Assembly: GCF_003610995.1 (NCBI RefSeq)
Contig: NZ_CP032543.1
Coordinates: 6,014,001-6,078,000, forward strand
Reading direction: 5' to 3'
DNA from: Streptomyces griseus subsp. griseus
GTDB taxonomy: Bacteria; Actinomycetota; Actinomycetes; Streptomycetales; Streptomycetaceae
DNA length: 64,000 bases
Part shown: positions 1 through 64,000 of the stretch, in pieces
How the letters are laid out: every line of letters starts with the position of its first letter
Position numbering within the stretch: the first letter of the stretch is position 1
Position numbers and translations under genes: made by a program
Notes under the pieces: generated by a model
Seen by the model: the letters and a program-made list of their open reading frames with translations, nothing else
What the model was told of the DNA's origin: nothing
The model's database searches: none

Positions 1-1
1 C

Positions 2-403
2 ATCGACCAGCTGACCCAGATCAGGATGCCGACCTGGCACCGCGGGCACATCGTCGTGGCGGGGGATGCCGGATGGTGTGTCACACCGATGGGCGGGGGA
101 GGTGCATCACTCGCTCTCACCAGCGGATACGTCCTGGCCGCGCAGATCGCCGCACACCCCGGGGACACCGAGGCCGCCCTGTTGGCCTACCAAGCCTGGA
201 TGCGCCCTCTGGTCGACGGTGTTCAGCATCTGCCGCACGGGATCAAGCACTTCGCCTATCCACAGACCCAAACCGGCCTGGCTCTACGCCGCCTCGCCGA
301 CAAACTCCTGACCTCTGCGCCGCTCAAGCCCCTGACCGCGAAGCTCACACAGGTCGCCGCCACCGAGCGCCAGCTCCCTGCCTTCCCCGATGCCAGCCGA
401 TGA
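2..403 (+). CDS. FAD-dependent monooxygenase, C-terminal part (5' end outside window)
   Basis: The reading frame is open from the first bases, so this is the 3' end of a longer gene; an internal ATG at 26 should not be taken as the start. The fragment carries the conserved C-terminal FAD motif of aromatic-ring hydroxylases (GDAG near the start, then PMGGGGASLAL), where the Asp contacts the flavin ribityl chain. The rest is the helical C-terminal part of the family. The substrate cannot be told because the substrate-binding half is missing. It converges on the minus-strand chimeric gene that ends at 457, with 53 bp between them. Confidence 0.75.
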   Translation: MDQLTQIRMPTWHRGHIVVAGDAGWCVTPMGGGGASLALTSGYVLAAQIAAHPGDTEAALLAYQAWMRPLVDGVQHLPHGIKHFAYPQTQTGLALRRLADKLLTSAPLKPLTAKLTQVAATERQLPAFPDASR

Positions 404-456
404 CACCGGCACGAGACGCCGGCAGTACGCATCATGGCCATCTACCGGCGTGTGCC

Positions 457-987
457 TCAGCTTTCGGTGAGCATGCTGGTGCGGAGCCCGGTGAGGGTTC
501 GGTTGAGGATGCGGGAGACCTGCATCTGGGAGATGCCGAGGTGGTTGCCGATCTCGGACCGGGTCATGCCCTGTCCGAAGCGCAGTGAGGTGATGGTGCG
601 CTCGCGTTCGTCCAGGGCGGCGGCTTGTGCGCACGAGAGGTCCACCGGTCTGAGCACGACCGTCTTCTCCGGCGCCGTCACCATCCCGGCGAATGTCCCC
701 GCCTGGCGGAAACGGGCCCGGCCGGGTACCGCGTCGCCGGCCTTCAGGCGGGTGACGCCGGTGCCGACCGCCGCGACGACTCCGGCGGAGTCGTGCCCCA
801 TCGCCCGGGGAAAGGAGCGGCCGGTCATCAGCTTCATCTGGCGGTTGCGCATCTTCCAGCCCAGCGAGTTGGCGGCCGCCGCTCCGACGCCGACGAGTAC
901 CTCATCCGGACCCGGCCATGGTGGCTCGAACTCAGCGAGCCGCATCACCTCCGGACCGCCGTAGCGGTCGTTCGGAAGGCGCTTCAC
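457..987 (-). CDS. Chimeric ORF: alcohol dehydrogenase-like N-terminus joined to sigma-70 region 4
   Basis: Residues 1 to about 122 are the GroES-like domain of a zinc-type or quinone oxidoreductase, with the signatures PGPDEVLVGV, GHDSAGVV and GDAV. They end at DLSCAQAAA, where family members continue into the Rossmann fold. From about residue 125 (near base 615) the protein reads LDERERTI, then MTRSEIGNHLGISQMQVSRI, which is region 4.2 of SigB/SigF-type sigma factors. The NAD(P)-binding domain and sigma regions 2-3 are absent. The GTG start overlaps the stop of the upstream cupin gene (GTGA), so it can be translated as the third cistron of that operon. Most likely it is a deletion fusion of two genes; whether it does anything is unknown. 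Confidence 0.7.
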   Translation of the reverse strand: MKRLPNDRYGGPEVMRLAEFEPPWPGPDEVLVGVGAAAANSLGWKMRNRQMKLMTGRSFPRAMGHDSAGVVAAVGTGVTRLKAGDAVPGRARFRQAGTFAGMVTAPEKTVVLRPVDLSCAQAAALDERERTITSLRFGQGMTRSEIGNHLGISQMQVSRILNRTLTGLRTSMLTES

Positions 988-1445
988 GGGGCGTACTCTT
1001 TCGAGATCTCGGTGGCGTAGTTCTTCCAGAGCGGTTGCATGGTCTCGGCGTTGACCGGCTGCCCGGAATCGATCATGGCCTTGAAGTCGCGGAAGTACTG
1101 CACGTACAGGTCCGGCGTGAAGGTGTTCAGCATGACCGCGTTCTCGTCGCCGACGTTGGCGAACGTGTGCGGCGCCCCGGTCGGCACGATGACCCAGGTG
1201 CCCGGCCCGGCGTCGTACTGGTCCTCGCCGACGGTGAACCGGAAGGTTCCCGCCAGCACGTAGAAGCCCTCGTCATGCTGGGCATGGCGATGCTGCAACG
1301 GGCTTGGGGTGCCCGGCGGGATGGTGACCTCGGCGAACCCCAGCCGGTGGTCGGTGTGCTCGCCGCTCTCCAGGATGCGGATCTGCTGCGCCCCGCTGCC
1401 GAGGATCTCGCCCTCACCGGGTCGGACGATGTTCACCTTAGCCAC
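984..1445 (-). CDS. Cupin-domain protein
   Basis: A 153-residue single-domain cupin. The first metal-binding motif is seen as HRHAQHDEGFYVLAG (His, His, Glu ligands) and the second as PTGAPHTFANVG. Small cupins of this kind bind a divalent metal and act as dioxygenases, isomerases or sensor domains; the substrate is not evident. The GTG start at 1445 has an AGGAG site six to ten bases upstream. It lies 14 bp behind the AraC-family gene and overlaps the next gene by four bases, so the three form one minus-strand operon. The neighbouring dehydrogenase remnant suggests the operon once served a small catabolic or detoxification route. Confidence 0.8.
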   Translation of the reverse strand: MAKVNIVRPGEGEILGSGAQQIRILESGEHTDHRLGFAEVTIPPGTPSPLQHRHAQHDEGFYVLAGTFRFTVGEDQYDAGPGTWVIVPTGAPHTFANVGDENAVMLNTFTPDLYVQYFRDFKAMIDSGQPVNAETMQPLWKNYATEISKEYAP

Positions 1446-1459
1446 GGTCTCTCCTCTTG

Positions 1460-2449
1460 CTAGTGCCTGCCTTGGTCACCACCATCCTCATCCGGGCCGG
1501 CTGTGCGCGTCCTGGCCGTCCGTGCACGGTTGCTGGTTACCAGTGCACGGGCGTTGTAGCCGTAAGTCGCCTTGAAGAGCTTGCTGAAATGGGTGGGATC
1601 GGAGAATCCCCATCGGGCGGCCACGGCGGTGACCGTACGTCCGCTTTCGGTCAGCTCGGCCCGGCAGCGCTCCAGGCGTCGGTGGCGGATCAGGGCCGCG
1701 ACGGTGAGCGGCTGGTCCTCGAACAGCTTGTGCAGCCGGCGTACGGACATGTTGTGGGCGGCGGCGATGCTGGGCGGGGACAGGTCGGGATCGGCCAGCC
1801 GGGCCTCGATGTAGCCGGCGATCCGGCTCCGCAGCCGTCCGTCCGGGGCCGGTTGATCGTCGCCGAGCCGGGCCTCCAGCGCGACCGCGATCAGTTCGAC
1901 GACGGCCGCCGCCGACCTCAGCGCCTCCGCCTCGCGGAACTCGGTCGCCCACCGCGCCGACTCCCGGGCCAGCACGGAGACGAGGGCGCCCGGGCCATGG
2001 GTGCCGTCGATGCGTACGCCGATGAGCCGGTCGATCTGCGCGGGCCGGATCCGAAGCTCACGGCGCGGAACCAGGATGGTGACGTGTGCCGCGGCGGTGC
2101 TCTCGAACCGGAGCGCACGCGTGGGATCGAGCAGCACCAAGTCGGTCGGCCCGAGTTCGGCGTCGCCGCGCCCTTGCTCGATCCGCGTCCGGCCCCGGGC
2201 CATCACCTTGACCGCCAGGTTCTCGCCGCCGCAGGCGTCGCGCTCCCGCCCGATGCAGGCGCTCTCGGGCGTGTCGAGGGAGACCAGCCGCAGCGGCCCG
2301 AGGTCACGGATGGCGGCCCTGCCCCGGAAGCCGGCCCCGGCCAGCTTGTTGACCAGCGGCGGAAACCCGCTGGAGGCCAGCTCGTCCTGGAACGACTCAA
2401 GGTTGCCGATCACTGGTCGATGGTAACGGGGACACTTCTGTTCGGGCAC
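1460..2449 (-). CDS. AraC-family transcriptional regulator
   Basis: About 329 residues. The C-terminal hundred residues are a typical AraC double helix-turn-helix: first helix pair around SIAAAHNMSVRRLHKLFED, second around VTAVAARWGFSDPTHFSKLFK, followed by GYNAR. The N-terminal half resembles the AraC_binding_2/FeaR-like sensor domain that recognises a small effector. The frame stays open to 2944, but that extension has no family similarity, so a GTG at 2449 is chosen; a GTG at 2411 is also possible and no strong ribosome site decides between them. It is first in the operon with the cupin and the chimeric gene and probably controls it. Confidence 0.8.
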   Translation of the reverse strand: MPEQKCPRYHRPVIGNLESFQDELASSGFPPLVNKLAGAGFRGRAAIRDLGPLRLVSLDTPESACIGRERDACGGENLAVKVMARGRTRIEQGRGDAELGPTDLVLLDPTRALRFESTAAAHVTILVPRRELRIRPAQIDRLIGVRIDGTHGPGALVSVLARESARWATEFREAEALRSAAAVVELIAVALEARLGDDQPAPDGRLRSRIAGYIEARLADPDLSPPSIAAAHNMSVRRLHKLFEDQPLTVAALIRHRRLERCRAELTESGRTVTAVAARWGFSDPTHFSKLFKATYGYNARALVTSNRARTARTRTAGPDEDGGDQGRH

Positions 2450-2992
2450 GGTGTTCGGCGGGTGCCGCAACGACGCACGGCCCACACCTGACCGGCCGGG
2501 CGCCGGTGCACGCGATGGACGGATCGGTCGCGCCGGCGTGCGACGGCCGAACGCTGGGCGCAGCACCGGTATCGAGATCGCGCTAACCGCCTTGATGGAC
2601 TTCGAGCTGTGTTCACGCTCGTTGGCGATCGACTGGAGTCGGCTGGTGGACGCGGCTGTGCGGGCCGGGTCTGTTCCGCGCGATCGGCGCCACCGTGCTA
2701 GGGCTGCGTGCGGACCTGCAGGAGGCGCCCTAGGCACTGAGAGGGGTGACGACGGTTCTCCAGAAGACGCCCTGGCCGACGAACACCACCCGCTTCCCGA
2801 CACCCAGCGCCGGCGGTGGAGATCATCCACCGCAACGCCGGACGGCCGCCCCGGCCGCCCACTCCAGGGCAACCGTCTGGTGGACAAGGACCGGAAGGGC
2901 CCCGAGGACGTCGTGTACGACTGGGCGGCGGAGCACGGGATCAAGAGGTGGCCCGGAGGCCGGAGGGGCCGGGCACCCGTGCCGCCCGCCCC
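2450..2992. other. Intergenic stretch without a recognisable gene
   Basis: About 540 bp between the AraC gene and the end of the glycosyltransferase operon. Open frames exist on both strands but their composition looks like GC-rich shadow sequence. The plus-strand frame near 2870-2950 reads a more natural-looking peptide (VDKDRKGPEDVVYDWAAEHG), which could be the remnant of a decayed gene; I do not recognise the family. No transposase, tRNA or clear terminator is seen. Confidence 0.4.
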
Positions 2993-3700
2993 TCACGCCT
3001 CCGCTGGGCGGGGCATCGCGGCGAGGTAGTCGCCGAAGCCGCCGTGGGCGCGGGCCTGGAGCCGGGGCGAGGTGAGGACAGGGCAGTGGGCGGTCCGCAG
3101 CACACGGTGGCCCCGGCGTTCGAGGGCCTCGACCAAGGCGTGGTCCTCGCCGGTGGCCAGCGAGGGGAAGCCGCCCACGTCCAGGTAGGCGGCGGTGGCG
3201 ACCCCGAGGTTGGCGCCGTGGACGTGCGGGTGCGCCCAGGGGGTTCCGGCCGGCGGCCGGGTGGCCTCGTACCGGATGCGGTGGGGCGTGGCCAGCGGTG
3301 AGGTGGACGGCAGGGCGATGGTTCCGACGACCGCCTGCCAGCCTTCGCGGGCCTCGGCCAACTGGTGGGCCAGCCAGTTGCGCGGGACCACGCTGTCGGC
3401 GTCGGTCGTCGTGATCCAGGTGACGGGCGCCGCGGCATCGGCCCGGGCCAGGGCGTGGCGGACGCCGACCGCCCTGGCCCGGCCGGGATTGCGGAAGGCG
3501 GCGTCGACCACGAGCGCCCCGGCGTCCCTGGCCACCGCTGCCGTACGGTCCCGGCAGGCGTCCGCCACCACGACGGTCAGGACCCGCGTCGCGCCGAGAG
3601 CGGGGTGGCGGGCCGCCCGGCCGATCGCGGCGAGCGCCGCCGGCAGCAACGCCTCCTCGTCGTGGGCGGGAACGACCACGACGACGGTCCTCGCGCTCAC
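2993..3700 (-). CDS. GT2-family glycosyltransferase
   Basis: A 235-residue GT-A fold glycosyltransferase without membrane anchors. Visible motifs are VVPAHDEE at residues 10-17 (nucleotide-binding strand), VVVADACRDRT near 44-54, the DxD metal motif in TTTDADSVVP near residue 100, and GEDHALVEAL near 185, the ED pair that supplies the catalytic base in GT2 enzymes. The start is a GTG at 3700 that overlaps the stop of the methyltransferase gene as GTGA; a longer frame to 4015 has no similarity. It is the last gene of the four-gene operon and probably transfers a sugar to, or between, products handled by the deacetylase and methyltransferase. Donor and acceptor are unknown. Confidence 0.85.
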   Translation of the reverse strand: MSARTVVVVVPAHDEEALLPAALAAIGRAARHPALGATRVLTVVVADACRDRTAAVARDAGALVVDAAFRNPGRARAVGVRHALARADAAAPVTWITTTDADSVVPRNWLAHQLAEAREGWQAVVGTIALPSTSPLATPHRIRYEATRPPAGTPWAHPHVHGANLGVATAAYLDVGGFPSLATGEDHALVEALERRGHRVLRTAHCPVLTSPRLQARAHGGFGDYLAAMPRPAEA

Positions 3701-4323
3701 ACCAGCCCCTCGCGCGCGGCGACCCCGGCGGGCCGTCCGCCGTCCGCGGAGGTCCGCCGGTGGACCTGGAGGACGAAGTCCTCCTCGCGGTGGTCGGCGA
3801 GGAGGGCGAGGCCGGGCTGGTCCGCGACGCGTCGCGCGATCCCGGCGCCGGTGGTCAGATGCTCCTCCACCGGATGGTTCCAGTGGACGGTGACCAGAGT
3901 GCCCTCCGGTTCCAGGGACGACACCGTCCGCTCCAGCACCGTGCCGAGCGTCAACTCGTCCAGGTAGTAGAGCAGTTCGGAGAGCACGATCAGGTCGAAG
4001 GAGCCCTCGGGCCACTCCTCGGGCAGCAGCATGTGGTGCACCGACACGTTGGGGAGAGCAGCGGTGCGACGGCGTGCGGTCCTGACTGCGGACTCCACCC
4101 GGTCACAGGCGAGCACGGTGGCGCAGCGGTCCGCCAGCCGGCGGGTGAGTTCCCCGACGGAGCAACCGGGTTCGAACGCCCGGCGGTAGCGCGGCAGCGG
4201 CAGGGCCGCGACGGTCAGGTCGTACTTGCGGCGCTCGTACCACCGCTCGGTCAGGCTCCACGGGTCCTCCGCGGAGCCGTACATGGCGTCGAAGTACGTG
4301 GCCGGCGTGCCGGGGCGGTTCAT
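3697..4323 (-). CDS. Class I SAM-dependent methyltransferase, NodS-like
   Basis: A 208-residue Rossmann-fold methyltransferase. Motif I is seen as FEPGCSVGELTRRLA near residues 47-61, the acidic ribose-binding position as ACD near 70, and motif IV as FDLIVLSELLYYL. The GCSxG form of motif I and the N-terminal PWSLTERWYERRKYDLTVAALP block are features of the NodS family, whose founding member N-methylates chitooligosaccharides after deacetylation in rhizobia. The ATG at 4323 overlaps the deacetylase stop as ATGA. Its place between a PIG-L deacetylase and a glycosyltransferase fits methylation of a freshly exposed amine; the substrate itself is inference. Confidence 0.82.
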   Translation of the reverse strand: MNRPGTPATYFDAMYGSAEDPWSLTERWYERRKYDLTVAALPLPRYRRAFEPGCSVGELTRRLADRCATVLACDRVESAVRTARRRTAALPNVSVHHMLLPEEWPEGSFDLIVLSELLYYLDELTLGTVLERTVSSLEPEGTLVTVHWNHPVEEHLTTGAGIARRVADQPGLALLADHREEDFVLQVHRRTSADGGRPAGVAAREGLV

Positions 4324-5093
4324 ACGAAGACCACCTCCCAGCCGCGCAGATGGTGCGTCAGCTCCTCCGGAGGCAGTACGGCCGCGTCCTGCGGCGCCGG
4401 GCCCAGCGGCCGGATCTGCGTGGCGAACCGGCTGACGGCGGCCCGCTTGAGGGCCTGCGCCGCAGACGGCAGGACGATCCGGGCGGCCCGCTCCCACGGA
4501 ACCCTGCTGTCACCGGGTTCGGCCCAGTGCCACATCCAGACCGGATACAGCGCGCACGGCACGCCTGTCGTCCGGGCGGCGGCCAGGGCGGCGCGGCCGG
4601 CCGCCTCGTGGTCGCCGTGCACGTCCTCGGTCCACGGTGCCAGGCAGAGTGCCGCACCGGGCAGCAGGGCGGCCAGTTCGCGGGCGAGTACATCCTCGTG
4701 ATCGCCCACCCCCGTGTCGGGCAGCCTCAGCCGTACGATCTCGGCCCCTGCCGCGCCCAGCTCGGCCAGTGCCTCCTCCAGCTCCCGGGCCCGCAGTTCG
4801 GCGAGCTCGGCGGGGGAGAGGACGAGCGAGTCCGGGTGGGAGCCCTCGCCGTCGGTGACCGACACCACGGTCACGGCGAGACCGGCCGCCACCAGCCGGG
4901 CGATGGTGCCGCCCACACCCAGCACCTCGTCGTCGGGATGGGCGGCGACCACCACCACCCGCCCCTCCTCCGGCAGCGCGTAGTCCGGGAGCCGGTCCCA
5001 GCCGTGCCACGCGCGCCAGAGCGCCTCGTCCGTGCCGGGCGCCTGGATCGCGTCCGCGTGGCCCTCGGGGCTCCTGCCCTCCACCGTGCTCAT
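4320..5093 (-). CDS. PIG-L family zinc N-acetylglucosamine-type deacetylase
   Basis: A 257-residue LmbE/PIG-L protein. The zinc motif is seen as VVAAHPDDEVLG (residues 48-59), and the second as DVHGDHEAAG, which provides the third ligand. Members remove acetyl groups from GlcNAc-containing molecules such as GlcNAc-inositol in mycothiol synthesis, GlcNAc-PI or teicoplanin-type intermediates. It is not the mycothiol enzyme by context. The ATG at 5093 overlaps the stop of the acyl-CoA dehydrogenase gene (ATGA), and its own stop overlaps the methyltransferase start. It is the second gene of the operon and probably acts before the N-methyltransferase. Confidence 0.88.
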   Translation of the reverse strand: MSTVEGRSPEGHADAIQAPGTDEALWRAWHGWDRLPDYALPEEGRVVVVAAHPDDEVLGVGGTIARLVAAGLAVTVVSVTDGEGSHPDSLVLSPAELAELRARELEEALAELGAAGAEIVRLRLPDTGVGDHEDVLARELAALLPGAALCLAPWTEDVHGDHEAAGRAALAAARTTGVPCALYPVWMWHWAEPGDSRVPWERAARIVLPSAAQALKRAAVSRFATQIRPLGPAPQDAAVLPPEELTHHLRGWEVVFV

Positions 5094-6250
5094 CGGCCCT
5101 CCTCCGGTCCGCGGGCGACCAGCCCGCCCAGAGCCGCCAGGTCCCGTTCCGCATGGTGCTGGCGCACGTAGACGCCGAGGTCGGTCACGGCCCGCGCGTG
5201 CCGCTCGTCATGGCACAGCGGCCCCGCGCCGGTCGCCCGGCCCACGTGGTCCAGGACCTCGGAGCACACCTCCGCCACCAGGGCCCGTACCCGCAGCGCA
5301 CGCAGTCCGGCCGCTCCGGCCTTGTCGAGCGGGTCGAGGTCGATCTCCTCGGCCGCCCGGCGCAGCACCGTACCGGCCGTGTACAGCCGCAGGTCCACCG
5401 CGCCGACGTGGGCATCGGTGAACGGGTCAGCGCGCCGCTCCGCCCGGGTGAACAACACCCGGGCCACCGCCCGTGCCCCGCCGTACCAGCACGCGGCCAC
5501 GCCGACCCCGCCGTGGTGGAAGCCGGGGCGGCGCAGATACGCCTCCACCCCGCCGACCGGGGTGGCCGGAACGTCGGTGAAGCGGACGTCGGGGCTGTCG
5601 CTGCCGGCCATGCCGATGGCCCGCCAGGTGCCGGGGACCGGCGTGCATCCTGGGCCTCTCTCACCCGCCTCCGCTTCCGCTTCCGGGGCGCCGGTACCGA
5701 CGGTTTCAGGGACGCCCGTACGGACGGCCTCCGGGGCGCCGGTACCGACGTTTTCCGGGACGCCCGTACGGACGGCCTCCGGGATGCCGGTGCGGACGGC
5801 GAAGAGCCGCCGGCCGTCCTCCGCCGTGGCGGTGACCAGGGCGTGGGTGCAGCTGTGCGCTCCGGAGCAGTACGACTTGAGACCGTTGAGCACCCAGCCG
5901 TCCGGGCCGCGGGTCGCGGTCAGCCCGGAGCCCGGCGGTTCGGCGGCCCACACCGCCCAGTACTGGCCGGGCGCCACCGGATCGTCGTCCAGCTCGGCCA
6001 GGATCGCCACGGCGTCGAGGTGGCCCTCCACCAGCCGGGCGGCGCACAGGTCGTCCTCCGCCACCGCGGACAGCACATCGAACCGGGCGGAGGTCCGGCC
6101 ACCGCCCGGCAACGGCGCCTCGACGGTGCCTGCCGTCACGGCGTCGACGAACCGGGTGAACCGGTCCGCCGCACGGCGGACCGGGAGGGCGGCCGAACCT
6201 CCGCCCTCGGAGGTCTCGACGCCTGCCGTAAGAGGGATCGCATCATTCAT
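5090..6250 (-). CDS. Acyl-CoA dehydrogenase-family flavoprotein with an internal octapeptide expansion
   Basis: A 386-residue member of the acyl-CoA dehydrogenase superfamily. Mid-domain features are seen (YWAVWAAEPPG, GWVLNGLKSYCSGA, and GMAGSDSPDVRFTDVPA), followed by the C-terminal helical bundle. The usual catalytic Glu context is not obvious, so it may use an unusual acyl or amine substrate. Between FAVRTGIP and the next beta strand lies a run of five eight-residue repeats that normal family members lack. The start is the ATG at 6250, which has AAGGAG eight bases upstream; an ATG at 6271 is in frame but lacks one. It is the first gene of the operon with PIG-L, methyltransferase and glycosyltransferase. 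Confidence 0.8.
   Translation of the reverse strand: MNDAIPLTAGVETSEGGGSAALPVRRAADRFTRFVDAVTAGTVEAPLPGGGRTSARFDVLSAVAEDDLCAARLVEGHLDAVAILAELDDDPVAPGQYWAVWAAEPPGSGLTATRGPDGWVLNGLKSYCSGAHSCTHALVTATAEDGRRLFAVRTGIPEAVRTGVPENVGTGAPEAVRTGVPETVGTGAPEAEAEAGERGPGCTPVPGTWRAIGMAGSDSPDVRFTDVPATPVGGVEAYLRRPGFHHGGVGVAACWYGGARAVARVLFTRAERRADPFTDAHVGAVDLRLYTAGTVLRRAAEEIDLDPLDKAGAAGLRALRVRALVAEVCSEVLDHVGRATGAGPLCHDERHARAVTDLGVYVRQHHAERDLAALGGLVARGPEEGR
5684..5803 (-). repeat. Five tandem 24-bp units inside the acyl-CoA dehydrogenase gene
   Basis: Five contiguous 24-bp units keep the frame and encode octapeptides that alternate between the patterns EAVRTGVP and E(N/T)VGTGAP. The unit nearest the 5' end of the gene (5780-5803) matches the host sequence FAVRTGIP, so the array looks like slippage or unequal-crossover expansion of a native segment. 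Two of the units, at 5708-5731 and 5756-5779, differ at only one base. Confidence 0.9.
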
Positions 6251-6433
6251 CGGCGGCACTCCTTGCTCCATCGCTCACCGGCCATCGGCCGCCAGGGACC
6301 CACTGCCCCTGGGCAAGTCGGCGGCAGTGTGTGCGTTTCCACGTTCACCTTTTCCGGCGGCCCGCGCTTCTGGGTGCCCCTGGATGGCGGCACCACACCT
6401 GATGGCGGTGGCGGACCGCCCGGAACCCGGGAG

Positions 6434-6817
6434 TCAGGAGGACGCGAGTACGCGCAAGGCGAGCAGGGCGGTGTCGTCGCTGGTCCAGCCGTCATGGTGG
6501 TCGGCCAAGGCCTTACCGACGCCTTTCACGGTCGCTTCCGCGTCCCGTCCGCACGTGCCGGACAGCGCGGCGGCGAGCTCGGCGTCACCGAACACCCGCT
6601 GCCACCGGCCGGACGGTGTGCCGGGGCGGGGACGTGCCTCGCAGGCGCCGTCGGTGCGGAGCGGCAGCAGATCGCCGAGGGCCGGCCGGAAGCGGACGTC
6701 GACGAGTCCGACGCGGTCCAGGACCCCGAGAGGGGTCCCCGGGGTGCCGACCTGGTGCACGCGTACGTCGGCCCGGCGGAAGAGGGCGGGCGCCTCCACC
6801 GCCACCAGCTGCCATGA
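6434..6817 (-). pseudogene. Remnant of a PP2C/SpoIIE-type serine phosphatase
   Basis: The minus-strand frame reads the C-terminal end of a RsbU/SpoIIE-like phosphatase: GTPLGVLDRVG, then PALGDLLPLRTDGACEARP, which corresponds to the family's GDLLLLYTDGVTEAR, and finally WTSDDTALLALRVL, the metal-binding DD segment. Everything upstream of the last 120 residues is missing, including the first Asp-Gly metal motif and any PAS, GAF or HATPase domain. No ribosome site precedes it. I read it as a decayed gene truncated next to the PadR promoter. Confidence 0.6.
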
Positions 6818-6903
6818 GGTACTGAAGTGGCGGCAGGGCCGGCGGGCCAGCTTGAGCTCCAACCTGCAGGAACGGGCCGTCGGGAAGAATCTATGCACCT
6901 CAC

Positions 6904-6933
6904 GTATACGCGCCACGTATACACGCGGTGTAT
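6904..6933. promoter_or_regulatory. Two overlapping palindromes upstream of padR (probable PadR operator)
   Basis: Perfect inverted repeat GTATACG-CGCCA-CGTATAC at 6904-6922, overlapped by ATACAC-GCG-GTGTAT at 6919-6933. Both sit just upstream of the padR ATG at 6944. PadR regulators commonly bind GTATAC-type palindromes in their own promoters, so autoregulation of this operon is likely. Confidence 0.7.
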
Positions 6934-6943
6934 AGTGCTCCGC

Positions 6944-7471
6944 ATGTCCATCGGTCACACCCTCTTAGGGCTCCTGGAGTCCGGTCCCCGACACGGTTAC
7001 GACCTGAAGCGGGCCTTCGACGAGAAGTTCGGTCACGACCGGCCGCTCCACTACGGCCAGGTCTATTCGACGATGTCCCGGCTGTTGAAGAACGGCCTCG
7101 TGGAGGTCGACGGTACAGAGACGGGCACAGGCCCCGAACGCAAGCGGTACGCGATCACTGAGGAGGGCGTCACCGACGTCCAGCGGTGGCTCGCCACACC
7201 GGAGAAGCCCGAGCCCTACCTCCAGTCGACCCTTTACACGAAGGTTGTCCTCGCCCTCCTGACGCACCGCAACGCGTCGGAGATCCTCGACACCCAGCGC
7301 TCCGAACACCTGCGCATGATGCGCATCCTCACCGACCGCAAACTCAAGGGCGATCTCGCCGATCAGCTGATCTGCGACCACGCTCTCTTCCATCTCGAAG
7401 CCGTCCTACGATGGCTCCAACTCACCGCCGCGCGCCTGGGTGGACTCGCCGAGGCGGTGACGACCCGATGA
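6944..7471 (+). CDS. PadR-family transcriptional regulator (contains a TTA codon)
   Basis: A 175-residue PadR protein: N-terminal winged helix (HTLLGLLESGPRHGYDLKRAFDE, with the typical HGYDL), wing around YGQVYSTMSRLLKNGLVE and KRYAITEEG, and a C-terminal helical dimerisation region of the Vir_act_alpha_C type. The ATG at 6944 is chosen because homology starts there; the longer frame to 6827 runs through the operator palindromes. Codon 8 (6965-6967) is TTA, the codon read only by the developmentally controlled bldA tRNA in Streptomyces. The stop overlaps the ABC ATPase start as ATGA. It probably represses its own operon and responds to a drug-like or lipophilic ligand. Confidence 0.88.
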   Translation: MSIGHTLLGLLESGPRHGYDLKRAFDEKFGHDRPLHYGQVYSTMSRLLKNGLVEVDGTETGTGPERKRYAITEEGVTDVQRWLATPEKPEPYLQSTLYTKVVLALLTHRNASEILDTQRSEHLRMMRILTDRKLKGDLADQLICDHALFHLEAVLRWLQLTAARLGGLAEAVTTR

Positions 7472-8154
7472 CGCCCGCAGGCTCCCTGCTCGTGGCCCAC
7501 GACCTGCGCAAGGCGTACGGCCCCACCAATGCCCTCGACGGCGCCGGCTTCTCCATCCACCCGGGCGAGGTCGTCGCCGTGATGGGCCCCTCGGGGTCCG
7601 GCAAGTCGACCCTCCTGCACTGTCTCGCCGGCATCGTGACGCCCGACTCGGGCTCGATCACCTACGGCGGTCGGGAGATGGCAGCCATGAACGACTCCCA
7701 GCGCAGCGCGTTGAGGCGCTCGGAGTTCGGGTTCGTCTTCCAGTTCGGCCAGTTGGTGCCCGAGCTGACCTGTGCCGAGAATGTGGCCCTGCCGCTGCGG
7801 CTGAACGGCGTCCGGCGCAAGGAGGCCGAGGGCGCCGCCCTGGCCTGGATGGAGCGCCTGGAGGTCGACGATCTGGCGGGCAAGCGGCCCGGCGAGGTCT
7901 CCGGCGGCCAGGGCCAGCGCGTCGCTGTGGCCCGCTCCCTGGTCACCAGCCCGCGGGTGCTGTTCGCGGACGAGCCCACCGGCGCCCTCGACTCCCTCAA
8001 CGGCGAACGCGTGATGGAACTGCTCACGGAGGCCGCCCGGTCCACCAACGCGGCCGTCGTCCTCGTCACGCACGAGACCCGGGTGGCCGCGTACTCCGAC
8101 CGCGAGATCGTCGTGCGGGACGGGAAGTCCCGGGACATGGAGCACGCCGTATGA
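7468..8154 (+). CDS. ABC transporter ATP-binding protein (MacB/LolD-type)
   Basis: A 228-residue ATPase. Walker A is GPSGSGKST at residues 40-48, the Q-loop lies in FVFQFGQLVPELT, the signature is VSGGQGQRVAVARSL, Walker B is VLFADEPTGALD, and the switch His is in VTHE. The ADEPTGALD form and the partner below place it in the MacB/FtsE/LolD branch, which powers mechanotransmission or extrusion rather than solute import. ATGA overlaps occur at both ends, with padR upstream and the permease downstream, so the three genes form one translationally coupled operon, as in PadR-controlled antibiotic-efflux cassettes. Confidence 0.92.
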   Translation: MTPAGSLLVAHDLRKAYGPTNALDGAGFSIHPGEVVAVMGPSGSGKSTLLHCLAGIVTPDSGSITYGGREMAAMNDSQRSALRRSEFGFVFQFGQLVPELTCAENVALPLRLNGVRRKEAEGAALAWMERLEVDDLAGKRPGEVSGGQGQRVAVARSLVTSPRVLFADEPTGALDSLNGERVMELLTEAARSTNAAVVLVTHETRVAAYSDREIVVRDGKSRDMEHAV

Positions 8155-10568
8155 GCCTCCCCGCATCGCCCACGGTTCCCCCGACCGAGGGCCCCTCGGA
8201 CTGGTACGCCGGGGAAGATCCCGAGGAAAAGCCCTCCAAGCTCCGGCAGTGGCCGGGAGACCTGGCCATGGGCCTCAAGTTCGCGTTCACCGGCGGCCGC
8301 GAGGGCTGGGTACGCGCCCTGCTCACCGGTGTCGGCGTGGGGCTCGGGGTGGCGCTACTGCTGCTCACCACCGCGATCCCGAACGCGATGCAGGCGCGGG
8401 AGGACCGCGAGTACGCGCGCATGGACGTGGCGATAGGCGACGCCGAGCCGGCCAAGTCCGACAGCACGGTGCTGGTCGCGAACGTCGACACCGAGTTTCG
8501 CGGCCTGGACGTACGCGGCCGCCAGCTGGAACCCGAGGGCCTGCGGGCACCGCTGCCGCCCGGGATCAAGAGATTCCCCGCACCCGGCGAGATGTTCGTA
8601 TCCCCCGCGCTCAAGGAACTGCTGGACTCCAAGGACGCCGAACTGCTGCGCGAACGGATCCCTTACCGCATCACCGGCAGCATCGGTGAGAGCGGTCTGA
8701 TCGGCTCGGCCGAACTCGCCTACTACACGGGCGGCCAGAGCCTGGCCGAGTTCGTCGATGACTCCGCCATCTCACGCATCGACACCTTCCGGGCGACGAA
8801 GGCGCCCTCGCAGGAGACGGATCCGGTCCTGCTCCTGCTCGTCCTCCTCGTCTTCGTGGTGCTGCTGATGCCGGTCGGCGTCTTCATCGCCACGGCCGTG
8901 CGCTTAGGCGGCGAGCGGCGCGACCGGAGGCTCGCCGCGCTCAGGCTCGTCGGCGCCGACAGCCGGATGACCCGCCGGATCGCGGCGGGCGAGGCACTCG
9001 GCGGCGCCCTTCTCGGGCTGGCTTTCGGCATCGGGTTCTTCCTGATCGGTCGCCAGGTCGCCGGCTCCGTCGAGCTCTTCGGGGTCAGCGTCTTCCCGAG
9101 CTACCTCGACCCGGCGCCCGCGCTCGCCGTCCTGATCGCCGTCGCGGTCCCGGCGGCGGCGGTCGCGGTGACGCTGCTGGCCCTGCGCGGAGTGGTCATC
9201 GAGCCGCTCGGCGTGGTGCGCACGACCAAGCCGGCGCGACGCCGGCTGTGGTGGCGGTTGCTGCTGCCGCTGGGCGGCCTCGGCCTGCTCGCCCCGATGA
9301 TCGGCCAGGGCGGCGGCAACGGCACATTCAACGAGTACATGGTCGCCGGTGGTGTCATCCTGCTCCTCGTCGGTGTCACCGCGCTGCTTCCCTGGGTCGT
9401 GGAAAATGTCGTGGGCCGCCTGAACTCGGGTCCGGTCTCCTGGCAGCTGGCCGTACGCAGGCTCCAGCTGAGCAGTGGCACCGCGGCCCGCATGGTCAAC
9501 GGCATCGCGGTGGCGGTGGCCGGAGCCATCGCTCTGCAGATGCTGTTCTCCGGCGTCCAGGACAACTTCACGGAGCCCACCGGCCAGGATGTCTCGCGCG
9601 CCCAGATGGAGGTCTCCATACCGAAGGGCGCCGCCCTCGCGGAGGCACAGCGCAAGCTCGCCGGCACCCCTGGTGTGCGCGGCGCCGTCGCGGTGTCCAC
9701 CACCTCGCTCGGTGCCGGCCGGGAGAACCCCGAGTCGTCCGTGGGACTCACCGTCGGCGACTGCGCCGCCCTGCGCGAGGTGGCGAAACTGCCATCATGC
9801 CGCGAGGGAGACGCATTTACCCTGCACGGATCCTGGCCCGACGGTGAGACCGTGAAGCTCGCCGAACCCGGCCGCGAACTCTTCGTCAACCCGACCATCG
9901 AAGGCTCCGGGAAGGGCACCGAGGCGGCATGGACGGTACCGCGGGACATCAAGAGGGCCGTCCCGTACAAGGGCCCGACGGGCTGGGAGCGGACCGGCTT
10001 CCTGATGACCACGAAGGCGTTGCCCACCGCAGTCGCCTCCGACATCAGCGGAGTGATTTACGTCAGACTCGACCGGTCGGCCCCGGAGGTGCACGAGGTG
10101 GTGCGCAACGCAGTCGCGGAGATACACCCGCTCGCCAGCCCCACGATCTACGCGCAGAACGAACGATCGCAGAGCTACGACTCCCTTCGCACCGGCCTCT
10201 TCGTCGGCGCGGCCTGCGTCCTCGCGCTGATCGGGGCGAGCCTGCTGGTCTCCCAGCTGGAACAACTGCGCGAGCGGAGGAAACTGCTGTCGGCGCTGGT
10301 CGCCTTCGGCACCCGGCGCCGCACGCTGAGCCTGTCGGTGCTCTGGCAGACCGCGATCCCGGTCGCCCTGGGCCTGGCCCTGGCCCTGATCATGGGCCTC
10401 ACCCTGGGCAGCGTCCTTCTCAAGATGACGGACACCGCGATCAGCGTGGACTGGACGAGCGTGCTGGCCATGACAGCCATCGGCGCAGCAGCGGTCCTGG
10501 CCGTAACAGCTCTCAGTATCCCCCCGCTACTCCGCCTGATGCGCCCGGACGGCCTGCGCACGGAGTAA
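8151..10568 (+). CDS. FtsX-like ABC transporter permease (contains a TTA codon)
   Basis: An 805-residue permease with two FtsX-type modules. A transmembrane segment lies near residues 55-78, followed by an extracellular loop, then three helices around residues 222-350, further helices around 365-425 and 455-475, a large extracellular domain, and a final FtsX module near 680-800. It partners the ATPase encoded immediately upstream (ATGA overlap). Codon 252 (8904-8906) is TTA, giving the operon two bldA-dependent codons. Such two-gene systems commonly confer export or resistance to peptides, antibiotics or lipids; the cargo is not visible. Confidence 0.88.
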   Translation: MSLPASPTVPPTEGPSDWYAGEDPEEKPSKLRQWPGDLAMGLKFAFTGGREGWVRALLTGVGVGLGVALLLLTTAIPNAMQAREDREYARMDVAIGDAEPAKSDSTVLVANVDTEFRGLDVRGRQLEPEGLRAPLPPGIKRFPAPGEMFVSPALKELLDSKDAELLRERIPYRITGSIGESGLIGSAELAYYTGGQSLAEFVDDSAISRIDTFRATKAPSQETDPVLLLLVLLVFVVLLMPVGVFIATAVRLGGERRDRRLAALRLVGADSRMTRRIAAGEALGGALLGLAFGIGFFLIGRQVAGSVELFGVSVFPSYLDPAPALAVLIAVAVPAAAVAVTLLALRGVVIEPLGVVRTTKPARRRLWWRLLLPLGGLGLLAPMIGQGGGNGTFNEYMVAGGVILLLVGVTALLPWVVENVVGRLNSGPVSWQLAVRRLQLSSGTAARMVNGIAVAVAGAIALQMLFSGVQDNFTEPTGQDVSRAQMEVSIPKGAALAEAQRKLAGTPGVRGAVAVSTTSLGAGRENPESSVGLTVGDCAALREVAKLPSCREGDAFTLHGSWPDGETVKLAEPGRELFVNPTIEGSGKGTEAAWTVPRDIKRAVPYKGPTGWERTGFLMTTKALPTAVASDISGVIYVRLDRSAPEVHEVVRNAVAEIHPLASPTIYAQNERSQSYDSLRTGLFVGAACVLALIGASLLVSQLEQLRERRKLLSALVAFGTRRRTLSLSVLWQTAIPVALGLALALIMGLTLGSVLLKMTDTAISVDWTSVLAMTAIGAAAVLAVTALSIPPLLRLMRPDGLRTE

Positions 10569-10570
10569 CC

Positions 10571-10894
10571 CAGGCGGACGACGTCGACTTCGAGAAGGAA
10601 GTCGTCCATGCTCGACGGCAGATCAGGACGGTGCGAGCGAAACTGTGCTTCGCGCTTCCGAAGGGCCGCAAGGTCCGGGACGTGCCGCTGCCGGCCGGCG
10701 TGGCCCGAGCCGTCCGACAGCATATGGAGCAGTTCGCGCCGGTGCCGGTCACGCTGCCCTGCGCGCACGGGGAAGCGCCACCATCGACGCGATCTTCGTG
10801 TGGCCGCGACCGTCCGCCGGGCCCGTGGCTCGTAGCCCGCCGCAGGCCCAAAGTCCCAGAGACGTCCCAGACATGCCGCCGCACCCCACCCTGA
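10571..10894 (+). pseudogene. Remnant of a phage-type tyrosine integrase
   Basis: Directly behind the permease stop the frame reads DVDFEKEVVHARRQI, then ALPKGRKVRDVPLPAGVARAV and PVPVTLPC. This is the beta-sheet region that precedes the second catalytic Arg in actinomycete tyrosine site-specific recombinases. The N-terminal domain and the C-terminal HxxR and Tyr segments are missing, so it cannot be active. It marks a past integration or deletion between the permease and the conserved core region. Confidence 0.6.
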
Positions 10895-10925
10895 CCCGCT
10901 GAAGGGCAGGTCAGACGGGGTGCGG
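10879..10925 (-). terminator. Hairpin downstream of the XRE-MurA gene
   Basis: Outer arms CCGCACCCC and GGGGTGCGG enclose an inner pair CTGACC/GGTCAG. It lies 14 bp past the stop codon at 10939, as expected for a factor-independent terminator without a U-run, which is usual in Streptomyces. Confidence 0.65.
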
Positions 10926-10938
10926 CAGCATCCTCGTA

Positions 10939-12468
10939 TCAGATGTCCCGGAAGATCTCGATCTGCGCCCCCACCGAGTTGAGCCGCTCCGCCAGCTCCT
11001 CGTAACCCCGGTTGATGACATAGACGTTGCGCAGTACGGAGGTGCCCTCGGCCGCCATCATCGCCAGCAGCACCACCACGGCGGGCCGCAGAGCGGGTGG
11101 GCACATCATTTCGGCGGCGCGCCAGCGGGTGGGGCCCTCGACCAGGACGCGGTGGGGGTCGAGGAGTTGGAGGCGGCCGCCGAGGCGGTTGAGGTCGGTG
11201 AGGTAGATCGCGCGGTTGTCGTAGACCCAGTCGTGGATCAGGGTCTGGCCGTGCGCGGAGGCCGCGATCGCCGCGAAGAACGGCACGTTGTCGATGTTGA
11301 GGCCGGGGAACGGCATCGGGTGGATCTTGTCGATCGGGGCCTCCAGCTTGGAGGGCCGGACCGTCAGGTCCACCAGCCGGGTGCGGGCGTTGTCGGCCGC
11401 GTACTCCGGGGTGCGGTCGCAGTCGACGCCCATCTCCTCCAGGACCGCGAGTTCGATCTCCAGGAACTCGATCGGCACCCGGCGGATGGTGAGTTCGGAC
11501 TCGGTGACCACCGCGGCGGCCAGCAGGCTCATCGCCTCGACCGGGTCCTCGGAGGGGGAGTAGTCCACGTCCACGTCGATCTGCGGGACCCCGTGCACGG
11601 TGAGGGTCGTCGTGCCGATGCCGTCGACCCGTACGCCCAGCGCCTCCAGGAAGAAGCAGAGGTCCTGGACCATGTAGTTGGAGGAGGCGTTGCGGATGAC
11701 CGTCGTGCCGTCGTGGCGGGCGGCGGCCAGCAGGGCGTTCTCGGTCACGGTGTCGCCGCGCTCGGTCAGCACGATGGGGCGGCCGGGGGAGACCGAGCGG
11801 TCCACCTGGGCGTGGTACAGCCCCTCCGTGGCGGCGATCTCCAGGCCGAACCGGCGCAGCGCGATCATGTGCGGCTCGATCGTGCGGGTGCCCAGGTCGC
11901 AGCCGCCCGCGTACGGCAGCGTGAACTGCTCCATCCGGTGCAGCAGCGGGCCCAGGAACATGATGATGGAGCGGGTGCGGCGCGCGGCGTCGGCGTCGAT
12001 CGCCTCCATCTCCAGCTGCGCGGGCGGCACGATCTCCAGGTCCACGCCGTCGTTGACCCAGCGGGTGCGCACCCCGATGGAGTTCAGCACCTCCAGGAGG
12101 CGGAAGACCTCCTCGATCCGGGCCACCCGGCGCAGGACCGTACGGCCCTTGTTGAGCAGCGAGGCGCACAGCAGCGCGACGCAGGCGTTCTTGCTGGTCT
12201 TGACGTCGATGGCGCCGGAGAGGCGACGGCCGCCGACGACCCGCAGATGCATGGGCCCGGAGTAACCGAGCGACACGATCTCGCTGTCGAGAGCTTCGCC
12301 GATACGGGCGATCATCTCAAGGCTGATGTTCTGGTTGCCGCGCTCGATGCGGTTGACGGCGCTCTGGCTGGTGCCGAGAGCCTCGGCCAGCTGTGTCTGT
12401 GTCCAGCCCCGGTGCTGCCGGGCGTCACGGATGAGCTTGCCGATGCGTGCGAGGTAGTCGTCTGACAT
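10939..12468 (-). CDS. MurA-like enolpyruvyl transferase with N-terminal XRE helix-turn-helix
   Basis: 509 residues in two parts. Residues 6-62 are a complete XRE/Cro helix-turn-helix (WTQTQLAEALGTSQSAVNRIERG). Residues 75-509 are an EPSP/MurA inside-out barrel. The PEP-binding Lys (K93 in TSKNA) and the loop Cys that bonds PEP (C190 in GGCDLGTRTIEPH) are present. The segment matching the catalytic-Asp region reads FPGLNID (387-393), not the usual FPTD, so the general base may be shifted or lost. It is about 90 residues longer than ordinary MurA. Family knowledge: Streptomyces carry this paralogue beside aconitase. It may be an active UDP-GlcNAc enolpyruvyl transferase, a substrate-sensing repressor, or both. 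Confidence 0.88.
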   Translation of the reverse strand: MSDDYLARIGKLIRDARQHRGWTQTQLAEALGTSQSAVNRIERGNQNISLEMIARIGEALDSEIVSLGYSGPMHLRVVGGRRLSGAIDVKTSKNACVALLCASLLNKGRTVLRRVARIEEVFRLLEVLNSIGVRTRWVNDGVDLEIVPPAQLEMEAIDADAARRTRSIIMFLGPLLHRMEQFTLPYAGGCDLGTRTIEPHMIALRRFGLEIAATEGLYHAQVDRSVSPGRPIVLTERGDTVTENALLAAARHDGTTVIRNASSNYMVQDLCFFLEALGVRVDGIGTTTLTVHGVPQIDVDVDYSPSEDPVEAMSLLAAAVVTESELTIRRVPIEFLEIELAVLEEMGVDCDRTPEYAADNARTRLVDLTVRPSKLEAPIDKIHPMPFPGLNIDNVPFFAAIAASAHGQTLIHDWVYDNRAIYLTDLNRLGGRLQLLDPHRVLVEGPTRWRAAEMMCPPALRPAVVVLLAMMAAEGTSVLRNVYVINRGYEELAERLNSVGAQIEIFRDI

Positions 12469-12479
12469 GACGGCAGGTT

Positions 12480-12495
12480 ATCTCAGATATGAGAT
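12480..12495. promoter_or_regulatory. Palindrome ATCTCA-GATA-TGAGAT just upstream of XRE-MurA
   Basis: A perfect 16-bp inverted repeat starting 12 bases upstream of the start codon at 12468, overlapping where the ribosome site or promoter would lie. It has the same half-site and spacing (ATCTC-N6-GAGAT) as the palindrome in front of aconitase. It may be the autoregulatory operator of the XRE domain, or a site for a MarR-type regulator. Confidence 0.6.
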
Positions 12496-12725
12496 GAGGC
12501 TGATGTGGGGATGTGCCATTCGAGTGACGGCCGTGCAACCGTTCGGGAGGGCTTCGCACCGCTCCGCTCGCGGAACGTGCGACGTGCCCGCGCCGCCATC
12601 GTCCCCCGAGTGGGGCGACCGGGCACGGAGCGCGCCGCCGTACGGGGCGTGGCCCGGCTCGGCCGGGAGGCCCGCGCGTCGTCCGACGCCGGCCGGACGG
12701 GCCCGGGCCAGGGCCGTGGCGGGCG

Positions 12726-13580
12726 TCAGACCGCCCGTCCCGCCAGCCACTCCAGCGCCTCCGCGCCCGCGCCGAGCACGGAGATGTGGCCGTCGCCCGG
12801 GCGCACCCGCAGTTCGGCCGTCGGGCAGCGGTCGGCGAGCCAGCGGCTGTGGGCTGCCGGGGCTATCCGGTCCTGGCCGCCGTGGAGCAGGAGCAGGGGC
12901 GCGGTGATCCGTACGGGGTCGAAGCCCCACGGTGCGACGTACGCGAGGTCGTCGGCGATCAGGGCGTCCGGACCGGCCTCCAGGGCGGGCCCCACCACCT
13001 GGTCGAACCAGGACCAGTCGCCGGCCAGCGCATCGCGGTCGGCGTCGGTGAACATCTCCGGGTCGTACCCGGCGCCCGCCTCGTACGCCCTCTTCGCCTC
13101 CCGCCCCGCGGCGGCCGCCCGCAGCGAGGCCGCCGAGGACGGCACCATGCCCGCGTACCAGTCGAGTCCCTCGGCGCCGTACGGCGCGAGTCCCGCGGCC
13201 GTCACCACCCCCACGACCCGGTCGGGCAGCAGCGCACCGCAGGCCAGCGCGTGCGGGCCGCCGCCGGAGTGGCCGAGGACGGCGAAGCGGTCGATGCCGA
13301 GCGCGTCGGCGACCGCCCCCGCGTCGGCGGCGGCCGACGCCACATCCCGGCCGGGCAGCGGGGACGAACCGCCGTAGCCGGGACGGTCGTACGAGACCCA
13401 GCGGATGCCCAGCCCCTCGGCGGCGGCGAAGAGCGGCGCGGGCGGCGAGCCGATGTTCGGCGTGCCGTGGTGCCAGAGCACCACGAGTCCGTCGCCGGAG
13501 GAGCCGCCTTCGCCGCCCGTGTCGTACACATGGAGCCCCCGGCCGTCCTCCAGCCGCAGATCGCTCTCCTCGACCCTCAC
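12726..13580 (-). CDS. Alpha/beta hydrolase
   Basis: A 284-residue alpha/beta-hydrolase. The oxyanion region reads HHGTPNIGSP, the strand-helix elbow GHSGGGPHAL carries the nucleophilic Ser, the acid lies in LLLHGGQDRIAP, and the His in GDGHISVL. No signal peptide, so it is cytosolic. The start is the GTG at 13580, which has GGAGGGG about eight bases upstream; a longer start at 13619 lacks similarity. The substrate is unknown; the family includes esterases, haloperoxidase-like proteins and lactonases. It is divergent from the secreted hydrolase at 13776 and stands alone. Confidence 0.85.
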   Translation of the reverse strand: MRVEESDLRLEDGRGLHVYDTGGEGGSSGDGLVVLWHHGTPNIGSPPAPLFAAAEGLGIRWVSYDRPGYGGSSPLPGRDVASAAADAGAVADALGIDRFAVLGHSGGGPHALACGALLPDRVVGVVTAAGLAPYGAEGLDWYAGMVPSSAASLRAAAAGREAKRAYEAGAGYDPEMFTDADRDALAGDWSWFDQVVGPALEAGPDALIADDLAYVAPWGFDPVRITAPLLLLHGGQDRIAPAAHSRWLADRCPTAELRVRPGDGHISVLGAGAEALEWLAGRAV

Positions 13581-13775
13581 TCCGCCACCCCTCCACCACG
13601 CAGCACGTATCCGCCGCACGACCCTACCGACCGCCTCCGACAGAGGCCCCGGCGATCACTCCGCTCTCGGAGGCAACCCAGAGGTTCGACTCCCCGTCTC
13701 GATGTCCGAGAGCGCGTTCGACCCGGAGCAGACCACCGGAACGGGCGCGCGGGTGACCAGGGTTGAGGAGGAGCT

Positions 13776-16565
13776 TTGATACGTGGCCGGAGAGCATGGG
13801 CCACCGCGATAGCGGTGCTGACGGTGGCGGGGGTGGCGCCTACGGGGGCGTACGCCGCCCCGGCGCCGCCGGAGATACCCGGCGCCACCGCGACACCCCA
13901 TGCGGGCGACGCGCTGCCGCCCGGCTGGCGCATCGCCGGTGAGAACGGGCGCAGCCACCTGGAGTGGCGTGCGCCCGAGCCGGTCCCCATGGGCGACGCC
14001 CGCGTGGAGTTCCGCGCGAACGGCGAACTCGTGGGCGTACCCGAACCGCAGGACGACGGCCGGACCTTCCGGCTCCCCATCGACGAGGTCCGCACCGCCG
14101 ACCTCGGTGACCTCGCGGTCGAGGCGGCCGGGCGCCGACTCGACCAGGCCCCGGGCGCGGGCGCGCACCGCAAGGCCAAGCCGCCCGCCCCGAAGCTCCC
14201 GCCCAAGCTGCCCGCGGGGGCCGTCGACCCGGGCAAGCCCGGCACGTACGCCACCACCACCGGCGAGTACAGCCTCGCCTCCGTCAGGCTCCCCGGCTTT
14301 CCCGCACCGGTCGAGATGCGCGGAGTCGTCGTCGCCCCGAAGAAGGCGCCCGGCAAGCGCCCCATCGCCCTCTTCCTGCACGGCCGCCACTCCACCTGCT
14401 ACGTCCCCGGCAAGAGCGGGGAGGTCTCCGGCGACTGGCCCTGCGCCAAGGGCAGCAAGCCGATCCCCAGCCACCGGGGCTATCTGCGCGACCAGAAGCT
14501 GCTGGCCTCGCAGGGGTACGTGACCGTCTCCATCTCCGCCAACGGCATCAACGGCCAGGACTGGAACGCCGAGGACGGCGGTGCGCAGGCCCGCTCCTCG
14601 CTGATCCGCAACCACCTCGGCCGCTGGGCCGACTGGGCCGCCAAGCCCGCCTCCGCGCCCGCCGCCGTACGCAAGGGCCCGAAGGCCGACCTGTCCCGGG
14701 TGCTCCTCGTCGGGCACTCGCGCGGCGGTGAGGGCGTCAACCGCGCGGTGATGGACAGCCTGTACAAGCCGCCGGCCGCCCAGGACGGCTACCGCTCCAA
14801 GGCCCGCTGGAACATCCGCGGCACCGTCCACATCGGCCCCACCATCTTCGGCCAGAACCCGGTGCCGGACGTCCCCTCACTGACGATCCTGCCCGGCTGC
14901 GACGGTGACGTCTCCGACCTCCAGGGCCAGGTGTTCACGGACGGCACCCGGGGTGTCAGCCGGGGCAAGGCCCTGCACAGCTCGGTCTACATGGTCGGTG
15001 CCAACCACAACTACTTCAACACCGAGTGGACGCCCGGCCAGGCCGAGGCCCCGGCCGACGACGACTTCTGGCACGAGCCCGAGTCGCCCGACCCGCTCTG
15101 CTCGCCCGGCGCCGCCGGACGGCTCTCGGCCAACCAGCAGCACAAGGCGGGCGCGACCTACATCGCCGCCGCCGCACGGCTGTTCGTCGGCGGTGACGAC
15201 CGCGTACGCCAGCTCGTCGACGGCACCGGCCGCCGCGCCCCCTCCGCCGACCCCGCCCGGGTGCTGACCCACGCGGTCGGCGGCAACCGGGGCGCCGGCT
15301 TCCTTCCCGACGACCCGCAGGGCGGGCCCAAGGTCGGCGGCGCCCGGCTGTGCGACGCCGTCGCCCCCGGCCGCTCCGCCTGCCTGGGCGAGAAGGACCC
15401 CGGCTCCTCGCCGCACTTCGCCCAGTGGCGCCCCGAGCACGAGGCCGGCCGCCGCGCGGTCGCCCTGGACTGGAAGAAGCCGGGCACCATCGCCCGTGTC
15501 ACCCCGAAGAAGCCGGTCTCGGTCAAGGGCGCGAAGAGCCTCGCGCTCCGCGTCGCCGTACCGCCGAACACCGGCGGCACCCGCTTCGACGTCCACGTCA
15601 AGGACGCCAAGGGCAAGCGGGCCAAGCTGGGCAGCGTCAAGATCGACGGGCTGCCCGGCACCGACCGCACCAGCTCGTACTGGGCCCAGGAGGTCCGTGT
15701 CCCGCTGACCGCCGCCGTCCGCGCCAAGCTCGACCTGGGCAGGATCGCGTCCCTGGAGCTGACCCCGAAGTCCGCCTCCGGCAAGGCGCTGCTGATGGAC
15801 GCCTGGTCGTGGAAGCCGGGCACCCCCGCGGTGAAGGCCGCTCCGCTCGCCCGCGTCGACATCGGCCGCCTCACGGTCAAGGAGGGCGACTCCGGCTTCC
15901 GTACGTACCAGGTGCCGGTCCGTACCACCGGCAAGAACGCCGGAGCGGTCCGGCTGTACGTCGTCGACCCCGACACCGGCAAGTCGGTCGGCCGCCTGGT
16001 CAAGGTCGGCCCCGGTACCGCCGGGATCAACGTCAGGGTGAAGGTCGAGGGCAACAAGCGTTACGGCTGGGACAAGGCCTACGACATCCTCGTCAAGGCC
16101 GTCCGCGGCACGGTCATCGGCGCCGACGCCGGTGGCGTACTCGCCGAGAACGACGACCCGATGCCGAAGGTGACCGTCACGCCGGTGGCCGACGACGTCA
16201 CCGAGGGCTCGCCGCTGACGTGGCGGATCTCCCTCTCGGAGAAGGCGGACGTCGACATCTGGACCGTTGCCCAGCTGATCCCCGTCCCCGACGGCCGCCC
16301 GGAGCTGTCCACGGCCGACGTCGACCAGGAGTGGCTGTCGCAGCTCGTCGAGGAGGTCCCGAACCCCGCGATCCCGCTCTCGAAGGTCGAGTACGGGACG
16401 CTGTGGACGACGGTCGAGGCAGGCCGGACCTCCGCTGACCTCACCGTTCCGACCATCCGTGACCAGGTGAAGGAGCCGACCGAGTACGTCCGCCTCCAGC
16501 TGACGGACGAGGAGGACGCGCCGCTGGGCCCGCCCTTCGAGGGCACGGTTCGCGACACGCCGTAA
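13776..16565 (+). CDS. Large secreted alpha/beta-hydrolase with C-terminal Calx-beta-like domains
   Basis: 929 residues with a signal peptide ending near AYA-AP (residue 28). An alpha/beta-hydrolase core spans about residues 150-490: LFLHGRHSTCY around the oxyanion hole, GHSRGGEGVNRA with the nucleophilic Ser, and GANHNYFNTEW with the likely catalytic His. Around 500-690 a beta-rich jelly-roll-like segment follows, and near 690-929 come two domains with Calx-beta features (VKEGDSGFRTYQVPV, VTEGSPLTWRISLS). The start is TTG at 13776 directly behind GAGGAGGAG. A secreted esterase or depolymerase is likely; the substrate is not known. Confidence 0.75.
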   Translation: MIRGRRAWATAIAVLTVAGVAPTGAYAAPAPPEIPGATATPHAGDALPPGWRIAGENGRSHLEWRAPEPVPMGDARVEFRANGELVGVPEPQDDGRTFRLPIDEVRTADLGDLAVEAAGRRLDQAPGAGAHRKAKPPAPKLPPKLPAGAVDPGKPGTYATTTGEYSLASVRLPGFPAPVEMRGVVVAPKKAPGKRPIALFLHGRHSTCYVPGKSGEVSGDWPCAKGSKPIPSHRGYLRDQKLLASQGYVTVSISANGINGQDWNAEDGGAQARSSLIRNHLGRWADWAAKPASAPAAVRKGPKADLSRVLLVGHSRGGEGVNRAVMDSLYKPPAAQDGYRSKARWNIRGTVHIGPTIFGQNPVPDVPSLTILPGCDGDVSDLQGQVFTDGTRGVSRGKALHSSVYMVGANHNYFNTEWTPGQAEAPADDDFWHEPESPDPLCSPGAAGRLSANQQHKAGATYIAAAARLFVGGDDRVRQLVDGTGRRAPSADPARVLTHAVGGNRGAGFLPDDPQGGPKVGGARLCDAVAPGRSACLGEKDPGSSPHFAQWRPEHEAGRRAVALDWKKPGTIARVTPKKPVSVKGAKSLALRVAVPPNTGGTRFDVHVKDAKGKRAKLGSVKIDGLPGTDRTSSYWAQEVRVPLTAAVRAKLDLGRIASLELTPKSASGKALLMDAWSWKPGTPAVKAAPLARVDIGRLTVKEGDSGFRTYQVPVRTTGKNAGAVRLYVVDPDTGKSVGRLVKVGPGTAGINVRVKVEGNKRYGWDKAYDILVKAVRGTVIGADAGGVLAENDDPMPKVTVTPVADDVTEGSPLTWRISLSEKADVDIWTVAQLIPVPDGRPELSTADVDQEWLSQLVEEVPNPAIPLSKVEYGTLWTTVEAGRTSADLTVPTIRDQVKEPTEYVRLQLTDEEDAPLGPPFEGTVRDTP

Positions 16566-16581
16566 CCCGTCCCCTGCACCG

Positions 16582-16619
16582 GCTCCGGCCCCTCCGCGAC
16601 CGTGCGGTGGGGCCGGAGC
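16582..16619 (+). terminator. Terminator hairpin after the secreted hydrolase
   Basis: An 11-bp perfect stem, GCTCCGGCCCC paired with GGGGCCGGAGC, enclosing 16 bases. It starts 17 bp past the stop codon of the secreted hydrolase. Confidence 0.7.
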
Positions 16620-16715
16620 TCTGTCCGCGGTGGGCGTACCCATCCTTTGCGGCAGCGCGGGTAGGAGCGCACAGGGGCACCTGGGCATGACCGAGCGGCG
16701 GCTATGTACTAGAGT

Positions 16716-16733
16716 TATCTCGACATCGAGATA
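16716..16733. promoter_or_regulatory. Palindrome TATCTCG-ACAT-CGAGATA in the aconitase promoter
   Basis: A perfect 18-bp inverted repeat about 150 bp upstream of the aconitase start. Established knowledge: in S. coelicolor aconitase is a target of the MarR-family regulator TamR, which responds to citrate-type ligands, and MarR proteins bind palindromes of this size. The same half-sites occur in front of the XRE-MurA gene. Confidence 0.65.
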
Positions 16734-16764
16734 TGTGCCGAGGCGCACCACAGCCGCCGCCCGG

Positions 16765-16793
16765 TAAGGCAAGCCTAACTAAGCCTTACCTTA
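16765..16793. promoter_or_regulatory. Candidate iron boxes (DmdR/DtxR-type) upstream of aconitase
   Basis: Two overlapping AT-rich imperfect palindromes: plus-strand TAAGGCAAGCCTAACTAA (16765-16782) and minus-strand TAAGGTAAGGCTTAGTTAG (16775-16793). The second matches 13 of 19 positions of the streptomycete iron box TTAGGTTAGGCTAACCTAA. Aconitase carries a 4Fe-4S cluster, so iron-dependent control by DmdR1 would make sense. Confidence 0.5.
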
Positions 16794-16858
16794 GCGGATG
16801 GTCGGGGCCGTAGGCGGCACAACGCGGTGCCCGCTGCCAATGAGGCGCGGCGCGGTAG

Positions 16859-19606
<2,748 letters not shown>

Positions 19607-19616
19607 GCCGCAGAGG

Positions 19617-19660
19617 CGGAAGGGCCGCGCCCCGGGGAGACCCGGGGTGCGGCCCTTCCG
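19617..19660. terminator. Strong hairpin between aconitase and the convergent membrane protein
   Basis: Long inverted repeat, CGGAAGGGCCGC with CCCCGG against CCGGGG with GCGGCCCTTCCG, ten bases after the aconitase stop. It also lies just past the end of the minus-strand gene at 19677, so it can serve both transcripts. Confidence 0.8.
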
Positions 19661-19676
19661 CGTTGCCCGCCGGCCC

Positions 19677-20291
19677 TCACTCCTCCGAGGAGGGCGTCCG
19701 CGAGAGGTCGTTGATCCGGCACGTCGTGCCCTGCGGCACCTCGTCCAGGCCCTGGACCTTCTTCCTGGAGGTCTTGCCGGGAGCGAGGCCGGCCACCCCG
19801 GTCACCCCCTCCGAAACCGTGGCGCCGTCCCTGTCCAGGAACTCCACGCCGATGTAGTAGTCCGCCGGGCTGGACGACCCGTTCACGACCGTCACATCGG
19901 CCGACTGCCACCCGATCCGCGGATCCCGTGTGCACGCCGTGATCGTGACGTCCCTCTTCACGTCCGGCTCAGGCGCGACGGGCTCCTCCACCGGCTCCTC
20001 GTCACCCGGCTCCTCCTCGTACTCGTACGGGGCGGAGTGAGGCGCCTTTGACCGTGCCGGCGGCCGCTCCATCGCCTCCGAGACGGAATCCAGAAGAAGG
20101 TAGACGGTCGTCACCATCGCCCCCGCCACGACCAGCCCGCCCCCCACGGCGAGCGTCACGACCACCCCCGTACGCTGCTTGCCGGGCGGCACCGGAGGCG
20201 CCGCCCAGGGCGAAGGGTGCGGCGCCCCCACCGGAACCCGGTGCTCCGGCTGCGGCTGTTCGGGCGGCGGAGGCGGAAAGTTGTCGGACAT
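19677..20291 (-). CDS. Membrane-anchored protein with proline-rich N-terminus and extracytoplasmic FxLYD-like domain
   Basis: 204 residues. The first 38 are a Pro/Gln-rich cytoplasmic segment. One transmembrane helix (TGVVVTLAVGGGLVVAGAMVTTVYLL) lies near 41-66, then an acidic Glu/Pro linker, and from about 112 a small beta domain (VTITACTRDPRIGWQSADVTVVNGS, then YIGVEFLDRDG) with two cysteines that could pair. The domain resembles the FxLYD/DUF fold of streptomycete surface proteins that bind polymer or protein ligands. A GGGGGGA ribosome site precedes the ATG. Function unknown. Confidence 0.7.
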   Translation of the reverse strand: MSDNFPPPPPEQPQPEHRVPVGAPHPSPWAAPPVPPGKQRTGVVVTLAVGGGLVVAGAMVTTVYLLLDSVSEAMERPPARSKAPHSAPYEYEEEPGDEEPVEEPVAPEPDVKRDVTITACTRDPRIGWQSADVTVVNGSSSPADYYIGVEFLDRDGATVSEGVTGVAGLAPGKTSRKKVQGLDEVPQGTTCRINDLSRTPSSEE

Positions 20292-20389
20292 GCGGTCCCC
20301 CCACGGGAAGTCGGCCAGGTGAGGGACTTACGGTACGTGGCCCCAACCGCACCACCCGCACCGCGCGTACAGAAAGTGAACGGACCACC

Positions 20390-21007
20390 ATGGGCGAGCT
20401 GATCCTCATCCGGCACGGCGAGACCGAGTGGTCCCGCTCCGGGCAGCACACGAGCTGGACCGACCTTCCCCTGACCGCCACCGGCGAGCGCCAGGCCCGC
20501 GCCCTCGTCCCCCTGCTCGCCGACCGGAACATCGGGCTCACCCTCGTCAGCCCCTCGGTCCGGGCCCGCCGCACCGCCGAGCTGGCCGGGCTCCACGCCC
20601 CCCGGGTCACCCCCGAGCTGCGGGAGTGGGACTACGGCGGGTACGAGGGCATCACCACCCAGGCGATCCGCCGCACCCGCCCCTTCTGGAACCTGTGGAC
20701 CGACGGCGTCGACCCCGGCTCCGACGAGCACCCCGGCGAGAGCCCCGCCGAGGTCGGGCAGCGCGCCGACCAGGTGCTCGCGGGCGTCCGGTCGGCCGCC
20801 GAGGGGATCGGCAGCGCGGACGTCGCACTCGTCGCCCACTCGCACTTCCTGCGCGTCCTCACCGCCCGCTACCTGGAGCTGACCCCGGCCGAGGGGCGCC
20901 TCTTCCAGCTCGCCACCGGCGCCGTCTCCCGGCTCGGCACCGAACACGGCCGACCGGTGATCGCCGCCCTCAACGTGGCCCTGCCCGAGAGCCTCCAGGA
21001 GGGCTGA
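20390..21007 (+). CDS. Histidine phosphatase family (phosphoglycerate mutase-like) protein
   Basis: 205 residues with the catalytic motif LIRHGETEWS at residues 6-15 (phosphorylated His in RHGE), the second arginine at SPSVRARRTAEL, the acid at LREWDYGGYEG and the second His in VAHSHFLRVL. It belongs to the cofactor-dependent mutase/phosphatase branch. Without the longer loops of true Gpm it is more likely a broad phosphatase, for example acting on sugar phosphates or cobalamin-type substrates. The ATG at 20390 is where homology starts. It is divergent from the membrane-protein gene on its left. Confidence 0.88.
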   Translation: MGELILIRHGETEWSRSGQHTSWTDLPLTATGERQARALVPLLADRNIGLTLVSPSVRARRTAELAGLHAPRVTPELREWDYGGYEGITTQAIRRTRPFWNLWTDGVDPGSDEHPGESPAEVGQRADQVLAGVRSAAEGIGSADVALVAHSHFLRVLTARYLELTPAEGRLFQLATGAVSRLGTEHGRPVIAALNVALPESLQEG

Positions 21008-21015
21008 GACGCCGA

Positions 21016-21046
21016 CGGCCGGCACCCCGCCTCGGGGTACCGGCCG
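21016..21046. terminator. Bidirectional terminator between phosphatase and GH92 genes
   Basis: CGGCCGG-ACCCC paired with GGGGT-CCGGCCG and one mismatch. It is placed between the two convergent stops at 21007 and 21068. Confidence 0.75.
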
Positions 21047-21067
21047 CCAGCCTGCGTCACGTACGGA

Positions 21068-24000
21068 TCAGGAGAGCAGTTCCACCTCCGCCAGCGTCGC
21101 CGGACCGGTCAGCACCAGGCGGTACTTCGCGTACGCGCCGGGCTTGCCCACCGAGAACGCCCGGGTCTGCTTGTCCCAGGCGAAGGACTCGCCGGAGCGG
21201 CGGTCGAGGTCCGTCCACTTCTTGCCGTCGGACGAGCCCTGGAGCGTCCAGCCCTTCGGGGCCTTGTCCGCCGCAGCCGACGTCAGCGTGTACTGGAGCG
21301 CCTTGGTGGACGAGTCGACCGGCAGCTCCACCGACTCGACCTCCGCCGAGGTCGCCGAGGTGTTGTCGAACAGCGCCCCGGCACCCTTCAGCACATCGCC
21401 CTTGGGCGTCGGCGCCTTGTCGTCCTGCTGGATGGAGACCGGGGCCGCGTCCTTGCCCGTGCCCCAGGCCGACGGCTTCGGGCCCATGTCGAACTCCAGG
21501 GTGCCGCCCTTGGCCAGCAGGTCGTGCGGGAGCGCGGTGGAGGTCCACTTCTTGCCGTTGACCTTCACGCCCTGCACGTAGATGTTCGTCTCGCTGTTCT
21601 TCGGGGCCTTCACGGTCAGCTTGCGGCCGTTGTCCATGCGGACGGTGACCTTCTTGAAGAGCGGCGAGCCGATCGCGTACTCCCCGCTGCCCATCACCAG
21701 CGGGTAGAAGCCGAGCGAGGAGAAGAGGTACCAGGCCGACTGCTCGCCGTTGTCCTCGTCGCCGTGGATGCCCTGCCCGATCTCGCTGCCGACGTAGAGG
21801 CGGCTCAGCACCTCGCGGACCTTCTCCTGCGTCTTGTACGGCTGCGAGGCCGCGTTGTACATGTACGTGGCGTGGTGGGCGACCTGGTTGCTGTGCCCGT
21901 ACTGGCCCATCCGCACGTCACGCGCCTCGGTCATCTCGTGGATGACCCCGCCGTAGCTGCCGACGAACTCCGGGCCCGCCGTCTCCGGCGTCGAGAAGTA
22001 CGTGTCCAGCTTCTTCCCGAGCCCCGCGCGGCCGCCGTACAGGTTGGCCAGGCCCCTGCTGTCCTGCGGGGCGGTGAAGGCGTAGCCCCAGCCGTTGGTC
22101 TCGGTGTAGTCGTAGCCCCAGACGCGGGGGTCGTACTGGTCCGAGGGCAGGCGCCAGTCGCCGTTCGGCTTCTTGCCCTGGAAGAAGCCCGCCTTCTCGT
22201 CGAAGAGCTTGACGTACTTCTGCGCCCGGTTGAGGAAGTAGGCCGACTCCTCCTTGTACCGCGCCTTCTTCGTCTTCTTGTAGAGCTCCTCACCCATCCG
22301 CGCGATGCCGTAGTCGTTGAGGTAGCCCTCCAGCGACCAGGAGAGGCCCTCGTGCGTCGCGGTGTTGGCGTAACCGGTGAAGACCGAGGTCTCCATGCCC
22401 TTGCGGCCGACGCCCGAGGACGGCGGGGCCACCGTGGCGTTCTTGACCGCCGCGTCGTACGCCGCCTCCGCGTCGAACTTCACGCCCTTGACGTATGCGT
22501 CAGCGAAGGCCACGTCCGAGCTGGTGCCCGTCATCAGGTCCGCGTAGCCGGGGGAGGACCAGCGGGAGGTCCAGCCGCCGTCCTTGTAGTGCTGGACGAA
22601 GCCGTCCACCAGCTCGCCGGCCTTCTTCGGGGAGAAGAAGGAGTAGGCGGGCCAGGTCGTGCGGTAGGTGTCCCAGAAGCCGTTGTTGACGTACACCTTG
22701 CCGTCGACGATCTTCGCCCCGGTCCGCGTGGGGGTGTCCGTGCCGGTCGGCTTGGACAAGGGGCTCGCGTACTTGTTCTTCCCGTCGACCTTCTCGTGGC
22801 CGGAGTTCGGGTAGAGGTAGAGGCGGTAGAGGCTGGAGTAGAGCGTGGTCAGCTGGTCCTCGTTGGCCCCCTCCACCTCGATCGTCCCGAGGACCTTGTC
22901 CCAGGCCTTCTGCGCGGTGCGCTGCACCTTCTCGAAGGAGGTGGACGCCGGGATCTCCATCGCCAGGTTCTTCTTCGCCTGGTCGACGCCGATCAGCGAG
23001 GTGGCCAGCCGCAGGTTGACCGTGCGGTCCTTGCCCGCGTCGAAGCGGAAGAAGCCGGTGACATCGTCGCCGCCCCCGCCCTTCAGCTTGCCGCTGTCCG
23101 TCACCGGCGCGTCGAAGACGCCGTACACGAACATGCGGGTCGCGCCGGTGGAGAGGCCGCTCTTCACGTCCGTGTAGCCGGAGAAGGAGCTGGTCTTCGG
23201 GTCCAGGGTCAGGCCGCCGGCGTTCGACACGTTGTCGAAGACCAGGCTGGCGTCCTTGCCCGGATAGGTGAACCGCATCCGCGCCGCGTGGTCGGTCGGC
23301 GCGATCTCGGTCTTGAGGCCGTTCTCGAACGTGACGCCGTAGTAGTGCGGCTTCGCGGTCTCGTTCTCGTGCCGGAACGGCAGCGCACGGGCGGTCCGGG
23401 CGGCGTCCGGGGTGCCCTTCGCCGCCGACGGCATCACCTGGAAGGTCTGCCGGTCGCCCATCCACGGGCTCGGCTCATGGCTGGCGCTGAAGGCCTGGAG
23501 CGTGGGGAGGTTCTCCTCGTTGTTGCCCCGGTGGTAGTCGTACAGCCAGCTCAGCGAACCGGCGTTGGTGACCGGCGTCCAGAAGTTGAAGCCGTGCGGG
23601 ACGGCGGTGGCCGGGATGTTGTTGCCGCGCGAGTAGCCGCCGGAGGAGTTGGTGCCGCGCGTGGTCAGCGCGTAGTCCGACAGGTGCGCCTTGCGCTTCG
23701 CCGGCTTCTTCGGCTCGATCACGATGTCGTCGACCCAGCCCTGGAACTTGGCCGGGCCCTTGTCGGAGTCGTACGCCACCAGCACCCGGTCGACCGTCTT
23801 GCCCGCGGCGACCGTGCCGATGCGGGAGGCGACCTTGTTCCACTGGTTGACGTAGAGCCGCTTGGCGTCGCCCTGGCCCTGCGGGGTCAGCAGCCCGCCG
23901 TGGCTGTCGGTGGCCTTCAGCTCGCTCAGGTAGGTGCCGTCGGTGAAGGCCAGGTCCACCGCGATGTGGGTCGCGGGGTAGTTGAGGTCCGTCTCGCCCA

Positions 24001-24940
24001 TCTGCGGATAGACGAGGTAGGAGAGCTCGGTGTCCTTGGTGACGGCCGTGTTCACGTCGAAGACCTTGTTGTACGCGTACGCCCGGCCGTCCGGCTTGTG
24101 CGTACCCGCGTAACGCAGCGCCTTCTTTCCGGTGAACCCCGCGCCGGACTTGGCGGTGGGGGAGCCGGAGGGGCCCCGGTCGGGCTGGCTGCGCATCTCG
24201 TCGGGGACGGGCGCGGAGGTGTCACCGTTCGAGAACTGAACGTCGGCGAGCTGGAGGATGTCGGATGCGCCGTTGTTGGCGGTGATCTCCAGCCGGAAGT
24301 GCCGGTAGGCGGTGTCGGAGGTGAAATCGTACGACTTCGTCTCCTGGCGCTTCTCGAACTTCTCACCCTTACGGGTGTCGAGGTCGGTCCACTCCTTGCC
24401 GTCCGCCGAGCCCTTGAGCGTCCAGTCCTTCGGGTCGCGCGGGGCGTGGTCGTTGGCGGAGGTGAGCGCGTACGTCACCACCTTCACCGGCTCGTCCAGG
24501 TCGAACTCGACCCAGCCGGTCGTCGCGAACGCCAGCCACTTGGAGGCCGGTTCGACGTCGACCAGGTTCTCCTTGACCTCGCCGCCGGCGGTGTTCTCGG
24601 CACTGGCGCGGACGTCGGTCACCCGGTCGGTGACATTGCCCGGTATGCCGGAGGAGAAGCCGCCGTCGACACCCGACGAGCGCTCGGTCCCGTCCGGCCC
24701 TTCCTCGGCCGTGTTGCGCCAGTCCGGCTGCTTCTCGTCCGCCTCGAAGGAGGAGCGGAACGTCCGTTCGCCGGACGGCTTCCGGGGCCCCTCGGACGGG
24801 CCGGCGACGGCTGCCGTAGGGGCCGCGAGGGCCAGGGCGAGTGATGCCGCGAGGACGGCGGCCGTGCGGCTCCGTCTCGTACGGGTGGCGCTGCTGAAGA
24901 CCTTCCCAGCGCCATGGTGGAGACCTCGTGGTGGCTGCAT
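21068..24940 (-). CDS. Secreted GH92 alpha-mannosidase with F5/8 type C (CBM32-like) domains
   Basis: 1290 residues. The twin-basic signal peptide runs to about residue 46 (AAPTAAVA-G). An F5/8 type C or CBM32-like domain follows at about 95-240, then a beta-sandwich segment, then the GH92 catalytic region from about 445 to 1130, including GGYSRGNNIPATAVPHGFNFW, the (alpha/alpha)6 barrel with GHSNQVAHHATYMYN, and HGDEDNGEQSAWYLFSSLGFYP with the acidic catalytic residues. A second F5/8-like domain ends the protein (about 1165-1290). GH92 enzymes are calcium-dependent exo-alpha-mannosidases, mostly alpha-1,2. It probably trims fungal or plant mannans outside the cell and lies divergent to the ngc sugar importer. 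Confidence 0.92.
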   Translation of the reverse strand: MQPPRGLHHGAGKVFSSATRTRRSRTAAVLAASLALALAAPTAAVAGPSEGPRKPSGERTFRSSFEADEKQPDWRNTAEEGPDGTERSSGVDGGFSSGIPGNVTDRVTDVRASAENTAGGEVKENLVDVEPASKWLAFATTGWVEFDLDEPVKVVTYALTSANDHAPRDPKDWTLKGSADGKEWTDLDTRKGEKFEKRQETKSYDFTSDTAYRHFRLEITANNGASDILQLADVQFSNGDTSAPVPDEMRSQPDRGPSGSPTAKSGAGFTGKKALRYAGTHKPDGRAYAYNKVFDVNTAVTKDTELSYLVYPQMGETDLNYPATHIAVDLAFTDGTYLSELKATDSHGGLLTPQGQGDAKRLYVNQWNKVASRIGTVAAGKTVDRVLVAYDSDKGPAKFQGWVDDIVIEPKKPAKRKAHLSDYALTTRGTNSSGGYSRGNNIPATAVPHGFNFWTPVTNAGSLSWLYDYHRGNNEENLPTLQAFSASHEPSPWMGDRQTFQVMPSAAKGTPDAARTARALPFRHENETAKPHYYGVTFENGLKTEIAPTDHAARMRFTYPGKDASLVFDNVSNAGGLTLDPKTSSFSGYTDVKSGLSTGATRMFVYGVFDAPVTDSGKLKGGGGDDVTGFFRFDAGKDRTVNLRLATSLIGVDQAKKNLAMEIPASTSFEKVQRTAQKAWDKVLGTIEVEGANEDQLTTLYSSLYRLYLYPNSGHEKVDGKNKYASPLSKPTGTDTPTRTGAKIVDGKVYVNNGFWDTYRTTWPAYSFFSPKKAGELVDGFVQHYKDGGWTSRWSSPGYADLMTGTSSDVAFADAYVKGVKFDAEAAYDAAVKNATVAPPSSGVGRKGMETSVFTGYANTATHEGLSWSLEGYLNDYGIARMGEELYKKTKKARYKEESAYFLNRAQKYVKLFDEKAGFFQGKKPNGDWRLPSDQYDPRVWGYDYTETNGWGYAFTAPQDSRGLANLYGGRAGLGKKLDTYFSTPETAGPEFVGSYGGVIHEMTEARDVRMGQYGHSNQVAHHATYMYNAASQPYKTQEKVREVLSRLYVGSEIGQGIHGDEDNGEQSAWYLFSSLGFYPLVMGSGEYAIGSPLFKKVTVRMDNGRKLTVKAPKNSETNIYVQGVKVNGKKWTSTALPHDLLAKGGTLEFDMGPKPSAWGTGKDAAPVSIQQDDKAPTPKGDVLKGAGALFDNTSATSAEVESVELPVDSSTKALQYTLTSAAADKAPKGWTLQGSSDGKKWTDLDRRSGESFAWDKQTRAFSVGKPGAYAKYRLVLTGPATLAEVELLS

Positions 24941-24969
24941 ACCGAGCCATTCCTCCCCGGAGCGTGCTT

Positions 24970-24983
24970 GGACAACGTTGTCA
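24970..24983. promoter_or_regulatory. LacI-type operator GGACAACGTTGTCA upstream of the GH92 gene
   Basis: The core GACAACGTTGTC is a perfect 12-bp palindrome with the central CG typical of LacI-family operators, starting 31 bp upstream of the mannosidase start. A near relative, TGGCACCGTTGTCA, occurs in front of xylF. Confidence 0.6.
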
Positions 24984-25181
24984 TAGCGGGATGCAAGGTC
25001 CAGTAGGGATGCAAGTGACAGGACGTGTCAAGGGTGTTGCCGCAGGCGCCGAGCGCGAATCGGCCGTAAGGGGAGAAAGCCGCCCCTGGATCAGGGCGCA
25101 CGGTGCCGAGGAGTCCGTGAGGTCTCAACTCGGGAAAGACTGGTGTCCCAACGTGCATTCGATCTTGCTGAGTTGGTGACG

Positions 25182-25197
25182 AGTGGACTATACCTGT
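25182..25197. promoter_or_regulatory. Candidate DasR-responsive element (dre) upstream of ngcE
   Basis: AGTGGACTATACCTGT matches 12 of 16 positions of the dre-type palindrome AGTGGTCTAGACCACT. DasR is the GlcNAc-6-phosphate-responsive GntR regulator of chitin and GlcNAc uptake in Streptomyces, and ngcE encodes a GlcNAc/chitobiose binding protein, so position and target agree. Confidence 0.5.
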
Positions 25198-25376
25198 CGC
25201 CATCCGCGCAGTCGTTTCGACGGAGGCGCGAAGGGGAAAGAGGGGTGGCCCGCGAGCGCGTCGTGCGCGCACGGGCGGTACGGTTCCCCGACCACCCCCG
25301 ATCCGCCGGTTCTTGATCTCCGGTACATCTGCATATCTGCACCACCCAAGCGCAACCGACCGCGGTGGCGGGGCCC

Positions 25377-25391
25377 TTCGCCTGAGGCGAA
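25377..25391. promoter_or_regulatory. Palindrome TTCGCC-TGA-GGCGAA in the ngcE leader
   Basis: A perfect 15-bp inverted repeat 57 bp upstream of the ngcE ATG. It could be an operator or a small leader hairpin; no known consensus is recognised. Confidence 0.4.
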
Positions 25392-25447
25392 TTTTCGACG
25401 GGTGACCGGTACACCGCCTGAGTCCTGGAGAAGGCGAGGACTTGAGC

Positions 25448-26893
25448 ATGGGATCCACCTCCGCTCAGAACAAAGAGGGCCTTGGCCGTCGCGATCTGAT
25501 CAAGCGTTCTGCCGCACTCGGCCTGATCGCTGTTCCGACGATGAGCTTCCTGTCCGCCTGCGCGAGCGGCGACAGCGGCAGTGACGACAAGGTCGCCAAG
25601 GGCGAGAAGAGCGACAAGAACCCGCTGGCCGTCAACGGCAGCGCCCCGCTGGAGATCGTCATCTTCGACGGCGGGTTCGGTACCAAGTACGCGGAGGAGG
25701 CCCGGGACGTCTACAAGAAGACCTACCCCGAGGCACAGGTCAAGTTCTCCGCGACGCAGAAGATCCAGTCGGTCCTCCAGCCGCGCTTCAACGGCGGCAC
25801 CCCGCCGGACCTGATCGACAACTCCGGTGCCCAGCAGATGGACATGGGCGTCCTGGTCGGCAAGAAGCAGCTCACCGACCTCACCCCGCTGCTGGACGCC
25901 CCGTCCATCGACGACCCGGCCAAGACGGTCCGCGACACCCTGCGGCCCGGCATCGTCGAGATGGGCCAGTTCGACGGCGACCCGGTCTGGATCATGTACT
26001 ACGCGTACACGGTCTACGGCGTCTGGTACTCCCAGACCGCGCTGGACAAGCTGGACGCCACGTACCCGGAGAACTGGGACGACATGCTCGCGCTCTGCGC
26101 GAAGGCGAAGAAGCAGGGCATCGCCGGCTGGACCTACCCCGGCAAGCACCCGTACTACATCCCCTTCTCGCTCTACCCGTTCATCGGGAAGATCGGCGGC
26201 GTCGAGGTCCTGGACGCCATCGACAACCTGGAGCCGAAGGCCTGGGAGCACCCCGCGGTCAAGGCCGCCTTCGAGGCGTACTACGAGCTCTACGCCAAGG
26301 GCTACATCCTCAAGGGCACCCCCGGCCTGGACCACCGCGGTTCGCAGGGCGCCTGGGCCCGCGGCAAGGCGCTGTTCATCCCGAACGGCTCCTGGGTCGA
26401 GAACGAGGAAGCGGCCATCATCCCCAAGGACTTCAAGCTGTCCGTGGGCGCCCCCTCCTCCCTCGACTCCTCGGACAAGCTGCCCTTCGGCACCATCTGG
26501 GCGTCCGGCGGCGAGCCGTTCATCGTCCCGGCCAAGGCGAAGAACCCGGCGGGCGGCATGGAGCAGCTGCGCATCATGCTCAGCGAGGCCTCCTCCAAAT
26601 CCTTCACCACCAACACCAAGTCGCTCTCCGCCTTCAACGGCGGCACCGACGGCATCGAGTTGTCGGACGGTCTGAAGTCCGGTGTGGCCGCGCTGGAGAA
26701 GGCGGGCACCAACGTGGTCAACCCGCGCCTCCAGGACTGGTACGTGAAGCTCCAGAAGGAGCAGATCGGTGTCGCCGCGCTCGGCGAGATGATGGCAGGC
26801 CGCGCCACCCCGGCCGAGACCATCAAGAAGATCCAGGCGTTCGCCGACGCGGCCGCCAAGGACCAGTCCATCAAGCACTTCAGGCACCAGTGA
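25448..26893 (+). CDS. ngcE: N-acetylglucosamine/chitobiose ABC transporter substrate-binding lipoprotein
   Basis: A 481-residue extracellular solute-binding protein (family 1). The N-terminus has a twin-arginine lipoprotein signal: RRDLIKR at 14-20, hydrophobic stretch, and lipobox LSAC with the lipidated Cys at 38. The mature part has the MalE-like two-lobe fold. Sequence and neighbours agree with NgcE of S. coelicolor and S. olivaceoviridis, which captures GlcNAc and chitobiose for import. The ATG at 25448 follows a GAGGA site by seven bases; an in-frame TTG six bases upstream is less well placed. First gene of the ngcEFG operon; the ATPase (MsiK) is encoded elsewhere. Confidence 0.92.
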   Translation: MGSTSAQNKEGLGRRDLIKRSAALGLIAVPTMSFLSACASGDSGSDDKVAKGEKSDKNPLAVNGSAPLEIVIFDGGFGTKYAEEARDVYKKTYPEAQVKFSATQKIQSVLQPRFNGGTPPDLIDNSGAQQMDMGVLVGKKQLTDLTPLLDAPSIDDPAKTVRDTLRPGIVEMGQFDGDPVWIMYYAYTVYGVWYSQTALDKLDATYPENWDDMLALCAKAKKQGIAGWTYPGKHPYYIPFSLYPFIGKIGGVEVLDAIDNLEPKAWEHPAVKAAFEAYYELYAKGYILKGTPGLDHRGSQGAWARGKALFIPNGSWVENEEAAIIPKDFKLSVGAPSSLDSSDKLPFGTIWASGGEPFIVPAKAKNPAGGMEQLRIMLSEASSKSFTTNTKSLSAFNGGTDGIELSDGLKSGVAALEKAGTNVVNPRLQDWYVKLQKEQIGVAALGEMMAGRATPAETIKKIQAFADAAAKDQSIKHFRHQ

Positions 26894-26942
26894 TCACGCG
26901 TCACCAGCGGCAGCAGCTCGGGGAAGGTCGGAGTCGGTAACG

Positions 26943-27863
26943 ATGCAACACGGTAAATACCGGTTCATAGTCGGGTTCTTGGTGGCCCCGATGTCGTTGT
27001 ATGTCATCTTCGTCATCTGGCCGTTCATCCAGTCCATCTACTACTCGTTCACGGACTGGACAGGTCTGAGCCCCGACTTCAGGATGGTCGGGTTCGACAA
27101 CTACACCAAGATGCTCGACGACGACATCTTCTGGAAATCGCTCCAGCACAGTGTGCTGCTGGCGGTTCTGCTGCCGCTGGTGACGCTGGGCCTCGCGCTC
27201 TTCTTCGCCTTCATGCTCAACGTGGGCGGCCGGCGCCGCAAGGGCGCCGCCGTCACCGGCGTACGGGGCTCCGGCTTCTACAAGATCGCCTACTTCTTCC
27301 CGCAGGTGCTCTCGATCGCGATCGTGGCGATCCTGTTCCAGTTCGCCTTCGACCCGGCCCAGGGCATGATCAACGGCACGCTCAAGGCCGTGGGCTTCGA
27401 CGACGTACCGGACTGGCTGGGCGATCCGAACCTGGCGCTGTGGGTCATCATGGCGGTCCTCGTCTGGTGCACCACCGGCTTCTTCGTGGTGCTGTTCTCC
27501 GCGGGTATGGCCTCCATCCCCAAGGACTTCTACGAAGCCGCCCTGCTGGACGGGGCGAGCCGCTTCACGACCTTCTTCCGGATCACGCTGCCCCTGCTGT
27601 GGGACACGGTCCAGTCCGGCTGGGTCTACATGGGCATCCTGGCGCTCGGCGCAGAGGGCTTCGCCATCGTCCACATCATGAGCGTCGGCCCCGGCGGGCC
27701 CGACTACTCGACCACCGTCCTGCCGCTGTACGTCTACCAGTCGGCGTTCCGTGACGGACAGGCGGGCTACGCGACCACGATCGGTGTCGCCCTGCTCATC
27801 GTGACCCTGGCGTTCGCCGCCATCGTCATGCGGGTGGGCCGGCGCGAGCGGCTGGAGTTCTGA
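26943..27863 (+). CDS. ngcF: ABC transporter permease NgcF
   Basis: A 306-residue MalF/UgpA-type sugar permease with six predicted helices; the first is IVGFLVAPMSLYVIFVIWPF. The EAA loop that docks the ATPase reads EAALLDGASRFTTFFRITLPLL. It starts 49 bp after ngcE and ends in a one-base stop-start overlap with ngcG. It forms the membrane channel for GlcNAc/chitobiose together with NgcG. Confidence 0.92.
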   Translation: MQHGKYRFIVGFLVAPMSLYVIFVIWPFIQSIYYSFTDWTGLSPDFRMVGFDNYTKMLDDDIFWKSLQHSVLLAVLLPLVTLGLALFFAFMLNVGGRRRKGAAVTGVRGSGFYKIAYFFPQVLSIAIVAILFQFAFDPAQGMINGTLKAVGFDDVPDWLGDPNLALWVIMAVLVWCTTGFFVVLFSAGMASIPKDFYEAALLDGASRFTTFFRITLPLLWDTVQSGWVYMGILALGAEGFAIVHIMSVGPGGPDYSTTVLPLYVYQSAFRDGQAGYATTIGVALLIVTLAFAAIVMRVGRRERLEF

Positions 27864-28792
27864 TGAAGACCACTGACACCCCCGCATCCGGCCCCGGCGT
27901 GTCCAAGGTGCCCGCCCAGCGCACCGGCACGGACCCCAAGGGCTCCTCCGCCCCCGCGAAGAGCAGCGAGGGCCAGGTCCTCAACGTCTTCTCGCACGGG
28001 ATGCTCATCCTGTGGGCGATCATGGTCGTCCTGCCGCTGTTCTGGGCGGTGATGTCCTCGTTCAAGACCGACGCGGACATCTTCAACACCCCCTGGTCGC
28101 TCCCGAGTTCCCTGAGCTTCGACGCCTGGGGCCGGGCCTGGAGCCAGGCCCACATGAGCGAGTACTTCCTCAACACCATCCTGGTGGTGGGCGGGTCGCT
28201 CACCGGCACCCTGGTTCTCGGCTCGATGGCCGCCTACGTGCTCGCGCGGTTCGAGTTCCCGGGCAACCGCTTCATTTACTTCTTGTTCGTCGGCGGCATG
28301 AGCTTCCCGGTGATGCTGGCGCTGGTCCCGCTGTTCTTCGTCATGGACAACATGGGGCTGCTGAACACGATCCACGGCCTGATCCTCGTGTACATCGCGT
28401 ACTCGCTGCCGTTCACCGTGTTCTTCCTGACCTCGTTCTTCCGTACGCTGCCGACCTCGGTGGCGGAGGCGTCGATCATCGACGGGGCCTCGCACACCCG
28501 GACGTTCTTCCAGGTGATGCTGCCGATGGCCAAGCCCGGCCTGATCAGCGTCGGCATCTTCAACTTCCTGGGGCAGTGGAACCAGTACATGCTGCCGACG
28601 GTGCTCAACACCGACCCGGAGAAGCGGGTGCTCGCCCAGGGGCTGGTGGAGCTGGCCTCCAGCCAGGGGTACAAGGGCGACTACTCCGGTCTCTTCGCGG
28701 GGCTGGTGATCGCGATGCTGCCGGTGCTGGCGGCGTACATCATCTTCCAGCGCCAGGTCGTCTCCGGTCTGACGGCGGGTGCGCTCAAGTAG
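27863..28792 (+). CDS. ngcG: ABC transporter permease NgcG
   Basis: A 309-residue MalG/UgpE-type permease. A Ser/Pro-rich cytoplasmic tail of about 45 residues precedes the six helices. The EAA loop is EASIIDGASHTRTFFQVMLPMA. The stop of ngcF and the start of ngcG share one base (TGATG), so expression is coupled. No ATPase follows; streptomycete sugar importers of this class share the multitask ATPase MsiK. Confidence 0.92.
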   Translation: MKTTDTPASGPGVSKVPAQRTGTDPKGSSAPAKSSEGQVLNVFSHGMLILWAIMVVLPLFWAVMSSFKTDADIFNTPWSLPSSLSFDAWGRAWSQAHMSEYFLNTILVVGGSLTGTLVLGSMAAYVLARFEFPGNRFIYFLFVGGMSFPVMLALVPLFFVMDNMGLLNTIHGLILVYIAYSLPFTVFFLTSFFRTLPTSVAEASIIDGASHTRTFFQVMLPMAKPGLISVGIFNFLGQWNQYMLPTVLNTDPEKRVLAQGLVELASSQGYKGDYSGLFAGLVIAMLPVLAAYIIFQRQVVSGLTAGALK

Positions 28793-28827
28793 GCCACGGG
28801 CCGGCTGGGGAAGGCCACATATCCACA

Positions 28828-28876
28828 ACGGCCCGGTGCCCCGGCGGAGATCGTCTCCGCCGGGGCACCGGGCCGT
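28828..28876 (+). terminator. Terminator of the ngcEFG operon
   Basis: A perfect 23-bp stem beginning ACGGCCCGGTGCCCCGG, closed by a three-base loop at about 28851-28853, 35 bp after ngcG. One of the strongest hairpins in the window. Confidence 0.88.
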
Positions 28877-29019
28877 TGCGCGGTGCGCGCCGGTGCTCAG
28901 GTCTTGACGGAAGGCACCCCCGAACGGTCAGCTTAGAGTTCACATGTTGGAGGAAGCCGGGGTGTCATCGCTGCTGCCCCGGCCGGGGTGGTCCTCTGGG
29001 CCGCCCGCCAAGGGCAGGA

Positions 29020-30231
29020 GTGGATGAGTCGATGGAGACTCCCGGGTCGCAGACATCGCTGCACAGGGCCAATCTGGAGCGGGTCGTACGCGCCGTACGG
29101 ATGGCGGGGTCGCTCACCCAGGCGGAGATCGCCCGGAGCACCGGCCTCTCCGCGGCCACGGTCTCCAATATCGTCCGGGAGCTGAAGGACGGCGGAACGG
29201 TCGAGGTGACGCCCACCTCGGCGGGCGGCCGGCGGGCCCGCAGCGTCTCGCTCAGCGGGGACGCGGGCATCGTCATCGGGGTCGACTTCGGCCACACCCA
29301 CCTGCGGGTCGCCGTGGGCAACCTGGCCCACCAGGTGCTGGCCGAGGAGTCCGAGCCGCTGGATGTCGACGCCTCGTCCGCGGAGGGGTTCGACCGGGCC
29401 GAAGTGCTGGTCAACCGGCTGATCGAGGCCACCGGGATAGGCCCGGAGAAGATCATCGGGATCGGTCTCGGGGTGCCGGGCCCCATCGACGTCGAGTCCG
29501 GAACGCTGGGCTCCACCTCGATCCTGCCGGGGTGGACGGGCATCAACCCCAGCGAGGAGCTCTCCGGCCGCCTCGGCGTCCCGGTCTACGTCGACAACGA
29601 CGCCAACCTCGGAGCCCTGGGCGAGCTGGTCTGGGGGAGCGGGCGGGGCGTCAAGGACCTCGCGTACATCAAGGTCGCCAGCGGGGTCGGCGCCGGTCTG
29701 GTGATCGACGGGACCATCTACCGGGGCCCCGGCGGCACGGCCGGCGAGATCGGGCACATCACCCTCGACGAGTCCGGCCCGGTCTGCCGCTGCGGCAACC
29801 GCGGCTGCCTGGAGACCTTCACCGCCGCCCGGTACGTGCTGCCGCTGCTCCAGCCCAGCCACGGCGCCGGGCTCACCATGGAGCGGGTGGTCCAGCTGGC
29901 CCGTGAGGGCGATCCGGGGTGCCGCCGGGTGATCGGGGACGTCGGCCGCCACATAGGCAGCGGTGTCGCCAACCTGTGCAACCTGCTCAACCCCAGCCGG
30001 GTCGTCCTCGGCGGCTCGCTGGCGGAGGCCGGGGAGCTGGTCCTGGGGCCCATACGGGACTCCGTGTCGCGTTACGCGATCCCCAGTGCGGCCCGGCAGC
30101 TCTCGGTGCTCCCCGGGGCCCTGGGCGGCCGTGCCGAGGTGCTGGGCGCCCTCGCCCTGGTGCTGAGCGAGATGGGGGATTCAACCCTTTTGGAGAGCAC
30201 TCTCCCCGCAGCGACTCCTGCCTTCACTTAG
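29020..30231 (+). CDS. rok7B7: ROK-family transcriptional regulator
   Basis: A 403-residue NagC/XylR-type ROK repressor. A winged helix-turn-helix at about residues 20-75 (LTQAEIARSTGLSAATVSNIVRELK) precedes a sugar-kinase-like domain: VDFGHTHLRVAVG near the phosphate-binding strand, DNDANLGALGE, and the zinc motif CRCGNRGCLETF. The GTG at 29020 has AGGG five bases upstream; an ATG twelve bases later is an alternative. Its place between ngcEFG and xylFGH matches Rok7B7 (SCO6008), known to control xylFGH and to influence carbon catabolite control, development and antibiotic output. Confidence 0.9.
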   Translation: MDESMETPGSQTSLHRANLERVVRAVRMAGSLTQAEIARSTGLSAATVSNIVRELKDGGTVEVTPTSAGGRRARSVSLSGDAGIVIGVDFGHTHLRVAVGNLAHQVLAEESEPLDVDASSAEGFDRAEVLVNRLIEATGIGPEKIIGIGLGVPGPIDVESGTLGSTSILPGWTGINPSEELSGRLGVPVYVDNDANLGALGELVWGSGRGVKDLAYIKVASGVGAGLVIDGTIYRGPGGTAGEIGHITLDESGPVCRCGNRGCLETFTAARYVLPLLQPSHGAGLTMERVVQLAREGDPGCRRVIGDVGRHIGSGVANLCNLLNPSRVVLGGSLAEAGELVLGPIRDSVSRYAIPSAARQLSVLPGALGGRAEVLGALALVLSEMGDSTLLESTLPAATPAFT

Positions 30232-30232
30232 A

Positions 30233-30261
30233 TAACGAATGGCACCGTTGTCATCTCGTTA
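30233..30261. promoter_or_regulatory. Nested operator elements upstream of xylF
   Basis: TAACGA (30233-30238) and TCGTTA (30256-30261) form an inverted repeat that encloses TGGCACCGTTGTCA (30240-30253). The inner element fits the LacI/CcpA-type pattern TGNNANCGNTNNCA at every fixed position. One of them is probably bound by the adjacent ROK regulator; the other may serve a LacI-type protein. Confidence 0.55.
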
Positions 30262-30351
30262 AGGATTTACTCCTTGACGCTGGCGCTGCGGCCGAGTTGA
30301 CTTCCAGCCACCTCGGCCGCAACGTCGCGGCCTCGTCAGGGAGGTTCGAGA

Positions 30352-31464
30352 ATGAACACGCGTATGCGTCGTGCCGCCGTTGCCGTTGCCGCCACCACGA
30401 TGGCGATCTCGCTGGCCGCTTGCGGGAGCGCCAAGGAGTCCGGCGACAAGGCCGAACAGGGCTCGGAGAAGAAGGGCGACGACCTGAAGATAGGTCTGCT
30501 CCTCCCCGAGAACCAGACGGCCCGTTACGAGAAGTTCGACCGTCCGATCATCGAGAAGAAGATCGACGAGCTCACGGGCGGCAAGGCGAAGGTCACGTAC
30601 AACAACGCCAAGCAGGACGCCACCCTTCAGGCGCAGCAGATCGACACGATGATCACCAACAAGGTCGACGCGCTGATCGTCGGCGCGGTGGACGCCAAGG
30701 CGATCGCGAACAGCGTCAAGAAGGCCAAGGACGCCGGCATCCCGGTCGTCGCCTTCGACCGCCTCGCCGAGGGCCCGATCGACGCCTACACCTCGTTCGA
30801 CAACGAGGAGGTCGGCCGCGCACAGGGCACCGCGCTCCTGGAGGCCCTGGGCGACGAGGCCGACGGCGCCCAGATCGTGATGATGAACGGTGCCATCACC
30901 GACCCGAACGCCGCGCTCTTCAAGAAGGGCGCCAAGTCCGTCCTCGACGGCAAGGTGAAGTACGGCAAGGAGTACGACACCAAGGAGTGGAAGCCGGAGA
31001 ACGCCAACGCCAACATGGAAGCGGCCATCACCGCGCTCGGCAAGGACAAGATCGACGGCGTCTACTCCGCCAACGACGGCATGGCGGGCGGCATCATCAC
31101 CGCCCTCAAGGGCGCCGGCCTCTCCCCGCTCCCGCCGGTCACCGGCCAGGACGCCGAGCTGGCGGGCGTGCAGCGCATCGTCACCGGTGAGCAGTTCATG
31201 AGCGTCTACAAGTCCTACCCGGCCGAGGGCATCGTCGCCGCCGAGATGGCCGTCGCGCTCGCCAAGGGCGACAAGCTGGACTCGATCGCCACCTCGAAGG
31301 TCGACAACGCCAGCCAGAAGGACATCCCCACGGTCCTCGTCCCGGTCATCTCGCTGACCAAGGACAACATCAAGGACACCGTGGTCAAGGACGGCATCTG
31401 GACGCTCGACGAGATCTGCTCGGGCAAGTACAAGGCCTCCTGCGACAAGATCGGCCTGAAGTAG
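30352..31464 (+). CDS. xylF: Xylose-type ABC transporter substrate-binding lipoprotein
   Basis: 370 residues. A lipoprotein signal with lipobox LAAC (Cys24) is followed by a periplasmic-binding-protein type 2B (ribose/xylose) domain: KIGLLLPENQTARYEKFDRP, ADALIVGAVDAKA-like segment, and GVYSANDGMAGGIITALK, where the ligand-contacting Asn-Asp lies. A GGGAGG site precedes the ATG. It is separated from xylG by a 288-bp gap with two hairpins that could raise its level over the membrane components. It delivers D-xylose to XylH/XylG. Confidence 0.92.
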   Translation: MNTRMRRAAVAVAATTMAISLAACGSAKESGDKAEQGSEKKGDDLKIGLLLPENQTARYEKFDRPIIEKKIDELTGGKAKVTYNNAKQDATLQAQQIDTMITNKVDALIVGAVDAKAIANSVKKAKDAGIPVVAFDRLAEGPIDAYTSFDNEEVGRAQGTALLEALGDEADGAQIVMMNGAITDPNAALFKKGAKSVLDGKVKYGKEYDTKEWKPENANANMEAAITALGKDKIDGVYSANDGMAGGIITALKGAGLSPLPPVTGQDAELAGVQRIVTGEQFMSVYKSYPAEGIVAAEMAVALAKGDKLDSIATSKVDNASQKDIPTVLVPVISLTKDNIKDTVVKDGIWTLDEICSGKYKASCDKIGLK

Positions 31465-31470
31465 GCCCCC

Positions 31471-31508
31471 GGGGGCGTCCCGCCGGTCACGGCCGACCGG
31501 ACGCCCCC
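31471..31508 (+). terminator. Attenuator hairpin between xylF and xylG
   Basis: Arms GGGGGCGTCC and GGACGCCCCC enclose 18 bases, starting six bases after the xylF stop. Inside an operon this acts as a partial terminator or mRNA 3' stabiliser. Confidence 0.65.
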
Positions 31509-31604
31509 GCCGCCGTACGCCCGCCGCGTCCTCGCGAAGGCGCCACGGCATCACCGCCCGCGCACGGGCCCGCCGCACGGCGGCCCGCGCGCGCCACGAA
31601 GCCT

Positions 31605-31654
31605 GTCCGGTGCCCCGCCCACCAACCGTCCCGCTACCGGGCGGGGCGCCGGAC
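31605..31654 (+). terminator. Second large hairpin between xylF and xylG
   Basis: Arms GTCCGGTGCCCCGCCC and GGGCGGGGCGCCGGAC, 16 bp with one wobble, loop of 18 bases. It lies about 100 bp upstream of the xylG start. Confidence 0.6.
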
Positions 31655-31752
31655 GGAACGCTTCCCCCCTTTTTCTGTTCTTCTGCTCGACCGCCGCGCC
31701 TTCCCCCGGGCGCGGCATCCCCGCCGGTCAGGCGGCGAAGGAGATGGTTCAC

Positions 31753-32532
31753 GTGACCGCTACGCCCGTGTTGGCGTTGCGAGGGGTCTCCAAGCGATTC
31801 GGTGCCGTCCAGGTACTCACCGATGTAGAGCTTGAGGTCCACGCCGGCGAGGTGGTCGCCCTGGTGGGCGACAACGGCGCCGGTAAATCAACGCTGGTCA
31901 AGACGATCGCCGGAGTGCACCCCATCGATGAGGGAGTCATCGAGTGGGAGGGCCGGCCGGTCGCGATCGACAAGCCGCACGACGCCCAGAACCTCGGCGT
32001 CGCGACCGTCTATCAGGACCTCGCGCTGTGCGACAACATCGATGTCGTCGGCAACCTCTACCTGGGCCGGGAGCTGCGCAGGTTCGGCATCCTGGACGAG
32101 GTGGAGATGGAGCGCCGCTCCCGCGAGCTGCTCTCCACGCTCTCCATCCGGATCCCGAGCGTCCGCATCCCGATCGCCTCGCTCTCCGGCGGCCAGCGCC
32201 AGACCGTGGCCATCGCCCGGTCGATGCTCGGTGAGCCCAAGCTCGTCATCCTCGACGAGCCGACCGCCGCCCTCGGCGTGGAGCAGACCGCCCAGGTCCT
32301 CGACCTCGTCGAGAGGCTCCGCGAGCGCGGTCACGCGGTCATCCTCATCAGCCACAACATGGCCGATGTGAAGGCCGTGGCCGACAAGGTCGCCGTGCTC
32401 CGGCTGGGCCGGAACAACGGTGTCTTCGATGTGAAGACCACATCGCAGGAAGAGATCATCTCCGCCATCACGGGCGCCACGGACAACGCCGTGACCCGAC
32501 GTGCGGCGCGCAACGCGGAGGTTTCCAAGTGA
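31753..32532 (+). CDS. xylG: Sugar ABC transporter ATP-binding protein, single-domain XylG
   Basis: 259 residues. Walker A GDNGAGKST, signature LSGGQRQTVAIARS, Walker B LVILDEPTAALG and switch His in ISHNM. Enteric XylG and RbsA carry two fused ATPase halves (about 500 residues); this one has a single complete half, as in the fructose-type importer FrcA, and must work as a homodimer. The start is the GTG at 31753, nine bases after AAGGAG; an ATG at 31744 abuts that site directly and is unlikely. The stop overlaps xylH as GTGA. Confidence 0.92.
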   Translation: MTATPVLALRGVSKRFGAVQVLTDVELEVHAGEVVALVGDNGAGKSTLVKTIAGVHPIDEGVIEWEGRPVAIDKPHDAQNLGVATVYQDLALCDNIDVVGNLYLGRELRRFGILDEVEMERRSRELLSTLSIRIPSVRIPIASLSGGQRQTVAIARSMLGEPKLVILDEPTAALGVEQTAQVLDLVERLRERGHAVILISHNMADVKAVADKVAVLRLGRNNGVFDVKTTSQEEIISAITGATDNAVTRRAARNAEVSK

Positions 32533-33839
32533 CCACCGACAAGTCCGCGGCCTCGCTGGACAAGACCCCCGCCCCGGCGGACGCGCCGGTCGGCAACCCC
32601 GACGCGGCCGAGGGCGCGGCCACGGTCGTCGACCCCCGCCTGCTCATCCGTGAGCAGGGCTTCGGCGGCTACATCACCGAGTTCAAGCGCAAGATCAGCG
32701 GCGGTGACCTGGGCTCCATCCCGGTGGTCGTCGGCCTCGCGATCATCGCCATCGTCTTCCAGAGCATGAACTCCGAGTTCCTCTCCGCGAAGAACATCAG
32801 CGACATCGCCACCACGATGGTCGCCACCGGCATGATGGCCGTCGGCATCATCTTCGTCCTGCTGCTCGGCGAGATCGACCTCTCGGTCGGCTCGGTCTCC
32901 GGTGTCTCCGGCGCCCTCGTCGCGGTGCTCAGCGTCACCCAGGGCATGAACGAGTGGCTGGCGATCGTCGTCGCCATCGTCAGCGGCGCGGTGATCGGCG
33001 CGATCCACGGCTTCTTCTTCGCCCGGATCGGCGCCCCGGCCTTCGCCGTCACCCTGGCCGGTCTGCTGTTCTGGCTCGGCTTCATGCTCCAGCTGCTCGG
33101 CGACTCCGGCACCATCAACCTGGACGGCGACGGGGTGGTCGGCCAGCTGACCACGTACTACTTCACCGATGTCGCCGCCGCCTACGGGCTCGCCGCCGTC
33201 GCGGTGATCGCCTACTTCGCCGCCGCCTTCCTGGACACCCGCCGCCGCGAGGCCGCGGGCATCCCGTCCCGGCCGATCGCCGACATCGCCCTGCGCACCG
33301 GCGTCCTCGCGGTGTTCGCGTTCGCCGCGGCGTACATGTTCAACCAGTACCGCGGCCTGCCGCTCGCCCTGGTCCTCTTCCTGGTCGTCCTGGTCGGCAC
33401 GGACTTCGTGCTGCGCCGCACGGCGTACGGGCGGAAGATCTTCGCGCTCGGCGGCAGCGTCGAGGCCTCCCGGCGCGCCGGTATCAACGTCACCGCGATC
33501 CGGATCTCCGTCTTCTCCATCGCGGGGACGTTCGCGGCCATCGGCGGCCTGTTCTGGGCCTCCAAGATCGCGGCGGCCAACCAGGGCTCCGGCACCGGCG
33601 ACCTGCTGATGAACGTCATCGCGGCGGCCGTCATCGGCGGCACCAGCCTCTTCGGCGGCCGCGGCCGTACCTGGAACGCGCTGCTCGGTGTCATGGTGAT
33701 CGTCTCGATCCAGTACGGACTGTCGCTGGAGGGCATCGCCACGCCGATCCAGTACATGGTGACCGGCGCCGTGCTGCTCGCCACGGTCGTCATCGACTCC
33801 GTCACCCGGAAGACCCAGAAGACCGCGGGCCGCGCCTGA
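32529..33839 (+). CDS. xylH: Xylose-type ABC transporter permease
   Basis: A 436-residue member of the branched-chain/ribose permease superfamily (BPD_transp_2). It has about ten to twelve hydrophobic helices and the family signature GEIDLSVGSVSGVSGALVAV. A 60-residue soluble N-terminus rich in Ala and Pro precedes the first helix. The GTG start overlaps the xylG stop by four bases. It is longer than RbsC (about 320) but similar to XylH (about 390-430). Confidence 0.92.
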   Translation: MTTDKSAASLDKTPAPADAPVGNPDAAEGAATVVDPRLLIREQGFGGYITEFKRKISGGDLGSIPVVVGLAIIAIVFQSMNSEFLSAKNISDIATTMVATGMMAVGIIFVLLLGEIDLSVGSVSGVSGALVAVLSVTQGMNEWLAIVVAIVSGAVIGAIHGFFFARIGAPAFAVTLAGLLFWLGFMLQLLGDSGTINLDGDGVVGQLTTYYFTDVAAAYGLAAVAVIAYFAAAFLDTRRREAAGIPSRPIADIALRTGVLAVFAFAAAYMFNQYRGLPLALVLFLVVLVGTDFVLRRTAYGRKIFALGGSVEASRRAGINVTAIRISVFSIAGTFAAIGGLFWASKIAAANQGSGTGDLLMNVIAAAVIGGTSLFGGRGRTWNALLGVMVIVSIQYGLSLEGIATPIQYMVTGAVLLATVVIDSVTRKTQKTAGRA

Positions 33840-33849
33840 CCGCGGATCC

Positions 33850-33892
33850 GCGCAGGTGCCCGGCGCCCCACAGGGGTGCCGGGCACCTGCGC
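33850..33892 (+). terminator. Terminator of the xylFGH operon
   Basis: GCGCAGGTGCCCGGC pairs perfectly with GCCGGGCACCTGCGC across a 13-base loop, eleven bases after the xylH stop. Confidence 0.85.
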
Positions 33893-34003
33893 GTCCCGGT
33901 CCGCCCGCCCTCGAACACAGGCTCCCGCTGCCCACGTCCGGCGGTGGAACATTAGACTCATCGGATCGGCACGCTCGATCAGCTCAAACGCAAGGAGGCA
34001 CGG

Positions 34004-35917
34004 GTGGATCTGCTGACCCGCATCAAGGGACCGCGCGACCTGGACCGGCTCGGCCTCGACGAGCTGGACCAGCTCGCGGAGGAGATCCGCACCTTCCTCG
34101 TCGACGCCGTGTCCAAGACCGGCGGACACCTCGGCCCCAACCTGGGCGTGGTGGAGCTCACGATCGCCCTGCACCGGGTCTTCGAGTCGCCCCGCGACAA
34201 GGTGCTCTGGGACACCGGCCACCAGAGCTACGTGCACAAGCTGCTCACCGGCCGCCAGGACTTCTCCCGCCTCAAGATGAAGGGCGGCCTCTCCGGCTAC
34301 CCCTCGCAGGCCGAGTCCGAGCACGACGTCATCGAGAACAGCCACGCCTCCACGGTCCTCGGCTGGGCCGACGGCCTGGCCAAGGCGAACGAGGTCCTGA
34401 AGAAGGACGACCACGTCGTCGCGGTCATCGGTGACGGCGCGCTCACCGGCGGTATGGCCTGGGAGGCGCTGAACAACATCGCCGCCGCCAAGGACCGCCC
34501 GCTGGTCATCGTGGTGAACGACAACGAGCGCTCGTACGCTCCCACGATCGGCGGCCTCGCCAACCACCTCGCCACGCTCCGTACGACCGACGGTTACGAG
34601 CGGTTCCTGGCCCGCGGCAAGGACATCCTGGAGCGCACGCCCGTCGTCGGCCGCCCGCTCTACGAGACCCTGCACGGCGCCAAGAAGGGCCTGAAGGACT
34701 TCATCGCGCCGCAGGGCATGTTCGAGGACCTCGGCCTGAAGTACGTCGGCCCCATCGACGGCCACGACATCGAGGCCCTGGAGTCCGCGCTCCAGCGCGC
34801 CAAGCGCTTCGGCGGCCCGGTCATCGTGCACTGCCTCACCGAGAAGGGCCGCGGCTACACCCCGGCCCTCCAGGACGAGGCCGACCGCTTCCACGCGGTG
34901 GGCAAGATCCACCCGGACACCGGTCTGCCGATCTCCACCTCCGGCCTCGACTGGACCTCGGTCTTCGGTGAGGAGATGGTCAAGCTCGGCGAGGAGCGCG
35001 AGGACATCGTCGCGATCACCGCGGCCATGCTCCAGCCGGTCGGCCTCGGCAAGTTCCAGGACGCCTTCCCGGACCGGATCTACGACGTCGGCATCGCCGA
35101 GCAGCACGGCGCGGTCTCCGCGGCGGGCCTGGCCACCGGCGGCCTCCACCCGGTCTTCGCGGTCTACGCCACCTTCCTCAACCGCGCCTTCGACCAGGTC
35201 CTGATGGACGTGGCCCTGCACAAGTGCGGCGTCACCTTCGTGCTGGACCGGGCCGGTGTCACCGGCACCGACGGCGCCTCGCACAACGGCATGTGGGACA
35301 TGTCGATCCTCCAGTGCGTACCCACCCTCCGCATCGCCGCCCCGCGCGACGCCGACCAGGTCCGCGCCCAGCTGCGCGAGGCCGTCGCCGTCGACGACGC
35401 GCCCACCGTGGTCCGCTTCTCCAAGGGCGCGGTCGGCCCGGCGGTCAAGGCCGTCGGGCGGGCCGGCGGCATGGACATCCTGCGTGAGCCGAAGGCGGCC
35501 CGCCCGGACGTCCTGATCGTCTCCGTCGGTGCGCTCGCCCCGATGTGCCTGGAGATCGCCGATCTGCTGGACGCCCAGGGCATCTCCTCCACCGTCGTCG
35601 ACCCGCGCTGGGTCAAACCGGTCGACGAGGCGCTCGCCCCGCTCGCCGAGCGCCACCGCGTCGTCGTCACCGTCGAGGACAACAGCCGCGCCGGAGGGGT
35701 CGGCTCCGCCGTCGCCCAGGCGCTGCGCGACGCCGGTGTCGACGTACCGCTGCGCGACTTCGGCATCCCGCCGGTCTTCCTCGACCACGCCTCGCGCGGC
35801 GAGGTCATGACCGAGATCGGACTGACCGCCCCGGACATCGCCCGCCAGGTCACCGGCCTGGTCGCGAAGCTGGACGGCCGCTTCGAGAGCCGCGCGGTGG
35901 AGCCCGCCCGCGACTGA
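34004..35917 (+). CDS. dxs: 1-deoxy-D-xylulose-5-phosphate synthase
   Basis: 637 residues. DXS condenses pyruvate with glyceraldehyde-3-phosphate using thiamine diphosphate, the entry step of the MEP isoprenoid pathway. The thiamine diphosphate motif starts GDGALTGG at residues 143-150. Catalytic histidines lie in [11 protein letters not shown] and [12 protein letters not shown], the pyrimidine domain has [17 protein letters not shown], and the C-terminal transketolase domain is complete. GTG start with AAGGAGG nine bases upstream. It is monocistronic between two terminators; no thiamine riboswitch is seen in its short leader. Confidence 0.97.
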
Positions 35918-35933
35918 CCTGTTTTCGGGCCGT

Positions 35934-35976
35934 TGGGCCGGGAAGACGACCCCTGTACGGGTGGTTCTCCCGGCCC
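35934..35976 (+). terminator. Terminator after dxs
   Basis: Arms TGGGCCGGGA and TCCCGGCCCA with an inner ACGACCC/GGGTGGT-type extension, 17 bp after the dxs stop. Confidence 0.7.
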
Positions 35977-36062
35977 ATTCGCATGAAACGGGCCAGATGG
36001 CGCGATCGCGTGCTTGCCGGTCCCCATCATGGCGTTCACAACGAGTGCGTGGAGGTACGCAG

Positions 36063-37565
36063 GTGAGCGCGCAGGTCACACCACCCCGCGGAAACGGCAT
36101 GTTCCGCACCAAGACCGTCGAAGAGTCGATCCGTGACACCGAGGAGCCGGAGCACGCGCTCAAGAAGTCCCTCTCCGCCCTGGACCTCACGGTCTTCGGC
36201 GTGGGCGTCATCATCGGTACCGGTATCTTCGTCCTCACCGGCAAGGTCGCGAAGGAGACGGCCGGCCCGGCGACCGCCCTCGCCTTCGTGGTCGCGGGCG
36301 TCGTCTGCGCCCTGGCCGCGCTCTGCTATGCCGAATTCGCCTCCACCGTCCCGGTGGCCGGCTCCGCGTACACGTTCTCCTACGCCTCGCTCGGCGAGCT
36401 GGTGGCCTGGATCATCGGCTGGGACCTGGTGCTGGAGTTCGCGCTGGGCACGGCGGTGGTCGCGGTCGGCTGGTCCGGCTACGTCCGCTCGCTGATGGAC
36501 AACGTCAACTGGACGATGCCCGAAGTCCTCTCGGGAACGGACGTGGCGGAGGGGTTCGGCTTCGACATCCTCGCCTTCGCCCTCGTGCTGATCCTGACCG
36601 TCATCCTGGTCATCGGCATGAAGCTCTCGGCCCGGGTCACCTCGGTCGTGGTGGCGGTCAAGGTCGGCGTGGTCCTCATGGTGATCATCGCCGGACTGTT
36701 CTTCATCAAGGCCGAGAACTACAAGCCCTTCATCCCCCCGTCCGAGAAGCAGTCCGCCGGCTCCGGCTGGGACGCCCCGCTGGTCCAGCTGATCTTCGGC
36801 TACGAGCCCACCAACTTCGGCGTCATGGGCATCTTCACCGCCTCCTCCATCGTCTTCTTCGCCTTCATCGGCTTCGACGTGGTGGCCACCGCCGCCGAGG
36901 AGACCAAGCTGCCCCAGCGCGACATGCCGCGCGGCATCCTCGGCTCGCTCGTCATCTGCACGGTGCTCTACGTGGCGGTCTCGATCGTCGTCACCGGCAT
37001 GCAGCACTACAGCGAACTCTCCGTCAGCGCCCCGCTCGCCGACGCCTTCAAGGCCACCGGGCACCCGTTCTACGCCGGGCTGATCAGCTTCGGCGCGGCG
37101 GTCGGCCTCACCACGGTCTGCATGATCCTGCTGCTCGGCCAGACCCGTGTCTTCTTCGCGATGAGCCGGGACGGACTGCTGCCGCGCTTCTTCTCCAAGA
37201 CGCACCCGCGCTTCCGCACCCCGTACCGCCCGACGATCCTGCTCGGTGTGCTGATCGCGATCATCGCCGGGTTCACGAGCATCGACGAGCTGGCCACGCT
37301 GGTGAACATCGGCACGCTCTTCGCGTTCGTCGTCGTCGCGCTCGGCGTGCTGGTCCTGCGCCGCACCCGCCCGGACCTGCCCCGCGCCTTCCGCACCCCG
37401 TGGGTGCCGGTACTGCCGATCGTCTCGGTCGCCGCCTCGGTCTGGCTGATGCTCAACCTGCCGGTGGAGACCTGGGTCCGGTTCGGTGCCTGGATGGTGC
37501 TCGGCGTGATCATCTACTTCGTGTACGGCCGTCGCCACAGCCTGCTCGGCAAGAAGGCCGGCTAG
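36063..37565 (+). CDS. APC-family amino acid permease (cationic amino acid transporter type)
   Basis: 500 residues with about twelve to fourteen transmembrane helices. The first helix shows the APC motif VFGVGVIIGTGIFVLTG (unwound helix 1, substrate-binding backbone). Later features are FFAFIGFDVVATAAEETKLPQRDMPRGI and a C-terminal YGRRHS tail. Closest in pattern to YfnA/CAT-type proton-coupled amino acid importers. The GTG at 36063 lies about eight bases behind GGAGG; an upstream in-frame extension to 35961 has no family similarity. Monocistronic; its stop overlaps the convergent NYN gene by four bases. Confidence 0.9.
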   Translation: MSAQVTPPRGNGMFRTKTVEESIRDTEEPEHALKKSLSALDLTVFGVGVIIGTGIFVLTGKVAKETAGPATALAFVVAGVVCALAALCYAEFASTVPVAGSAYTFSYASLGELVAWIIGWDLVLEFALGTAVVAVGWSGYVRSLMDNVNWTMPEVLSGTDVAEGFGFDILAFALVLILTVILVIGMKLSARVTSVVVAVKVGVVLMVIIAGLFFIKAENYKPFIPPSEKQSAGSGWDAPLVQLIFGYEPTNFGVMGIFTASSIVFFAFIGFDVVATAAEETKLPQRDMPRGILGSLVICTVLYVAVSIVVTGMQHYSELSVSAPLADAFKATGHPFYAGLISFGAAVGLTTVCMILLLGQTRVFFAMSRDGLLPRFFSKTHPRFRTPYRPTILLGVLIAIIAGFTSIDELATLVNIGTLFAFVVVALGVLVLRRTRPDLPRAFRTPWVPVLPIVSVAASVWLMLNLPVETWVRFGAWMVLGVIIYFVYGRRHSLLGKKAG

Positions 37566-37963
37566 GGCTGTCCTTCCGGACCGGGCCGTACGGTACGGGG
37601 CCCGACGCACCGGGCCCCGTGCGCCTCGACGCGCTGCCTCAGCCCCCGGTCGGCGGTGACGACGACGCAGCCGCGCTCCGGGGCGGCGGCCGCCGCCAGT
37701 CCGGCGATCAGATCGTCACCGCTGCCGGGGGCCGAGGCGACCTCGACGCCCGGCACGGACGCGACACCCCGGGCGGCCCCTTCCACGACGAGCAGGATCT
37801 CGACGGGGCCGGGCGCCCCCGGCACCCCGTGCGCGGCGTACGGGACCAGCGCGTCCCGCAGCCGCTCGGCCGCCCCGCGCCGGTCCCGCCACCACCCGTC
37901 GGGCACGGACCCGACCACATTGGCCCCGTCCACGATCACCAGTACCACCGCGCCGTCATCCAT
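37562..37963 (-). CDS. NYN/PIN-like domain protein, probable RNase
   Basis: 133 residues with a Rossmann-like NYN fold: VIVDGANVVGS near residues 10-19 (first metal-binding Asp, D12), GSGDDLIAGLAAA near 80-92 with the acidic pair, and VVTADRGLRQRVEAHGA near 100-115 with the last acidic position. The quartet of acidic residues is intact, so metal-dependent RNA cleavage is plausible. Proteins of this kind act in RNA decay, as toxins or as tRNA/rRNA processing enzymes; no antitoxin-like partner is adjacent. Confidence 0.8.
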   Translation of the reverse strand: MDDGAVVLVIVDGANVVGSVPDGWWRDRRGAAERLRDALVPYAAHGVPGAPGPVEILLVVEGAARGVASVPGVEVASAPGSGDDLIAGLAAAAAPERGCVVVTADRGLRQRVEAHGARCVGPRTVRPGPEGQP

Positions 37964-38002
37964 CCCGGCAGGGTGTCACGGGGCGCGCGGCCCGGCGTAC
38001 CG

Positions 38003-39082
38003 TCAGCCGCCGGTGGCGGGTGACTTCTTCGCTTCCTCGGGGATCGCGGTGCCCTCGCGGAGCGCCTTCCACAGCTGACCGGCCTGCGGCTCGGCGGCGA
38101 CCACCCGGTTCGGGTCGACCTTGTCGTACGCCACCGGGAGCATGATCGTCTCCATCGTGGCCGGGTCGAGACCGTTCACGGAACGGCCGAACTCCGCCAG
38201 CGAGGTGAGCGAGGCGAGCCCCGAGTCGGTGGTGAGCGACTTGGTGGCCGAGTCGGCGATCCTGTACGAACTGGCCGGACTGCCCAGCAGGTCCTGCGAC
38301 TTGACCTCGCTCAGCAGGGCGATCAGGAACTGCTGCTGGAGCCCGATACGACCGAGGTCGCTGCCGTCACCGATGCCGTGCCGGGTCCGTACGTACGCGA
38401 GGGACTCGGTCCCGTCCAGCTTCTGCGGACCCGCGGTGAGGTTGAGCCCCGACGCCTTGTCGTCGATGTCCTGCGGTACGTCCACGGTGACGCCGCCGAT
38501 GGCGTCGACCAGGTCCTTGAACCCGGCGAAGTTGATCTCCAGGTAGTGGTCGATGCGGACGCCGGACATCTTCTCCACCGTCTTCACCACACAGGCCGGA
38601 CCGACCTGCGCGTAGACGGAGTTGAACATCACACGCTCCTTGGAGGGCACGGTCGCCCCGCCGTCCTTGGCGCACTCGGGCCGGGTCACCAGGGTGTCGC
38701 GCGGTATGGAGACGGCGACGGCCTTGGAACGGCCCTCGGCTATGTGGACCACCAGCGCGGTGTCGGAGCGGGCCCCACCGACACTCCCGCCCCCGCCCAG
38801 CGCCTTGTTCTCCGCCCCGGCCCGCGAGTCCGACCCCAGGACCAGCAGGTTCTGGCCGCTGGTGGGCAGCTTCTCCGGGCGGTCCTCACCGAGCGCCTTG
38901 TCGATGTCGACGCCCTTGATGTTCCCGTCGAGCCGGCTGTAGAGCCAGTAGACGGTGCCACCGCCCGCGAGCAGCAGGACGAGGATCACGCCGAGCGTGA
39001 TCTTGAGGCCGCGGCGGCGTTTGCGGGGCTTGGGGGCGCGGCGGGAGGCGCGGGACTCGGATGTCGTCTCGTCGTGGGTCAT
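38003..39082 (-). CDS. LytR-CpsA-Psr (LCP) family cell-wall ligase
   Basis: 359 residues. A basic cytoplasmic N-terminus (about 25 residues, KPRKRRRG) is followed by one transmembrane helix at 27-46, then the extracytoplasmic LCP domain: NLLVLGSDSR at 78-87, SIPRDTLV, and RTRHGIGDGSDLGRIGLQQQFL with the arginines that bind polyprenyl pyrophosphate. LCP enzymes transfer undecaprenyl-linked glycopolymers (teichoic acids, arabinogalactan-type polymers) to peptidoglycan. The ATG at 39082 has GAGGA nine bases upstream. Confidence 0.92.
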   Translation of the reverse strand: MTHDETTSESRASRRAPKPRKRRRGLKITLGVILVLLLAGGGTVYWLYSRLDGNIKGVDIDKALGEDRPEKLPTSGQNLLVLGSDSRAGAENKALGGGGSVGGARSDTALVVHIAEGRSKAVAVSIPRDTLVTRPECAKDGGATVPSKERVMFNSVYAQVGPACVVKTVEKMSGVRIDHYLEINFAGFKDLVDAIGGVTVDVPQDIDDKASGLNLTAGPQKLDGTESLAYVRTRHGIGDGSDLGRIGLQQQFLIALLSEVKSQDLLGSPASSYRIADSATKSLTTDSGLASLTSLAEFGRSVNGLDPATMETIMLPVAYDKVDPNRVVAAEPQAGQLWKALREGTAIPEEAKKSPATGG

Positions 39083-39320
39083 CGTGCTCGAGTCCTCAAA
39101 TCTCTTCGCCCGGCGGACCGGGGGAGTGCGGGGGACTCGGGTGGGGGGTGTGGCCGGTCCGTGAATGTTCGACTGACCGAGCACTATAGAACAGATGGCC
39201 CCTGGGGTGGATGGGCCGAAGCCTGCCCGGACAAGTGCGACCACCCGCCGTTCGACGGACGGTGGTGACCGCCCCCCCTCCGGACTTCCGGGCTCCCCGC
39301 CCCGCGGAACGCGGAACGCA

Positions 39321-39357
39321 GAACGGCCCGGCGCACCGCTCGGTGCGCCGGGCCGTT
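39321..39357 (-). terminator. Terminator of the fadA-fadB operon
   Basis: GAACGGCCCGGCGCACC pairs perfectly with GGTGCGCCGGGCCGTTC around a three-base loop, 14 bp beyond the stop of the 3-hydroxyacyl-CoA dehydrogenase gene. Confidence 0.85.
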
Positions 39358-39370
39358 CCCACATCGGTGG

Positions 39371-41500
39371 TTACGCCGGAACGCTCGCCACACCCCGCGC
39401 CAGGAACGGCTTCCCGTTCACCCGCTGGGAGACGCCCTCGCGGTCCAGGTACGGCGTGATGCCGCCCAGGTGGAAGGGCCAGCCCGCGCCGGTGATCAGG
39501 CACAGGTCGACGTCCTGGGCCTCGGCGACGACGCCCTCGTCCAGCATCAGGCCGATCTCCTGCGCCACCGCGTCCAGGACGCGGTCGCGGACCTGCTCCT
39601 CGGTGAGGACGGTGTCGCCCTGCTTGAGGAGGGCGGCGACCTCGGGGTCGAGGACCGGCGCACCGGAGTCGTAGACGTAGAAGCCGCGCTTGCCGGCCTT
39701 CACGACCGCCGCCAGGTTCTCGGAGACCGTGAAGCGCTCCGGGAAGGCGCGGTTCAGGGTCTCGGAGACGTGCAGGCCGATGGCCGGGCCGACCAGCTCC
39801 AGGAGGACCAGCGGGGACATCGGCAGGCCGAGCGGCTCCACGGCCTTCTCCGCGACCTCGACCGGGGTGCCCTCGTCGATGACGTTCTGGATCTCGCCCA
39901 TGAAGCGGGTGAGGATGCGGTTGACGACGAACGCCGGGGCGTCCTTCACCAGGACCGCGGTCTTCTTCAGCTTGCGGGCCACACCGAACGCGGTCGCCAG
40001 CGAGGCGTCGTCCGTCTGCTCGCCGCGCACGATCTCCAGGAGCGGAAGGATCGCGACCGGGTTGAAGAAGTGGAAGCCGACGACCCGCTCGGGGTTCTTC
40101 AGCTTCGACGCCATCTCGGTCACCGAGAGCGAGGAGGTGTTGGTGGCGAGGATCGCGTGCGCCGGGGCGACCGCCTCGACCTCCGCGAACACCTGCTGCT
40201 TGACGCCGATCTCCTCGAAGACGGCCTCGATGATGAAGTCCGCGTCCGCGAAGCCCTCGGCCTTGTCGAGGACACCGGAGACCAGGCCCTTGAGGCGGTT
40301 GGCCTTGTCCTGGTTGATGCGGCCCTTGCCGAGGAGCTTCTCGATCTCGGCGTGGACGTAGCCCACACCCTTGTCGACGCGCTCCTGGTCGATGTCGGTG
40401 AGGACGACCGGGACCTCCAGGCGGCGCAGGAAGAGCAGCGCCAGCTGGCTGGCCATCAGACCGGCGCCGACGACGCCGACCTTGGTGACCGGGCGGGCCA
40501 GGTTCTTGTCCGGGGCGCCGGCCGGGCGCTTGGCGCGCTTCTGGACCAGGTTGAAGGCGTAGATGCCGCTGCGCAGCTCGCCGCCCATGATCAGGTCCGC
40601 GAGCGCCTGGTCCTCGGCGTCGAAGCCGGCGGACAGGTCGCCGTCCTTGGCCGCCGCGATGATGTCCAGCGCCCGGTACGCGGCCGGGGCCGCGCCGTGC
40701 ACCTTGGAGTCCGCGATGGCCCGGCCGCGGGCGACGGCCGCGTCCCAGCCCTCGCCGCGGTCGATCTCGGGGCGCTCCACGGCCAGTTCGCCCTTGAGGA
40801 CGGCCGCGGTCCAGATCAGCGACTGCTCCAGGAAGTCCGCGCCCTCGAAGATCGCGTCGGCGATCCCGAGCTCGTAGACCTGCACGCCCTTGAGCTGACG
40901 GTTCTGGTTGAGCGAGTTCTCGATGATCACCGAGACCGCGCGGTCCGCGCCGATCAGGTTCGGGAGCAGCGCGCAGCCGCCCCAGCCGGGGACCAGGCCG
41001 AGGAAGACCTCGGGCAGCGAGAACGCCGGGATGGCGGTGGAGACGGTGCGGTAGGCGCAGTGCAGACCGACCTCGACACCGCCGCCCATCGCCGCGCCGT
41101 TGTAGTACGCGAACGTCGGGACCGCGAGGCCGGAGAGGCGGCGGAAGACGTCGTGGCCGCCCTTGCCGATGGCCAGCGCGTCCTCGTGGCGGCCGAGCAG
41201 CTCCACACCCTTGAGGTCGGCGCCGACGGCGAAGATGAACGGTTTGCCGGTGATGCCGACGCCGGTGATGGTGCCGTCGGCGGCCTCCTTCTCGACCTGG
41301 TCGATCGCGGCGTCCAGGTTCGCCAGCGACTGCGGTCCGAAGGTGGTCGGCTTGGTGTGGTCCAGGCCGTTGTCCAGCGTGATGAGCGCGAACCGCCCGG
41401 CGCCGGACGGCAGATCCAGGTGGCGTACGTGCGCCTGCGTGACGACCTCGCCCGGGAACAGCTCGGCCGCGCCCTTCAGAAGCTCAGTGGTGGAGCTCAC
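39371..41500 (-). CDS. Fatty acid oxidation complex alpha subunit (enoyl-CoA hydratase / 3-hydroxyacyl-CoA dehydrogenase)
   Basis: 709 residues, bifunctional. Residues 1 to about 200 form a crotonase domain with the oxyanion segment FAVGADLKGVE and both catalytic Glu residues (E143 in GGGVEVGL, E164 in LPEVFLG). From about 340 follows the NAD-binding 3-hydroxyacyl-CoA dehydrogenase domain (VGVVGAGLMAS), with catalytic His in VGFHFFNPV and a C-terminal helical dimer domain. It carries out the second and third steps of beta-oxidation. The GTG start overlaps the thiolase stop (GTGA), giving an FadA-FadB pair in one operon. Confidence 0.95.
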   Translation of the reverse strand: MSSTTELLKGAAELFPGEVVTQAHVRHLDLPSGAGRFALITLDNGLDHTKPTTFGPQSLANLDAAIDQVEKEAADGTITGVGITGKPFIFAVGADLKGVELLGRHEDALAIGKGGHDVFRRLSGLAVPTFAYYNGAAMGGGVEVGLHCAYRTVSTAIPAFSLPEVFLGLVPGWGGCALLPNLIGADRAVSVIIENSLNQNRQLKGVQVYELGIADAIFEGADFLEQSLIWTAAVLKGELAVERPEIDRGEGWDAAVARGRAIADSKVHGAAPAAYRALDIIAAAKDGDLSAGFDAEDQALADLIMGGELRSGIYAFNLVQKRAKRPAGAPDKNLARPVTKVGVVGAGLMASQLALLFLRRLEVPVVLTDIDQERVDKGVGYVHAEIEKLLGKGRINQDKANRLKGLVSGVLDKAEGFADADFIIEAVFEEIGVKQQVFAEVEAVAPAHAILATNTSSLSVTEMASKLKNPERVVGFHFFNPVAILPLLEIVRGEQTDDASLATAFGVARKLKKTAVLVKDAPAFVVNRILTRFMGEIQNVIDEGTPVEVAEKAVEPLGLPMSPLVLLELVGPAIGLHVSETLNRAFPERFTVSENLAAVVKAGKRGFYVYDSGAPVLDPEVAALLKQGDTVLTEEQVRDRVLDAVAQEIGLMLDEGVVAEAQDVDLCLITGAGWPFHLGGITPYLDREGVSQRVNGKPFLARGVASVPA

Positions 41501-42723
41501 TTGTTGCCTCCGTCAGCGTTGAAGTGCGGGTTCTCCCAGACGACGGTGGCGCCCATGCCGAAGCCGACGCACATCGTCGTCAGGCCGTAGCGGACCTCGG
41601 GCTGCTCCTCGAACTGCCGGGCCAGCTGCGTCATGAGCCGGACACCGGAGGAGGCGAGCGGGTGGCCGTACGCGATGGCGCCGCCGTACTGGTTGACGCG
41701 GGCGTCGTCGTCGGCGATGCCGTAGTGCTCCAGGAAGGCGAGCACCTGCACGGCGAACGCCTCGTTGATCTCGAAGAGACCGATGTCGGAGATCGAGAGG
41801 CCGGCCTGGGCCAGCGCCTTCTCGGTCGCCGGGATCGGGCCGTAGCCCATGACCTCCGGCTCGACGCCCGCGAAGGCGTACGACACGAGGCGCATCTTGA
41901 CCGGGAGGCCCAGCTCGCGGGCGACGTCCTCGGCGGCGAGCAGGGAGGCGGTGGCGCCGTCGTTGAGCCCCGCGGCGTTACCGGCCGTCACGCGGCCGTG
42001 GGCGCGGAAGGGGGTCTTCAGGCCCGCCAGGGACTCCAGCGTGGTGCCCGGACGCATCGGCTCGTCGGCGGTGACCAGACCCCAGCCCGTCTCACCGGCC
42101 TCGGCGTTGGTGCGGCGCACGGAGACCGGTACGAGGTCCTGCTGGATCTTGCCGTTGGCGTACGCCTTGGCGGCCTTCTCCTGCGAACGGACCGCGTACG
42201 CGTCGGCGCGCTGCTTGGTGATCGTGGGGTAGCGGTCGTGCAGGTTCTCCGCGGTCATGCCCATGAAGAGGGCGGACTCGTCGACCAGCTTCTCCGACAC
42301 GAACCGCGGGTTCGGGTCGACGCCCTCGCCCATCGGGTGGCGGCCCATGTGCTCCACGCCACCGGCCACGACGACGTCGTACGCGCCGAAGGCGATGGAA
42401 CCGGCCGTCGAGGTGACGGCGGTCAGGGCGCCCGCGCACATGCGGTCGATCGAGTAGCCGGGGACGGACTGCGGCAGACCGGCCAGGATTCCGGCGGTAC
42501 GGCCGAGGGTCAGGCCCTGGTCGCCGATCTGGGTGGTCGCGGCGATGGCGACCTCGTCGATCTTCTTCGGGTCCAGGTCCGGGTTGCGGCGCAGCAGCTC
42601 CCGGATGGCCTTCACGACGAGATCGTCGGCGCGGGTCTCGTGGTAGATGCCCTTCGGGCCCGCTTTGCCGAACGGGGTGCGGACGCCGTCGACGAAGACG
42701 ACGTCCCGGATGGTACGAGGCAC
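41497..42723 (-). CDS. Acetyl-CoA acyltransferase (thiolase)
   Basis: 408 residues. Nucleophile C96 in DRMCAGALTAV, His354 in GGAIAYGHPLASSG and the general-base C385 in TTMCVGFGMG. It cleaves 3-ketoacyl-CoA in the last beta-oxidation step. Its pairing with the bifunctional FadB-like subunit supports a degradative role. The GTG at 42723 lies eight bases behind GGAGGAG; the longer frame upstream is not supported. First gene of the two-gene operon. Confidence 0.95.
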   Translation of the reverse strand: MPRTIRDVVFVDGVRTPFGKAGPKGIYHETRADDLVVKAIRELLRRNPDLDPKKIDEVAIAATTQIGDQGLTLGRTAGILAGLPQSVPGYSIDRMCAGALTAVTSTAGSIAFGAYDVVVAGGVEHMGRHPMGEGVDPNPRFVSEKLVDESALFMGMTAENLHDRYPTITKQRADAYAVRSQEKAAKAYANGKIQQDLVPVSVRRTNAEAGETGWGLVTADEPMRPGTTLESLAGLKTPFRAHGRVTAGNAAGLNDGATASLLAAEDVARELGLPVKMRLVSYAFAGVEPEVMGYGPIPATEKALAQAGLSISDIGLFEINEAFAVQVLAFLEHYGIADDDARVNQYGGAIAYGHPLASSGVRLMTQLARQFEEQPEVRYGLTTMCVGFGMGATVVWENPHFNADGGNK

Positions 42724-42960
42724 GATGGCTCTCCTCCAGGGTGCGGGATGGCACTGCTGCGGGGCACGCCCGTGGGGCGCACCGCCTGCCTTCATGCTAC
42801 TTGCGGGTAACCAGACTGCCCACCCCTCATGGCCGGAGCGTCGAAGGTCACACCGCCCGGGTACCCGCCCGAGCGCCGGTGAGACGGGGGAGGGGCCGGA
42901 GAACCTGGCGTGATTTCGACCATCGGTTCGGCGCCTGAACAGGGCTCGGACAACGGAGAA

Positions 42961-42981
42961 CCCCCGGCCGGTGACCGGGGG
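42961..42981 (-). terminator. Short hairpin after the RNase D gene
   Basis: CCCCCGG and CCGGGGG arms around seven bases, 20 bp beyond the RNase D stop. Confidence 0.6.
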
Positions 42982-43000
42982 CGGCGTCCGCGCGAGCGGG

Positions 43001-44275
43001 TCAGGCGGTGGCGGCGAGCGCCTGGACCAGGAGCGGGCCGACCTGCTCGATCTGCCAGTGCCGGGCCCCGTACCCGGCGAGCGTGTCCTCCACGGCGCTC
43101 GGCGTCACGACCTTCGGCGGCTCCCAGCAGACCCGGCGCACGGTGTCCGGGGTGATCAGGTTCTCCTGGGGCATGTGGAGCCGCTCGGCCAGCTCGGAGA
43201 CGGCCGTGCGGGCCGCCGAGAGCCGGGCGGCGGCCGCCGGGTCCTTGTCGGCCCAGGAGCGCGGGGGCGGCGGTCCGGCCGGCTGCTGGCCGGGCTGCGG
43301 CAGCTCCGACTCCGGAAGCGCCTTCGCCCGCTCCACGGCCGCCTGCCACTGCTCCAGCTGACGGCGGCCCATGCGGTGGCCGAATCCCGGCAGTGCGGTG
43401 AGCGCCTGGACGTTGGCGGGCAGCGCGAGGGCGGCCTCCACGATCGCGGCGTCGCCGAGCACCTTGCCGGGGGAGATGTCGCGGCGCTGGGCCACCTGGT
43501 CCCGGGCGTTCCACAGCTCGCGCACGACCGCCATCTGACGGCGGCGGCGGACCTTGTGCATGCCCGAGGTGCGGCGCCAGGGGTCCTTGCGGGGCGGGGC
43601 GGGCGGCGCCGAGGCGATGGCGTCGAACTCCTCCCGCGCCCACTCCAGCTTCCCCTGCCGCTCCAGCTCGTCCTCCAGCGCGTCGCGCAGGTCGATCAGG
43701 AGCTCCACGTCCAGCGCGGCGTACCGCAGCCAGGGCTCGGGCAGCGGGCGGGTGGACCAGTCGACGGCGGAGTGGCCCTTCTCCAGGGCGTAACCGAGGA
43801 CGTTCTCCACCATGGCCCCGAGGCCGACGCGCGGGAAGCCCGCCAGCCGGCCGGCCAGCTCGGTGTCGAAGAGCGAGGTGGGAGCCATACCTATGTCCCG
43901 CAGGCAGGGCAGGTCCTGGGTGGCGGCGTGCAGAATCCACTCGGAGCCGGTCAGGGCGGTGGAGAGGCCGGAGAGGTCGGGGCAGCCGACCGGGTCGACC
44001 AGGGCGCTGCCCGCGCCGTCGCGGCGCAGCTGCACCAGGTAGGCGCGCTGGCCGTAGCGGTAGCCGGAGGCGCGCTCGGCGTCGACGGCCACCGGTCCGG
44101 TCCCCGCGGCGAAGGCCGCGACCACCCGGGCGAGGGCGTCGTCGGAGGCCACCACCGGGGGAATGCCCTCGCGCGGTTCGAGCAAGGGGATCGGCGCCGG
44201 GGCGACGTCGTCCGGGGGAGCGCCCCCGGTGGTTCGCAGTGAACTGTCTGCTGCGGTCTCTTGGGCGTCGGTCAC
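43001..44275 (-). CDS. rnd: Ribonuclease D-like 3'-5' exonuclease with HRDC domain
   Basis: 424 residues. The DEDDy exonuclease domain has D65 and E67 (VAVDAERASGYRYGQ), D121 (HAATQDLPCLRD) and the Y185-x3-D189 pair (LRYAALDVELLI). An HRDC domain follows at about 225-310 (VRELWNARDQVAQRRDISPGKVLGD), then a Pro-rich linker and a second helical segment. RNase D trims tRNA and other small RNA 3' ends. The protein is about 50 residues longer than E. coli Rnd. GTG start; monocistronic between hairpins. Confidence 0.92.
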   Translation of the reverse strand: MTDAQETAADSSLRTTGGAPPDDVAPAPIPLLEPREGIPPVVASDDALARVVAAFAAGTGPVAVDAERASGYRYGQRAYLVQLRRDGAGSALVDPVGCPDLSGLSTALTGSEWILHAATQDLPCLRDIGMAPTSLFDTELAGRLAGFPRVGLGAMVENVLGYALEKGHSAVDWSTRPLPEPWLRYAALDVELLIDLRDALEDELERQGKLEWAREEFDAIASAPPAPPRKDPWRRTSGMHKVRRRRQMAVVRELWNARDQVAQRRDISPGKVLGDAAIVEAALALPANVQALTALPGFGHRMGRRQLEQWQAAVERAKALPESELPQPGQQPAGPPPPRSWADKDPAAAARLSAARTAVSELAERLHMPQENLITPDTVRRVCWEPPKVVTPSAVEDTLAGYGARHWQIEQVGPLLVQALAATA

Positions 44276-44300
44276 GCGTCAAGGGTATCTGTGTATACGC

Positions 44301-44336
44301 GCCACCCGTCGACGGAACGTTCCGTCGACGGGTGGC
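44301..44336 (-). terminator. Perfect 36-bp palindrome downstream of whiI
   Basis: An 18-bp arm starting GCCACCCGTCGACGG meets its exact complement with no spacer, so a hairpin needs a minimal loop. It sits 56 bp beyond the whiI stop and 26 bp upstream of the RNase D start, so it can end whiI transcripts before they enter rnd. Confidence 0.75.
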
Positions 44337-44391
44337 CATGCGCGTATTCCAGCCGGAGACGCATCGGTGCACGTCCCGGCGGGGGTGGGGG

Positions 44392-45054
44392 TCAGTGGAT
44401 GATGCCCGTCCGCAGGGCGACGGCGACCATGCCCGCGCGGTCTCCGGTGCCGAGCTTGCGGGCGATGCGGGCGAGGTGGGACTTGACGGTCAGGGCGGAG
44501 AGGCCCATCGAGACGCCGATGGCCTTGTTGGACTGGCCTTCGGCGACCAGGCGGAGCACCTCCACCTCACGGCCGGACAGTTCGCGGTAGCCGCCTGGGT
44601 GGCTCGGGGATCCGGGGGGCCGGCGGTGCATACGGGCGGCATTGGCGCCGATGGGGGCGACGCCGGGGCGGGTGGGGTGGCCGATGTTGGTTCGGGTGCC
44701 GGTGACGACGTAACCCTTCACACCGCCCGCGAGGGCGTTGCGAACGGCGCCGATGTCGTCGGCGGCGGAGAGGGCGAGACCGTTGGGCCAGCCTGCGGCT
44801 CGGGTCTCGGACAGCAGGGTCAGCCCGGAACCGTCGGGCAGGTGGACGTCGGCAATGCAGATGTCGCGCGGGTTGCCGACGCGGGGACGTGCCTCCGCGA
44901 TGGACGACGCCTCGATGACGTCACGTACTCCGAGGGCCCACAGATGGCGGGTGACGGTGGAACGGACGCGGGGGTCGGCCACGACGACCATGGCCGTCGG
45001 CTTGTTCGGGCGGTAGGCGACCAGGCTTGCGGGCTGCTCAAGGAGAACGGACAC
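44392..45054 (-). CDS. whiI: Atypical response regulator WhiI, sporulation septation
   Basis: 220 residues. An N-terminal receiver-like domain (about 20-125) is followed by a LuxR-type helix-turn-helix at about 155-215 (LSGREVEVLRLVAEGQSNKAIG, LTVKSHLARI). The phosphoacceptor Asp69 is kept (IADVHLPDGSG), but one of the acidic-pair positions is Ala26 (VVADPRV) and the conserved Lys is Thr118 (GYVVTGT). This agrees with what is known of WhiI, whose phosphorylation pocket is incomplete. WhiI is required for sporulation septation and chromosome condensation in aerial hyphae. A sigma-WhiG-type promoter lies upstream, and there is no partner kinase gene. Confidence 0.92.
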   Translation of the reverse strand: MSVLLEQPASLVAYRPNKPTAMVVVADPRVRSTVTRHLWALGVRDVIEASSIAEARPRVGNPRDICIADVHLPDGSGLTLLSETRAAGWPNGLALSAADDIGAVRNALAGGVKGYVVTGTRTNIGHPTRPGVAPIGANAARMHRRPPGSPSHPGGYRELSGREVEVLRLVAEGQSNKAIGVSMGLSALTVKSHLARIARKLGTGDRAGMVAVALRTGIIH

Positions 45055-45136
45055 CAGGCCTCCTGGGGGAGTGGCGGGACGGGGGCCGGCTCGGGGGATG
45101 AAGCCGGGGCGAACCGTGCTTGAAGGGTCATTGACC

Positions 45137-45164
45137 TCTTCGGCAGCAGACCCGTCCTCCTTTA
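45137..45164 (-). promoter_or_regulatory. Putative sigma-WhiG promoter of whiI
   Basis: On the minus strand TAAA (45164-45161), a 16-base spacer and GCCGAAGA (45144-45137). The motile-type sigma-WhiG consensus is TAAA-N15/16-GCCGATAA, so the -35 is perfect and the -10 matches six of eight. Its position leaves a leader of about 75 bases before whiI, which is known to be WhiG-dependent in S. coelicolor. Confidence 0.75.
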
Positions 45165-45266
45165 GAGGAAGATCACGATTTGGTGAGTAACAATTCGGGC
45201 AAATAGGACGCGCGATCGATTGTACGAAAAGAGAGTCGGCATGTGTGCGAAATGGGTGACGGGGTG

Positions 45267-45926
45267 TTACGAAACCTGTGGCCCGCGCCGCTGCGGCAGC
45301 GTCACCACCGCCGCGTCCGTCGGGTCCGACGGCGGCAGCCCCGCGATCTGGCAGAGCAGATCACCCCAGGCCATCAGGTGCGACGCCGCGTCCGGCACCC
45401 CGCCCCGGCCCTCGCGCGGCGTCCACGAGGCCCGGATCTCGATCTGCGTCGCCGGACGGCGCGCGCCCAGCGCTCCGAAGTAGTGCGATCCGGCGCGTGT
45501 CACCGTCCCGCCGGCTTCCCCGTACGACAATCCGCGCGCGTCCAGCGCCCCGGTCAGCCAGGACCAGCACACCTCCGGCAGCAGCGGGTCGGCGGCCATC
45601 TCCGGCTCCAGCTCCGCGCGCACCAGCGTCACCAGCCGGAAGGCGCCCTGCCAGGCGTCGTGCCCCGCCGGATCGTGCAGCAGGACGAGCCGGCCGTCCG
45701 CGAGATCGTCCTCGCCGTCGACCACGGCCGCCTCCAGGGCGAACGCGTGGGGCGCCAGGCGCTGCGGGGGCCGCGTGGCCTCCACCTCCAGCTCCGGGCG
45801 GAGCCGGGCCGAGCGCAGCGCGTCGACCGCCGACCGGAACGCGGGCGGGACGGGAGGACCCTCCGCACTGTCCTTGCCGTCAGCGCCATCGGAATGATCG
45901 GAAAATTGTCCCTGAGCCGGAGCCAT
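45267..45926 (-). CDS. DUF3000 family protein
   Basis: 219 residues, soluble, no signal peptide. Recognised as the actinobacterial DUF3000 family by AFRSAVDALRSARLRPELEVEATRPPQRLAPHAFAL-type N-terminal block, the central LVTLVRAELEPEMAADPLLPEVCWSWL and the C-terminal SHLMAWGDLLCQIAGLPP. The function is unknown. It is divergent from hemE with 92 bp between them, a pairing that is conserved in Streptomyces and may reflect a shared promoter region. Confidence 0.85.
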   Translation of the reverse strand: MAPAQGQFSDHSDGADGKDSAEGPPVPPAFRSAVDALRSARLRPELEVEATRPPQRLAPHAFALEAAVVDGEDDLADGRLVLLHDPAGHDAWQGAFRLVTLVRAELEPEMAADPLLPEVCWSWLTGALDARGLSYGEAGGTVTRAGSHYFGALGARRPATQIEIRASWTPREGRGGVPDAASHLMAWGDLLCQIAGLPPSDPTDAAVVTLPQRRGPQVS

Positions 45927-46018
45927 GCCGGGAAGAGTAGGCGGAACGCGGGCCTCGTGCAGGGAGAGACACCCGTGCGGCGCCGGGCTCCTTCGCCATG
46001 CGTGCGAAGATTTGGTGC

Positions 46019-47104
46019 GTGAGTGCCAACACCAGCCCCTCGGGCCAGCAGACGACGACCGCCGCCAGCAACGACGCCACCCGCGACTCGGCGTTCCTCA
46101 AGGCCTGCCGGCGCGAACCCGTGCCGCACACGCCGGTCTGGTTCATGCGGCAGGCGGGGCGCTCGCTGCCCGAGTACCTGAAGGTCCGCGAGGGCATCGC
46201 GATGCTGGACTCCTGCATGATCCCGGAGCTGGTCACCGAGATCACCCTCCAGCCCGTGCGCCGCCACAAGGTCGACGCCGCGATCTACTTCAGCGACATC
46301 GTCGTCCCCCTGAAGGCCATCGGCATCGACCTCGACATCAAGCCCGGCGTCGGCCCGGTCATCGCCGAGCCGATCCGCACCCGCGCCGACCTGGCCCGGC
46401 TGCGTGACCTGACCCCCGAGGACGTCCCGTACGTCACCGAGGCCATCGGGATGCTCACCGCCGAGCTGGGCGCCACCCCGCTCATCGGCTTCGCCGGAGC
46501 CCCGTTCACGCTCGCCAGCTACCTCGTGGAGGGCGGCCCCTCGCGCAACCACGAGCGCACCAAGGCCATGATGTACGGCGACCCGCAGCTCTGGGCCGAC
46601 CTCGTGGACCGGCTCGCCGAGATCACCGGCGCCTTCCTCAAGGTCCAGATCGAGGCCGGCGCCTCTGCCGTGCAGCTCTTCGACTCCTGGGTCGGCGCAC
46701 TCGCCCCCGCCGACTACCGCCGCGCCGTGCTCCCCGCCTCCGCCAAGGTCTTCGACGCCGTCGCCCCGTACGGCGTGCCCCGCATCCACTTCGGCGTCGG
46801 CACCGGCGAGCTGCTCGGGCTGATGGGCGAGGCCGGGGCGGACGTCGTCGGCGTCGACTGGCGGGTCCCGCTGGACGAGGCCGCCCGCCGCGTCGGTCCC
46901 GGCAAGGCGCTCCAGGGCAACCTGGACCCGGCCGTGCTGTTCGCCCCCACCCCGGCGGTCGAGGAGAAGACCCGCGAGGTGCTGGACCAGGCCGCCGGTC
47001 TGGAGGGCCACATCTTCAACCTGGGCCACGGCGTGATGCCGTCGATGGACCCCGACGCGCTGACCCGGCTCGTCCGGTACGTGCAGGAGCAGACCGCGCG
47101 CTGA
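46019..47104 (+). CDS. hemE: Uroporphyrinogen decarboxylase
   Basis: 361 residues. HemE decarboxylates uroporphyrinogen III to coproporphyrinogen III. Signatures are [15 protein letters not shown] (substrate-binding Arg), YFSDIVVPL with the catalytic Asp, [12 protein letters not shown], and the C-terminal [15 protein letters not shown]. The GTG at 46019 is chosen because the preceding seven residues from an ATG at 45998 are not typical; neither start has a strong ribosome site. Coproporphyrinogen then feeds the hemG and hemQ products encoded 2.6 kb downstream. Confidence 0.95.
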
Positions 47105-47111
47105 GGACACC

Positions 47112-47144
47112 GGTCCCCGGGGGCTTCCGAGCCCCCCGGGGACC
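47112..47144. terminator. Bidirectional terminator between hemE and the flavoprotein gene
   Basis: GGTCCCCGGGGGCT pairs with AGCCCCCCGGGGACC with one bulge, between the convergent stops at 47104 and 47150. Confidence 0.8.
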
Positions 47145-47149
47145 ACCCG

Positions 47150-48538
47150 TCAGCTCCCCGCGCCCCGCACCGCGGCCACCGTCTTGCGGGCCGCCACCAG
47201 CACCGGGTCCCACACCGGTGAGAACGGCGGCGCATAGCCCAGGTCCAGCGCCGTCATCTGCTCCACCGTCATCCCGGCGGTCAGCGCCACCGCCGCCACG
47301 TCCACGCGCTTGGCCGACCCCTCCCGGCCCACGATCTGCACCCCGAGCAGCCGCCCCGTACGCAGCTCCGCGATCATCTTCACCGTCATGGGCTTCGCCC
47401 CCGGGTAGTACCCCGCCCGCTGCGTCGACTCCACGGTCGCCGTGACATAGCGCAGCCCGACCGCCCGGGCGTCCTTCTCCCGCAGCCCGGTCCGGGCGAT
47501 CTCCAGGTCGCAGACCTTGCTCACCGCCGTACCGACCACACCCGGGAACGTCCCGTAGCCGCCGCCGGCGTTCGAGCCGATGACCTGGCCGTGCTTGTTG
47601 GCGTGCGTGCCCAGGGCGATGTGGCGGGTGCGGCCCGCCACCAGGTCCATGACCTCCACGCAGTCGCCGCCCGCCCAGATGTTCTCGTGGCCCACCGCCC
47701 GCATCGCCAGGTCGGTGAGCAGGCCGCCGTGCGACCCGACCGTGAGACCCGCCTCCCGGGCCAGCTCCGCCTCCGGCTCCACGCCGATCCCGAGGACCAC
47801 CACGTCCGCCGGGTAGCTCCGCCCCTCGGTCACCACCTCGCTCGCCCGGCCGTCCGGACCGGTGAGGATCTCCGTGACGGAGGCGCCGTTGACCGTGGTG
47901 ATGCCGAGCCCGTCCATCGCCTCGTGGACCAGCGCGCCCATGTCCGGGTCGAGGGTCGCCATCGGCTGCTCGCCCCGGTTGAGGACCGTCACCTCGAAGC
48001 CGCGCTTCAGCATGGCCTCGGCCATCTCGACGCCGATGTACCCGGCGCCCACCACGACCGCCCGCCGGCGCCCCCCGGAGCCCACGGCGTCCAGCGAGTC
48101 CAGCAGCGCCTGCCCGTCGCCCAGGGTCTGCACCCCGTGCACGCCCGGCGCGTCGATGCCGGGCAGCGCCGGGCGGACCGGACGGGCGCCGGTGGCGATC
48201 ACCAGCTTGTCGAACCCCGTCCAGTACGCCTCCCCGCTCTCCCGGTCCACCGCCCGCACCCGCTGCCCCGCCACGTCGATCTCCGTGACCTCGGTGCGCA
48301 TGCGCAGATCGATGTCCCGCTCGCGGTGCTCCTCGGGCGTACGGGCGATGAGGTCGTCGGGCCCCGCCACGTCCCCGCTCACCCAGTACGGGATGCCGCA
48401 CGCGGAGTACGAGGTGAACTCGCCGCGCTCGAAGGCGATGATCTCCAGCTCGTCCGGCTTCCTGAGCCTGCGGGCCTGCGACGCGGCGGACATGCCCGCC
48501 GCGTCGCCGCCGATGACCACGAGTCGCTCCGCTGCCAT
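47150..48538 (-). CDS. FAD-dependent pyridine nucleotide-disulfide oxidoreductase (CoA-disulfide reductase/NADH oxidase-like)
   Basis: 462 residues. FAD-binding GGDAAGMSAASQ at 10-21, the single redox Cys47 in SYSACGIPYW (a hallmark of the CoADR/Nox/Npx branch, in place of a CxxxxC disulfide), an NAD-binding VVVGAGYIGVEMAEAM segment and a second FAD motif IWAGGDCVEV. The C-terminal dimer domain is complete. Such enzymes reduce CoA disulfide or polysulfides, or act as NADH oxidases. The ATG at 48538 has GGGGA upstream. It follows the DUF4349 gene by 43 bp and may be co-transcribed with it. Confidence 0.88.
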   Translation of the reverse strand: MAAERLVVIGGDAAGMSAASQARRLRKPDELEIIAFERGEFTSYSACGIPYWVSGDVAGPDDLIARTPEEHRERDIDLRMRTEVTEIDVAGQRVRAVDRESGEAYWTGFDKLVIATGARPVRPALPGIDAPGVHGVQTLGDGQALLDSLDAVGSGGRRRAVVVGAGYIGVEMAEAMLKRGFEVTVLNRGEQPMATLDPDMGALVHEAMDGLGITTVNGASVTEILTGPDGRASEVVTEGRSYPADVVVLGIGVEPEAELAREAGLTVGSHGGLLTDLAMRAVGHENIWAGGDCVEVMDLVAGRTRHIALGTHANKHGQVIGSNAGGGYGTFPGVVGTAVSKVCDLEIARTGLREKDARAVGLRYVTATVESTQRAGYYPGAKPMTVKMIAELRTGRLLGVQIVGREGSAKRVDVAAVALTAGMTVEQMTALDLGYAPPFSPVWDPVLVAARKTVAAVRGAGS

Positions 48539-48581
48539 TCCGGGTCCCCTTCGCCGTATCAGGGAGCCCACGCTACGGCGC

Positions 48582-49598
48582 TCAGGGAGTGGGCGCGGTC
48601 TCCGGCTCCGGCTTCGGGGCCGGCGGGGCCGTCCGGGCCGTGCGCCGGGCACGCAGCACCCGCCACACCACCACCAGCAGCGCCGCCGTCACCAGGAACG
48701 GGGCGCTCGCGCCGATCGCCACCGCGATCCACCGGAACATCGTCACGAACGCGTCCCAGCCGCCGCCCAGCGCGTCCAGGAACCCCGGGTCGTCGTCCTC
48801 CCCGCCCGTGCGCGGGGCGTCCGGCTCGTTCAGGTCCAGCGTGATCGTCGCCAGCGAGGTGCGGTCCTTCAGGCTCGCCTGCCGGGTCAGCAGCGACTCC
48901 AGATCGGCCTGACGGTTGCTCAGCTCGCCTTCCAGGGCCACGACATCGGTGAGCTTCTCCGCTTTGTCCATCAGCTCCCGTACCCGGGTCACGCTCGCGC
49001 GCTGGGTGGCGATCCGGCTCTCCACGTCGACGACCTGGTCGGTGACGTCCTTCGCGTTCGAGGAGCGGGAGAGCAGCTTCCCGGCGCCGGTGAGCTCGCG
49101 CAGCACCTCATGGTAGCTGTCCTGCGGCACACGCAGCACGAGGTGCGATGACTCGTGCTCGTCGTCGATCCGCTCGGTGTTCTCGGTGGCCACCAGACCC
49201 CCGCTCGCCTCCACCGCGCTCCGGGCCGCCGCGGCCGCCTTGGGCGCGCTCCTCACCTCGACGGAGAGCTCGGTGGTCCGGATGACCTGGCTCCCCGCGG
49301 CCCCCGGTTTCGGCGCCTTGTCCTGCCGCTCGCCGCTCTTCGCCACCTCGGGAGCGGCGGAGGCCGCCGAGTCGCCCGGGGCGTACTGCTCGCCCACGAT
49401 CCCCCTCTGCGCGGCGCCCGCCTTGAGGTCCCGCCCCCCGCCCGCGTCGGACGCGGCGTCGCCGGAGGCCCCGCACCCGCCGACGAGCAGCACCGCGCCG
49501 AGCGCACCCGCCGCCAGAGCGGCACGGAGACGGGAGCGGCGGTGGTGTGCCGCACGCGGCGGACGGGCGAGGAAGCGAGCGTCGATATCGCTGTTCAC
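48582..49598 (-). CDS. DUF4349 domain lipoprotein
   Basis: 338 residues. An N-terminal lipoprotein signal with lipobox LVGGC (Cys42) is followed by an Ala/Gly-rich linker, the DUF4349 domain from about 105 (IRTTELSVEVRSAPKAAAAA, SSHLVLRVPQDSYHEVL), a coiled coil near 185-245 (SRIATQRASVTRVRELMDK), and a C-terminal transmembrane helix at about 278-305 with a basic tail. Thus it could be tethered at both ends. The function of DUF4349 is unknown. The GTG at 49598 has GGGGGA seven bases upstream. It is divergent from hemG. Confidence 0.85.
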   Translation of the reverse strand: MNSDIDARFLARPPRAAHHRRSRLRAALAAGALGAVLLVGGCGASGDAASDAGGGRDLKAGAAQRGIVGEQYAPGDSAASAAPEVAKSGERQDKAPKPGAAGSQVIRTTELSVEVRSAPKAAAAARSAVEASGGLVATENTERIDDEHESSHLVLRVPQDSYHEVLRELTGAGKLLSRSSNAKDVTDQVVDVESRIATQRASVTRVRELMDKAEKLTDVVALEGELSNRQADLESLLTRQASLKDRTSLATITLDLNEPDAPRTGGEDDDPGFLDALGGGWDAFVTMFRWIAVAIGASAPFLVTAALLVVVWRVLRARRTARTAPPAPKPEPETAPTP

Positions 49599-49723
49599 AG
49601 CAGGTCCCCCAGGACGCTTGTCGGTACTGCCGGTTCGACGTGGGCCCTCCCGAACCGGTTTCCGGGCGCGGGTTTCGAAGTGGTCACGGCCGGGACCCGG
49701 CAGGCGTTTGAGAGAGTGGACCC

Positions 49724-51211
49724 ATGCAGCGTTCACATCAGGATGCGGACCCGCCCGTGCGCCATGTCGTCGTCATCGGCGGCGGCATCGCCGGACTGGC
49801 CGCCGCCCACCGCCTGGTCGCCACCGGCCTGCGGGTCACGCTCCTGGAGGCCACCGACCGGCTCGGCGGCAAGCTCATGACCGGCGAGGTCGCGGGCGTC
49901 CAGGTCGACCTCGGCGCCGAGTCGGTGCTGGCCCGCCGCCCCGAGGCCGTCGGCCTGGCCGAGGCGGTGGGCCTCGGCGACCGCCTCCAGCCGCCCGCCA
50001 CCGCGACCGCCTCCCTCTGGACCCGCGACGCGCTGCGCCCGATGCCCAAGGGGCACGTGATGGGCGTCCCCGGCGACCCGGCCGCCCTCGACGGGGTGCT
50101 CTCGCCCGAAGGCCTCGCCCGGATCGCCGAGGAGCGCGACCTCACCCCGACGCCCGTCGGCGACGACGTGGCGGTCGGCGCGTACGTCGCCGACCGGCTC
50201 GGCCGCGAGGTCGTCGACCGGCTGGTGGAGCCCCTCCTCGGCGGGGTCTACGCGGGCGACGCCTACCGGATCTCGCTGCGCGCCGCCGTACCCCAGCTCT
50301 TCGAAGCGGTGAAGGAGGGCGGCCCGCTGCTGGAGGCCGTCCGCCGCATCCAGGAGCGGGCCGCGGCCCGCCAGCAGACCGGGCCCGTCTTCCAGGGCAT
50401 CGAGGGCGGCATCGGCACCCTCCCGGCCGCCGTGGCCGCGGCCGTACGGGCCTCCGGCGGGCAGATCCTCACCGAGACCCCGGTCCTCGGCCTGACTTGT
50501 ACGGAGGCGGGCTGGGCGGTCCGCACCGACACCGGCCTGATCACCGCCGACGGCATCGTCCTGGCCACCCCGGCCTGGTCCGCCGCCTCCCTGCTCACCG
50601 CCGAGTCCCCGGCGGCCTCCGCCGAGTTGGCCGGTGTCGAGTACGCGTCGATGGCCCTGGTCACCCTGGCCTTCCGGCGTACCGACATCGAGGCGTACGA
50701 AGCCCTGCGCGGCCGCTCCGGCTTCCTCGTCCCGCCGGTCGACGGCCGCACCATCAAGGCCTCCACCTTCTCCAGCAACAAGTGGCAGTGGGTGGCCGAC
50801 GCCGCCCCCGGCCTCTTCGTGCTCCGCACCTCCGTCGGCCGCTACGGCGAGGAGGACCACCTGCACCGCGAGGACGGCGAACTCGTCGCCGTATCCCTGC
50901 GAGATCTCGCGGCGGCCACCGGACTGGCCGCACGCCCGGTCGACAGCGAGGTGACCCGCTGGATCGGCGGACTGCCGCAGTACCCGGTCGGCCACCACAC
51001 CCGCGTCGCCCGCATCCGCGACGAGGTGGCGAAACTGCCCGCCCTGCGGGTCTGCGGCGCCGTCTACGACGGGGTCGGCATCCCCGCCTGCATCGCGAGC
51101 GCCCAGCGGGCGGCCGACGAGATCGCGGGCGAGTTCGAGGAGAGGATCGCGGGGGAGATCATCGCCACGCCCACCCTGGTTCAGGGCACCGGGAGCGAGG
51201 CGGGACAATAG
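49724..51211 (+). CDS. hemG: Coproporphyrinogen/protoporphyrinogen oxidase, HemY-type
   Basis: 495 residues. An FAD-dependent amine-oxidase-fold enzyme with the dinucleotide motif [17 protein letters not shown] at residues 15-31, [16 protein letters not shown] behind it, and the C-terminal FAD-closing segment [22 protein letters not shown]. In Actinobacteria the HemY homologue oxidises coproporphyrinogen III to coproporphyrin III (CgoX activity), followed by ferrochelation and HemQ decarboxylation. It is four bases upstream of hemQ, forming a two-gene operon. Confidence 0.93.
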
Positions 51212-51215
51212 CCGT

Positions 51216-51944
51216 ATGAGTGCTCCTGAGACTGTGACATCCAGCAAGAGTCCGAACGCCGGAAAGAAGGCCAAGGACCTCAACGAGGTCATCCGCTACA
51301 CGCTCTGGTCGGTCTTCAAACTGCGCGACGTACTGCCGCTGGACCGGACGGGATACGCGGACGAGGTCCAGGAGCTGTTCGACCAGCTCGCGGCGGAGGA
51401 CATCACCGTGCGCGGCACCTACGACGTCTCCGGTCTGCGCGCGGACGCGGACCTGATGATCTGGTGGCACGCGGAGACCTCGGACGAGCTCCAGGAGGCG
51501 TACAACCTCTTCCGCCGCACCAAGCTCGGGCGCGCTCTGGAACCGGTCTGGTCGAACATGGCCCTGCACCGGCCCGCCGAGTTCAACAAGTCGCACGTTC
51601 CGGCGTTCCTCGCCGACGAGACGCCCCGCGACTACATCAGCGTCTACCCCTTCGTACGGTCCTACGACTGGTACCTGCTGCCCGACGAGGACCGCCGCCG
51701 CATGCTCGCGGACCACGGCAAGATGGCCCGGGGCTACCCCGACGTCCGCGCCAACACCGTCGCCTCGTTCTCGCTCGGCGACTACGAGTGGGTCCTCGCC
51801 TTCGAGGCGGACGAGCTGTACCGCATCGTCGACCTGATGCGCCACCTGCGCGCCTCCGAGGCACGGCTCCACGTGCGCGAGGAGGTCCCGTTCTACACGG
51901 GCCGCAGGAGGAGCGTCGCAGACCTGGTGGCCGGGCTCGCATAG
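51216..51944 (+). CDS. hemQ: Coproheme decarboxylase (HemQ/ChdC, chlorite dismutase family)
   Basis: 242 residues. The chlorite-dismutase fold is recognised by [31 protein letters not shown] and [11 protein letters not shown]. The proximal heme ligand is His167 in [18 protein letters not shown], and Tyr144 in [11 protein letters not shown] is the likely radical-forming residue. ChdC decarboxylates coproheme to protoheme b using peroxide, the final step of the coproporphyrin-dependent pathway. The distal Arg of true chlorite dismutases is not expected in this branch. The gene is tightly linked to hemG. Confidence 0.94.
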
Positions 51945-52042
51945 CCAGCGAGTTCCCGCACCACCCCAACCCGGAAGATCAGAAGACGGGCACCAGGCAC
52001 CGACCGTGCCGCCCGCCGTTCCAGCGACACCGGGTTCGGCTT

Positions 52043-52085
52043 CGGGCCCTGTCGGAGTGCACCCGCTGCACTCCGACAGGGCCCG
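52043..52085 (+). terminator. Terminator of the hemG-hemQ operon
   Basis: CGGGCCCTGTCGGAGTGCA pairs perfectly with TGCACTCCGACAGGGCCCG across a five-base loop, about 100 bp after hemQ. Confidence 0.85.
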
Positions 52086-52197
52086 TCCGCGCTCCAGGTT
52101 CGGTTGTCGACGCGGCCGACGGGTGGCCGGCCGTCGAGGCCGTGCGCCGGTGACGGTCGCGGGGCGAAGGAACCGGAACGGCCCGGTGGCTCGGGGC

Positions 52198-53070
52198 CTA
52201 GCCGGCTTGCGTGAGCGCGCGCAGTTGTCCGGCCAGCCGGTCCAGCTCGGCGGCCGTCGCGGGAGAGGTGTCGCTGAGTCCGCTGCGGACGGCGGTCCGG
52301 CTGCGCAGGAAGCGCCTCAGCAGGGGCACGAGCACCCCTTCCGGCACTTTGTCCAGTGCGCCGAACGGTCGCGGGACCGGCGGTGTCGGCAGGGCGGCCA
52401 GGTTCTGGCGCATGAGGCGGAGCATCGCGCGCACGGCGTCGGAATCCTCGGCCAGAGCCGCCGGGCCGCCCGCCGTGTACGCGGCCCGGCCGAGCGGCAC
52501 CGAGAACGCGGCGTGGGTCTTGAGCCAGGCGTCCATCCGGGGCTCGGCCTTCGTATTGACGCCGGCGGCCCGGAAGACGCGGACGATCCGTTCCAGCCGC
52601 GGGGTGGTGCGCCCGTCGGGCTCACCGATCGGCATGGCGACCCGGTCGGTCACGGGGTTGCTCGCGCGGTGGCGGACCACGTCGCCGTCCATGGTGCCGC
52701 CGACGGCAGGGAAGCCGAGCAGCACGCGCCCCCGGCCGACCACCTCTTCCAGCGGCTGTGCGCCGGCCGCCCAGTTGTGCAGGAACAGCACATCGCCGCC
52801 GAAGCCGGCCAGTGACTCCAGCACCGCGTCCACCTGATGGGTGCGGACGGTGACGGCGGCCAGGTCGTACCCGTCCGCCGCGTGCTCGACCACCGGGACC
52901 GGCACCTGCCGGACGACGGGGCTGTCCTCCTCGGCGAGTCGCACACCGTGCCGCCGCAGGGACTCCAGCCGTCGGCCCCTGGCCAGCAGCGAGACGTCGG
53001 CCCCGGCCTCGTGGAGCTGGGCCGCGAGCAGGCTGCCGCACACCCCGGCGCCATGGACGAGCAGTTTCAT
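52198..53070 (-). CDS. Ketopantoate reductase (ApbA/PanE)-family protein
   Basis: 290 residues with the NADPH-binding N-terminus LLVHGAGVCGSLLAAQL (GAGxxG at 6-11) and DVSLLARGRRLESLR, then the helical C-terminal domain with Lys and Asn contacts (AWLKTHAAFSVPLG). It may be a PanE-like reductase of pantothenate synthesis, but many ApbA/PanE relatives act on other 2-keto acids, and its position opposite a TetR gene rather than pan genes makes a stress- or substrate-induced role more likely. The ATG at 53070 is where homology begins. Confidence 0.8.
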   Translation of the reverse strand: MKLLVHGAGVCGSLLAAQLHEAGADVSLLARGRRLESLRRHGVRLAEEDSPVVRQVPVPVVEHAADGYDLAAVTVRTHQVDAVLESLAGFGGDVLFLHNWAAGAQPLEEVVGRGRVLLGFPAVGGTMDGDVVRHRASNPVTDRVAMPIGEPDGRTTPRLERIVRVFRAAGVNTKAEPRMDAWLKTHAAFSVPLGRAAYTAGGPAALAEDSDAVRAMLRLMRQNLAALPTPPVPRPFGALDKVPEGVLVPLLRRFLRSRTAVRSGLSDTSPATAAELDRLAGQLRALTQAG

Positions 53071-53091
53071 GCGATCACATCCGCCTAAGTC

Positions 53092-53103
53092 AAACGTTCG
53101 TTT
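53092..53103. promoter_or_regulatory. TetR-type operator between the reductase and tetR
   Basis: The palindrome AAACG-TT-CGTTT lies in the 60-bp gap between the divergent genes, 22 bp from one start and 28 bp from the other. This layout suggests the TetR protein controls both genes. Confidence 0.6.
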
Positions 53104-53130
53104 CAATCAGTCGTCTGTACAGTACGGCAC

Positions 53131-53763
53131 ATGGTGCTTCCCGATACCCGGAGCAACGTTCTCGACGCTGCCGAACGCCTCTTCGCCGAGAACGGCTACC
53201 GCGGGACCTCGGTCCGCGCGATCACCAACCTCGCCGGGGCCAACCTGGCCGCTGTGGCCTATCACTTCGGGTCGAAGGCGGAACTCATGGCGGCGGTGGC
53301 CCGCCGCGTCGCCGGGCCCATCAACAGGGCCCAGCACGCCCGGCTCGACGAGGCTCTCGCGAAGAACGCGGACCCGGACGTCGCCGACCTCGTGGAAGCC
53401 TTCGTCGGCCCCCTGTTCGACGAGATGCCCGCCGACGACGCCGACGGAGCCCGCACGTCCCGGCTGATCATGACGATCCTCAGCGATCCGGCCGAAGAGG
53501 CCCGCAGCTGGACCGGACCGGACGAAGCCGCCGTCCGTGAGCGGTTCCTGTCGGCCTTCACCCGCGCACTGCCGGGCGTTGCCCCGCAGGAGCTGTGGTT
53601 CCGGCTGCGGGGAGTCCTCGCCGTGACGGCCGTGGACCGCGTCGAGGTCCACAACCAGCCGACCCCCGGCTGCTCCACGGCAGCGGGGGAGGATGCCAAG
53701 CGCTGGGCGATCACGTTCCTGACGGCGGCGATGAGCGCCCCGGCGACCGAAACCGTTCGCTAG
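53131..53763 (+). CDS. TetR/AcrR-family transcriptional regulator
   Basis: 210 residues. The N-terminal helix-turn-helix at about 6-55 is clear (VLDAAERLFAENGYRGTSVRAITNLAGANLAAVAYHFGSKAEL). The C-terminal helical part resembles the TetR_C_33/CecR-like domain. Divergent from the ApbA/PanE-like reductase with a shared palindromic operator, so it is probably an autorepressor that releases when a small ligand of the reductase pathway binds. Confidence 0.9.
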   Translation: MVLPDTRSNVLDAAERLFAENGYRGTSVRAITNLAGANLAAVAYHFGSKAELMAAVARRVAGPINRAQHARLDEALAKNADPDVADLVEAFVGPLFDEMPADDADGARTSRLIMTILSDPAEEARSWTGPDEAAVRERFLSAFTRALPGVAPQELWFRLRGVLAVTAVDRVEVHNQPTPGCSTAAGEDAKRWAITFLTAAMSAPATETVR

Positions 53764-53832
53764 GCCGTTTCGCCGCCCGCGTTCCGGGCCACGGCGGGCC
53801 GGACACGGCGCACGCCCTCGCCGCCGGTACGG

Positions 53833-55398
53833 CTAGTCCAGCGAGAGGGGGTTCGGCTCCGCGTGCGGGGCGCACTCCGCGTCCCCGTCCGGTGTCGCCC
53901 CCGTCAGCAGGTAGCGCCGCAGATGGTCGTCCACGCAGGTGTTCCCGGCCCCGCCGATGCCGTGCGTCCCCGCGTCCCGCTCGGTCACGAGCACCGCGCC
54001 GCGCAGCCGCCGCTGAAGTTCCAGCGCCCCCTTGTACGGGGTCGCCGCATCGCGCTCCGCCGCCAGGATCAGCACCGGCGGCAGCTCGCCCCACCCGGTG
54101 GAGACGTCCAGCGGCTGCTGCCGGGGCGCGGGCCAGAAGGCGCACGGCAGGTTGGTGAAGGCGTTGTCCCAGGTCTGGAAGGGGGCGACGGTCGCGAGGT
54201 CGCTGTGGTCGCGGTCCCAGACCTCCCACTCCTCGGGCCATGGGGCGTCGTTGCACTCGATCGCGGTGTAGACGGCCCGCGCGTTCTCGTCCCCCTTGGC
54301 CGTGATCGCGCGCGGCGACATCTGGGTGATCAGCGGCTCCGGGTTCCCCCGGACGTACTCGGAGAGGGCGGTCGCCCGCATCGCCCAGTAGTCGTCGTAG
54401 TAACCGGCCTGGAGGAACGCCGCGTGGAACTGGCCGGGCCCCACCTTCCCGCCCGCCGGTTCGGCCGCGAGGCGGGTGCGCACGTCGTCGTAATGACGCT
54501 GCACGGCCTCGGGAGTGGTGCCGAGCCGGTAGACGTCGTCGTGCCTGGCGACCCAGCGCCGGAAGTCCTCCCAGCGGGACTCGAAGGCCAGCGACTGGTC
54601 GAGGTTGGAGCGGTACCAGATCTGCTCCGGGTCCGGGTCGACCGCGGAATCGAAGACCATACGGCGCACGCGTGAGGGAAAGAGGGTCGCGTACAAGGAA
54701 CCCAGATACGTGCCGTACGAGGCACCCATGAACGTCAGCCGCTCGTCCCCGAGCGCCGCCCGCACCACCTCCAGGTCACGCGCGTTGTTGAGCGAGGTGT
54801 AGTGGCGCAGGGCCTCGCCCGCGTGCTTCTCGCACCCCCGCGCGTACGCCCGCGCCTGCGCGATCCGCTGCTTCTTGTACGCGGCCGTGGGGTGCACGGG
54901 GGAGTCGGTGGGGCTCTGCGCGAAGGCCGCGGGGTCCTGGCAGGAGAGCGGGGCGGAGGCGCCGACACCGCGCGGGGCGTAGCCGACCATGTCGTACGCC
55001 TCGGCGATCTCCTTCCACTCGGACATCTCGCCCATCAGCGGGAAGGTGACGCTGGAGGCGCCGGGGCCGCCCGGGTTGTAGACGAGGGAGCCCTGCCGGC
55101 CGGCCGCATCGCCGGTGGCCAGGGCGCGGCTGACGGTGAGTTCGATGGTCCGGCCGTCGGGCTCCGCGTAGTCCAGGGGGACGCCGACGGTGCCGCACTC
55201 CAGGGTGTCCGGCAGCTGCTCCTCCTCCGGGCAGGCGCCGAAGGAGATCCCGGCGGCTGCCGCGCGGACCGCCGCCACCGTCGTACCGCGCTCCTCGGCG
55301 GAGGCCGGAGCGGGGCCGTCCGAGGCGGTGGCAGGGGCGGCCACCAGGGCGGACAGGACCAGGGAGCCGATCGTTGCGTACAGCGGTACTGCTCTCAC
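53833..55398 (-). CDS. Secreted S33 tripeptidyl aminopeptidase-like alpha/beta hydrolase
   Basis: 521 residues with a signal peptide ending near PATA-S (residue 26). The alpha/beta-hydrolase core starts at about 60; oxyanion block VYNPGGPGASS, then DMVGYAPRGVGAS, nucleophile Ser227 in MGASYGTYLG, Asp in LILAAERDAATPY and His in GTHGIGGAGNTCVD. The C-terminal region matches the TAP-like domain of streptomycete tripeptidyl aminopeptidases (SlpD/E, Tap). The GTG at 55398 has GAGG seven bases upstream; the frame stays open far upstream without similarity. It is on the same strand and 122 bp behind the Cys-rich membrane protein gene. Confidence 0.88.
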   Translation of the reverse strand: MRAVPLYATIGSLVLSALVAAPATASDGPAPASAEERGTTVAAVRAAAAGISFGACPEEEQLPDTLECGTVGVPLDYAEPDGRTIELTVSRALATGDAAGRQGSLVYNPGGPGASSVTFPLMGEMSEWKEIAEAYDMVGYAPRGVGASAPLSCQDPAAFAQSPTDSPVHPTAAYKKQRIAQARAYARGCEKHAGEALRHYTSLNNARDLEVVRAALGDERLTFMGASYGTYLGSLYATLFPSRVRRMVFDSAVDPDPEQIWYRSNLDQSLAFESRWEDFRRWVARHDDVYRLGTTPEAVQRHYDDVRTRLAAEPAGGKVGPGQFHAAFLQAGYYDDYWAMRATALSEYVRGNPEPLITQMSPRAITAKGDENARAVYTAIECNDAPWPEEWEVWDRDHSDLATVAPFQTWDNAFTNLPCAFWPAPRQQPLDVSTGWGELPPVLILAAERDAATPYKGALELQRRLRGAVLVTERDAGTHGIGGAGNTCVDDHLRRYLLTGATPDGDAECAPHAEPNPLSLD

Positions 55399-55520
55399 GG
55401 CGGGACCTCTCTGCGGATGCGGAGAGGGGATGGTGAGGTGCGGAGCGGGTGAAGTCCAGCACCGGGCCGGTGTGTTGCGGGGAACGACCCGGTTGCCGCA
55501 CTCCTTCTCCCGGTGGCGGT

Positions 55521-56552
55521 TCAGGAACTGCTGCCGCAGCTGGAGCCGCCACCACAACTGGAGCTTGACCCCCCGCAGCTGGACCCCGAGCTCCCGCAGC
55601 CGGACCCCGAACCGCCGCACCCGGACCCACCGCCGCAGCCGCCTCCGCCCCCGCAACTCGTATGCCCCGGGCCCGAGTCGGCGCACCACACCGTGGTCGC
55701 CGCGAAGCCCGACGCCGCCGCACCTCCCACGTACCCCGCCGACCGGCCCCCCGAGAAGCCGGACCGTGAGCGCCGGGTCCGCAGGTGCTGCTGGGCCGCC
55801 GCGATCAGCTGGGCCTGGAGCACCGGGTCGGGGAGAGCGTGCAGCCCCCGGTTGGCGACGAGGTACGGCGGGGTCAGCAGGTAGGCGTTCGCGGCTCGAA
55901 AGGCCTGCGCGGCCCGGCGGCCCGCCCGGGTGATCCGCTTGGCGCCGGACGCGGCCACGACGAGCCCGCTGATCCCGCCCAGCAGGATGCCGGGCAGCAC
56001 CTTCACGACGAAGGGGAACGGCATGTCGAACGGGGAGTCGTGTGCGATGTACTGAAGGACCGTGAGCAGGATGGAGAGCGGGAACGCGACGAAGCAGCTC
56101 ACCCCCTGGATCAGTCCCCACCGCCGCACGGGACGGCCGTCGGCGGGCCGGACGAGCAGCCCGCGCTGAGCCAGCCCGTCGCCGATCTCCTGCACCGCCG
56201 GGTGGTGCATCACCGCCTCCCGAACCGCGTGCAGAGCCCCGCTCGGTGAGGTCGACAGCGCCTGGAACACGGCGCGTTCGACCGGGTCGTTCGCCTGCGC
56301 ACGCTGTACGGAGATGATGCCGGGGCCGCCGATGAGGATCCGGCCGTCGGTGTACAGGGCGGTGAGCGCGGTGTCCGCGACCCTGGCCGGACCGCCGTTC
56401 AGGAACGCCGCCTCGTAGAGGTCGTGGACGGTGGCGGAGGGGTCGGCGGACGGGCGGCGGGACCGGGAGACGGCCACCTTCGCCAGGAGCAGCACGGTGG
56501 AGAGGGCGGCCACGAGGTTCATTACCAGGGCGAGCGTGTTCACGGCGGTCAC
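55521..56552 (-). CDS. TIGR04222-type membrane protein with Cys/Gly/Ser repeat tail, putative MNIO substrate
   Basis: 343 residues. An N-terminal hydrophobic helix (4-24) leads into a cytoplasmic TIGR04222-like region ([49 protein letters not shown]), two more helices (about 148-170 and 180-202), then a basic helical segment. The last 54 residues are nearly pure Gly, Ser and Cys, with cysteines at 290, 300, 306, 312, 319, 326, 333 and 339. The GTG at 56552 overlaps the stop of the DUF692 gene (GTGA). Coupling to an MNIO-type enzyme, whose known substrates are Cys-containing peptides, suggests the tail is post-translationally modified; this is inference. Confidence 0.85.
55524..55691 (-). repeat. 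Region coding the eight-cysteine Gly/Ser tail
   Basis: Encodes residues 288-343 of the TIGR04222-type protein. Seven cysteines recur every six or seven residues, each followed by Gly ([44 protein letters not shown]). The DNA shows imperfect repetition of a roughly 18-21 bp unit. Confidence 0.9.
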
Positions 56553-57874
56553 TTCCCCGCGAGGACGGCACGGGCCGCCCGGACGATACGGGTGGTCCGG
56601 CTCGGTGGCCGGGGCCCGGAGCGGTCCTCCCACCAGTGCGTCAGCCTGCGCTGAGCCACGGGGTCGGGAAGGCCGCCCGAGACCAGGATCCGCTCCACGA
56701 AACCGAGGGCGTCGCGCCGGTAACCGGCGCTCATCGGGCGGCCCTCGGCGTAGTCGAGGAACGCGGCGCGGTAGCCGTCGCCGAGGATCTCCGGCAGCTC
56801 GGGCGCCACCTTCGCGACGACATCGGCGCGCTTGGCGGCCAGCGCCCGGCTCTGCACCCGCAGCCGCCGGTGGTCGAAGCCCTCGGGCGCCGGGGTGCCC
56901 GCGACGAGCGCGGAGAGCAGTACGGTCTGGGCGACGGCGGTACGGTCGCGGGCTCCGGGGGCGGCGGTGGGCGCCGAGGGCGTCTCCGTACGAGGGGCGG
57001 CTTCGCACGCCAGGGACGTCGCCGTGCGGGGGACGGCCCGGCGTGAGCCGGTCGCCGCGGACCGCAGCGTCTCCCGGATCGTGTCCAGCTCGCCCGCCAG
57101 CTCCGCGCCGGGCGGGAAGGCGTCGTCGCGCTCCAGCAGCACGCCCGGCGGGTCGACCCGCGAGCGCAGCTCGGCCAGTACGTCGAGGACCGGGGCGGTC
57201 ACCGGGTGGGCGTGCGTGTCGTGCCAGACGCCGTCCTTCTCGACCCCGCCCGCCACATGGACGTACGCGATGGCCTCCACCGGCAGCTCGTCCAGCGCCT
57301 TCGCCGGGTCCTGGCCGAGGTTGACGTGGTTGGTGTGCAGGTTGGCCACGTCGATCAGCAGCCGCACGCCGGTCCGGTCGACCAGCTCCGCCAGGAACTG
57401 CCCCTCGGTCAGCTCCTCGTCCGGCCAGGAGACCAGCGCCGCGATGTTCTCCAGGGCCAGCGGCACGGGCAGCGAGTCCTGGGCGATGCGCACGTTCTCG
57501 CAGAGCACCTCCAGCGCGTCCCAGGTGCGCGGTACGGGCAGCAGGTGGCCCGCCTCCAGCCGCGCGGACGCGGTGAGCGGCCCCCCGGCCCGTACGAACG
57601 CGATGTGCTCGGTCACCAGCGGTGTACCCAGCAGCTCGGCCCGCGCCGCCAGCCCCGCGAGCCGCCCGGCGTCCGGGCGGTCCGCGCCGCCCAGGCCGAG
57701 CGAGACGCCGTGCGGGACGACTGTCACCCCCCGTTCCCGCAGGCGCACTAGGGAGTCCGGGAGGTGGTCGGCGCAGAGGTTCTCCGCCACCGCCTCCACC
57801 CAGTCGATCCCCGTGAGCGCCTCCACCTCGGCCGCGATCTCCGGCCGCCAGCCGATCCCGATGCCCAGCTTCAT
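56549..57874 (-). CDS. DUF692/MNIO-family multinuclear iron oxidase with fused C-terminal helical domain
   Basis: 441 residues. Residues 1-275 form the DUF692 TIM barrel: [26 protein letters not shown] (H55), VTEHIAFV (H90), LENIAALV (E142), [12 protein letters not shown] (D175, N178, H180), YVHVAGG (H206), DTHAHPV (H221, H223) and LLERDD (E249), the expected iron ligands. After an Ala/Thr/Pro linker (about 280-310), residues 312-420 form a second domain ([29 protein letters not shown]) that resembles the DUF2063-like partners found beside other MNIO enzymes. Known relatives (MbnB, TglH, BufB) oxidise peptide cysteines. The ATG has GGAGGAGGGGGA upstream; its stop overlaps the Cys-rich protein gene. 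Confidence 0.9.
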
Positions 57875-58051
57875 GGTGTCCCCCTCCTCCGCTCCCTGTC
57901 CGGGTGATGGCCCCGGGAAGCGGTGCCCAACCCGAACAGGGGACGTTCAGAGGAGGATTTGAGGTTCCGGGCGGGCGGGTCTCGTTACGGCATCGGCTTG
58001 GAGGGCTGTCCTGCGGGAGCGGCTTCGGAGGCCGCGTCAGGGTGGAAGGCC

Positions 58052-58801
58052 CTACGGCAGCGGCGGCATCGTCGGCGGTACCGGGCGCGAGGTGAACGAC
58101 TGGTCGCCGGTCGGTGTCACCGGCACCGGAACCTGCGGCACCTGCCCGCCCTGCGGCATCGACGGGCCCGAGGGGCTGGCCGTGGACCCGCCGGCCGCCT
58201 CACGCGCCAGGGCGTCGAAGTCGACGAAGCCGGTGCCCTCCAGCATGGTGATGTGGTCCAGCACGGTCTGGTTCGCGTCGCTGGCGAGCTGCCGGATCAG
58301 GGTGTTGCGGGTGGTGTGCCGGACCTGGCCTATCAGCCCGAACACCTTGCCGTGCGCGGCCCGCAGGATGTTGGCGAACTTCCGCTCGTACTCGTCCCCG
58401 CTCGCCGCCGTCAGCTCCGCGAGCCACGCCCGCTGCTGCTCGGTCGGCTGGTTGGGCAGCTCCACCCCGAGCTTCGCGGCCACGTCCCGGGCCCGCCGGT
58501 CCAGGTCCGTGTGGCCGACCACCAGATGGTCCCCGGCCGCCTTCGTCGCCTCGCTGGGCGCCCGTTCGATCGCCTGCTGACCGGCGGGCAGCTCCCACAG
58601 CCCGGCGAGACGCACCTTGACCAGGAAGTCCCGGTCGGTCGCGGAGAGCGGGCCCCACTGGGTGGCGACGCTGGACGCGTTCAGGTTCGCCTCGCCGGTG
58701 CCCGAACGGTCCGCGTAGGACCAGACGGGGAAGGCGAGCGCGCCCACTGTGGCGACCAGTGCCGCGATGATGAGGGCCGTTCCGTTGATGCGTCGCAACA
58801 A
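58052..58801 (-). CDS. DUF4142 (ferritin-like) secreted or membrane-anchored protein
   Basis: 249 residues. An N-terminal hydrophobic helix (ALIIAALVATVGALAFPVWSYA) acts as signal or anchor, followed by the DUF4142 four-helix bundle (LSATDRDFLVKVRLAGLWELPAGQQAIER, HTDLDRRARDVAAKLGVELP, RQLASDANQTVLDHITMLE) and a Pro-rich C-terminus. The family is ferritin-like but lacks a proven activity. The TTG at 58801 is chosen because GGGAG lies five bases upstream; another TTG at 58858 has no such site. Confidence 0.78.
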   Translation of the reverse strand: MLRRINGTALIIAALVATVGALAFPVWSYADRSGTGEANLNASSVATQWGPLSATDRDFLVKVRLAGLWELPAGQQAIERAPSEATKAAGDHLVVGHTDLDRRARDVAAKLGVELPNQPTEQQRAWLAELTAASGDEYERKFANILRAAHGKVFGLIGQVRHTTRNTLIRQLASDANQTVLDHITMLEGTGFVDFDALAREAAGGSTASPSGPSMPQGGQVPQVPVPVTPTGDQSFTSRPVPPTMPPLP

Positions 58802-59029
58802 GGTGTCTCCCGGGACGAGGCGAGGCGTGACAGCGCCGGTCAGTCGATCAGGCGTCAATCAACCGCCGACCGGCTCGCCGCGCAGGCTACTTGTCGGTAA
58901 TGCCGGTGGGGCAGTATCGGGAGATACGTAGTCGGGCGCAGGAATACTCAGCCGCGGGCGGGCCGGTCCCGGCCTACGGGGGCGCCGCGCCGTGGAGGGC
59001 GGCCGGCGGATCTCCGAGGGGGCGTGCGT

Positions 59030-59797
59030 TCAGCGGCGGAGGCGTACGCCCGGGAGGGGACAGAACCGCCGGCCGCCCTCCACGGCGACGGTGGGCCCGG
59101 GGGCGATCTCCGTGAACCCCGCGTCGCGCACCACCGGCAGGCCGCTCGTGGTCAGCTCGCGCCAGCGCGCCGGGGTGGCCGTGGCCACGGAGAGCGGGAA
59201 CCCCGCCTCGCGCCAGGCCTTGCGCTCGGTCTGTGACAGCTCCCACCAGGCGAGCTGGGCGCCGTGGCCGACCTGGGCCATCGTCTTGCCCGCCGACATC
59301 TCCAGCTCCGGGTTGAGCCACAGCACCGGCCCCTCCGGGTCGGGGGCGGCGGGCGGCTCGGGGTCGTCCAGGTCGGTGCCCGACACCTGGAGCTTGGCCA
59401 GCTCCTTGGGCCAGCCGTCCAGCGGGATCGGCGGGTAGACCCGGACCTCCGCGCCGGTGCCCGTCACCGTGATCCCGGGCAGCGCGGCCGCCTTGCGCCA
59501 CTCCGCCCCACGTGCCCGGCGCACCACCTTGCGGATCCGGGCGTCCTCCCAGTCCCGCATCGCCCCCGCCCACTCGCCCTCGCCGAGGGACCGCTCGTCG
59601 GACAGGATCGTCAGCACCGCGCGGGCGGCGGTGCGCAGGGCGTCCGTACGGGCGGGCGGGGCCGTCTTCTCCAGGTGCACCACGAGCGGGAGCACGTACT
59701 GCGGGGCTTCGTCCCGGTCGGTCGGACCGTTGTGGAAGGGGCTCGGGGAGACAGTGGTCCGGGAGGAGGTGTTCTGGGAGGTGTCGTCGCTGCTCAC
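59030..59797 (-). CDS. Peptidyl-tRNA hydrolase (PTH2 family)
   Basis: 255 residues. An N-terminal Ser/Thr-rich segment (about 35 residues) is followed by a helical insertion and the PTH2 fold. The key motif is ELEMSAGKTMAQVGHGAQLAWW, which matches the PTH2 GKxAAQxxHA block carrying the catalytic residues. PTH2 enzymes cleave peptidyl-tRNA; bacterial members are less common than the Pth1 type and this one is longer than the archaeal 115-residue form. The GTG at 59797 is where homology and ribosome spacing agree; the frame remains open upstream. It is divergent from the AIM24 gene. Confidence 0.82.
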   Translation of the reverse strand: MSSDDTSQNTSSRTTVSPSPFHNGPTDRDEAPQYVLPLVVHLEKTAPPARTDALRTAARAVLTILSDERSLGEGEWAGAMRDWEDARIRKVVRRARGAEWRKAAALPGITVTGTGAEVRVYPPIPLDGWPKELAKLQVSGTDLDDPEPPAAPDPEGPVLWLNPELEMSAGKTMAQVGHGAQLAWWELSQTERKAWREAGFPLSVATATPARWRELTTSGLPVVRDAGFTEIAPGPTVAVEGGRRFCPLPGVRLRR

Positions 59798-59869
59798 GGT
59801 CCCAGTCTGCCAGGCGGAGATTCGCCGGCTCCTTGGCTTGACGGGCCGCCCCGGGTGAGGATGCTCCAC

Positions 59870-60544
59870 ATGAAGAGCGACCTTTTCTCCAGCGAGCACA
59901 TGGCCCAGCCGGCCACCGCCCCCGGCATGACCCTGCAGAACCCGAAGTCGATCAAGTACGCCGTCAACGGCGAGATGCACGCCCGCCAGGGGTCGATGAT
60001 CGCCTTCCGCGGCAATCTCCAGTTCGAACGCAAGGGCCAGGGCATCGGCGGCCTGCTCAAGCGCGCGGTCACCGGCGAGGGCCTCGCGCTCATGGCCGTA
60101 CGCGGGCAGGGCGAGGCGTGGTTCGCGCACGAGGCCGCCAACTGCTTCATCCTGGAGATGGACCAGGGCGACCAGATCACCATCAACGGCCGTAACGTCC
60201 TCTGTTTCGACGCCACCCTCTCGTACGAGATCAAGACGGTGAAGGGCGCCGGGATGGTCGGCGGCGGCCTGTTCAACAGCGTCTTCTCCGGCTACGGCAA
60301 GCTCGGCCTGATGTGTGAGGGCACGCCCATCGTGATCCCGGTGACGGGCGCCCAGCCGGTGTACGTCGACACGGACGCGGTCGTCGGCTGGAGCCAGCAG
60401 CTCACGACGTCCCTGCACCGCTCCCAGAGCGTCGGATCGATGGTGCGCGGCGGCTCGGGCGAGGCCGTGCAGCTGATGCTCCAGGGCGAGGGGTTCGTCA
60501 TCGTGCGGCCGAGCGAGGCCAGGCCGGAGCGGACCGCCAACTGA
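59870..60544 (+). CDS. AIM24 family protein
   Basis: 224 residues, all beta, no signal peptide. Recognised as the AIM24/TRAP-like beta-helix family by LKYAVNGEMHARQGSMIAFRGNLQF-type N-terminus, GEGLALMAVRGQGEAWFA, and QGEGFVIVRPSE at the end. Bacterial AIM24 proteins are widespread, often near tellurium-resistance or membrane-stress genes, but have no assigned reaction. The ATG at 59870 follows GTGAGG by nine bases; another ATG nine bases upstream is possible. Confidence 0.85.
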   Translation: MKSDLFSSEHMAQPATAPGMTLQNPKSIKYAVNGEMHARQGSMIAFRGNLQFERKGQGIGGLLKRAVTGEGLALMAVRGQGEAWFAHEAANCFILEMDQGDQITINGRNVLCFDATLSYEIKTVKGAGMVGGGLFNSVFSGYGKLGLMCEGTPIVIPVTGAQPVYVDTDAVVGWSQQLTTSLHRSQSVGSMVRGGSGEAVQLMLQGEGFVIVRPSEARPERTAN

Positions 60545-60610
60545 CAGTCCGGTTCTGCCGACCCGATCCGACGGCCCGGTCCGGCGACCCCGTTACGTAC
60601 GCTTGTGGGC

Positions 60611-60793
60611 ATGGACGCCGCCGCGTACTGCGAAACGCCCGCACCCGTGACCACGGAGGCGGACGCGGGCCCGCCGTTCGCGGAGTGCGTGCTCTGCCGC
60701 GAGCCGACCGAGTACCCGGAGTCGGCCAAGGGCGCCACGCTCTGCCCGGTCTGCGCCTGGCAGGAGGCGGGGCGCTCGGCCTGCTCCGGCTGA
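60611..60793 (+). CDS. Small zinc-ribbon protein
   Basis: 60 residues with two CxxC knuckles, CVLC and CPVC, separated by 18 residues (EPTEYPESAKGATL in between), which should bind one zinc. No ribosome site precedes the ATG, and a TACGCT hexamer lies only a few bases upstream, so the mRNA may be leaderless. An in-frame GTG six bases earlier is an alternative. Proteins of this kind are frequent in Streptomyces; function unknown. Confidence 0.65.
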   Translation: MDAAAYCETPAPVTTEADAGPPFAECVLCREPTEYPESAKGATLCPVCAWQEAGRSACSG

Positions 60794-61235
60794 GTCCGGT
60801 CCGGCCTCCCCCTCGGAGGACTCCGCCAGGGCCCGTTCCGTTCGGCGTGGACGGGGGGATCGGGGGACGGGAGGGCGCCGCAGCGCACCGTCGCCCTTCA
60901 TGCCGAGGCATCTCCGGCCAGGGCACCACCGGATGGCGCCGACTCCCGGCAACCCCGGCACGGCGCCGCTCCGCACGCGTGCGACACGCGATGCCGGTGA
61001 TCGGGGGAGAGGCGCGGGGGATGCCGACCATCCACGTTGCCGTGTTTCCGACCGTCGTCGTTCTGGTGGACCGCGACGCCGGCCCTCCGGGCCGGTGGCG
61101 GTCGGCCCCGCCGGGAACTCCTGCGTGCGGTGCCGCCTCCGCGCAGTCCGGGTCCGCTGTCCTGACCCGGGGACGGGTAGCGGGCACTCCGGCCGGCCCC
61201 TGTCCGACGGCTGTGGAGCCGCCACAACCGACCCG
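60794..61235. other. Intergenic region, no supportable gene
   Basis: About 440 bp between the zinc-ribbon gene and the end of the deacetylase gene. Open frames on both strands look like GC-skew shadows, rich in Arg, Pro and Gly without motifs. No repeat, tRNA or clear hairpin is recognised. Confidence 0.4.
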
Positions 61236-62168
61236 TCAGCCCTCCATCAGCTCCGACACCTTCACGAACCGGTAACCCCGCTTCCGCAGCTCCGGAACGA
61301 TTCTGCTGATCGCCTCCGCCGTGACCGGCGCCGCGCTGCGCGTGCAGTGCAGTACCACCAGCGACCCCGGCCGCACCCCGTCCAGCACCTGTTCGGCCAC
61401 CGCCCCCGCGTCCGTCGCGAACGCGTCGCCGCTCACCACGTCCCACTGCACCGCCGTCACGTTCGCCGGGGCCAGCGCGCCCAGCGCCGCGTCGTCGTAG
61501 CAGCCGCCGGGGAAACGGAAGTACGGCACCACGTTCCGTACACCGGCCTCGCGGAAGGCGGAGAAGGCCCGCTCCACGTCGCGGGCCATCGACTCCTTCG
61601 CGACCACCGGCAGGCCGTAGCAGTCGGCGGTGAAGGCGTGGTGGCTGTACGAGTGGTTGGCGACCTCGAACAGGTCGTCCGTTCCGATGCCCTTCGCCTG
61701 CGCCGGGTACTCCTCCGCCCACCGCCCGGTCATGAACACGGTCGAGGGCACCTTCAGCCGCCGCAGCAGGGCGATCAGCTCCGGGTTGTCGAAGCGCTCG
61801 CCCGCCGCCGCCCGGGGGCCCTGATCGGCCGTCATGTCGGCGTCGAACGTGAGCGCGACGACCTTCTCCGCCGCGGCCCCTCCCGCCGTACCCCCGCCTC
61901 CGGCCGCCGCAGCCCCGCCCGCCGGCCGCCGCTCGAAGACCGGGGTGCGCCCCGCCGGGCCGGGGGCCATGGTGGGTGGCTTCTTCGGGGCGGGAGAGGT
62001 GGTGGCGGCGGAGGGGGCGGGGGTCGTGGGGGAGGACGGAGCGGGGGAGGAGGGGGCGAGGGCGGTGGGTGCGGGGGTGGTGTCCCCGCACCCGGCCAGC
62101 ACACCGCCGAGCAGCACCGCCGCGACCGTCAGGGCAGTTGTCTTCCACTTCCGTGCAGTAGTGATCAC
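61236..62168 (-). CDS. Polysaccharide deacetylase (NodB/CE4) lipoprotein
   Basis: 310 residues. Lipoprotein signal with lipobox LAGC (Cys27), then a 70-residue Pro/Ala/Ser linker and the NodB domain from about 103. Motif 1 is TFDADMT (D109, D111), a variant of TFDDG; motif 2 is NHSYSHH (H172, H176); motif 3 is RFPGGCYDD; motif 5 is VVLHCT with the catalytic His. All zinc ligands appear present. It would deacetylate peptidoglycan, chitin or another N-acetylated glycan at the outer face of the membrane. GTG start; monocistronic. Confidence 0.9.
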   Translation of the reverse strand: MITTARKWKTTALTVAAVLLGGVLAGCGDTTPAPTALAPSSPAPSSPTTPAPSAATTSPAPKKPPTMAPGPAGRTPVFERRPAGGAAAAGGGGTAGGAAAEKVVALTFDADMTADQGPRAAAGERFDNPELIALLRRLKVPSTVFMTGRWAEEYPAQAKGIGTDDLFEVANHSYSHHAFTADCYGLPVVAKESMARDVERAFSAFREAGVRNVVPYFRFPGGCYDDAALGALAPANVTAVQWDVVSGDAFATDAGAVAEQVLDGVRPGSLVVLHCTRSAAPVTAEAISRIVPELRKRGYRFVKVSELMEG

Positions 62169-62254
62169 TCACGGAAAATATCCGACATCCCGCTTATATG
62201 GTTATAGCGGCACTCCGGTGCGGCGTCAGTGGTGCGGTGCCGACGGTGCGGCTC

Positions 62255-63658
62255 TCAGCGCCACGGCCCCGTCACCGCGAACGTCGTCCCCGGCGTGTAG
62301 CAGTTCACGTACATCGTCGCGCCGTCCGGCGAGAAGGTGACCCCCGCGAACTCGCCCCACTCCGGCTCCTCGGGCGTCCCGATGTTCTGCCGCCCGCGCG
62401 CCATCGCGTACACCTCGCCCCGCCGCGTCACCCCCAGCACGTGCTGCGCGCCGCCGCCGTCCTCGCAGACCATCAGCCCGCCGTCGGCCGCCAGGCAGAT
62501 GTTGTCCGGGGACTCGCCGGGGAGCTGGATGTCGGTGTCCGGGCCGAAGACCACGACCAGGGTCAGCCGGCGCTTCTTCGGCTCGTACCGCCAGATCTGC
62601 CCGAAGTGGTCGGCCGCCGAGCCCTCGTCGCTGCGGGCGAAGCTGGAGACGAAGTAGACGCACGAGCCGCCCCAGTAGCAGCCCTCCAGCTTCTGGGCGT
62701 GCGTGATGCCCTTGGGGCCGAAGTCCTGGAGCCGGATCGGGGTCTCGGCCGCCAGCGGGTCCGGTACGGGTACCCACTCCACCCGGTCGAAGCTCGCCCC
62801 GGTCTCCTGGACCACGGAGAGGTCCGGCAGCCCCGGCACCCGCATCGCCTCCAGCGCCCCGCCCGCCCGCAGCGAACCGGTGCCGCCGAGCGGCTTGGCG
62901 GGGAGGAAGCGGTAGAAGAGGCCGAACGGCCTGTCGAACGCGTCCTCCGTCTCGTACACGATCCCGGTCTTCGGGTCGACCGCGATCGCCTCGTGCTGGA
63001 AGCGGCCCATCGCGGTCAGCGGGACCGCCCCGGTGCGGCGCGGGTCGGCGCCGTCCACCTCGAAGATGAAGCCGTGGTCCTTGGTGTACCCGTTGGTCCC
63101 GGCCTTGTCCTCGGTCTCCTCGCAGGTCAGCCAGGTGCGCCAGGGGGTGGGCCCGCCCGCGCAGTTCACCGCCGTACCGGCGATGGCGACCCGCTCGCCG
63201 AGTACCTTGTTCCGGCCGTCCAGCTCCAGGGACGTACAGCCGCCCTTGGCAGCCGGGTCGTAGGTCAGCCCGTCGACCGTCGGGACGCCGATCTTCGCCG
63301 TGACCCGGTTCTCGTGGTTGCGGACGAGGTGGACGCGGCCGTGGCGGCCGGGGAACGCGGCCATGCCGTCGTGGTTGCTGGGCACCTTGCCCTCGCCGGA
63401 GAGCAGCGGGTCACCCTCCCGGGACAGCACCCGGTAGCGGAAGCCCCTCGGGAGGTCGAGCAGGCCGTCCGGGTCGGGGACGAGGGGGCCGTAGCCGCTG
63501 TGCCCGCGGGCGGCGGCCGTACCCGCGAAGAGTTCGGAGAAGGCCCCGGTGAAGGCGATCGCGGCCGCCGCGCCGCTGCCGGCCAGGACCTGTCGTCGTG
63601 TCGTGGTGTGCCGGGGGTCGGTCGCTGCGGTCGCTGTGTTCCGGGTCTCGGATGACAT
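62255..63658 (-). CDS. Tat-exported PhoX-family (DUF839) protein
   Basis: 467 residues. Twin-arginine signal TTRRQVLAGSG at about 18-28 with the hydrophobic segment that follows. The beta-propeller DUF839/PhoX region shows VRNHENRV, LTCEETED, FQHEAIAVDP with calcium- or iron-binding acids, YWGGSCVYFVSS and SPDNICLAADGGLMVCED. PhoX alkaline phosphatases hydrolyse phosphomonoesters outside the cell, but many streptomycete DUF839 proteins are untested. The ATG at 63658 has GGGAG seven bases upstream. Confidence 0.88.
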   Translation of the reverse strand: MSSETRNTATAATDPRHTTTRRQVLAGSGAAAAIAFTGAFSELFAGTAAARGHSGYGPLVPDPDGLLDLPRGFRYRVLSREGDPLLSGEGKVPSNHDGMAAFPGRHGRVHLVRNHENRVTAKIGVPTVDGLTYDPAAKGGCTSLELDGRNKVLGERVAIAGTAVNCAGGPTPWRTWLTCEETEDKAGTNGYTKDHGFIFEVDGADPRRTGAVPLTAMGRFQHEAIAVDPKTGIVYETEDAFDRPFGLFYRFLPAKPLGGTGSLRAGGALEAMRVPGLPDLSVVQETGASFDRVEWVPVPDPLAAETPIRLQDFGPKGITHAQKLEGCYWGGSCVYFVSSFARSDEGSAADHFGQIWRYEPKKRRLTLVVVFGPDTDIQLPGESPDNICLAADGGLMVCEDGGGAQHVLGVTRRGEVYAMARGRQNIGTPEEPEWGEFAGVTFSPDGATMYVNCYTPGTTFAVTGPWR

Positions 63659-63715
63659 GAGGCAACTCCCTGTTGGCGGACAGGTGACGTGACCCGCATG
63701 TGTGTAGCACGCACA

Positions 63716-63750
63716 GAGGCGCGGGGGAACCATACGCGCCCCCGCGCCTC
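63716..63750 (-). terminator. Hairpin between the osmC and phoX-like genes
   Basis: GAGGCGCGGGGG pairs perfectly with CCCCCGCGCCTC around eleven bases. It may end transcripts from the OsmC gene, whose stop is about 180 bp upstream on the minus strand. Confidence 0.65.
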
Positions 63751-63932
63751 GTGTTGCTGCTGGGACGGCCCACCGAGCCGGGCCGCCGGGCCGCCGCGCT
63801 GCCGGTCGGTCCGGTGCCGGCCGCCGGAGTGCCCGGATGGCTCCTGGGGAGGCCGCCAGGGGGCCGGTCGCCGCTCTGGGCTCTGGCCGGCCGCGCGGCG
63901 GGTCAGGCCTCAGGCCCGGCCATCGGGACCCG

Positions 63933-64000
63933 TCAGGCCAGCGAGGCCGACAGCGTGATGGACGTACCCGACAGCGCCTGGCTGACCGGGCAGTTCGCCT
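63933..64000 (-). CDS. OsmC/Ohr-family peroxiredoxin, C-terminal end (rest outside window)
   Basis: Only the last 21 residues are present: ANCPVSQALSGTSITLSASL followed by Ala and stop. The NCPVSQAL element holds the second redox Cys of the OsmC/Ohr fold, and the closing beta strand is typical. OsmC/Ohr proteins reduce organic hydroperoxides using the paired cysteines. The start lies beyond the right edge. Confidence 0.72.
   Translation of the reverse strand, partial: ANCPVSQALSGTSITLSASLA

Follow-up and report, generated by a model that had tools for sequence, protein, structure and literature searches.

The MNIO and TIGR04222 genes and their surroundings

The window, i.e. the whole stretch of 64,000 nucleotides of Streptomyces griseus subsp. 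griseus that was analysed, carries a MNIO gene followed by the gene of a TIGR04222 membrane protein with a Cys-rich tail. The genes at the locus, and one conserved DNA element, are listed below:

53833..55398, minus strand: TAP-like alpha/beta hydrolase, a frequent downstream neighbour (PF08386, E 6.5e-28)
55521..56552, minus strand: TIGR04222 membrane protein P0001 with Cys-rich tail, 343 aa, GTG start
57874..56549, minus strand: MNIO, P0002, 441 aa
57946..57964, minus strand: conserved element CCTCAAAT-N4-CTCTGAA upstream of the MNIO, a direct repeat with an 11-bp period
58052..58858, minus strand: DUF4142 protein, a frequent upstream neighbour of the MNIO (PF13628, E 4.6e-19)
~59030-59797, minus strand: peptidyl-tRNA hydrolase PTH2-like gene, upstream of the MNIO (PF01981, 29.2 bits, cut-off 23)
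60611..60793, plus strand: small Cys-rich protein with two CxxC pairs and ACSG as its last residues; 60 aa if translated from the chosen ATG

The MNIO stop codon TGA (56551-56549) and the TIGR04222 start codon GTG (56552-56550), both on the minus strand, share the letters GTGA; the overlap had been described in an earlier note on this DNA, and re-reading the coordinates in the window sequence bears it out. P0001 matches NCBIfam TIGR04222 (TIGR04222.1, near_uncomplex; cut-off 43) over residues 14-241 and scores 157.9 bits; it matches no Pfam family at E up to 1, the DUF2282 domain of bufferin precursors included. P0002 matches PF05114 with 254.7 bits (cut-off 25) and is the single MNIO match in its own genome. 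Among the best 80 matches to the window locus, the nearest named records include Streptomyces cyaneofuscatus, S. anulatus, S. globisporus and S. griseus. A 912-aa open frame in another phase spans the tail region (53833-56571, minus strand); since such frames are usual at high G+C, it is not regarded as evidence of a gene.

The two proteins are built as follows:

57065..57865, minus strand: MNIO (DUF692, PF05114) catalytic domain, residues 4-270 of P0002 (Pfam E 1.2e-75)
56552..56950, minus strand: C-terminal domain of P0002, approximately residues 309-441, DUF2063-like, presumed built-in partner
56481..56537, minus strand: predicted TM1 of P0001, residues 6-24 (hydropathy window 2.24)
56055..56111, minus strand: predicted TM2, residues 148-166 (2.05)
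55956..56012, minus strand: predicted TM3, residues 181-199, with a K/R-rich stretch behind it (2.11)
55680..55688, minus strand: W-C-A motif, residues 289-291, before the low-complexity tail
55524..55685, minus strand: Gly/Ser/Cys tail, residues 290-343, eight Cys

The catalytic domain is structurally closest to TglH, to an HvfB-like DUF692 protein and to MbnB (top Foldseek structures: 8hci_B/8hi7_B for TglH, 3bww, and 7dz9_A for MbnB). Nine positions, namely H55, H90, E142, D175, N178, H206, D219, H221 and E248, do not vary in an alignment of 96 rows, in which the window sequence is counted twice; judging from the motif and by comparison with MbnB and TglH, they are presumed to be the iron ligands.

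Absent from the earlier note is an extension of about 170 aa at the C-terminus of the MNIO. Its domain has undergone both fusion and fission, being fused to the enzyme in 73 of 95 MNIO rows and encoded by a separate ORF directly downstream in 19, so that a partner-like domain is fused or adjoining in 92 of the 95. PF09836 (DUF2063) is matched by 5 of 24 members of this domain family and only one of them, a separate copy (L137:285-698), exceeds the cut-off, with 27.7 bits against 27.2. The domain of the window is 52% identical to this copy in alignment, and itself matches no Pfam family, PF09836 included, at E up to 10. Its AlphaFold model is all helical (mean pLDDT 81.8). Among PDB sequences a profile of the domain has four matches, all of them unconvincing (the best at E 0.44). 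As the separate copy passes the DUF2063 cut-off, the partner of the MNIO is probably built in as a fused DUF2063-like domain. According to the accessible sections of PMC13419390, the active diiron state of HvfB requires HvfC, and an artificial HvfB-HvfC fusion is active.

Two further loci deserve mention. In Streptomyces altiplanensis (L310) the partner domain is out of frame with the MNIO and continues into the TIGR04222 frame, possibly because of sequencing errors. Another genome has two MNIO loci, the usual one and a further one (L129, G059:C1:410000-419000) in which the MNIO is likewise accompanied by a Cys-tailed TIGR04222 gene (six tail Cys); for this second MNIO the partner domain was not detected.

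The conserved element upstream of the MNIO has an extended form, GGAACCTCAAAT-N4-CTCTGAACGT, and lies 84-283 bases ahead of the catalytic domain. With up to 4 mismatches allowed, 147 of the 160 MNIO rows from Streptomyces have the extended form and 0 of 15 others do, the rows coming from two collections that have some genomes in common; in the first set it accompanies 67 of 69 fused rows, 1 of 11 non-fused rows, and 32 of 33 fused rows whose loci do not have a tail protein. The short form has one exact site and two sites with 2 mismatches in the 7.2-Mb genome of the window, in which a reversed control has 0. The element is probably the binding site of a regulator of the MNIO gene. The Rfam family mraW (RF01746) also gave a match over the MNIO leader (27.5 bits, cut-off 50), which is not claimed because weak matches occur elsewhere in the same genome as well (best 20.7 bits).

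The tail, its position and its linkage with the MNIO

P0001 has cysteines at residue 153 and at 290, 300, 306, 312, 319, 326, 333 and 339; the 54 residues of the tail comprise 23 Gly, 18 Ser and 8 Cys, just as the earlier note had it, although Cys290, a point missing there, is part of a conserved W-C motif found in 81 of 87 distinct tails. These 87 homologous tails were picked for having at least 5 Cys; they contain 5 to 11, most commonly 8. Gaps of 4-9 residues between cysteines make up 454 of 538 (0.844), versus a mean of 0.342 and a maximum of 0.426 in 1000 shuffles of the tails, and gaps of 0-2 make up 0.022, versus 0.331 after shuffling. Serine is spread over AGC and TCN codons (AGC.32, TCC.33, TCG.23); therefore, the tail is not simply a copied DNA repeat. 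In 18 close pairs the fraction of unchanged aligned cells is 0.918 for Cys, 0.851 for Gly and 0.854 for Ser, a modest excess for Cys. Taken by their sequence, the tail cysteines look to be under selection.

Residues 6-24 of P0001 look like a transmembrane segment, the first of the three predicted. The positive-inside test was applied to the 36 of 57 Cys-tailed proteins with exactly three hydrophobic segments. Their mean K+R is 0.03 before TM1, 3.33 after TM1, 3.56 before TM2, 0.92 in the loop joining TM2 to TM3 and 4.50 beyond TM3; a topology with the N-terminus out and the C-terminus in is favoured in 35 of the 36, as well as in 42 of 42 short-tailed paralogues with three segments. With more K/R after TM3 than in the TM2-3 loop, the tail would probably lie inside the cell, hence on the same side as the cytoplasmic MNIO, where that enzyme is expected to work. 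Read as an outward one, the modified "surface" of the earlier note finds no support in this distribution of charge, and an inward tail, as far as one may argue from a rule, would also contradict the periplasmic placement of such tails in the accessible sections of PMC12452194.

The linkage was surveyed in 81 Streptomyces genomes, from which 119 stretches were taken. TIGR04222 is matched in 72 of the 81 genomes and PF05114 in 78; MNIO loci come from 77 of these 78 (G027, with a partial match at a contig start, was left out), and second MNIO loci from three genomes were included. Among the resulting 80 MNIO rows, 44 have within 3 kb a TIGR04222 gene with at least 3 tail Cys (hereafter T+, the type found in the window), 26 have only a short-tailed paralogue (T0) and 10 have neither. 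The T+ gene mostly overlaps or abuts the MNIO frame, while T0 sits further on.

Tails with at least 5 Cys occur in 43 of 96 TIGR04222 rows in MNIO loci versus 1 of 38 elsewhere (Fisher p 3.8e-7, the 134 rows being from related species and not independent). Eleven unlinked matches were left out of this set, most of them weak or fragments; two had E 1.6e-14 and 1.1e-8 and a stop inside. One stretch, L174, gave no row in the TIGR04222 table. The earlier note had proposed a search for co-occurrence and for conserved Cys spacing: tails rich in cysteine do go with the MNIO and their spacing is constrained. The opposite case, Cys-rich proteins common where the MNIO is lacking, was looked for and not seen, for the 38 unlinked proteins include a single tail with 5 Cys and six with 3-4, and the genome of the former (G005) also has an MNIO. 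Outside Streptomyces, tails were read in 9 of 10 MNIO-linked TIGR04222 proteins, and all nine have 3-7 Cys; of eight proteins from genomes with no MNIO match, six have 0-2, one has 3 and one has 4. In G265 there is a 4-Cys tail and the MNIO was not found in the genome; the contig is short. In a sample of 119 genomes across the phylum, TIGR04222 exceeds the cut-off in only 5 and PF05114 in 8, too few for a linkage test.

A clade without the tail protein and other candidate substrates

One group in a maximum-likelihood tree of the MNIO domains (95 in all) comprises 32 Streptomyces rows that lack T+ (26 with T0 and 6 with neither) and stands beside T+ relatives; the fork uniting them has a support of 87/94, which is below the star of the program. 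The labels on the tree stem from a profile trained on Streptomyces, so that L251 (G129) and L258 (G293) are labelled "none" despite a TIGR04222 gene beside the MNIO, the tail in G293 having 4 Cys. In L137 and L138 the T+ gene is possibly off the contig, and L074 counts as "none" since its T0 is more than 3 kb away. A profile of the C-terminal part of T+ found nothing in 22 tail-less genomes and succeeded in 4 of 4 controls, with 147 of the 171-330 candidates per genome being scored, in the controls as well; among the tail-less genomes, G078 has a completeness of 78% and G022 is not a member of the 32-row group.

The median dN/dS of the MNIO is 0.119 in the tail-less group versus 0.196 in the T+ group (60 random pairs per group, dS 0.1-1.5); the tail-less MNIO is under at least as strong a constraint. 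Since a large Streptomyces clade retains the enzyme without the tail protein, the MNIO seems to be kept for something besides the tail too. The proposal that the tail is the substrate gains from the linkage, the spacing and the invariant presumed ligands; this clade speaks against its being the only one.

Candidates for a further substrate are suggested by neighbourhood. In T0 the tail runs to about 15 residues and seldom contains Cys; three cysteines (0.94, 0.90 and 0.96 in 50 rows) are conserved in or at the transmembrane segments and arranged as C-x3-C at TM1 and one at TM3, e.g. in L064:7400-8185, L089:7405-8211 and L139:3926-4669. The DUF4142 protein is another candidate, and in tail-less loci its gene is often found downstream in the position of T+, and sometimes on both sides (L084, L085, L095, L096, L112). 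The TAP-like hydrolase is probably outside the system, as it also follows directly after TIGR04222 genes without an adjacent MNIO, as it does after T0 in G046 and G050 (L139, L142).

The small protein ending in ACSG is shared among loci in a set of 15 that were compared, 10 of them tail-less, and recurs at many MNIO loci (e.g. L076, L078, L082, L101). Within the stretches analysed it accompanies 18 of the 44 T+ rows, 14 of the 26 with T0 and 4 of 8 labelled "none", lying opposite to the MNIO in 18 of 18 T+ loci and on the strand of the MNIO in 16 of 18 tail-less loci. A search recovered it from 13 of 14 MNIO-bearing Streptomyces genomes, from none of 3 Streptomyces genomes without MNIO (one 82% complete) and from none of 4 MNIO-bearing genomes of other families; in Pfam it has nothing above cut-off. 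As a further MNIO substrate it is a speculative candidate; alternatively, the region may simply be syntenic and the protein of the usual zinc-ribbon-like kind.

Known systems and possible functions

The groups that MNIO enzymes install are unusual, and many of them bind copper. The association of MNIO and TIGR04222 in Actinomycetota has already been described (Antoine et al. 2025, PMC12452194; cited here, as throughout, from its accessible sections) and their Ser/Gly-rich tails with Cys have been proposed to be MNIO-modified; the core idea is therefore known. The same sections report more than 3,500 TIGR04222 proteins, more than a quarter of them without C-proximal Cys, and 490 of 1,372 genomes that have TIGR04222 and lack MNIO; TIGR04222 follows MNIO in more than 10% of cases. 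No DUF2063 genes were found there in TIGR04222 clusters, at least 10% of which have PME-type 2 partners, and many of these clusters seem to be without a partner gene. Table 2 lists 13 clusters of the type "peptidyl-tRNA hydrolase (adjamnio-II) - MNIO - TIGR04222". The window shares with these pairs the families, the Cys tails and the upstream PTH2 gene, but differs in the fused DUF2063-like domain and, by the charge rule, in a cytoplasmic tail. Neither these two features nor a tail-less MNIO clade was found in the accessible sections of that paper, and those of PMC12710340 and PMC13174530 add nothing on the pairing; the presumed built-in partner, a tail that probably faces inward and a clade lacking the tail protein are new leads beyond it.

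Bufferin (BufBC) and oxazolin (HvfBC) systems resemble the window in combining an MNIO with a DUF2063-type partner and repeated, spaced cysteines. Their precursors, however, have Sec signal peptides and are exported (PMC12452194 and PMC13419390, accessible sections), and their partners are separate DUF2063-RRE proteins, whereas in the window the membrane protein has three predicted helices and the enzyme itself carries the partner domain, of ~130 aa. The solved structures nearest in fold to the catalytic domain include those from MbnBC and TglHI; the precursors of these two systems have neither signal peptide nor membrane domain, and their partners are separate. MovX, as presented in the accessible sections of the same two papers, is likewise a natural MNIO with an extra C-terminal domain, perhaps doing the job of a partner; there the fused domain is RRE or winged-helix, while that of the window is DUF2063-like by sequence.

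The reading preferred here, to which I give an even chance, is that a self-partnered MNIO acts in the cytoplasm on the cysteines of the tail and so creates a metal-binding array tethered to the membrane. The MNIO, with its own C-terminal DUF2063-like partner and a multinuclear iron centre, would oxidise the spaced tail cysteines, all of them or a part, of the TIGR04222 protein encoded next to it; three helices would anchor this protein in such a way that its tail lies in the cytoplasm. A series of Cys-derived groups would result that stay attached to the protein, 5-thiooxazole being the likeliest by analogy with bufferins and oxazolins, and they may bind copper or some other soft metal where the membrane faces the cytoplasm, again by analogy only; any particular group or metal is more doubtful than the modification as such. 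The MNIO would have another substrate as well, the small Cys-rich neighbour being one candidate. The full combination, i.e. a tethered, cytoplasm-facing array made by a natural single-chain MNIO-partner fusion, together with a second substrate (perhaps the ACSG protein) that explains the conservation in tail-less species, is unlikely to hold in every part.

The tail, made from the same operon, might instead stay unmodified and use its thiols to bind metal or to buffer redox changes, the real substrate being T0, the DUF4142 protein, the ACSG protein or one encoded elsewhere. The tail-less clade with its conserved MNIO fits this, as do the presence of T0 with its three conserved cysteines in many MNIO loci, and the distribution of the ACSG protein among Streptomyces genomes and its strand in tail-less loci. 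It is, nonetheless, somewhat unlikely, for it is the Cys-rich tails that track the MNIO and the tail gene that overlaps it; T0 also sits beside the hydrolase without an adjacent MNIO (G046, G050), and the ACSG protein was not found in the four MNIO-bearing genomes of other families and has CxxC pairs reminiscent of a zinc ribbon. An extracytoplasmic product, with the tail moved across the membrane after modification in the cytoplasm or inserted outward, is the prediction of PMC12452194 (accessible sections) and would be in keeping with exported bufferin and oxazolin precursors, but the excess of K/R on the C-in side in nearly all T+ and all T0 proteins scored makes it quite improbable. Low-complexity drift of GC-rich DNA as the origin of the tail, with the operon due to chance synteny, is already disfavoured and hardly credible: Gly and Ser dominate, length and Cys number vary, and GGC, AGC and TGC are one change apart, yet the spacing is far from shuffled, the W-C motif is kept, serine uses both codon classes and the tails are linked to the MNIO.

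Should the preferred reading of a cytoplasmically modified tail be correct, the product would be held permanently at the inner face of the membrane, whereas the characterised MNIO products named in the literature, as accessible, are peptides or exported precursors. The natural fusion would answer the puzzle of TIGR04222 clusters apparently devoid of partner genes (PMC12452194), and it offers enzymology a single chain, the end to which the artificial HvfB-HvfC fusion was built (PMC13419390, accessible sections). The tail-less clade, in turn, is a natural experiment pointing to where another substrate may be sought.
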